NCBI GenBank assembly: GCA_023129535.1
Contig: JAGMBW010000064.1
Coordinates: 1-32,993, forward strand
Direction of reading: 5' to 3'
Source of the DNA: Desulfobacterales bacterium
Lineage (GTDB): Bacteria; Desulfobacterota; Desulfobacteria; Desulfobacterales; C00003060
DNA length: 32,993 nt
The position numbers and the translations under genes were made by a program. The stretch's first letter is position 1. Each line of letters opens with the position of its first letter. Shown here piece after piece: positions 1-32,993 of this stretch. The notes beneath the pieces are model-generated. The model had not been told where the DNA came from, did not search any database, and worked only from the letters and a program-made list of their open reading frames with translations.

Positions 1-1
1 T

Positions 2-2356
2 ATTCTGAGCGCCACCGGACCCTATAAAGGTCATCTCCGGAGACCATCAGATCAGAAGGAACCCCAAAAGATCGCCTGGCTGCAGTGCATCAGCTCCAGG
101 GACATAAACCGATGCGACCACCCCTATTGCTCATCGGTCTGTTGTATGTATGCGATTAAAGAGGCCGTTATTGCCAAGGAACATGCGGAGCACGATGTCG
201 ATACGGCCATCTTTTTCATAGATATGAGGACCTATGGGAAAGAGTTCGAAGGGTATTACGACCGGGCCAGGGAAGACCATGGAGTCAGGTTTATCCGCTC
301 GCGGATTCATACCATCGAAGAGGACCCGAAGACTCACGATCTGGTCTTGCGATATGCAGATGAAAACGGTGACATCCGGATCGAGAGATTCGACCTGGTT
401 GTCCTCTCGGTAGGCCTGGAAACGCCCAAAATTCTGATCGAACTGGCCAAACGCCTGGAAATTCAACTGGACCAGGACCACTTTGTACAGACTGGAATTT
501 TCAGTCCTGTTGAGACCTCCCGAAAAGGCATTTACGTGTGCGGGGCCTTCCAGGAACCCAAGGATATTCCCTATTCGGTTATGGAAGCGAGCGCTGCTGC
601 CTGCAAGGCGGAAGAAGTCCTGTCGGATGTCCGTGGCACGCAGGTTAGGGAAAAGACCTATCCTGAAGAGAGAGATGTGTCCTCTGAAGATCCCCGGATC
701 GGGGTCTTTGTGTGTGACTGCGGCATCAACATTGGGGGAGTTGTGGATGTGCCGGAAGTTGTTGAGTACGCCCGCACGCTGCCCGGAGTCGTTTACGCAG
801 AAGAGAATCTCTTTACCTGCTCCCAGGACACGCAGGAAAACATGAAACAGGTAATCCAGCGGGAAAGACTGAACCGGGTTGTAGTTGCGTCCTGCTCACC
901 CACGACACACGAAGAGCTGTTTCAGGAAACCCTCAGGGAGGCAAGTCTGAACAAGTACCTTTTGGAGATGGCCAACATCAGAAATCAGTGTTCCTGGGTC
1001 CATTACCAAGATCCGGCGGCAGCAACTGAGAAGTCAAAGGATCTTGTGCGCATGGCGGTTGCCAGGGCCCGGCTGATGCAGTCATTGCCCCAGCCGACCG
1101 TTCCGGTGGACGACAAGGCCCTGGTGATCGGAGGCGGTATCTCCGGCATGATGGCAGCCCTTAGCCTGGCCGATCAGGGGTTCCGCACATACCTTGTGGA
1201 GCAATCAAAAGAACTGGGAGGAAATGCCCTTCAGCTCCTCAATACCTGGAGAGGAGATGAAATCGCAGGCAATGTAAAAGAGATGGTCCGCCGCGTGGAT
1301 GGTCATGCGTTGATTGATGTGTACAAAGAGTCCGGCATTAAAGAAGCCTCCCGGTTTGTCGGGAATTTCCGGACGACGATCTCCCAAAACGGCGCTGATA
1401 TTGTCCTGGAGCATGGAATCATAGTTGTAGCCGTTGGCGGCAAAGAATATAAGCCCACAGAATACCTTTACAAAGAAGATGAAAGGGTTTTGACTCACTT
1501 AGAACTCGATGCGGCCATCAGCAAAGGAGACAAAAAGGTTGCCGGGGCAAAAACCGCTGTCTTTATCCAGTGCGTGGGCTCGCGAGAGCCTGAAAGGCCG
1601 TATTGCTCCAAGGTATGTTGTACCCACACGATGAAATCCGCCTTGAAATTGAAAGAAATAAACCCGGAAATGGATATATATGTCCTTTACCGGGACATTC
1701 GCACCTATGGGCAGCGGGAAGAACTTTACAAAGAAGCCAGGCGCAGCGGGGTCATCTTTATTCGATATAATCCGGAACTAAAACCTGAAGTTGAAAAAAG
1801 CGATACAAGGATTCTCGTGACTGTCAAGGATCACATCCTGGGTCGGAATGTCGTAATCACTCCTGACCTCGTCGTGCTCGCTTCTGCTATTGTGCCGCGA
1901 GACAATGCGTCCCTGGCCCGTATTTATAAGCTGCCCCTTAACAAGGATGGGTTTTTCATGGAGGCCCACGCCAAACTCAGGCCGGTCGATTTTGCTAATG
2001 AGGGTATTTTCCTGGCCGGCATGGCCCATTACCCCAAGCCGATTGAAGAGAGCATCGCGCAAGCCGAAGCAGCAGTTTCGAGGGCCTGCACCATCCTTGC
2101 GCACAAAGAGAGAACCATAAGCGGAGCGGTGGCTGTGGTAGATCCTGATTTGTGCGGTAACTGTTTAACCTGCGTGCGCACCTGTCCCTATGGCGTTCCG
2201 TTTATCAATGAGGAGAGTGTGGCTCAAATAGACGCAGATAAATGCCACGGCTGCGGTGTGTGCGCGGCAGAGTGCCCCTACCAGGCCATTACGCTTGCCA
2301 GTATTACTACAGAGCAGATTATGGCCAAGATTGATGCATGTTATGAAAGAATTTGA
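2..2356 (+). CDS. hdrA: HdrA-like FAD/Fe-S heterodisulfide reductase subunit A, 5' truncated by window edge
   Basis: Frame open from nt 2; [52 protein letters not shown]-terminal two [4Fe-4S] motifs CGNCLTCVRTCP / CHGCGVCAAECP. Confidence 0.93.
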   Translation: MLSATGPYKGHLRRPSDQKEPQKIAWLQCISSRDINRCDHPYCSSVCCMYAIKEAVIAKEHAEHDVDTAIFFIDMRTYGKEFEGYYDRAREDHGVRFIRSRIHTIEEDPKTHDLVLRYADENGDIRIERFDLVVLSVGLETPKILIELAKRLEIQLDQDHFVQTGIFSPVETSRKGIYVCGAFQEPKDIPYSVMEASAAACKAEEVLSDVRGTQVREKTYPEERDVSSEDPRIGVFVCDCGINIGGVVDVPEVVEYARTLPGVVYAEENLFTCSQDTQENMKQVIQRERLNRVVVASCSPTTHEELFQETLREASLNKYLLEMANIRNQCSWVHYQDPAAATEKSKDLVRMAVARARLMQSLPQPTVPVDDKALVIGGGISGMMAALSLADQGFRTYLVEQSKELGGNALQLLNTWRGDEIAGNVKEMVRRVDGHALIDVYKESGIKEASRFVGNFRTTISQNGADIVLEHGIIVVAVGGKEYKPTEYLYKEDERVLTHLELDAAISKGDKKVAGAKTAVFIQCVGSREPERPYCSKVCCTHTMKSALKLKEINPEMDIYVLYRDIRTYGQREELYKEARRSGVIFIRYNPELKPEVEKSDTRILVTVKDHILGRNVVITPDLVVLASAIVPRDNASLARIYKLPLNKDGFFMEAHAKLRPVDFANEGIFLAGMAHYPKPIEESIAQAEAAVSRACTILAHKERTISGAVAVVDPDLCGNCLTCVRTCPYGVPFINEESVAQIDADKCHGCGVCAAECPYQAITLASITTEQIMAKIDACYERI

Positions 2357-2777
2357 ACCTAAGATTATCGCCTTTTGTTGCCAGTACTGCGCTTATGCAG
2401 CGGCAGACCTGGCCGGGTCCATGCGTTTGAAATATGCTCCAAACATCCGCATTGTTCTCGTGCCGTGTACCGGCAGGATAGATGTCATACACATCCTGCG
2501 CGCCGTGGAGAATGGCGCAGACGGGGTCTTGGTGGCCGGGTGCCTGGAAGGAGGTTGTCACTTTGTTGAAGGAAACTTCAAGGCCAAGAACAGGGTCCGG
2601 TATGTCAAAAACCTGTTAGGCAGAATTGGTATCGAGGAAGAACGCGTAGAAATGTTTAACCTCTCTTCTGCCGAGGGCCCTCGTTTTGCCGAGATCGCCA
2701 ACGAGATGACAGAGAGGATCAAAACCCTTGGGCCGAGCCCTTTGCGAAGAGAGAATAGCACAGAGGAGAATATATGA
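2343..2777 (+). CDS. mvhD: MvhD-like [2Fe-2S] hydrogenase/Hdr delta subunit (Cys form)
   Basis: FCCQYCAYAAADLAG, VPCTGRID, GADGVLVAGCLEGGCHF; start at 2343 (not 2256) overlapping the hdrA end. Confidence 0.9.
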   Translation: MKEFEPKIIAFCCQYCAYAAADLAGSMRLKYAPNIRIVLVPCTGRIDVIHILRAVENGADGVLVAGCLEGGCHFVEGNFKAKNRVRYVKNLLGRIGIEEERVEMFNLSSAEGPRFAEIANEMTERIKTLGPSPLRRENSTEENI

Positions 2778-3442
2778 TTATTGCAGAGATGAAACCGATC
2801 GAGGAAATCCTTGACATGATCAGGAGCTATCAAAGGATTTTGATAGTCGGCTGCAAAGGCTGTGTCGCGGTGTGTAGTACCGGCGGCCCCAAGGAGGTCT
2901 CTGTGCTGGGCTCTCTCCTCAGGATCGCCAGGAAAAAAGAGGGTCGTGACATTGTTATAGATGAAGAATCGCTTGATCGGCAGTGTGAGCCTGAATTTGT
3001 TGACCTGGCCGGAGACAAGGTGGCTGACGCCGACGCCGTACTTTCTTTGGCGTGTGGGGCCGGGGTCCAGATGTTTGCCGAACGGTTTCAGGACAAGGTA
3101 GTGTTGCCTGGCTGCAATACAACCTTCTTAGGCGTGACCGAGGAGCTGGGCGTCTGGTCAGAACGTTGTGCTGGTTGCGGGAACTGTATCTTGGACAAAA
3201 CTGCCGGCCTGTGCCCTATTGCCAGGTGCTCCAAGCAACTTCTCAATGGCCCATGCGGGGGGTCTATGAATGGGAAATGCGAAATCAGCAAAGATGTAGA
3301 TTGCGTGTGGCAATTGATCATTGATCGCCTCACCAGGCTTAATCGGCTGGAGATGCTGGAAGAGATCTTTCCCGTTAAAGACTGGTCCCCGGCTGGCCAC
3401 GGCGGACCCAGAAAGATGGTCAGAGAGGATCTTAAGACATGA
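2774..3442 (+). CDS. metV: MetV-like Cys-rich methylenetetrahydrofolate reductase partner protein
   Basis: GCKGCVAVCSTGG, CAGCGNCILDKTAGLCPIARCSKQLLNGPCGGS; overlaps mvhD stop and precedes metF. Confidence 0.85.
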   Translation: MIIAEMKPIEEILDMIRSYQRILIVGCKGCVAVCSTGGPKEVSVLGSLLRIARKKEGRDIVIDEESLDRQCEPEFVDLAGDKVADADAVLSLACGAGVQMFAERFQDKVVLPGCNTTFLGVTEELGVWSERCAGCGNCILDKTAGLCPIARCSKQLLNGPCGGSMNGKCEISKDVDCVWQLIIDRLTRLNRLEMLEEIFPVKDWSPAGHGGPRKMVREDLKT

Positions 3443-4356
3443 AGTCAGGGAGTAATTTGGAAAGACTGTTGGAAAGCGGCCAGTTTTCTGTCACGGCAGA
3501 GGCCGGACCTCCAAAGGGGACTTCGTCCAAGGTCGTTCAGAGAAAAGGGGAGCTCCTTAAGCTTTGTTGTGACGCCTTGAATGTCACAGACAACCAGACC
3601 GCTATTGTGCGGATGTCAAGCTTGAGCGGCTGCGTTTTGTTAAAGGAAATGGGCGTGGAGCCGGTCTTGCAGATGGTCGTGAGAGACCGCAATCGCCTTG
3701 CCCTCCAGAGTGACATCCTGGGAGCGGCGGCATTAGGTATTCGCAATGTGCTCTGCCTTTCTGGCGATCATCAGAAGTTTGGGAACCATCCTACGGCCAA
3801 GGGGGTATACGACATCGATTCGATCCAGTTCATTCAGATGGTCAAGAACATGCGGGATGAACACAAGTTTCTCAATGGTGAAGATATCTCAGGAGACGTG
3901 CCCTTTTTCATCGGAGCCGCAGCTAATCCCTTTGCCGACCCGTTTGAGTTCCGCGTCATCCGTTTGGCCAAAAAGGTGGCCGCTGGTGCGGATTTTATTC
4001 AAACCCAGGGGGTCTTTGACATGCCCAAATTTATTGAATGGATGAAAATGGTCAGAGACAGAGGCCTGGACGAAAAAACGCACATCCTTGCTGGGCTAAT
4101 ACCGATCAAGTCCGTTGGTATGGCTCGCTACATGAGGAACAACGTGTCGGGCTTGAGTGTGCCAAAGGAGATTGTTGACCGGATGGCCGATGCCAGGGAG
4201 CCCAAAGAAGAAGGCGTGAAGATTTGCCTTGAGAGCATCGAGCAACTCAAAGAAGTTGACGGAATACACGGCATTCATATCATGGCAGTGGCCTGGGAGG
4301 ATATCGTATCCCGGATCGTGGAAGAGGCAGGTTTAATGCCCAGACCGGTGGTGTAG
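3439..4356 (+). CDS. metF: methylenetetrahydrofolate reductase (MetF)
   Basis: FSVTAEAGPPKG, VTDNQTAIVRMSS, LCLSGDH, FIQTQGVFD motifs; overlaps metV end. Confidence 0.9.
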   Translation: MKSGSNLERLLESGQFSVTAEAGPPKGTSSKVVQRKGELLKLCCDALNVTDNQTAIVRMSSLSGCVLLKEMGVEPVLQMVVRDRNRLALQSDILGAAALGIRNVLCLSGDHQKFGNHPTAKGVYDIDSIQFIQMVKNMRDEHKFLNGEDISGDVPFFIGAAANPFADPFEFRVIRLAKKVAAGADFIQTQGVFDMPKFIEWMKMVRDRGLDEKTHILAGLIPIKSVGMARYMRNNVSGLSVPKEIVDRMADAREPKEEGVKICLESIEQLKEVDGIHGIHIMAVAWEDIVSRIVEEAGLMPRPVV

Positions 4357-4363
4357 TATCCTG

Positions 4364-4584
4364 GGAATGGAGTGATGGAGTATTGGAGAACTGGAGTAAT
4401 GGATAGTAAAAGCGGACACGGAGTACAATGTTTTGGCGCAAGCTTCACTTCGTGTCAAGCCGTCAGGCCTCCGGCTCGTAGAGGCACAAGCCTACGCCTG
4501 GAGAGCGCAACCCTTGCGCTAAGAAATGTTATCTCTTCGCTTATAGCCATTACTCCATGACTCCATCACTCCAATACTCCAATT
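4364..4584. repeat. inverted-arm short tandem repeat element (octamer GGAGTNNT arms flanking a hairpin-rich core)
   Basis: left arm 4364-4402 ggaatggagtgatggagtattggagaactggagtaatgg; right arm 4547-4584 ccattactccatgactccatcactccaatactccaatt. Confidence 0.75.
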
Positions 4585-4643
4585 GTGAGCGGGTGAGTTA
4601 AGTTTGGACCAATGATAAATGATAGATGACAGGGGGGTGCGAC

Positions 4644-5051
4644 ATGGGAGCAAGTGCCAAGATCCTGGTGGTGGACGATGACCCGGACATGCGGGAAGCC
4701 CTGCAGATGATACTGGAGTCTGCTGGCCATACGGTGGTCATGGCCGAGGATGGTGAGAAGTGTCTGGCCAAGCTGAAAGAAGAACAGACGGATTTACTCA
4801 TTCTCGACCTCCTCATGCCCAGGATGGACGGGTTTGAGGTGTGTAAAGCCCTGAAAGATCCTCGGTATGCCAAGTATGCTCGTATGCCGATCATCATCCT
4901 TAGCTCAGTTCAGGAGGGAGTCAGCCAGCGGCGCTACGAACTGGAAACCGGTGTGCAGCTTGATGTGGATGATTATGTAGAGAAACCGATCGAAAGCAGC
5001 GCGTTGCTGGAACGGGTCGGAAAGATTCTGAAGAGAATTGGTAAGGAATAA
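4644..5051 (+). CDS. stand-alone response regulator receiver protein
   Basis: ILVVDDDPDMREAL, LLILDLLMPRMDGFEV, DDYVEKPIE; ORF can extend to 4626. Confidence 0.88.
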   Translation: MGASAKILVVDDDPDMREALQMILESAGHTVVMAEDGEKCLAKLKEEQTDLLILDLLMPRMDGFEVCKALKDPRYAKYARMPIIILSSVQEGVSQRRYELETGVQLDVDDYVEKPIESSALLERVGKILKRIGKE

Positions 5052-5053
5052 CT

Positions 5054-5081
5054 CCGCAATCCGCAATCCGCAATCCGCAAT
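5054..5081 (+). repeat. tandem repeat (CCGCAAT)x4
   Basis: ccgcaatccgcaatccgcaatccgcaat directly in sequence. Confidence 0.95.
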
Positions 5082-5096
5082 ACCGAGGGTGTGGCC

Positions 5097-5480
5097 ATGA
5101 AAAAGGTATTACTAGTAGACGACGATGTCGACTTTTGCGAGGCAACAAAACTCCTTTTGGAAAGTAAGGGCTGCGAGGTTGTTCTAGCCTATGACGGAAA
5201 GGAGGGGCTCGAGAAGACACGGGCCGCGAGACCCGATCTGGTCATCCTGGATGTGATGATGCCCGAAATGAACGGATACGACGTGTGTGTCGTCCTTAAG
5301 GCAGACCAGAAGTTGAAAAAGATTCCGGTCATCCTGCTCACAGCCGTGGACCAGGCCCTTTTCAAAACAACTTACACCAAGACGATGGGTCTCATGACCG
5401 AGGCTGACGATTACATTGCCAAGCCGGTTGAACCCGGAGAGCTGGTAAGGCGGGTGGAGGACTTGCTGAGCAAGAAATAA
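5097..5480 (+). CDS. stand-alone response regulator receiver protein
   Basis: KKVLLVDDDVDFCEA, LVILDVMMPEMNGYDV, DDYIAKPVEP; alternative GTG start at 5091. Confidence 0.88.
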   Translation: MKKVLLVDDDVDFCEATKLLLESKGCEVVLAYDGKEGLEKTRAARPDLVILDVMMPEMNGYDVCVVLKADQKLKKIPVILLTAVDQALFKTTYTKTMGLMTEADDYIAKPVEPGELVRRVEDLLSKK

Positions 5481-5487
5481 TCAGACG

Positions 5488-6978
5488 ATGTTGATCCAGC
5501 CGAGCATAAATATACTGGTGGTGGAAAATGACATCACCATTTTGCAAAGATGCCGGGAACTCATAATAGACGAAGGTCACAGGGTCCGTACGGCAGAGTG
5601 TATTGAAGAGGCCCTGGACATCATCCAGAAACAGCCGGGAGATGTGGACATCATGCTCCTTTCCCTTGAGCTTCCCGGATGGGGGGGCATGACTCTCATC
5701 AATACTCTACAAAAGGCAAGGCGTGAAATCCTGATCATGACCATGTCGGACAACTGTGGTGAGGAGGCTATAGAGGCCATGCACGCTGGCGCCTATGACT
5801 GCATCCGCAAGAGCTTTACCACCGATCGTTTCTGGACAAAGATGAATCGGGCTATAGAGGCCTTCAGACTCAGACGCCAGCTTGACATACTGACACGGCA
5901 AAGACAGGCTGCCTTAACCAGGGTCCGCCATGATGAAAATCTCTTTGCTATCCTCCAAAGTTTTCCTGACGGCCTCGTGGTCACGGATTGGCAGACGAAC
6001 ATCGTCCTCTTCAATGAGAAAGCCGGCAGCCTGTTCGACTTGACAGAAGAAAAGGCCTCAGGCCATCCGATTTCGGTCTCCATAAAATCCGATGAGTTGT
6101 TGTCATTCTTTATTCGGGCAATAAAAGCAGATAGTGGTTTAGGTCGGTTAATGGTTGGTGAGGAACCGGTCGTCAAGGTGGGGGAAAAAGCCCTTCGTGT
6201 TCATGTATACCCTGTCAAGAATGAGACAGGAACCGTTATTGGTGCAGCAGGCCTTTTTCACGATGTCACCACAGTCAGCGCAATGGATAAGCTAAAATCA
6301 GACTTTCTTTCTATGGTCTCACACGAACTCAAGTCACCCTTAAGCTCCCTGCTGATGCAGATTTCGGTAGTCCTGGACGGACTGGCCGGGGATCTTACTG
6401 CCAAACAGTCGGATTTGCTTGCCAAGGCCAAGGAAAAGACCAAAGGGATGATTACCCTTGTCAACGACATCCTGGACTACCGGCGCATCCAGGAGGGTAA
6501 ATCGATCCAGAAGATCGAAAGCCTGGATCTTGCAGAAATCCTGAAACGGACCATTGAACTCATGCACTTATCGGCCGAAGAGAAAGGGCTTAGCCTTACA
6601 TGCGAAATCGCGGAAGAGCTGCCATCCTTCAGTGGGGACAGGGGTGGCATGGAGGCGATCTTTGTCAACCTTATCAGTAATGCCATTAAGTACACCCTCA
6701 GAGGGGGGAACGTGAACGTCACATTGAACAAAGCAGGCAAAGATATAGGGTTCAAGGTGGTGGATAACGGCATAGGGATTCTACCAGAGGATATTGACCG
6801 TATTTTTGAGAAGTTCTATCGCATCAAAACTGAACAAACCAGGAGTATATCAGGCTCAGGGCTGGGGCTGTCGATAGTCAAGGGGATTGTGGACGCCCAT
6901 AATAGTGCAATCCACGTGGAGAGCGAGGTGGGAAAGGGAACGACCTTCGTCGTATCGCTGCCCGCGGAAACGGGCTAA
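5488..6978 (+). CDS. histidine kinase with N-terminal receiver-like domain, PAS domain and HisKA/HATPase
   Basis: N-terminal receiver-like fold; FLSMVSHELKSPLSSLL H-box, NLISNAIKYT N-box, VVDNGIGI, GSGLGLSIVKGIV. Confidence 0.9.
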   Translation: MLIQPSINILVVENDITILQRCRELIIDEGHRVRTAECIEEALDIIQKQPGDVDIMLLSLELPGWGGMTLINTLQKARREILIMTMSDNCGEEAIEAMHAGAYDCIRKSFTTDRFWTKMNRAIEAFRLRRQLDILTRQRQAALTRVRHDENLFAILQSFPDGLVVTDWQTNIVLFNEKAGSLFDLTEEKASGHPISVSIKSDELLSFFIRAIKADSGLGRLMVGEEPVVKVGEKALRVHVYPVKNETGTVIGAAGLFHDVTTVSAMDKLKSDFLSMVSHELKSPLSSLLMQISVVLDGLAGDLTAKQSDLLAKAKEKTKGMITLVNDILDYRRIQEGKSIQKIESLDLAEILKRTIELMHLSAEEKGLSLTCEIAEELPSFSGDRGGMEAIFVNLISNAIKYTLRGGNVNVTLNKAGKDIGFKVVDNGIGILPEDIDRIFEKFYRIKTEQTRSISGSGLGLSIVKGIVDAHNSAIHVESEVGKGTTFVVSLPAETG

Positions 6979-6992
6979 ATCGGAGGTGTAAG

Positions 6993-7649
6993 ATGATTAT
7001 TGCAGACCAGAAACCGCTAAGTGAAATACAGGACATGCTTGCTCCATACCGCAAGATCCTGCTGGTTGGGTGCGGTACCTGTATGACATTTTGCTCTGCT
7101 GGCGGACGTGAGGAGGTGGCTACGCTTGCAGGCACGCTCCTTTCGGAAAACAAGGATATGACTGTAGACAAAATGACGATCCCTCAACAGTGTGCGGTAA
7201 AGTTCATTGATCGTCTGGCAGACAAGGTTGGTAACTATGAAGCCATTCTTTCCATGGCCTGTGGCAATGGCGTTCAAGCTGTGGCCAATCGGTTTCCTGA
7301 AAAACCGGTTTTGCCGGCCCTGAACACGCAATTTATAGGGGTTGAAAAAGAACCAGGCATTTGGACCGAGAGCTGTATGGCTTGCGGTGACTGTATCCTG
7401 TGGAGAACTGGTGGGATTTGTCCTATCACACGTTGTGCCAAGAGTCTTCTCAATGGACCCTGCGGAGGGGCTTCAGGGGGAAAGTGCGAAGTTTCCAAAG
7501 ACCGCCCATGTGCCTGGCAGGAAATTTACCATGCCCTGAAGCGTTTGAACATGTTGCATTATCTAAAGGAAAAACCTCGAGTGAAAGACTGGCCTATTCA
7601 TCCGGGAAGGATCGTTAGAGAAGATTTGCGGGAAGTCGAAGCCGCATAA
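6993..7649 (+). CDS. metV: second MetV-like protein
   Basis: MIIADQKPLSEIQDML..., CMACGDCILWRTGGICPITRCAKSLLNGPCGG; paralogous to 2774-3442. Confidence 0.85.
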   Translation: MIIADQKPLSEIQDMLAPYRKILLVGCGTCMTFCSAGGREEVATLAGTLLSENKDMTVDKMTIPQQCAVKFIDRLADKVGNYEAILSMACGNGVQAVANRFPEKPVLPALNTQFIGVEKEPGIWTESCMACGDCILWRTGGICPITRCAKSLLNGPCGGASGGKCEVSKDRPCAWQEIYHALKRLNMLHYLKEKPRVKDWPIHPGRIVREDLREVEAA

Positions 7650-7653
7650 GTGG

Positions 7654-7784
7654 ATTGAATATTGACGATTGAATATTGACGATTGAATATCTAAGGACCA
7701 AAAGCTTGTTTCTAACAATTTTCAATTGTCAATCATCAATCTTCAATCGAAAATAGTCAATCTTCAATCGAAAATCGTCAATTT
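7654..7784. repeat. inverted-arm short tandem repeat (GATTGAATATTGAC / GTCAATCTTCAATCGAAAAT)
   Basis: left arm 7654-7691, right arm approx. 7724-7784, mutually inverse TTGAA/TTGAC-type units. Confidence 0.75.
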
Positions 7785-7798
7785 ACAGGGGTGCCAAC

Positions 7799-8674
7799 AT
7801 GAGCTTTAGAGAAGCCCTGGAATCAGGAAAATTTGTGGTGACCGCTGAGGTCGGCCCGGATAAGGGGACCGACATAGAGCATTTATTGAAGGATGCTGAT
7901 ATAGTCAAAAATCGGGTTGATGCTATTAACGTTACTGACCTGCAGAGTTCGGTTATGCGTCTTGGTTCCATGGCAGTCTGTCACTTATTGGTTGACAGAG
8001 GAATAGATCCTATTTTTCAAGTCACTTGCAGAGACCGTAACCGTCTTGCCCTGCAATCGGATTTGCTTAGCGCGTGGGTTCTTGGGGTAAGAAACGTCCT
8101 TGCCTTAACTGGCGATCATCCTACCCTCGGGGATCATCCCCAGGCTAAACCGGTTTTTGACTTAGATTCTGTTACCCTTTTAGAGGTAATCCGTAAGCTG
8201 AATTCCGGATCCGACATGGCAGGAAATGAACTTCGGGGTGCCCCTGAGTTTCTCCCTGGTGCAGTCGTGAATCCCGGAGCTGATAATGAGGCCGCTTTAG
8301 AGCTCCAGATCATGAAGATGGAGAAAAAGATTGAGGCAGGGGCCAGGTTCTTTCAAACCCAGGGGGTGTATGACCTGGATGCCTTTGAAAAATTCATGAA
8401 GCGCATCGAGGGGTTTCATACGAAGGTCCTGGGAGGTATTATCCTGCTCAAATCAGTGGGCATGGCCCGGTACATGAACAGGAATGTTGCAGGTGTCTTT
8501 GTTCCGGAAACCTTGATTCAGGAACTAAAAACAGCCGAGGACAAAGCTCGGGTCAGTATCAATATAGCTGTTCGCCTCATTAAAGGGATGAAAGATCTTT
8601 GCGATGGGGTTCATATTATGGCCCTTGGCTGGGAAAGTAAAATCCCTTCGATCCTGGATGCAGTAAAAGAGTGA
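7799..8674 (+). CDS. metF: second methylenetetrahydrofolate reductase (MetF)
   Basis: FVVTAEVGPDKG, NVTDLQSSVMRLGS, LALTGDHP, FFQTQGVYD; paralogous to 3439-4356. Confidence 0.9.
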   Translation: MSFREALESGKFVVTAEVGPDKGTDIEHLLKDADIVKNRVDAINVTDLQSSVMRLGSMAVCHLLVDRGIDPIFQVTCRDRNRLALQSDLLSAWVLGVRNVLALTGDHPTLGDHPQAKPVFDLDSVTLLEVIRKLNSGSDMAGNELRGAPEFLPGAVVNPGADNEAALELQIMKMEKKIEAGARFFQTQGVYDLDAFEKFMKRIEGFHTKVLGGIILLKSVGMARYMNRNVAGVFVPETLIQELKTAEDKARVSINIAVRLIKGMKDLCDGVHIMALGWESKIPSILDAVKE

Positions 8675-8686
8675 TCAGTTTTTCTT

Positions 8687-8844
8687 GTAAATTCTCAATA
8701 AGTTCGGATTACAGTCATTGCGAGCGAAGCGAAGCAATCCCTTTGATAGCAGTGAGATTGCTTCGTCGTCCGCCTGCGTCGGCCTCCTCGCAATGACACG
8801 AAATAACAGTTTCAGGCAATTGCCCGGACTTATTGAGAAGTTAC
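8687..8844. mobile_element. MITE-like palindromic element, copy 1
   Basis: 21-bp terminal inverted repeats gtaaattctcaataagttcgg (8687-8707) / ccggacttattgagaagttac (8824-8844), 19/21 match; inner inverted TCATTGCGAG...CTCGCAATGAC. Confidence 0.75.
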
Positions 8845-8881
8845 CCAAAAACCAAAGAGGATCAGTGAATGGAGTCTAAAG

Positions 8882-9136
8882 ATGGATCACCATCATCACC
8901 ATGAAAATGAAGAGCCTGGAGCTCACGGACCACTATCAACAAAGGGAAAACTCTCCAAACTGTTGGAATACTGGATTAAACACAATGAAGACCATGTTAG
9001 GACCTACCTTGAATGGTCGAGGCGCGCACGAGAGGAAGTCTCGCAGGAAGTATCTTCTCTTCTGGAGGAGGCAGCACAAATGACAGTATCCATGAACGAA
9101 AAGTTCAAGCAAGCATCAGAAAAGCTTTTTACCTAG
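8882..9136 (+). CDS. small His-rich protein, candidate metal-binding/nickel accessory factor
   Basis: 84 aa, N-terminal MDHHHHHENEEPGAHG followed by predicted helical region; sits between metF2 and cooC. Confidence 0.65.
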   Translation: MDHHHHHENEEPGAHGPLSTKGKLSKLLEYWIKHNEDHVRTYLEWSRRAREEVSQEVSSLLEEAAQMTVSMNEKFKQASEKLFT

Positions 9137-9143
9137 GTTGAGC

Positions 9144-9266
9144 GGTTCAACGTTCACGGTTCTGGCTGTTTAACCTTTGAACCCCTGGCCCAGACCTGGA
9201 TTTATCAGCTTGTAGCCTATGATAAGCAGGAGCGCCAGGGCGGGCTTGAACCTTGAACCTTGAACC
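9144..9266. repeat. inverted-arm short tandem repeat (GGTTCAA / TTGAACC)
   Basis: left arm ggttcaacgttcacggttc (9144-9162); right arm cttgaaccttgaaccttgaacc (9245-9266); inner CCCTGGC/GCCAGGG (9183-9189/9234-9240). Confidence 0.65.
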
Positions 9267-9351
9267 GATTACTTTCGGAGATACTCGATTCTGGTTTCTG
9301 GATGCTGGAAAGAAAAATTAGAGTGCAGGGACGCGGTAGAAGGATGGCTAT

Positions 9352-10194
9352 ATGAGTACCCTTATTGCCATGGCCGGCAAAGGGGGCACGGGCAAAACCA
9401 CGATTGCAGGTTTTCTGATCAGGTTTCTCCTGAAAATCGGCATCAAGCCAATACTGGCCGTGGATGCGGATCCCAATGCAAATCTGAATGAGGTCCTTGG
9501 AATCAACGTAGAGAGCACCGTTGGTGAGGCGAGAGAGGGGCTTAAGGATGGCGTACCCGCGGGTATGACCAGAGATGTGTACATGGAATATAAACTTCAC
9601 GAGTCCTTGATAGAAAGTGATGGGTATGATCTTATTGTTATGGGGCGCCCGGAAGGAGCTGGTTGTTACTGTCATGCTAACGCCCTGTTGTCCCGGTATA
9701 TGGAGCAGTTGTGCGCAAATTATCAGGCCGTAGTTATGGACAACGAGGCAGGCATGGAGCATATTAGTCGCCTGGTAGTGCGTCGCGCTGATCTTTTGTT
9801 GATTGTGTCTGACCCCACGCAGCGGGGGATACTTGCAGCCAGGCGTATTCGTGACCTTACCCGGGAACTTAAGGTCGATGTCAAGAAAGACTACCTGATT
9901 ATAAACCGAGTCAACGGCGAGTTGGCGCCAGCAGTCAAGAATGCGGTCGATGCCGCAGGATTGAATCTGGCCGGATGTATCCCGGAAGACAAGTTAATTC
10001 TGGATTATGACGAGGATGGGCAACCCACAGCGCTATTGCCAGACAATGCCAGTTCGGTTCAGGCTTTGTATGGCATTTTTGAGAGCATACTATCTGTCAG
10101 AGACTTGGAAACTGAAAAAATCCCCCCTAGCCCCCCTTTCTCAAAGGGGGGGAACAATATAAAGTCCCCCTTTGTAAAGGGGGGAACAATATAA
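9352..10194 (+). CDS. cooC: CooC-type ATPase, CODH nickel insertion/maturation
   Basis: P-loop MAGKGGTGKTT, VDADPNANLNEVLG, GAGCYCHAN (CxC), NEAGMEHISR; C-terminal ~25 aa derive from a repeat. Confidence 0.9.
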   Translation: MSTLIAMAGKGGTGKTTIAGFLIRFLLKIGIKPILAVDADPNANLNEVLGINVESTVGEAREGLKDGVPAGMTRDVYMEYKLHESLIESDGYDLIVMGRPEGAGCYCHANALLSRYMEQLCANYQAVVMDNEAGMEHISRLVVRRADLLLIVSDPTQRGILAARRIRDLTRELKVDVKKDYLIINRVNGELAPAVKNAVDAAGLNLAGCIPEDKLILDYDEDGQPTALLPDNASSVQALYGIFESILSVRDLETEKIPPSPPFSKGGNNIKSPFVKGGTI

Positions 10195-10274
10195 AGTCCC
10201 CCTTTGTAAAGGGGGATTTAGGGGGATTTTAAAAGGTGCTAATGACCTTGACGAGAGAGTTTCCAAATTTCTGA
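10097..10274. mobile_element. MITE-like element carrying CCCCCTTTGTAAAGGGGG palindromes
   Basis: 17-bp terminal inverted repeats tcagagacttggaaact (10097-10113) / agtttccaaatttctga (10258-10274), 15/17 match. Confidence 0.65.
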
Positions 10275-10309
10275 TCTATGGCTATCAGGGGCACCCAGAA
10301 AGAGGCGGC

Positions 10310-11161
10310 GTGAGTGTAGTTAATATGGGGATCAAAAAAGAGGCTCCAAAGAGTGGATTTCGGCTTGCAGTAGCCGGCAAGGGAGGTGCAGGAAAGACTA
10401 CCCTTGTCGCTTTGCTGGCAGAGCTTTTCGCAAGAAATGGCTATCATGTGCTGGCAACTGATGAGGATCCTCAGATGAATCTGGCTTTGAGTCTTGGGGT
10501 CTCCTTTGAGGAGGCTGAACAGATTGTCCCCTTGAGTCAGAACAATGCCTATATTGAGGAAAAGACAGGGGCAAGCCCCGGTTCGGGTTGGGGAGGTTTT
10601 TTGCGCCTTAACCCGGACGTTAGTGATGTGGTGGAACGTTTTGGATTGCGGATAAAACCGAATCTATACCTTGTTGCCATGGGGTCGGTTGAGCAGGCGG
10701 ATACAGGATGTCTGTGCCCGCAAAACAATCTGCTAAAGGCAGTGCTCCGGCATATTGTTCTGAAATCCGATGATATCATTCTAACAGATACTCAGGCCGG
10801 TCCAGAGCACTTTGGACGTGGTTTGCTTAAAGACTTTTCCCTCCTGCTGGTCGTGGCAGAACCAACTGCAGCAGCCCTTCAGGTGGCAAAGAAATCGGTG
10901 GTACTGGCAAAGCAATTGAGGATTGCACACCAAAAACTGGTGGTAAATAAGGTGCAAGAAAGAAAGGATCAACTCAAGGCAGAAGCCCTGATGGAGCATT
11001 TTGGCAGTGAATGGCCCTCCACCTATTTTCTACCGTATGCCCCGGATCTGCTTGCCATAGAACCGCAAGTAGCCTCCGTTCTTACCAAAAATAGCAGATT
11101 CGCCAGGGCTGTTCAGGGACTTTTCAAAGATGTTGAAGCACTGATTCCCTTAGGCGAGTAA
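10310..11161 (+). CDS. cooC: second CooC-type ATPase
   Basis: AGKGGAGKTT, TDEDPQMNLALSLG, DTGCLCPQN (CxC), DTQAGPEHFGRG; GTG start. Confidence 0.88.
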   Translation: MSVVNMGIKKEAPKSGFRLAVAGKGGAGKTTLVALLAELFARNGYHVLATDEDPQMNLALSLGVSFEEAEQIVPLSQNNAYIEEKTGASPGSGWGGFLRLNPDVSDVVERFGLRIKPNLYLVAMGSVEQADTGCLCPQNNLLKAVLRHIVLKSDDIILTDTQAGPEHFGRGLLKDFSLLLVVAEPTAAALQVAKKSVVLAKQLRIAHQKLVVNKVQERKDQLKAEALMEHFGSEWPSTYFLPYAPDLLAIEPQVASVLTKNSRFARAVQGLFKDVEALIPLGE

Positions 11162-11180
11162 CAAGACAAATGGAGGTTCC

Positions 11181-13136
11181 ATGACCGAGCGAAAAAGAAA
11201 GCCACTTTTTGCAGCAGGTTGCCCAGGAATTGATTGTGAAGGGAGTATGCAGGTGGCAAAGGAAGCCGCCAAAAAGGGCGTGGTCACTTACATGCAGCGG
11301 ATGGAACAGAAGGTGATCCAGCCATGCCTTTTCGGCAAGGGCGGCACGTGCTGCCGTATCTGTTCCTTTGGCCCCTGCATGATGATCGAAGATGTTCCTG
11401 AATCGATCGGCATTTGCGGCGCAACTCCTTCGACGGTAGCCGCGCGCAATTTTTGCCGGATGATAGCAGGAGGCGCTTCTGCCCATATGGATCATGGGCT
11501 TGAAACAGCCTTTGGGTTTATAGCTGCGGCAAAAGGTGAATCCGATTACGCGATCAGGGACGAAAAAAAGCTTCTTTCTATGGCTAACATTTTTGAGATC
11601 AAGACCGAAGGTCGCGCAATAAAAGATATCGCCATAGAACTGGGAGAAAAGGCCCTGGCCGAGTTCGGGAAACAGACAGGGGGTCTCTACTCCGTGCGAC
11701 GTGCTCCCATAAAAAGGCAGGAGGTCTGGAAAAAAAGAGGTGTCTTGCCTAGGGGTATCGAGCGAGAGGTCATGGAGATAATGCACCGCACCCATATGGG
11801 TACTGATCAGGACTATAAGAATCTTATCCTTCAGGGGACACGCCTTGCTATTGCGGACGGCTGGGGGGCCTCCATGATCTCCACTGAATTGCAGGACATT
11901 ATGTTCGGGACACCCGTTCCGATCAGGGCAGTAGTCAATCTTGGCACACTTGATGAAGAGAAGGTAAACATTGTGGTACACGGCCATGAGCCGATCCTTT
12001 CAGAAGCGATGGCCATGGTATGCCAGGAGCCCGAAATGCTAAGAGCAGCAAAAGAGGCGGGGGCTCCCGGGATAAACCTGGTCGGCGTCTGTTGCACAGG
12101 CATCGAGGTCCTTATGCGCCACGGTATCCCGGTTGCGGGAAGTTTTATCCAGCAGGAGATCGTGATCGCTACAGGGGCTGTTGAGGCGATGGTGGTCGAT
12201 ATCCAGTGCATCATGCAGTCTGTGGCGGTTGTAGGCGATTGTTTTCACACAGAAATCATTACTACCTCTCCGCGGGCAAAGATACCTGGGGCAACTCACA
12301 TTGAATTTGACCACCACCACGCCCTGGAGATAGCAAGAAAGATCGTCAGGCGTGCTATTGACAGATACCCAAAAAGAAAACGGGTGAACATCCCTAAGCA
12401 CAAGATGGATGTTGTGGCGGGGTTCAGTCATGAAACCATTAATCATATCTTAGGGGGAACATTCAGAGCTTCCTATCGGCCTCTAAACGACAACATAATC
12501 AATGGCCGCATCCGGGGCGTTGGGGCTGTTGTTGGCTGCGATAGCGCCCATGTACTTTCCGGTTACGTGCACACGACAGTGGCAAAAGAGCTGATAGCAA
12601 ACAATGTCCTTGTCCTGGTCACAGGTTGTGCAGCGACTGCCTGCGGTCGGGAAGGCCTGCTGAGACCCGAGGCGGCCGAACTGGCAGGGCCGGGTTTAAG
12701 AGAGGTGTGCGAGACAGTGGGTATGCCGCCTGTTCTTCATATGGGCTCGTGCGTGGATAACAGCCGTATCCTCATGGCCGCGACTGAGATTGTGCGTGAG
12801 GGGGGGCTCGGGGATGATATCAGCGAGATACCGGCCGCAGGTTGCGCAGCAGAGTGGATGAGTGAAAAGGCAATATCGATCGGTCACTACTTTGTAGCGA
12901 GCGGCTGCTTTGTAGTATTCGGGAGGACCTTCCCAACCACTGGGAGCAAGGTGTTGACCGATTACTTGTTCAAAGAGCTGGAGGAGCTATACGGCGGTAT
13001 GTGGGCGGTTGAGGAAGATCCAAAAGAGATGGCACAGATGATGATACGACATATTGATAAAAAACGAGAGGCTCTCGGGATTCACGAAGAGAAGAAAAGA
13101 ATCCTCATTGACATGGCCATGAGGCGGGAATTGTAA
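11181..13136 (+). CDS. acsA: anaerobic Ni-Fe carbon monoxide dehydrogenase catalytic subunit
   Basis: [61 protein letters not shown] cluster-ligand motifs; 651 aa. Confidence 0.94.
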
Positions 13137-13138
13137 GT

Positions 13139-16100
13139 ATGGAAAAGACCAAATCAGGATCTGTGATGGTTGTCGGTGGGGGTATTGCCGGTATCCAGGC
13201 ATCCCTTGATCTGGCCGGTTTGGGTTATTATGTGTACCTCATAGAAAAGGGGGGTTCTATTGGTGGGGCGATGGCTGGACTCGATAAGACTTTCCCTACC
13301 AACGATTGCGCCATCTGAATCCTATCACCCAAGTTGGTTGAGACCGGTCGGTCTCCGAACATAAGGATCATAACAAAAGCTGAACTGATGTCACTTGAAG
13401 GCGAGGCGGGCAACTTCACTGCAAGGGTGCGCCGACAGCCCCGCTACATTAACGCCGATCTTTGTACCGCCTGCGGTACGTGTGCCACGTACTGTCCTGT
13501 TATCATCAACGACGCTTTCAACCAGGATCTGAGCACCACTAAGAATCCCCACAGGGATTATGTCCAGGCAGTTCCTGCAAGTTTTTACATCGATCCTGCG
13601 TGTTGCCTCTTTCTTAACTACCAGACATGTCAGATATGCGTATCGACATGTCAGGCCAGGGCGATCAATTTCTACGAAGAGGAAGAAGTGCTCGATCTTG
13701 AAGTGGGTGCGGTGATACTTGCCCCGGGGTTTGGTCGTATCAGCGAGGATGTCCTGTCAAAATACGGTTATGGGCATTTCCCTGATATAGTCACCAGTAT
13801 CGAATTCGAGCGCCTGACATCGGCCTCGGGTCCGAGTATAGGCAAGATCATCAGGCCCTCGGACGGAGAGCATCCCAAACGGATTGCCTTTCTCCAGTGC
13901 GTGGGAGCAAGAGATGTCTCGTGCGGGAACGGATACTGTTCCTCGGTTTGCTGCATGTATGCCGTCAAGGAAGCGACAGTGGCAAAGGAGCATGATCCGA
14001 ATCTTGAGATTACAATATTTTATATCGATATGCGGACCCAGGGGAAGGGGTTCGATGCTGCCAGGCTCCGGGCCAAAGAAAAGGGAATCCGGTTTGTTCG
14101 GTGCCGGGTTTCAGATGTTTTAGAAAATGGCAAGTTACTTGAGATCCCGTATGTGGATGAGACGGGGAGGCGTTTCAGGGAAAAGTTCGACATGGTAGTG
14201 CTCGCCGAGGGCCTTGAGTCGCCTGAGGATGCCAGACCCCTTGCCAGGGCTGCCGGGATAGACCTGAACCATTACGATTTCTGTAGCACCCGACCATTTT
14301 TCCCTCTCAAAACTACCCGTCCTGGCGTATTTGTAGCCGGCGCCTTCCAGGGGCCAAAGGATGTTCCAGAGAGCGTAACGGATGCCAGTGGTGCGGCTGC
14401 ACTTGCCGCAGAGTGCCTGAAGGATGTGCGCCACACTTGTGTGGTAGAGAAAAGTTATCCGGCCGAGATAAAGATAGAACAAAAGCCACGCATTGGCGTA
14501 TTTGTCTGCTCATGCGGGACCAATATCGGCGGTGTGGTCGATGTTAAGGCCGTGGCCGACTATGCGGCAAAGTTAGACGATGTTGTCTTTACAGACACAA
14601 ATCTTTTTAGCTGCGCGCAGAACACTCAGGAGGAGATTGCCGAAAAGATCGAGGAAAACCGCTTGAACCGTGTGGTGGTGGCGGCCTGTACCCCTCGCAC
14701 CCATGAACCCCTGTTTCAAGAGACCCTGAGAAATGCCGGTCTCAACCGTTGTTTGTTTGAGATGGCCAATATCAGGGACCATTGTTCATGGGTTCACGCC
14801 ACGGTGCCTGAAGAAGCTACTGAGAAGGCGAGGGATCTGGTCAGGATGGCTGTGGCAAAAGCAAGTGAACTTCGGCCTCTGCCGGAGCAGCGTCTTCCAG
14901 TAATACCAAAGGCCCTGGTGATTGGAGGCGGAATGGCGGGGATGACGTCCGCTTTGAGTATTGCCGAGCAAGGATTTGAGTCCTTTTTGGTAGAGAAATC
15001 AACAGAGCTTGGAGGAAACTTAAGGCATATCCGGATTACGCTTTCAGGGGATGATCCGAGGCAGATTCTTGAGGATATAGAGGCAAAGGTAATGTCCAAT
15101 CCGCTTATACATGTTTACAGGGAAGCCGTTGTTGAAAGCGTTTCCGGTTATGTGGGTAATTTTGCGACCTTAATCCGCACACATGAGAAGTCCGAGACCC
15201 TGGAGCACGGGGTGATCGTTGTGGCCACGGGAGGAACCCAGTACGAGCCGAAACAGTATCTGTACGGAAAGTCACCACAGGTGGTTACCCAGCGCGAATT
15301 GGAAGAGAAACTGACCAGACCTGATGAGATCGAGAAGATAAACGAGATCGTTATGATCCAGTGTGTCGGTTCCCGGGGAGAGGATCTTCCCTATTGCAGC
15401 AAGGTGTGCTGTGGGCAGGCGGTAAAAAATGCCTTAAGGATACTCGAGTTAAAACCTGATGTTAGGATATTTGTCTTTTACCGTGACATGCGCACGTACG
15501 GATTTATGGAGGACTACTATCGATCAGTCAGGAAAAAGGGCGCGATCTTTGTACATTATGAAAAGGACCACCCCCCAGAAGTGAGCATGGAACAGGGGAG
15601 GATCAGGGTTGCATTTTTAGAGGGTATCTTAGGGGGAAAGGTGGTTCTTGAACCTGATCTTTTGGTCCTTAGTGTCGGTATCGTTCCGGCTCAGGTTGAG
15701 GAGTTGTCAAGGACCCTCAAGATCCCACTTACGGGGGATGGGTTTTTTCTGGAAGCCCATCCAAAGCTCAGGCCGGTTGAGTTTTCAGTGGAGGGTATCT
15801 ATGTTTGCGGCCTGGCCCATGGGCCAAAGCCGATCTTTGAATCGCTTGCCCAGGCCGGGGCTGCTGCCGGCAAGGCATGCATTCCCCTGGCCAGAGGGTA
15901 TGTGACGGCCGAGCCTATTGTCTCTTCGGTTGATACCGACAGGTGTATCGGATGCGGAATCTGTGAGAGTCTTTGCCCGTACTCAGCCATAAGGATGATA
16001 AAGGTCGGCAAGAAGAAAAAGGCCGAAACAATCTCGGCTTCATGCAAGGGTTGCGGGATATGCGCTTCCCATTGTCCTACGTTGTCAATATCTATGGCCG

Positions 16101-16156
16101 GGTTTACCAACGAACAGATGACGGCCCAGATAAGGGCGTTTGGGGAAGGTCATTAG
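13139..16156 (+). CDS. hdrA: HdrA-like subunit A, selenoprotein with in-frame UGA (Sec) at 13316-13318
   Basis: ATG 13139 opens [75 protein letters not shown]..., same frame as the 13334-16156 ORF; SECIS-like hairpin follows. Confidence 0.88.
13340..13355 (+). promoter_or_regulatory. candidate bacterial SECIS element for hdrA2
   Basis: GAGACC-GGTC-GGTCTC, perfect 6-bp stem, GGTC loop beginning 28 nt after the TGA. Confidence 0.75.
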
Positions 16157-16204
16157 GAAATGACGAGTGACAAATGACAAATGACAGCGAACAAAGTGAG
16201 CAAA

Positions 16205-16843
16205 ATGACAAATGACAAATTTGAACCAAAGATACTCGGTTTCTTGTGCAATTGGTGCTGCTATGCCGCGGCCGATTCTGCAGGTGTGGCCCGTTTTCAA
16301 TACCCGCCAAATATCAGGGTGATCAGAGTCATGTGTACGGGAAGAATCGATCCGGTCTTTATCATGGAGGCCTTCCGTGCCGGGGCGGACGGCGTATTTG
16401 TCGGTGGCTGACAACTCGGCGAATGTCATTACCAGGTCGGTAATTATGATGCCATAGTAACTGCCCACGTTACCCGGAAGGTAATGGAGGTTGCAGGCGT
16501 AAAGCCCGAGAGGCTTGCCCTGGAATGGGCTTCGGCTGCCGAGGCCCCCCTGTTTGTGCAGTTGATCACGACATTTACCGACCGGATCAAGCAACTCGGT
16601 CCACTGGGGGACCCCGAAGCAATGACGCGAGAAGAACTGAACTTACAGTTGTCGGCAGCCAGCTCTGCTGTGCAAAGCGTTAAACTTCGAATGCGATTCG
16701 GCAAGCTTGCCCAACAACTAAGAAAGCAGAATGAATACTCCGGTAATGTGATTCAAGTAAAGATGGCCGAAAAGGTAAACGATACGATAATACGTGAGAT
16801 GGCAAAAACCCTGAACCCTGAACCGATTACTTTAGTTCCTTAA
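16205..16843 (+). CDS. mvhD: MvhD-like [2Fe-2S] subunit, selenoprotein with in-frame UGA (Sec) at 16409-16411
   Basis: [22 protein letters not shown]...[40 protein letters not shown]...; ORFs 16181-16411 and 16484-16843 share a frame; possible upstream start 16181. Confidence 0.88.
16428..16444 (+). promoter_or_regulatory. candidate bacterial SECIS element for mvhD2
   Basis: ATTACC-AGGTC-GGTAAT, perfect 6-bp stem, GGTC loop beginning 24 nt after the TGA. Confidence 0.75.
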
Positions 16844-16887
16844 TCATGAAATTCGTGTTTTTTATGGCAGAAAAATTTTAAAAGATA

Positions 16888-16978
16888 ATCACGAAAGCAC
16901 GAAATAAAAAAACATTCAGCCTTTCGTGTTTTCGTACTTTGCGGCTTGCGCCTTGAGAACAGTACGTGTTTTCGTGAT
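16888..16978. repeat. inverted-arm repeat (CACGAAA / TTTCGTG)
   Basis: atcacgaaagcacgaaa (16888-16904) vs tttcgtgttttcgta (16922-16936) and cgtgttttcgtgat (16965-16978). Confidence 0.7.
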
Positions 16979-17031
16979 AGTTTTTGTTTTTTGTTCCGGT
17001 TTATCCGGGTTAGGATATAGGGAGGTAAAAC

Positions 17032-17985
17032 ATGTCTTTTGAAATACCCACGATATCGTACAACGGTGTAATCAGGCAAATCACTGTGGGCAAGGAGCCA
17101 AACTGTGTCACTGTGGGTGGAGAGAGTTGCTACCCCTTTTATCTATTTGAAGGGGCTATGCCGCATCTCCCCAGGATAGCCATGGAGGTATATGATGCAC
17201 CACCTGAGGATTGGCCCCAAGCGGCATTGGAACCTTTTGCAGATGTTGTCCATGATCCGGCCGCGTGGGCCCAGAAATGCGTGGGATCATACGGGGCAGA
17301 AATGATCGCACTGCAATTAGCCAGCACAGACCCGAATGCTCAGGATACGCCTGCTGAAAAGGCCGTGGAGGTGACAAAGAAGGTAGCCGCCGCCATCAAT
17401 GTTCCCCTCATCGTGTGGGGCAGTGGCAATCTTGAAAAGGATAAGGAAGTCCTGAGGATGATTTCAGAGAGGTGCGCGGAAGAAACCCTTCTTCTCGGAC
17501 CTGTGGAAGAAGGGAGCTACAAGGCTCTGGGAGCAGCGTCTCTTGCCTATCAGCACACAATAGCAGCTTCCACGCCTATCGATGTCAACTTAGCGAAACA
17601 GCTCAATATCCTCTTAGGCAACCTTGGCGTCCCTGATGACCGTATCATCATAGATCCTACTGTGGGAGCCCTGGGTTACGGTCTGGAGTTTTGTTACTCG
17701 GTCATGGAGAGAGACCGCATGGCCGCTCTTACCCAGGAAGACGAAAGGCTCCAGTTTCCCATTGTGTGCAACCTGGGCAAAGAGGTCTGGAAGATCAAGG
17801 AGACCAGGCTCAGCGAGGAGGAGGCCCCCTTGTTAGGCGATCCTTTAAAGAGAGGGGTTCTTCTTGAGGCAATGACAGCGCTGTTGTTTCTTCTCGCCGG
17901 AGGCGATATCGTGATTATGCGCCATCCGGATGCCATTCAACTGGTCAGGGGGCTTATGAATGAGCTGATGGGGGAGGGTGTTTAG
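17032..17985 (+). CDS. acsD: corrinoid iron-sulfur protein small subunit
   Basis: TVGGESCYPFYLFEG, DPTVGALGYGLEFCYSVMER; 317 aa, adjacent to acsB. Confidence 0.92.
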   Translation: MSFEIPTISYNGVIRQITVGKEPNCVTVGGESCYPFYLFEGAMPHLPRIAMEVYDAPPEDWPQAALEPFADVVHDPAAWAQKCVGSYGAEMIALQLASTDPNAQDTPAEKAVEVTKKVAAAINVPLIVWGSGNLEKDKEVLRMISERCAEETLLLGPVEEGSYKALGAASLAYQHTIAASTPIDVNLAKQLNILLGNLGVPDDRIIIDPTVGALGYGLEFCYSVMERDRMAALTQEDERLQFPIVCNLGKEVWKIKETRLSEEEAPLLGDPLKRGVLLEAMTALLFLLAGGDIVIMRHPDAIQLVRGLMNELMGEGV

Positions 17986-17988
17986 AAA

Positions 17989-20196
17989 ATGTCAAAGATA
18001 ATTTGTTCTGCTGCAATTCGCGGCGCCCACAAGATTGTGCAAAGGGCAGAAGCAGAGTATCAGGCGGCTATGGAAAAATGGGGGCCCGACCAGGAAATAG
18101 GGTTTCCTAACACGGCCTACTATCTTCCCATTATCTATGGCATATTGGGGATTGGTGTGAAAAAACTCAAGGATGCCAAAGACGTCCTTGATCGGTGCAG
18201 ATCTCTACTCCCTGATATGGTAGCGGAACATGTATGGCTTCCGTATCTTGCGCCGGCGCTTGAGGCTGGGATGGCCACATTCTTTGCAGAAGAGATCATT
18301 GAGGCGATACGATATCTTGAGTCTCCGGATTACTATACCAGGACAGAAGGGCCTGCTGATGGGAACATCTGGTTGGGCGCGGCTGATGACGTCATATTGC
18401 GCAAGCGTGGAGTGGAGTTTGTTGACGGCACGGCCCCTGGCTTTGCGGCTATTCTGGGCGCTCCGCCAACCAAAGAAATCGCTGTCCAGCTTGCGCAGGA
18501 ACTTCAGGAGAAGAATCTTTACGTCTTTATGTGTTCCGATCATGAAGGACGCAAAATGTCTGAGCTCCTGGTAGAGGAAGGTGTCCAGATAGGATGGCCT
18601 ACGCGTCTTGTCTCGTTTGGGCCTGAATATACCGCGGCTGTATTTGCCATGGGCTTTGCGACACGGGTAGCCATGTCCTTTGGCGGCATAAAGCCGGGCG
18701 ATTTTACAGGGAACCTTATTTACAATAAAGATCGCGTCTTTGCCTTTGCCATGCCGCTTGGCACAGTAACTGACGAATGGTACGCCAATGCTGCTGGCGC
18801 TATAAACTGGAGTTTTCCGACCATTGCCGACACCCCCATCCCCGAGATTCTCCCCACAGGGATCTGCACCTATGAGCACGTTGTTTCCAACGTGCCCTAC
18901 GATCAACTTGTGTCCAAGGCTATCGAGGTAAGGGGACTGAAAGTTACTGTTTCGGAGGTGCCAGTTCCTGTTTCTTTTGGGCCTGCTTTTGAGGGTGAGC
19001 GCGTCCGTAAGGATGATCTTTACCTCGAATGTGGTGGGCCAAAGAGCCAGGCTGTGGAATGGGTTACTACCAGGGATATGGATGAGGTAGAAGATGGAAA
19101 AATTGAACTGTTTGGTCCTGATGTGGATGATGTGGAGGAAGGGTCAAGGCTCCCCTTAGCCATAGTGTGCGAATTTGCAGGGAGAAAGATGGAGGAAGAC
19201 TTTGAGCCGATCCTGGAAAGGCAGATTCACCACTTTGTCAATCATACCCAGGGCCTTATGCATATTGGCCAGAGAGACATCACCTGGATAAGGATGTCTA
19301 AGGCTGGTCGTGCAAAGGGACTCAAGCTTAAACATATTGGATCTGTCCTGCACGCCAAGTTTCATCAGGAATTTGGGGCCATCTTTGATAAGGTCCAGAT
19401 CAAACTCTATACCGAACAAGAGAAGGTAAGAGAGAGCGTTGAAGAGGCAAAGCGCTCATACGAGTATCGGGATGCCCGGATCGAAGGGATGACTGATGAG
19501 ACGACAGAGATGTTTTATTCTTGCACGCTATGCCAGTCTTTTGCACCAAGTCATGTTTGCATTATCAGCCCGGAGAGGACGGGGCTGTGTGGGGCGTATA
19601 ACTGGATGGACTGCAAAGCCTCTTACGAGATTAATGCCACAGGACCTAATCAGCCTGTGGAGAAGGGGGAATGCCTGGACCCAAAACTTGGACAATGGAA
19701 GGGGTGTAACGAATTCATTTACAAGGCATCACGGGGCGCAATCGATCATTACAGCCTTTACAGTCTCATGCATGACCCAATGACCGCCTGTGGTTGTTTT
19801 GAATGTGTTGCTGCAGTCCTTCCGATTTGCAACGGTGTGATGACGGTAGATCGTGATTACGCAGGGATGACACCCTGCGGGATGAAGTTTACCACACTTG
19901 CTGGAACTATCGGCGGTGGTCTCAGTACGCCAGGCTTTATGGGACATAGCAAATATAACATTACCCAGAAAAAATGGATCAGTGCGGATGGCGGGATAAA
20001 ACGCCTGGTCTGGATGCCCAAATCCTTAAAAGAAGAGATTGGGCACCGCCTGAAGGAATCCTCGGAACGGGTTGGGATCCCGGAACTGCTGGATATGATT
20101 GCCGATGAAACCGTAGGGATTTCTGAAGAGGAAATCCTTCCGTTTTTAGAGGAGAAAGGCCATCCGGCCTTGTCCATGGATCCGATACTGGAATAG
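17989..20196 (+). CDS. acsB: acetyl-CoA synthase catalytic subunit
   Basis: A-cluster motifs FYSCTLCQSFAPSHVCIISPER, MTACGCFECVAAVLP, AGMTPCGMKFTTLAGTIGGG; 735 aa. Confidence 0.95.
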   Translation: MSKIICSAAIRGAHKIVQRAEAEYQAAMEKWGPDQEIGFPNTAYYLPIIYGILGIGVKKLKDAKDVLDRCRSLLPDMVAEHVWLPYLAPALEAGMATFFAEEIIEAIRYLESPDYYTRTEGPADGNIWLGAADDVILRKRGVEFVDGTAPGFAAILGAPPTKEIAVQLAQELQEKNLYVFMCSDHEGRKMSELLVEEGVQIGWPTRLVSFGPEYTAAVFAMGFATRVAMSFGGIKPGDFTGNLIYNKDRVFAFAMPLGTVTDEWYANAAGAINWSFPTIADTPIPEILPTGICTYEHVVSNVPYDQLVSKAIEVRGLKVTVSEVPVPVSFGPAFEGERVRKDDLYLECGGPKSQAVEWVTTRDMDEVEDGKIELFGPDVDDVEEGSRLPLAIVCEFAGRKMEEDFEPILERQIHHFVNHTQGLMHIGQRDITWIRMSKAGRAKGLKLKHIGSVLHAKFHQEFGAIFDKVQIKLYTEQEKVRESVEEAKRSYEYRDARIEGMTDETTEMFYSCTLCQSFAPSHVCIISPERTGLCGAYNWMDCKASYEINATGPNQPVEKGECLDPKLGQWKGCNEFIYKASRGAIDHYSLYSLMHDPMTACGCFECVAAVLPICNGVMTVDRDYAGMTPCGMKFTTLAGTIGGGLSTPGFMGHSKYNITQKKWISADGGIKRLVWMPKSLKEEIGHRLKESSERVGIPELLDMIADETVGISEEEILPFLEEKGHPALSMDPILE

Positions 20197-20199
20197 AGT

Positions 20200-20335
20200 C
20201 AGTGGTCGGTGACCAGTGGTCAGTGACCAGCAACAAATGATCACTGATCACTGACCACTGATCACTCATCACTGACCACTGACCACTGACCACTGACCAC
20301 TGATCACTGATCACTGATCACTGACTAATGATGGA
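20200..20335. repeat. tandem/palindromic repeat (CACTGATCA / CACTGACCA)n
   Basis: ggtcagtgaccag... tgatcactgatcactgaccactgatcactcatcactgaccactgaccactgaccactgaccactgatcactgatcactgatcactga. Confidence 0.92.
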
Positions 20336-20343
20336 GGAGTAAA

Positions 20344-21690
20344 ATGGCTTTAACAGGAATTCAGATTTACAAACTTTTGCCCAAGACGAATTGCGGGGAA
20401 TGCGGAGTGCCAACCTGCCTGGCGTTTGCCATGAACTTAGCCGCAGGCAAGGCAGAGCTAAGTGCCTGTCCATATGTAACAGAAGATGCCAAGGCAGAGC
20501 TAACAGAAGCATCGGCACCTCCCATCAGGGTGGTGGAGATTGGCGCAGGGACAAAAAAGCTAAAGATTGGTGGAGAAACTGTGCTCTTTCGCCATGAAAA
20601 GACCTTCGTGAATGCTCCTGGTATAGCTGTCCTGGTCACAGATGAAATGGGTAACGAGGAGGTGGCTGGCCGCATCGACCGGTTCAAGAGATTGGAATAT
20701 GAACGGATAGGGCTCACCTTAAGAGCAGATCTTGTGGCCATAAAGTCCGTCTCTGGTGATGCAGGGAGGTTTGAGGCCCTAATTTCAAAGGCCAAAAATG
20801 AGACGGATGCCGGCATCATTCTGATGACTGAGGACCCCTGTGTAATGGAAACCGGACTAAAGGTATGCGGGGATCGCAGGCCGCTCATCTATGCGGCAAC
20901 CAGGGAAAACATAGAGGGTATGGCCACTCTGACCAAGAAGTACAAGTGTCCGTTAGTAGTCAAGGGCAAAGACCTTGATGAGGTGGCAGAGCTGACAAAG
21001 AAACTAACAGACGACGGGTTGAAGGATCTGGTCATCGATTCAGGGGCACGATCTATAAGAAATGCATTTGAAGACCAGATAGTTGTGCGCCGAGGGGCAA
21101 TCCAGAAAAAATATCGTCCGCTTGGTTTTCCCACGATTGTGTTGCCATGTGAGATGACCGATGATCTCATGCAAGAAACATTGATTGCCTCTGTCTTCGT
21201 AGCAAAGTATGGGGGGATTATTCTCCTTTCAGATTTGCAGGGACACAGCCTGTTTCCGTTGTTGCTCGCCCGTATGAATATCTATACGGATCCGCAACGT
21301 CCCATGGCTACCTCTCCGGGCATCTATGAAATAGGAGGGCCGAATGAGGACTCGCCTGTACTTGTCACCTGCAATTTTTCTCTTACCTATTTTATTGTGT
21401 CGGGTGAGATTGAGGCGAGCCGTGTTCCCGCATGGCTTCTTGTTGCGGATACCGAGGGACTCTCTGTGCTAACGGCCTGGGCGGCCGGAAAATTTGTGGG
21501 AGATGCAGTCGGTATATCTTTGAAAAAATGTGGCATCATGGAGAAAGTGAGGCATAAAAAAGTTATTATACCAGGCTATGCCGCAGCTATCTCAGGAGAT
21601 CTCGAAGAGGAACTCGGCGATTGGGAAGTCATGGTCGGGCCGAGAGACGCGGCCCACATACCGGCTTATCTTAAGGAGTGGAGCGCATAG
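20344..21690 (+). CDS. acsC: corrinoid iron-sulfur protein large subunit
   Basis: LLPKTNCGECGVPTCLAFAMNLAAGK N-terminal [4Fe-4S] motif; 448 aa after acsB. Confidence 0.93.
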   Translation: MALTGIQIYKLLPKTNCGECGVPTCLAFAMNLAAGKAELSACPYVTEDAKAELTEASAPPIRVVEIGAGTKKLKIGGETVLFRHEKTFVNAPGIAVLVTDEMGNEEVAGRIDRFKRLEYERIGLTLRADLVAIKSVSGDAGRFEALISKAKNETDAGIILMTEDPCVMETGLKVCGDRRPLIYAATRENIEGMATLTKKYKCPLVVKGKDLDEVAELTKKLTDDGLKDLVIDSGARSIRNAFEDQIVVRRGAIQKKYRPLGFPTIVLPCEMTDDLMQETLIASVFVAKYGGIILLSDLQGHSLFPLLLARMNIYTDPQRPMATSPGIYEIGGPNEDSPVLVTCNFSLTYFIVSGEIEASRVPAWLLVADTEGLSVLTAWAAGKFVGDAVGISLKKCGIMEKVRHKKVIIPGYAAAISGDLEEELGDWEVMVGPRDAAHIPAYLKEWSA

Positions 21691-21822
21691 CGCATAGCGC
21701 ATGGCGCATGGCGCATGGCGCATAGGGCATAGGGCATGGCGCATAGGGCATAGGGCATTGTTGAAAGGGAGCCGGTTTTTGCATGTACGCTATGCGCTCT
21801 GCGCTTTGCGCTATGCGGTTAA
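21680..21822. repeat. inverted-arm short tandem repeat (GCGCATAG/GCGCATGG/GGGCATAG and inverse CGCTATGCGCTCTGCGC)
   Basis: agcgcatagcgcatagcgcatggcgcatggcgcatggcgcatagggcatagg... then cgctatgcgctctgcgctttgcgctatgcgg. Confidence 0.9.
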
Positions 21823-21835
21823 ACGAGGGGGTTTC

Positions 21836-22735
21836 ATGATTCTGATCGGTGAGAACCTGAATGTGATGGTCAAGAGAATCGGTCAGGCCATAAAGGAAAA
21901 GTATCCAAAGCCGATACAAGCACTGGCTGTGGCAGAGGCAGAGGCAGGAGTGGACTATATCGATATCAATTTAGGCCCTGCCAGAAAGGGTGGGGAGGAA
22001 TTGATGGAATGGGTGGTAAGGATCGTCCAGGAAGTCGTGGATCTGCCCCTCTATCTTGATACTACCAATGTCAAAGCCATAGAGGCAGGCCTGAAGGTTT
22101 ACAAGAACAAGCAGGGCAAAGCGGTGATCAATTCGATCATGTGCCGTCCTGAAAGGATGGAAGCACAGATACCACTCGTCACAAAATACGATGCCGGCAT
22201 GGTTGCGCTCCTCTGGGGGCTCGAGGGGATGCCCAGAGACGCCGCCGAGCGGGGAGCCCTGACTGCCGACATACTCCAGAGGGCCACGGATGCGGGTGTG
22301 GCAGGAGAAGATGTCTGGGTCGATCCGATCATAACACCTGTGAATGTCCAGCAGAATCAGCTCCTGGAATGCAATAAGTTCATATCGGAGTTGGATATGA
22401 TTGCAGAAATCGTGTCCCCTGGTTGTAAGTCAACCTGTGGGCTTTCCAATGTGTCCAATGGAGCGCCGGACCATCTCCGGCCCATCCTGAATCAGACGTA
22501 CATGATGATACTTGAAAAGCTTGGCATGAAGTCTTGCATCGTGGACGCCTTTGACGAGGATCTGCATGAAATTGCACGGGGCACAAGGCCGGAGATAACT
22601 GCTTTGGTTCATCGAGTGGTGGACGGGGATGAAGAAGGTATAGCGGATCTCAGTCATGAAGCTCAGGAGTATGTGAAAACGGCAAAGGTGCTTCTGGGTC
22701 ATTCCCTTTATTCGGATTCGTGGCTGGAGTTGTAA
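21836..22735 (+). CDS. acsE: methyltetrahydrofolate:corrinoid iron-sulfur protein methyltransferase
   Basis: MILIGENLNVM, DYIDINLGPARKGG, STCGLSNVSNGAP; true start 21836 because the upstream 45 codons are translated repeat. Confidence 0.92.
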   Translation: MILIGENLNVMVKRIGQAIKEKYPKPIQALAVAEAEAGVDYIDINLGPARKGGEELMEWVVRIVQEVVDLPLYLDTTNVKAIEAGLKVYKNKQGKAVINSIMCRPERMEAQIPLVTKYDAGMVALLWGLEGMPRDAAERGALTADILQRATDAGVAGEDVWVDPIITPVNVQQNQLLECNKFISELDMIAEIVSPGCKSTCGLSNVSNGAPDHLRPILNQTYMMILEKLGMKSCIVDAFDEDLHEIARGTRPEITALVHRVVDGDEEGIADLSHEAQEYVKTAKVLLGHSLYSDSWLEL

Positions 22736-22802
22736 GAGAATTTTTTGACTAAGAGTAATCCGTGTAATCTGCGAAATCTGTGGATTAAAAAAGGAGTGGA
22801 GA

Positions 22803-23813
22803 ATGGCTAAAGGGATAACAGTAACTGAACACATCTTAACCAAGCAAAAAGAGCGGCCTGAGGCGACCGGCGCCTTTACGGCATTGCTGTCGGAACTGAC
22901 GGTGGCGGCAAAGATTATTGCCCAGAAGGTAAACAAGGCAAACCTGACAGAGAATTTGGGGTTTGTGGGCAGGGAGGGTGTGGACGAAGAACATTTCCAG
23001 AAGTTGGTGGAGTTTGCCAATGCCACGATTATCAATCGCGTCAGCCACACCGGCCATCTGTGGTGCATGGGCTCAAAGAAAGACACCGACCTGATTCCCA
23101 TTCCGCCCAGGTACACAAAAGGAGACTACATCCTCGTCTTTGATCCACTGGGAGGGATTACCAATATTGATGTCCACATTGCCGTCGGTACGGTTTTTTC
23201 GATCCTAAAGAAGCAGAGTGCGGCAGAGATGAGCGTCCTGACGAACGTTTTGCAGCCGGGTCGCAAGCTGGTTGCTGCAGGCTATTTCATTTATGGTTCG
23301 AGCACGATGATGGTCTATACGACGGGAAGTGGCGTTCACGGCTTCACCCTGGAGCCGAGGATTGGCGAGTTTCTTCTCTCCCACGAAAACATTCGCATAC
23401 CGGAGAAGGGAAAAACTTACAGCGTCAACGAGGGAAATTATTATTTCTGGGACGAGAAGGTCCAAAATCTGGTTGAATACTTCAAGACCCCGGACATCAA
23501 GACAGGGCGGCCTTACACGTTGCGCTATACCGGGTCCTTTGTAGCAGACTTTCACCGAAATCTGCTAAAGGGCGGCATTCACATGTATCCCGCGGATTCC
23601 AAGGACCCACTCAAACCTTACGGAAAGCTAATGCTCATGTGCGAGGTCAATCCACTCGCCTTTGTGGTCGAACAGGCAGGAGGGGCCGCAAGCACAGGCT
23701 TTGAAAGGGTCCTTGACATCGAGCCCCGGCACCTTCACCAGAGGGTGCCCATTTTTATCGGAAGCAGTGCTGATGTCCGTATGGCCGAGGAGCTTCTTCA
23801 GGGAAAACGGTAA
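22803..23813 (+). CDS. class 1 fructose-1,6-bisphosphatase-like protein with altered catalytic motifs
   Basis: ATGAFTALLSELTVAAKIIAQKVNKA, VAAGYFIYGSSTMMVYTTGSGVHGFTL, PEKGKTYSVNEGNYY, VADFHRNLLKGGIHMYP, CEVNPLAFVVEQAGG; DPLGGITNID in place of DPLDGSSNID. Confidence 0.88.
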   Translation: MAKGITVTEHILTKQKERPEATGAFTALLSELTVAAKIIAQKVNKANLTENLGFVGREGVDEEHFQKLVEFANATIINRVSHTGHLWCMGSKKDTDLIPIPPRYTKGDYILVFDPLGGITNIDVHIAVGTVFSILKKQSAAEMSVLTNVLQPGRKLVAAGYFIYGSSTMMVYTTGSGVHGFTLEPRIGEFLLSHENIRIPEKGKTYSVNEGNYYFWDEKVQNLVEYFKTPDIKTGRPYTLRYTGSFVADFHRNLLKGGIHMYPADSKDPLKPYGKLMLMCEVNPLAFVVEQAGGAASTGFERVLDIEPRHLHQRVPIFIGSSADVRMAEELLQGKR

Positions 23814-23822
23814 GAGGCGACT

Positions 23823-24299
23823 ATGCCCCAGGCACGTTTAAAAAAGATCCTTTCGGTTTTTGAGGGGAAAAAAGGCGGATTAATCTCCATCCTCCAGAGG
23901 GTCCAGGAGGAGTTTGGCTATTTGCCGGAGGAGGCCCTGGGGGAGATTGCCGACTTTCTCAGGATTCCAGCAAGTGAGGTCTTCAGCGTCGCCACCTTCT
24001 ATGCCCACTTCTATTTGACACGCCGCGGAGATCATCTTGTGAGAGTTTGCCAGGGGACCGCCTGCCATGTGCGTGGCGCCCGAGACATCCTTGAAACGGC
24101 TCAACATTGCCTGGGCATTAAGACCGGCCAGACGACTGAGGACTACAAGTATAGCCTTGAGCGGGTTGCATGCTTAGGCTCATGTGCTTTGGCTCCGATT
24201 ATGGTGGTCGATGATACGGTTTATCCACAGGTCACTACGAAGAAGGTCCTTGAAATTCTGACCAACAATAAAGATGACGCAGAGAAAAAAGAAGGATAA
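23823..24299 (+). CDS. NuoE-like [2Fe-2S] thioredoxin-fold subunit
   Basis: LQRVQEEFGYLPEEAL, ATFYAHFYL, CQGTACHVRGA, RVACLGSCALAPIMVV. Confidence 0.9.
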   Translation: MPQARLKKILSVFEGKKGGLISILQRVQEEFGYLPEEALGEIADFLRIPASEVFSVATFYAHFYLTRRGDHLVRVCQGTACHVRGARDILETAQHCLGIKTGQTTEDYKYSLERVACLGSCALAPIMVVDDTVYPQVTTKKVLEILTNNKDDAEKKEG

Positions 24300-26197
24300 T
24301 GCCACCACGTTACAAGGGGAAAATAGAGACTCCTGAAAGTTTAGAGCGTCTGAAGGAATCGATCCTTGTTCAAGAGAAGCCAGACAGGAAGACCGTTGTC
24401 GTTTGTTGTGGGACAGGCTGTCTGGCGTCTGGAAGCCAGGATGTGAAGGAAGCCTTTGAAAAGGAGATCAGAGCGCAAGAGCCTGATGAGGATATCATTG
24501 TCAAGAAGACTGGCTGTCGTGGTTTTTGCGAATCCGGCCCTATTGTGGTTGTTGGGCCCGAAAATACATTTTACCATAGTGTAGCCAAAGAGGACGTTCC
24601 GGAAATAGTCTCTGAGACCTTACTCAAAGGTTACACCGTTGAAAGGCTTCTCTACGAAGATACCACCACGGGTGAAAAGTGCGTTCATGAGGCTGACATT
24701 CCTTTCTATAAGAAACAGGCGAGAGTTGTGCTCAGGAATTGCGGTCATATTGACCCCACCAGCATCGAAGACTACATAAGGGTTGGTGGCTATCAGGCGT
24801 TGGCAACAACTATTTCCAAATTTAGTCCCGAGGAAGTGATTGACTGCATAAAGGACTCAGGCCTTCGGGGTCGGGGTGGTGCGGGCTTTCCGACTGGACT
24901 CAAGTGGGAGTCGTCGCGCAATGCCCCTGGTGAGGAAAAATATATCATTTGCAATGGCGATGAAGGGGATCCTGGAGCCTTCATGGACCGCAGCGTGATG
25001 GAGGGCGATCCTCACAGTGTGATCGAAGGGATGATCATTGCAGGCTATGCAGTAGGGGCCCGCAAGGGGATCATATATGTGCGGGCAGAATACCCCCTTG
25101 CTGTTCGACACCTGGCCTCAGCTATTGCCCAGGCCACCGACCTGGGACTGCTGGGCCGAGATATTATGGGAAGCGGTTTTGATTTTGAGATTGAGATCGT
25201 GAAAGGTACAGGGGCCTTTGTCTGCGGTGAATCGACGGCCTTAGTCATGTCGATTGAAGGCAAACGTGGCTTTCCAAAGCCGCTCCCGCGACCCAACACC
25301 AGCATCGTCGGGCTCTGGGGCATGCCAACTGTGTTGAACAATGTGGAGACCTTTGCCTGTGTTCCGGCTATTATACTTCAGGGTGCAAGCTGGTTCAGCA
25401 GCATAGGCACGGAAAAGAGTAAAGGAACAAAGGTCTTTGCCCTGTCCGGAAACGTGAAAAACACTGGTCTTGTGGAAGTTCCCATGGGAACCACCTTGCG
25501 AGAGATCATATTTGATATTGGTGGCGGGATCAGAGGAGACAGGAAATTCAAAGCTGTGCAAACCGGTGGCCCCTCTGGTGGGTGTATTCCTGAGCATTTT
25601 TTGGACCTTCCCGTGGACTACGAGTCCTTGGCAAAAGTGGGCTCCATCATGGGTTCCGGGGGAATGCTTGTGATGGATGAGAACACCTGTATGGTGAATA
25701 TGGCACGCTATTTTCTCGATTTTGCCCAAAATGAATCTTGTGGCCAGTGCACGTTGTGCAAGTTGGGAACGAGACAGATGTATGAAATACTTTACGATAT
25801 AACTAAAGGAGAGGGCAGACCCGATGATATTGAGATCCTGCTGGAGCTGGCCGAGGCCGTGAGGGCAGGCTCCATATGCGGCCTGGGGCAAACCGTCCCT
25901 AATCCTGTCATTTCTACGATCAGGTATTTCCGGGAGGAATACGAGGAACACATCCACGAGAAGCGCTGTCGGGCCCTTGTGTGCAGGGCTCTGATCTCTT
26001 ACCGTATCAAGGAGTATAAGTGTAAGGCCTGCATGCTCTGCCTGAAGGCCTGCCCTGTTGGTGCCATTATTGGCGCTAAATGGCAGGTCCACGAAATCGA
26101 TCAGAGCAAGTGCATCAAGTGTGGCACCTGTATGGAGGTGTGTCCTCCAAGGTTCAATGCGATAGAATGCGTTTCAGGACGGGTCATTGATCATTGA
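24299..26197 (+). CDS. NuoF-like NADH-binding flavoprotein with N-terminal [2Fe-2S] and C-terminal 2x[4Fe-4S]
   Basis: GLRGRGGAGFPTGLKWE, CNGDEGDPGAFMDRS, ESCGQCTLCKLGTRQMYEIL, CKACMLCLKACP, CIKCGTCMEVCP. Confidence 0.92.
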   Translation: MPPRYKGKIETPESLERLKESILVQEKPDRKTVVVCCGTGCLASGSQDVKEAFEKEIRAQEPDEDIIVKKTGCRGFCESGPIVVVGPENTFYHSVAKEDVPEIVSETLLKGYTVERLLYEDTTTGEKCVHEADIPFYKKQARVVLRNCGHIDPTSIEDYIRVGGYQALATTISKFSPEEVIDCIKDSGLRGRGGAGFPTGLKWESSRNAPGEEKYIICNGDEGDPGAFMDRSVMEGDPHSVIEGMIIAGYAVGARKGIIYVRAEYPLAVRHLASAIAQATDLGLLGRDIMGSGFDFEIEIVKGTGAFVCGESTALVMSIEGKRGFPKPLPRPNTSIVGLWGMPTVLNNVETFACVPAIILQGASWFSSIGTEKSKGTKVFALSGNVKNTGLVEVPMGTTLREIIFDIGGGIRGDRKFKAVQTGGPSGGCIPEHFLDLPVDYESLAKVGSIMGSGGMLVMDENTCMVNMARYFLDFAQNESCGQCTLCKLGTRQMYEILYDITKGEGRPDDIEILLELAEAVRAGSICGLGQTVPNPVISTIRYFREEYEEHIHEKRCRALVCRALISYRIKEYKCKACMLCLKACPVGAIIGAKWQVHEIDQSKCIKCGTCMEVCPPRFNAIECVSGRVIDH

Positions 26198-26240
26198 TCA
26201 TCTATCATTGATCATTGATCATTGAGCAATGAGCAGTGAC
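26186..26240. repeat. tandem repeat TCATTGA(TCATTGA)n
   Basis: tcattgatcattgatcatctatcattgatcattgatcattgagcaatgagcagtgac. Confidence 0.88.
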
Positions 26241-26252
26241 TAACTCTAGTTT

Positions 26253-26367
26253 GTCACATTTGTTTCTTTTGTATGTACCGCAGAGCTTTAGCGCTGCCAT
26301 TCAATGTACAATGCACGGCTGAAGCCCTGCGCTACCTGATATTCTGCGGCCGGGGATTAGATGTGAC
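26253..26367. mobile_element. nested inverted-repeat element (possible MITE-like insertion)
   Basis: GTCACAT(26253-26259)...CCGCAGA(26278-26284)...TCTGCGG(26343-26349)...ATGTGAC(26361-26367); flanking direct repeat gagcagtgacta (26231-26242) / gagcaatgacta (26374-26385). Confidence 0.5.
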
Positions 26368-26442
26368 GAAGTAGAGCAATGACTAGCCAAGAATATCTCA
26401 GAATGAAATTGTAAGAATTTAATGTCCAATAACTGAAGTGCA

Positions 26443-26484
26443 AATGACCAATGACTATTGATAAATGATAAATGATAAATGATA
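26443..26484. repeat. short tandem repeat AAATGAT(A)n overlapping the fdhA start
   Basis: aatgaccaatgactattgataaatgataaatgataaatgat. Confidence 0.8.
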
Positions 26485-29276
26485 TTTCCCTAACCATAAA
26501 CGGCATAGAAGTAAAGGCCCCACAAGGCGCTACCATCCTGGAGGCAGCCCGGGGTGCGGGGATCTATATTCCGACATTGTGCTATTGTCCGGGCCTAACC
26601 TCAGAGGGGACGTGCCGTATATGCCTGGTTAAGATTGAAAACAAGAAAAAGCTTCATCCTGCCTGCCGCACCCCCGTGGAAGAGGGGATGGTGGTTATTA
26701 CGGATGACGCAGAAATTGAGCGAGTTCGGCGCGTGACCCTTGAACTTATCCTGAGCGATCACGACTTCAACTGTCTCCTTTGCCCCAAAAGCGGCAGATG
26801 TCGGCTGCAGGAACTGGTAAACCGCATTGGTTTTGACGAGCGACGCCTCAATCGTCTGAATCGCGTGGCCAAAGAGCTTCCTGTTGATACCAGCAATCCC
26901 TTTTTTGATTTCAATCCCAACAAGTGCATCCAGTGCGGCATATGCATTCGAACCTGCCACGAAATTGTCGGCGTTCACGCCATTGACATGGGATATCGGG
27001 GTTATGACCTTAAGGTAACCACTTTTGGTGACAAGCCTTTTAAGGAATCGGTTTGCGTCTCGTGTGGGGAATGCGTTGAGCGTTGTCCGGTAGCGGCCTT
27101 GATACCCAAGAAAGTGGAATATCCAACCCGGGAAGTGAAGACCACTTGCGTATACTGCGGTGTGGGCTGCGGGCTGTACCTGGGTGTGCGTGGAAACAAC
27201 ATTGTTAAGGCCAGAGGCGATAGTGAAAACCCTGTCAACCGGGGAGAACTTTGTGTTCGAGGCCGTTTTGGTTATAAATTCATTCATAGCCGTGATCGGC
27301 TATCTTCGCCCCTTGTGCGCGCGTACGATCCCCTTGAACGGATAGCGCACGGCATTGATGAGACAGGAGAGGGAGGCAAGCCGGTAATAGCGCCCCTTGT
27401 CAAACGGGAAGGAAAGTTTGTAGAGGTCAACTGGGATCAGGCGATCAGGTATGTGGCCAGCACTCTGGTCCATTACAAGGGAGACCAGTTTGCGGCCATC
27501 TCTTCTGCCAAGTGCACCAATGAAGAGAACTACCTCTTTCAAAAGCTTGTCAGGGCGGTCATGGGGACTAACAACATCGACCACTGCGCGCGTCTGTGCC
27601 ACTCACCTACGCTAATCGGTCTGGCTGCCAGCCTCGGTAGCGGCGCCATGACAAACGCCATTTCTGAGATTGGAAAGGCAGCTTCTATCTTTGTCATAGG
27701 GAGCAATACAACAGCCACTCATCCTATTATAGGGAGAGACATTAACCGCGCAGTACAAAAGGGCGCAAAGCTCATCGTGGCCGATCCAAGGGAAACGATG
27801 CTTTGCCGGATAGCCGATGTCTGGCTCAGGCATCACCCCGGAACCGATGTGGCCTTGTTGAACGCAATGGCCAGAGTCATTATTGAAGAGGGACTACTCG
27901 ATGCCTCATTTATTGAAGAACGATGCGAGGGCCTTGAAGCCTTCGAGGCTTCGGTCATGGAATGGGATCTCTCCCGGGCCGAGGAAGTCACCGGTGTCAC
28001 TGCCAGGGAGATTGCCGAAGCCGCCAGAATTTATGCATCCATTTCGCCGGCAACCATCCTTTATGCCATGGGAATTACGCAGCACTCCCATGGCACCGAT
28101 AATGTGAAAGCCGTGGCCAACCTGGCGCTCCTTACAGGCAATATTGGCAAACCTTCAACAGGGGTGAACCCTTTAAGAGGTCAGAACAATGTTCAGGGTG
28201 CGTGTGACATGGGGGCCCTGCCCGATGTGTTTCCGGGCTACCAAAAGGTTGAGGATTCAAAGATACGGAAAAAATTTGAAAAGGCGTGGGGTTGCCAGTT
28301 GAATCCCTCACCCGGGCTGACTCTGACGGAACTCTTTGAGGCTGCCTATGCAGGCAAGGTGAAGGCCCTCTATCTCATGGGTGAGAATCCCGTGCTCACA
28401 GAAGCTGATACTAACTTCACCGAAGAAGCAATCTCACACCTGGAACTGCTCGTGGTACAGGATATCTTTCTCACCGAGACAGCGCAACTGGCTGATGTAG
28501 TTCTGCCAGCGGCCAGTTTTGCTGAAAAAGAGGGGACCTTCACAAACACCGAACGGCGCGTACAGCGGGTGCGTAAAGCGATAGAGCCTGTGGGCAACAC
28601 CCGTCCTGACTGGATGATCATCCGCGACATCGCTCAGAACATGGGGGCGAGAGGGTTTGACTTTAACAGCCCTGAAGAGATCATGGAGGAAATACGGACC
28701 TTGACCCCGAGTTATGCTGGTATCACATATGAACGGATCGATGCGGTTGGCCTCCAGTGGCCCTGCCCTGATACAGAACACCCCGGAACATCGTATCTTT
28801 ACGCTGAAAAATTCAACACACCGAGTGGTCGGGGACAATTTACGCCTATATCGTACTCTCCCCCAGCAGAGGTGACCAGCCATGAGTACCCTTTGATCCT
28901 GACCACAAGGCGCAGTATTTTTCACTTCCACAGCACCCTGTCGCGGAAAGTAGCCGGACTGAATGTCTTGCGCGGCGAAGAACAGGTGGAGATAAATCCT
29001 GTTGATGCGGCTGCCCTGGAGATTGAGGACGGTGAAACGGTAAAAGTAATGTCCCGGCGCGGGACTGTGAGGGCCAAGGCAAAGATCTCAAAGATTACCC
29101 CACCAGGTCTTGTCTCCATGACCTTTCATTACACTGAGACCCGGACCAACGTTCTGACAAATAGAGCTTTTGACCCGGTCGCTAAGATACCCGAGTTTAA
29201 GGTCTGCGCGGTCAAGATCGAGCGAGAAATCGATTACGGTGCCGAATATTGGGGATGGGGAACTGGTAAGGATTGA
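26472..29276 (+). CDS. fdhA: formate dehydrogenase alpha subunit with NuoG-like N-terminus (Cys-type active site)
   Basis: N-terminal [2Fe-2S] YIPTLCYCPGLTSEGTCRICLV, ferredoxin motifs, CVYCGVGCGLYLGV, NNIDHCARLCHSPTLIGL, MGITQHSHGTDNVKAVANLALLTGNIGKPSTGVNPLRGQNNVQGACDMG. Confidence 0.9.
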   Translation: MINDISLTINGIEVKAPQGATILEAARGAGIYIPTLCYCPGLTSEGTCRICLVKIENKKKLHPACRTPVEEGMVVITDDAEIERVRRVTLELILSDHDFNCLLCPKSGRCRLQELVNRIGFDERRLNRLNRVAKELPVDTSNPFFDFNPNKCIQCGICIRTCHEIVGVHAIDMGYRGYDLKVTTFGDKPFKESVCVSCGECVERCPVAALIPKKVEYPTREVKTTCVYCGVGCGLYLGVRGNNIVKARGDSENPVNRGELCVRGRFGYKFIHSRDRLSSPLVRAYDPLERIAHGIDETGEGGKPVIAPLVKREGKFVEVNWDQAIRYVASTLVHYKGDQFAAISSAKCTNEENYLFQKLVRAVMGTNNIDHCARLCHSPTLIGLAASLGSGAMTNAISEIGKAASIFVIGSNTTATHPIIGRDINRAVQKGAKLIVADPRETMLCRIADVWLRHHPGTDVALLNAMARVIIEEGLLDASFIEERCEGLEAFEASVMEWDLSRAEEVTGVTAREIAEAARIYASISPATILYAMGITQHSHGTDNVKAVANLALLTGNIGKPSTGVNPLRGQNNVQGACDMGALPDVFPGYQKVEDSKIRKKFEKAWGCQLNPSPGLTLTELFEAAYAGKVKALYLMGENPVLTEADTNFTEEAISHLELLVVQDIFLTETAQLADVVLPAASFAEKEGTFTNTERRVQRVRKAIEPVGNTRPDWMIIRDIAQNMGARGFDFNSPEEIMEEIRTLTPSYAGITYERIDAVGLQWPCPDTEHPGTSYLYAEKFNTPSGRGQFTPISYSPPAEVTSHEYPLILTTRRSIFHFHSTLSRKVAGLNVLRGEEQVEINPVDAAALEIEDGETVKVMSRRGTVRAKAKISKITPPGLVSMTFHYTETRTNVLTNRAFDPVAKIPEFKVCAVKIEREIDYGAEYWGWGTGKD

Positions 29277-29415
29277 TGATTGACGATCCCTGGATTGATG
29301 ATTGATGATTGACTCGGGATTGATGATTTATGATTGACGATTGATGATTGAAAACAAAGAACAATCAACAATCAACAATCAACAATCGACAATCCAAAGG
29401 CAATCGACAATCCAA
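29269..29415. repeat. inverted-arm short tandem repeat (GATTGATGATTGAC / CAACAATCAACAATC)
   Basis: ggattgatgattgacg...gattgatgattgatgattgac... then caatcaacaatcaacaatcaacaatcgacaatccaaaggcaatcgacaatccaaaggcaat. Confidence 0.9.
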
Positions 29416-29420
29416 AGGCA

Positions 29421-30674
29421 ATGCAGAAAACAAGCTTGAGAATCGATGCCGATCCCTGTCAGGTCTTCAGCGCGGTCTGTCATCAGCCGGGCGCTATTTT
29501 GTTGGAAACCCAGAAACCCTCCTTTGCCGACCGGCATTCCTTTATTGCCTGGGAACCAGCTATGGTCTTCAGGGGAGATATTCGGGACCTCAACAAGGAT
29601 GAGTTTTTTTCTTTTATATCATTAAATGCACAACGCTATTTTGTAGCAGGCTATATTGGGTACGAGGCCTGCCAGTGGATAGAAAATCTCCCCTCTGCGG
29701 GCAGCAAGGACACACCTAATCCCCATGTCTACCTTGGGGCGTATCCTCAATTCTTAGTATTTGATCACATCCAAAAGAACTGGTCCTGCTGGTACAAAGA
29801 CACACCCATTGCCCTTCCCAGGACTCACAGTAAAAGGCGTCAAGGCGGGTCGAGTAAAATGATCGGCTTCAATCAGAGCAAGGCCGCCTATCTTGAAAAT
29901 GTTGGGCACGTGCTCGATCATATCAGGGCAGGAAATGTTTATCAGATCAACTACACCCAGAGGGTCTATTTTACTTACGCGGGAGACCTTTTTGACCTCT
30001 ACCTGCGCCTGAAGGAGATTCAACCTGTCTCTTATGCGGCCTTCATAAACATGGGAAGGGGCGCTGTTATTTCCGGAAGCCCTGAACTCTTCTTGCGCCT
30101 CAAACAAAACAAGATCTTGAGCAAACCCATGAAGGGAACCAGAAAAAGATCCAGGCATGCCAACATTGACAGAACGTTGAGGCAGGAACTGAAAAAGAGC
30201 GAAAAAGATCAGGCAGAAAACGTTATGATTGTGGACCTTATGAGAAATGATCTGGGACGCTTTTGTGAGTATGGTTCCGTAAAGGTTCCCAGGCTCTACG
30301 TCGTTGAGCAATATGACACCGTTTATCAAATGGTTTCTTATGTAAACGGAACAGTTAGAAGTGATGCGCAGTTCTCTGATATTATCCGCTCCGCTTTTCC
30401 GCCAGGCTCTATCACAGGGGCACCAAAGAAAAGGGCCATGGAAATCACTTATCAACTCGAACCACACCAGCGCGGGGTTTACTGTGGGGCGATTGGTTAT
30501 TTCTTTCAAGACACAATGGTTCTGAACGTAGCTATTCGAACCCTTGAACTCTGGGATAAACAGGGTGTCCTGGGAATTGGAGGGGGCATCGTGGCCGATT
30601 CAGATCCTGAACTGGAATATGAAGAAAGCATCATTAAGGCAAAAGCTTCAATGATGGCGCTGGGAATTGACTAA
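29421..30674 (+). CDS. pabB: aminodeoxychorismate/anthranilate synthase component I family (PabB-like)
   Basis: GNVYQINYTQR, PELFLRL, KPMKGTRKR, VMIVDLMRNDLGR, FPPGSITGAPKKRAMEI, GGGIVADSDPELEYEE. Confidence 0.88.
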   Translation: MQKTSLRIDADPCQVFSAVCHQPGAILLETQKPSFADRHSFIAWEPAMVFRGDIRDLNKDEFFSFISLNAQRYFVAGYIGYEACQWIENLPSAGSKDTPNPHVYLGAYPQFLVFDHIQKNWSCWYKDTPIALPRTHSKRRQGGSSKMIGFNQSKAAYLENVGHVLDHIRAGNVYQINYTQRVYFTYAGDLFDLYLRLKEIQPVSYAAFINMGRGAVISGSPELFLRLKQNKILSKPMKGTRKRSRHANIDRTLRQELKKSEKDQAENVMIVDLMRNDLGRFCEYGSVKVPRLYVVEQYDTVYQMVSYVNGTVRSDAQFSDIIRSAFPPGSITGAPKKRAMEITYQLEPHQRGVYCGAIGYFFQDTMVLNVAIRTLELWDKQGVLGIGGGIVADSDPELEYEESIIKAKASMMALGID

Positions 30675-30778
30675 TCTCCCGCGCACGATCCATCAATTTT
30701 TTGGTTTCCGTCCGTCATTGGCCTTGACACGCCCCTTTTGGTAACGCATAATTCCGCCAAATTTTAGGTCCAGGAATT

Positions 30779-30986
30779 GTAACTCCTCAATAAGCCCGGG
30801 TAGTTCGTTGACACTGACGTTTGCTGTCATTGCGAGGAGCGAAGCGACGTGGCAATCTCATGGCCTGGAGCCCGCCCTGTCGCGACACAAGCTGGATAAT
30901 CCCACGCAAAGAAAAAAGCTGGTCTGGGCCAGGGATTGCTTCGCTCTGCTCGCAATGACTGTAACCCGGACTTATTCACAACTTAC
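30779..30986. mobile_element. MITE-like palindromic element, copy 2 (same family as 8687-8844)
   Basis: ends gtaactcctcaataagcccgg (30779-30799) / ccggacttattcacaacttac (30966-30986); inner TCATTGCGAGGAGCGAAGCGACG...GCTTCGCTCTGCTCGCAATGAC. Confidence 0.75.
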
Positions 30987-31102
30987 ATTTATTTTTCCAT
31001 TCGCCAGGTTCAAAACCTTCGCCTTTCAGGCGAAAAGCTTTAGCAAGTTTAGGTTCATATTGTAAGAGGTATAAGAAGCCGGAGTGTTTGCCACTGCCGA
31101 AA

Positions 31103-31182
31103 ATCCCCCTAAATCCCCCTTTGGTAAAGGGGGACTTTCTTGGCTCCCCCCTTTGGTAAAGGGGGGTTGGGGGGGATTTTTG
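31103..31182. repeat. AAATCCCCCTTTGGTAAAGGGGG palindromic repeat pair
   Basis: aaaatccccctaaatccccctttggtaaagggggactttcttggctcccccctttggtaaaggggggttgggggggattttt; related to 10127-10230. Confidence 0.85.
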
Positions 31183-31221
31183 AATGTTCGGGAAAGGTGC
31201 TCCAATGTCTCAGACGATTAA

Positions 31222-31284
31222 TCGGCTTCAGCCGAAATGACCGACTTTCAGTCGTAATTTAAATCTACCTGCTTTAGCAGGTAG
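31222..31284. repeat. three consecutive perfect hairpins with similar loops
   Basis: TCGGCT-TC-AGCCGA (31222-31235), CGACT-TTC-AGTCG (31242-31254), CTACCTGC-TTTA-GCAGGTAG (31265-31284). Confidence 0.85.
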
Positions 31285-31315
31285 TCGTTTAATAGATTGG
31301 AGTAATGAAGTCAAA

Positions 31316-31990
31316 ATGATGATTATGGGGCATCGCGGGGCTGCGGCTTTAGAGCCTGAAAACACCCTGCTTTCAATTGCGCGGGCCATGGAGATTGGAG
31401 TTGACGCTGTGGAGATCGATGTGCGCCTGAGCAAAGAGAAAGAGATAGTTGTAATACATGACGCTACCGTGGACCGGACCACCAATGGAACGGGGCCGGT
31501 AAGCAGTCACGCACTTAAGCAATTGAAAAGGCTTGATGCGGGCAAAGGTGAGACAATATCCACCCTTCAGGAGGTCATCGACCTGATTGGCAACAAGGTG
31601 AGGTTGGTCATTGAGTTGAAGGAAGAAGGGACAGAAACAAAAGTTGTGGAACTGATAAAGAGGAACAACCTTCACGAGAACGTCTACGTGATCTCTTTCT
31701 GGCACACGCTCGTCAAGTCCGTAAAAGAAATGGACAGTCGCATCAAAACTGGCGTACTCCTTGTGGGATGTCCTGTAGATGCTTGCATCGCTACCCAGGC
31801 ATCTGCAAATGCACTGGTGATGAAATACAGCTTCGTAAACAGGAAATTTGTGGAAAAAGCTCACAAGGAAGGCTTGAAGGTTTTCATATGGAATATTGAT
31901 GACCGACATCTCCTGAAGCCTTATGTCGATATGAACGTAGATGGAATCGGAAGCAATGACCCACGAGTACTGCTTGAGTACTTCAGGTAG
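31316..31990 (+). CDS. glycerophosphodiester phosphodiesterase family protein
   Basis: MIMGHRGAAALEPENTLLSIARAMEIGVDAVEIDVRLSKEKEIVVIHDATVDRTTNGTG, C-terminal VFIWNIDD. Confidence 0.92.
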   Translation: MMIMGHRGAAALEPENTLLSIARAMEIGVDAVEIDVRLSKEKEIVVIHDATVDRTTNGTGPVSSHALKQLKRLDAGKGETISTLQEVIDLIGNKVRLVIELKEEGTETKVVELIKRNNLHENVYVISFWHTLVKSVKEMDSRIKTGVLLVGCPVDACIATQASANALVMKYSFVNRKFVEKAHKEGLKVFIWNIDDRHLLKPYVDMNVDGIGSNDPRVLLEYFR

Positions 31991-32159
31991 CGAGTAGAAA
32001 TAAGGGGGACGGAATATGGGACGTCCTTAAATAACTAAATAACTTGACATGAGCTTAAAGCGACTCGCTGGACTTCTGCCTGAAACTCAAACATCCTGTT
32101 ACGTTTACCCCGTTGAATGTAAAGCTATTCATGTGCGGCACATACCTGCACCTACCCAT

Positions 32160-32993
32160 TTAAGACTCCTTTTTCAGAATCTCCCTGATTTTCATAGACA
32201 GCTCCTTCATATTGAAAGGCTTCTGAATAAAGCCATCACAGCCGCGCTCCAGGATCTCGGTAGCCTGGCCCTCTATCCTGTAACCGCTTGAAAGAAGGAC
32301 CTTTACCTTAGGGTTGTTCTCTTTCATTCTGTCATAGGCCTCGCCACCACCCATGTCGGGCATGATCATGTCCAGGATGACCAGGGCAATCTCATCGTTG
32401 TTTGCCTTATAGACTTCTACTGCTTCTTTCCCGCTCCTCGCCAGCAAGACCTTATAGCCCATTTCCTTGAGCATCTCCTCGCCTACACCAAGAATCATAT
32501 CCTCATCATCTACAAGAAGAACAGTCTCCGTACCCTTCAAGATCTCGTCAGCCAGCTTCTTCTCTCCTGTTATGACTTCCTTTTCCGAAGCTGGCAGGTA
32601 GATGTTGAAGGTGGTTCCTTCACCCTTTTCACTGTATACATTGATGATGCCACTATGATTCTTGATGATCCCATAAGCAGAGGCAAGACCTAAGCCTGTT
32701 CCACGGCCCATCTCTTTGGTGGTAAAAAACGGGTCAAACATCCTTTGCCGGGTAGCCTCATCCATACCGACTCCGGTGTCGGTGACAGATATTTTTACAT
32801 AATTGCCAGGCTTCACACTAAAAGGCCCGGTATGCTTTTCGTCAAGCACAACATTGTGTGTTTCAATATAGAGGTCTCCCCCGCGCGGCATGGCGTGCCA
32901 GGCATTGACATGGAGGTTTAACAGCACCTGCTCAATCTGCCCCCGATCTACTTCGACCGGCCAGATCTCTTTCTGGTATTTTCTGTGAATCTT
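32160..32993 (-). CDS. hybrid histidine kinase (HATPase + C-terminal receiver), 5' end beyond window
   Basis: Frame stays open to nt 32993 ([39 protein letters not shown]...); [59 protein letters not shown]. Confidence 0.92.

Follow-up and report, generated by a model that had tools for sequence, protein, structure and literature searches.

The window, that is, the whole 32,993-nucleotide stretch of contig JAGMBW010000064.1 from a Desulfobacterales bacterium, carries a small open reading frame with a His-rich N-terminus ahead of genes for carbon monoxide dehydrogenase (CODH) and acetyl-CoA synthase (ACS). The features around it are as follows.

7799-8674: metF-like gene, preceding the His-rich open reading frame
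8871-8874, + strand: GGAG, likely ribosome-binding site, 7 nt ahead of the ATG
8882-9136, + strand: His-rich CooJ-like protein of 84 aa (open reading frame translation, family profile, CooJ alignment)
9352-10194, + strand: CooC-type ATPase 1 (cooC1), a CbiA/MinD-type P-loop ATPase gene adjoining acsA
10310-11161, + strand: CooC-type ATPase 2, 38-39% identical to the cooC found beside family members at loci L091, L095, and L100
11181-13136, + strand: acsA, CODH catalytic subunit, presumed nickel client (TIGR01702, 614 bits)
17989-20196, + strand: acsB, acetyl-CoA synthase, presumed nickel client (NF040764, 1090 bits)

The surroundings form a large Wood-Ljungdahl cluster containing acsD, acsB, acsC, a methyltransferase, NuoE/NuoF-like genes, formate dehydrogenase subunits, HdrA, and MetF. 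Translation of window:8882-9136(+) yielded MDHHHHHENEEPGAHGPLSTKGKLSKLLEYWIKHNEDHVRTYLEWSRRAREEVSQEVSSLLEEAAQMTVSMNEKFKQASEKLFT, a protein of 84 aa starting with MDHHHHH. By our estimate, five consecutive His residues would arise by chance in an 84-aa open reading frame with a probability of about 1e-7 (at about 2% His). The genome encodes a single copy. Differences between the gene and its nearest relatives fall mostly at third codon positions (for example, 19, 16, and 40 at positions 1, 2, and 3), as expected for a protein-coding gene. The coordinates, translation, and conservation of the open reading frame were thus borne out, confirming that it is a real, conserved gene; the protein was claimed by no Pfam or NCBIfam family.

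A first-pass annotation, made from the sequence alone, had placed this gene immediately upstream of two cooC genes and acsA. The gene order is correct, but a gap of 215 nt (9137-9351) separates the gene from cooC1. This spacer contains short repeats of the CCTTGAACCTTGAACCTTGAACC type, and a palindromic MITE-like inverted-repeat element with 28-nt arms (TCATTGCGAGCGAAGCGAAGCAATC) lies upstream of the gene at 8680-8851; a 25-mer of this element recurs in the unrelated locus L236. Because of the gap and the upstream element, co-transcription with cooC in the window genome is only putative. Elsewhere in the window, an FlpD/MvhD-type gene (16181-16843, + strand) contains one in-frame TGA (16409-16411; GVFVGG*QLGECHY) at a position where relatives would have Cys. 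This TGA may encode selenocysteine; its surroundings gave no SECIS-type Rfam match.

No hypB match was found in the window genome. CooT (PF10133) is encoded twice in the same genome (L241 and L242), on contigs C75 and C76, which differ from the contig of the only CODH gene found there. The lack of a hypB match together with two CooT genes elsewhere fits a nickel economy centered on CODH/ACS. The window protein had also been proposed as an analogue of CooT. This did not hold: the protein gave no match to PF10133, so CooT identity was rejected, and the two CooT genes elsewhere in its own genome led us to reject replacement of CooT as well.

Relatives were detected in 88 of the 146 genomes of the order by protein search and in 94 of 146 with a profile, and the family was present in 109 of the 297 genomes of an even, phylum-wide sample. 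A profile search (A2) of a named genome collection returned 80 loci, almost all from Desulfobacterota, although its pattern, W[IVL]xHN[DE]DH[AV], cannot catch other subfamilies and says nothing about other phyla. Plasmid searches revealed no family relative and no CooJ-bearing operon.

Outside the window, cooC adjoins the family gene in only three genomes, all of the same genus (L091, L095, and L100). At L091 and L095, 11 nt lie between the stop codon of the family gene and the cooC ATG; at L091, the next gene after cooC encodes a transketolase, not CODH. In the order at large, the family gene sits amid unrelated genes, including an opposite-strand PBP1A gene at 27 loci and GNAT, TVP38-like, PGK, and proteasome-type genes; names given to neighbors outside the profile scans are presumptive and reflect our reading of the sequence. 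In genome G414, the family gene directly follows a DUF364/DUF4213 "putative heavy-metal chelation" gene (L229:4721-5482). Since nearly all members outside the genus are located away from cooC and CODH, the adjacency to cooC and acsA used in the first-pass annotation is a weak argument. The gene neighborhood is weak evidence, and alone it would not back the idea of a nickel factor. That most relatives stand alone next to unrelated housekeeping genes would also suit a general His-rich metal buffer of anaerobes, one that binds zinc, cobalt, or nickel and has no dedicated part in delivery to CODH/ACS; its position near CODH in the window would then be accidental. The tight cooC linkage within the genus speaks against such a buffer.

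The protein itself has the following parts.

8882-8929, + strand: N-terminal His-rich tail, residues 1-16, predicted to be disordered (pLDDT about 54-62)
8939-9037, + strand: hairpin helix 1, residues 20-52 (AlphaFold2, pLDDT 97-99)
8969-8995, + strand: motif Y30-W31-x2-H34-N35-x2-H38, located by alignment with relatives and with CooJ HFLDHVEGH
9044-9127, + strand: hairpin helix 2, residues 55-82 (AlphaFold2, pLDDT 97-99)

The family core follows the pattern H-W-x2-H-N-x2-H-x3-Y-x2-W, set in an alpha-helical hairpin joined to a disordered His tail. W31, H34, N35, and H38 are invariant, and H30, Y42, and W45 nearly so. Most relatives carry the motif as H-W-x2-H-N-x2-H, matching CooJ HFLDHVEGH; among 189 unique sequences, 176 have His at the first position, seven have Tyr, and four have Phe, and nearly all have the remaining motif residues. 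The window protein (YWIKHNEDH) has Tyr in place of the first His and agrees with the CooJ motif at its other three positions, and its nearest relatives (L111-L115, 54-57% identical) likewise have Tyr or Phe there. The His tail is N-terminal in 143 of the 189 sequences and C-terminal in 12; the other 34 have a short tail or none. Structure prediction of a C-tail member gave the same hairpin with the tail at the opposite end.

Some members carry additional domains. Members from one family, f111 (L210:1486-2067, L217, L238, and L185), have a conserved Cys-rich domain (MCGGCENINTCGIPYA) at the C-terminus, after the hairpin and a short His tail; this domain gave no Pfam match. Two distant genomes encode fusions of the family core with a putative TrmO/TsaA-type (UPF0066) domain (L109:5620-6291 and L222:4962-5759).

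Foldseek searches with the window protein and the C-tail member placed both near halves of rubrerythrin, sulerythrin, and ferritins, all with E-values above 0.1. These top ranks for sulerythrin, rubrerythrin, and encapsulated ferritin, together with a weak sulerythrin profile match (3e-5) and an EncFtn-like match of the window protein (17.3 bits), would suit a small iron protein of the ferritin or rubrerythrin type, with an encapsulated-ferritin-like hairpin and the His tail as an add-on. We set this reading aside as highly improbable. The EncFtn-like score lies below the Pfam cutoff of 27, such a match occurred in only 1 of 63 members, and it falls after the motif; the invariant residues are His, Trp, and Asn, the shape is merely that of a simple helical hairpin, and all fold E-values were above 0.1.

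Co-occurrence with CODH was tested within the order. Because genome G044, an apparent co-loss, proved to have ACS, ACS and the phylum-wide sample were adopted later. In the Desulfobacterota sample, the family was present in 101 of 191 ACS-positive genomes versus 8 of 106 ACS-negative genomes (p = 2.5e-16, not corrected for the species tree). Near-complete genomes of the order gave 63 of 82 versus 1 of 12 (p = 7.5e-6, likewise uncorrected for the species tree). As a nickel control we used hypB, a marker of nickel-iron hydrogenase maturation, which gave p = 0.16 in the near-complete genomes of the order and was flat in the phylum sample (73/202 versus 36/95, p = 0.80). The ACS effect held separately inside hypB-positive and hypB-negative genomes, and when the data were collapsed to the GTDB families whose labels were shown, the family occurred in 45 of 64 ACS-bearing families versus 5 of 25 others (p = 3e-5, again uncorrected for the species tree). 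Roughly half of the genomes with ACS do not carry the family. Of the eight ACS-negative carriers in the phylum sample, two have CODH (G308 and G332), three are incomplete genomes (G147, G148, and G371), and three are near-complete: G177, whose copy is a fusion with a TrmO-like domain, G307, and G314. Within the order, G070 is a further near-complete ACS-negative carrier. The family thus occurs in sulfate-reducer-type bacteria almost only alongside acetyl-CoA synthase, and the association with CODH genes that the first-pass annotation had implied was upheld in the form of co-occurrence with CODH/ACS and not with hypB.

These data also bear on the general metal buffer. It gains from the genomes that carry the family without ACS or CODH (G070, G177, G307, and G314) and from the many tails that are long HDHDH arrays. 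Against it stand the strong and specific co-occurrence with ACS, absent for hypB, and the conservation of a CooJ-type core rather than of the tail (34 of 189 sequences have a short tail or none). We consider a general buffer unlikely.

The CooJ core motif is said to have been given by Alfano et al. in 2019 as H(W/F)x2Hx3H, and the Rhodospirillum rubrum CooJ sequence (6hk5) carries it as HFLDHVEGH. Comparison of profile A9, built from C-tail relatives, with PDB sequences returned this CooJ as the best match, with a PDB-wide E-value of 0.058 that is not significant by itself. The gapless alignment pairs CooJ KRLGIYLAHFLDHVEGHMGE with the profile EKLRvLlpHwieHNeeHatE, and the match spans the hairpin. 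E-values for CooJ with other profiles were 0.15 (A3) and 0.098 (A5). Shuffled CooJ sequences scored as high as the real one in 0 of 149,000 cases with A9 and in 2 of 145,000 with A3, counts that are somewhat optimistic because several profiles preceded A9, which was arrived at in part to make the CooJ alignment visible. Masking the three motif His residues lowered the CooJ score from 15.8 to 5.8 bits. Broader family profiles matched CooJ more weakly (13 and 142 of about 49,000 shuffles were as good). Against the PDB, short family profiles lost the CooJ match, single family sequences did not find CooJ, and His tails drew in His-tag artefacts. Remote homology between the family and CooJ is therefore likely, not proven, and the window protein is probably a distant, rearranged CooJ relative. 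The proposal that it is a functional analogue of CooJ gained support, and the likeness reaches beyond what had been proposed: the family core has the CooJ motif, and CooJ is the best PDB match of the C-tail profile.

The resemblance of the core to CooJ, a nickel protein, also weighs against a cobalt or corrinoid factor, which would supply cobalt rather than nickel to the corrinoid iron-sulfur protein or methyltransferase of the Wood-Ljungdahl pathway. In favor of such a factor, the corrinoid protein is a further requirement of genomes with ACS, and at about 14 distinct loci the family gene and an AcsE-like methyltransferase gene converge. In genome G348, the family gene lies about 5 kb from an ACS operon containing RACo, cooC, acsD, acsA, and acsB. 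The convergent methyltransferase gene, however, is not co-transcribed with the family gene, and within the genus it is cooC that directly shares an operon with it. A role in cobalt supply appears quite improbable.

The reading we favor, and hold to be probable, is that the protein is a CooJ-like nickel-binding dimer that stores nickel and delivers it to CODH/ACS. The family, its motif, the predicted hairpin, the likeness to CooJ, and the link with ACS are results of the analysis; the metal, the dimer, and the hand-over are inferred from the nickel role of CooJ (PMC6006190) and the anatomy of the protein. In R. rubrum, CooJ binds nickel, and cells need it to grow on CO when nickel is low (PMC6006190). 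The two-helix hairpin core would most likely homodimerize, as CooJ does, and the HWxxHNxxH stripe on helix 1, with His at i, i+4, and i+8, could form a nickel site. In the window protein, where the first motif position is Tyr, H34 and H38 would be left to form this core site. The flexible His tail may contribute weaker buffering sites. Such a protein would hold cytosolic nickel and, when nickel is scarce, might work with the CooC ATPases to pass it to CODH and probably also to acetyl-CoA synthase. A broader proposal, which we offer tentatively and regard as rather doubtful, is that a tail-swapped CooJ-type protein encoded outside CODH operons is a common nickel reservoir of Wood-Ljungdahl Desulfobacterota, serving both ACS and CODH.

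CooJ is considered a rare protein limited to a small number of CODH operons, with 68 candidate genes (PMC13056359), although there is also a report of CooJ in Desulfobulbales (PMC11247825). If the family is CooJ-like, nickel-storage chaperones for CODH/ACS would be widespread in a major carbon-cycling phylum and would have been overlooked because they are tiny, lack a family model, and are encoded apart from the CODH operon. The family offers a concrete, testable candidate for the protein that supplies acetyl-CoA synthase with nickel, and it might help in producing CODH/ACS in other hosts.

Among known systems, HypB, SlyD, UreE, and Hpn have His-rich stretches of the same kind as the family tail, and stretches of this kind bind several nickel ions, with Kd values in the micromolar range (table in PMC8704837). 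These proteins nevertheless have no domain in common with the family, and hypB does not co-occur with it. CooT is likewise a small CODH accessory nickel protein, but it is beta-rich (PMC6006190), whereas the window protein is predicted to be all-helical. The predicted hairpin resembles half of the four-helix bundle of rubrerythrin/sulerythrin and of encapsulated ferritin (EncFtn, EncB); in place of their Glu/His di-metal ligands the family has a His motif, and, unlike them, it consists of a separate hairpin plus a His tail. CooJ has the most in common with the family: small size, a helical core with H(W/F)x2Hx3H, a His-rich flexible tail, and occurrence in CODH genomes. The CooJ-type architecture, a helical hairpin or coiled coil with a flexible tail, is also that of the AlphaFold2 model of the window protein. 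The differences are that the CooJ tail is C-terminal, whereas that of the window protein and of 143 of 189 members is N-terminal; that CooJ has the first motif His, which is Tyr in the window protein; that family members have an invariant Asn and a conserved Tyr/Trp after the motif, which CooJ lacks; and that family genes lie mostly outside CODH operons, unlike cooJ, which is in an operon with cooC/cooT. Because it has neither the first motif His nor a C-terminal tail, we do not file the window protein as CooJ proper; it appears to be a CooJ-like protein whose tail sits at the opposite terminus, and its family far exceeds in size the CooJ set described so far.
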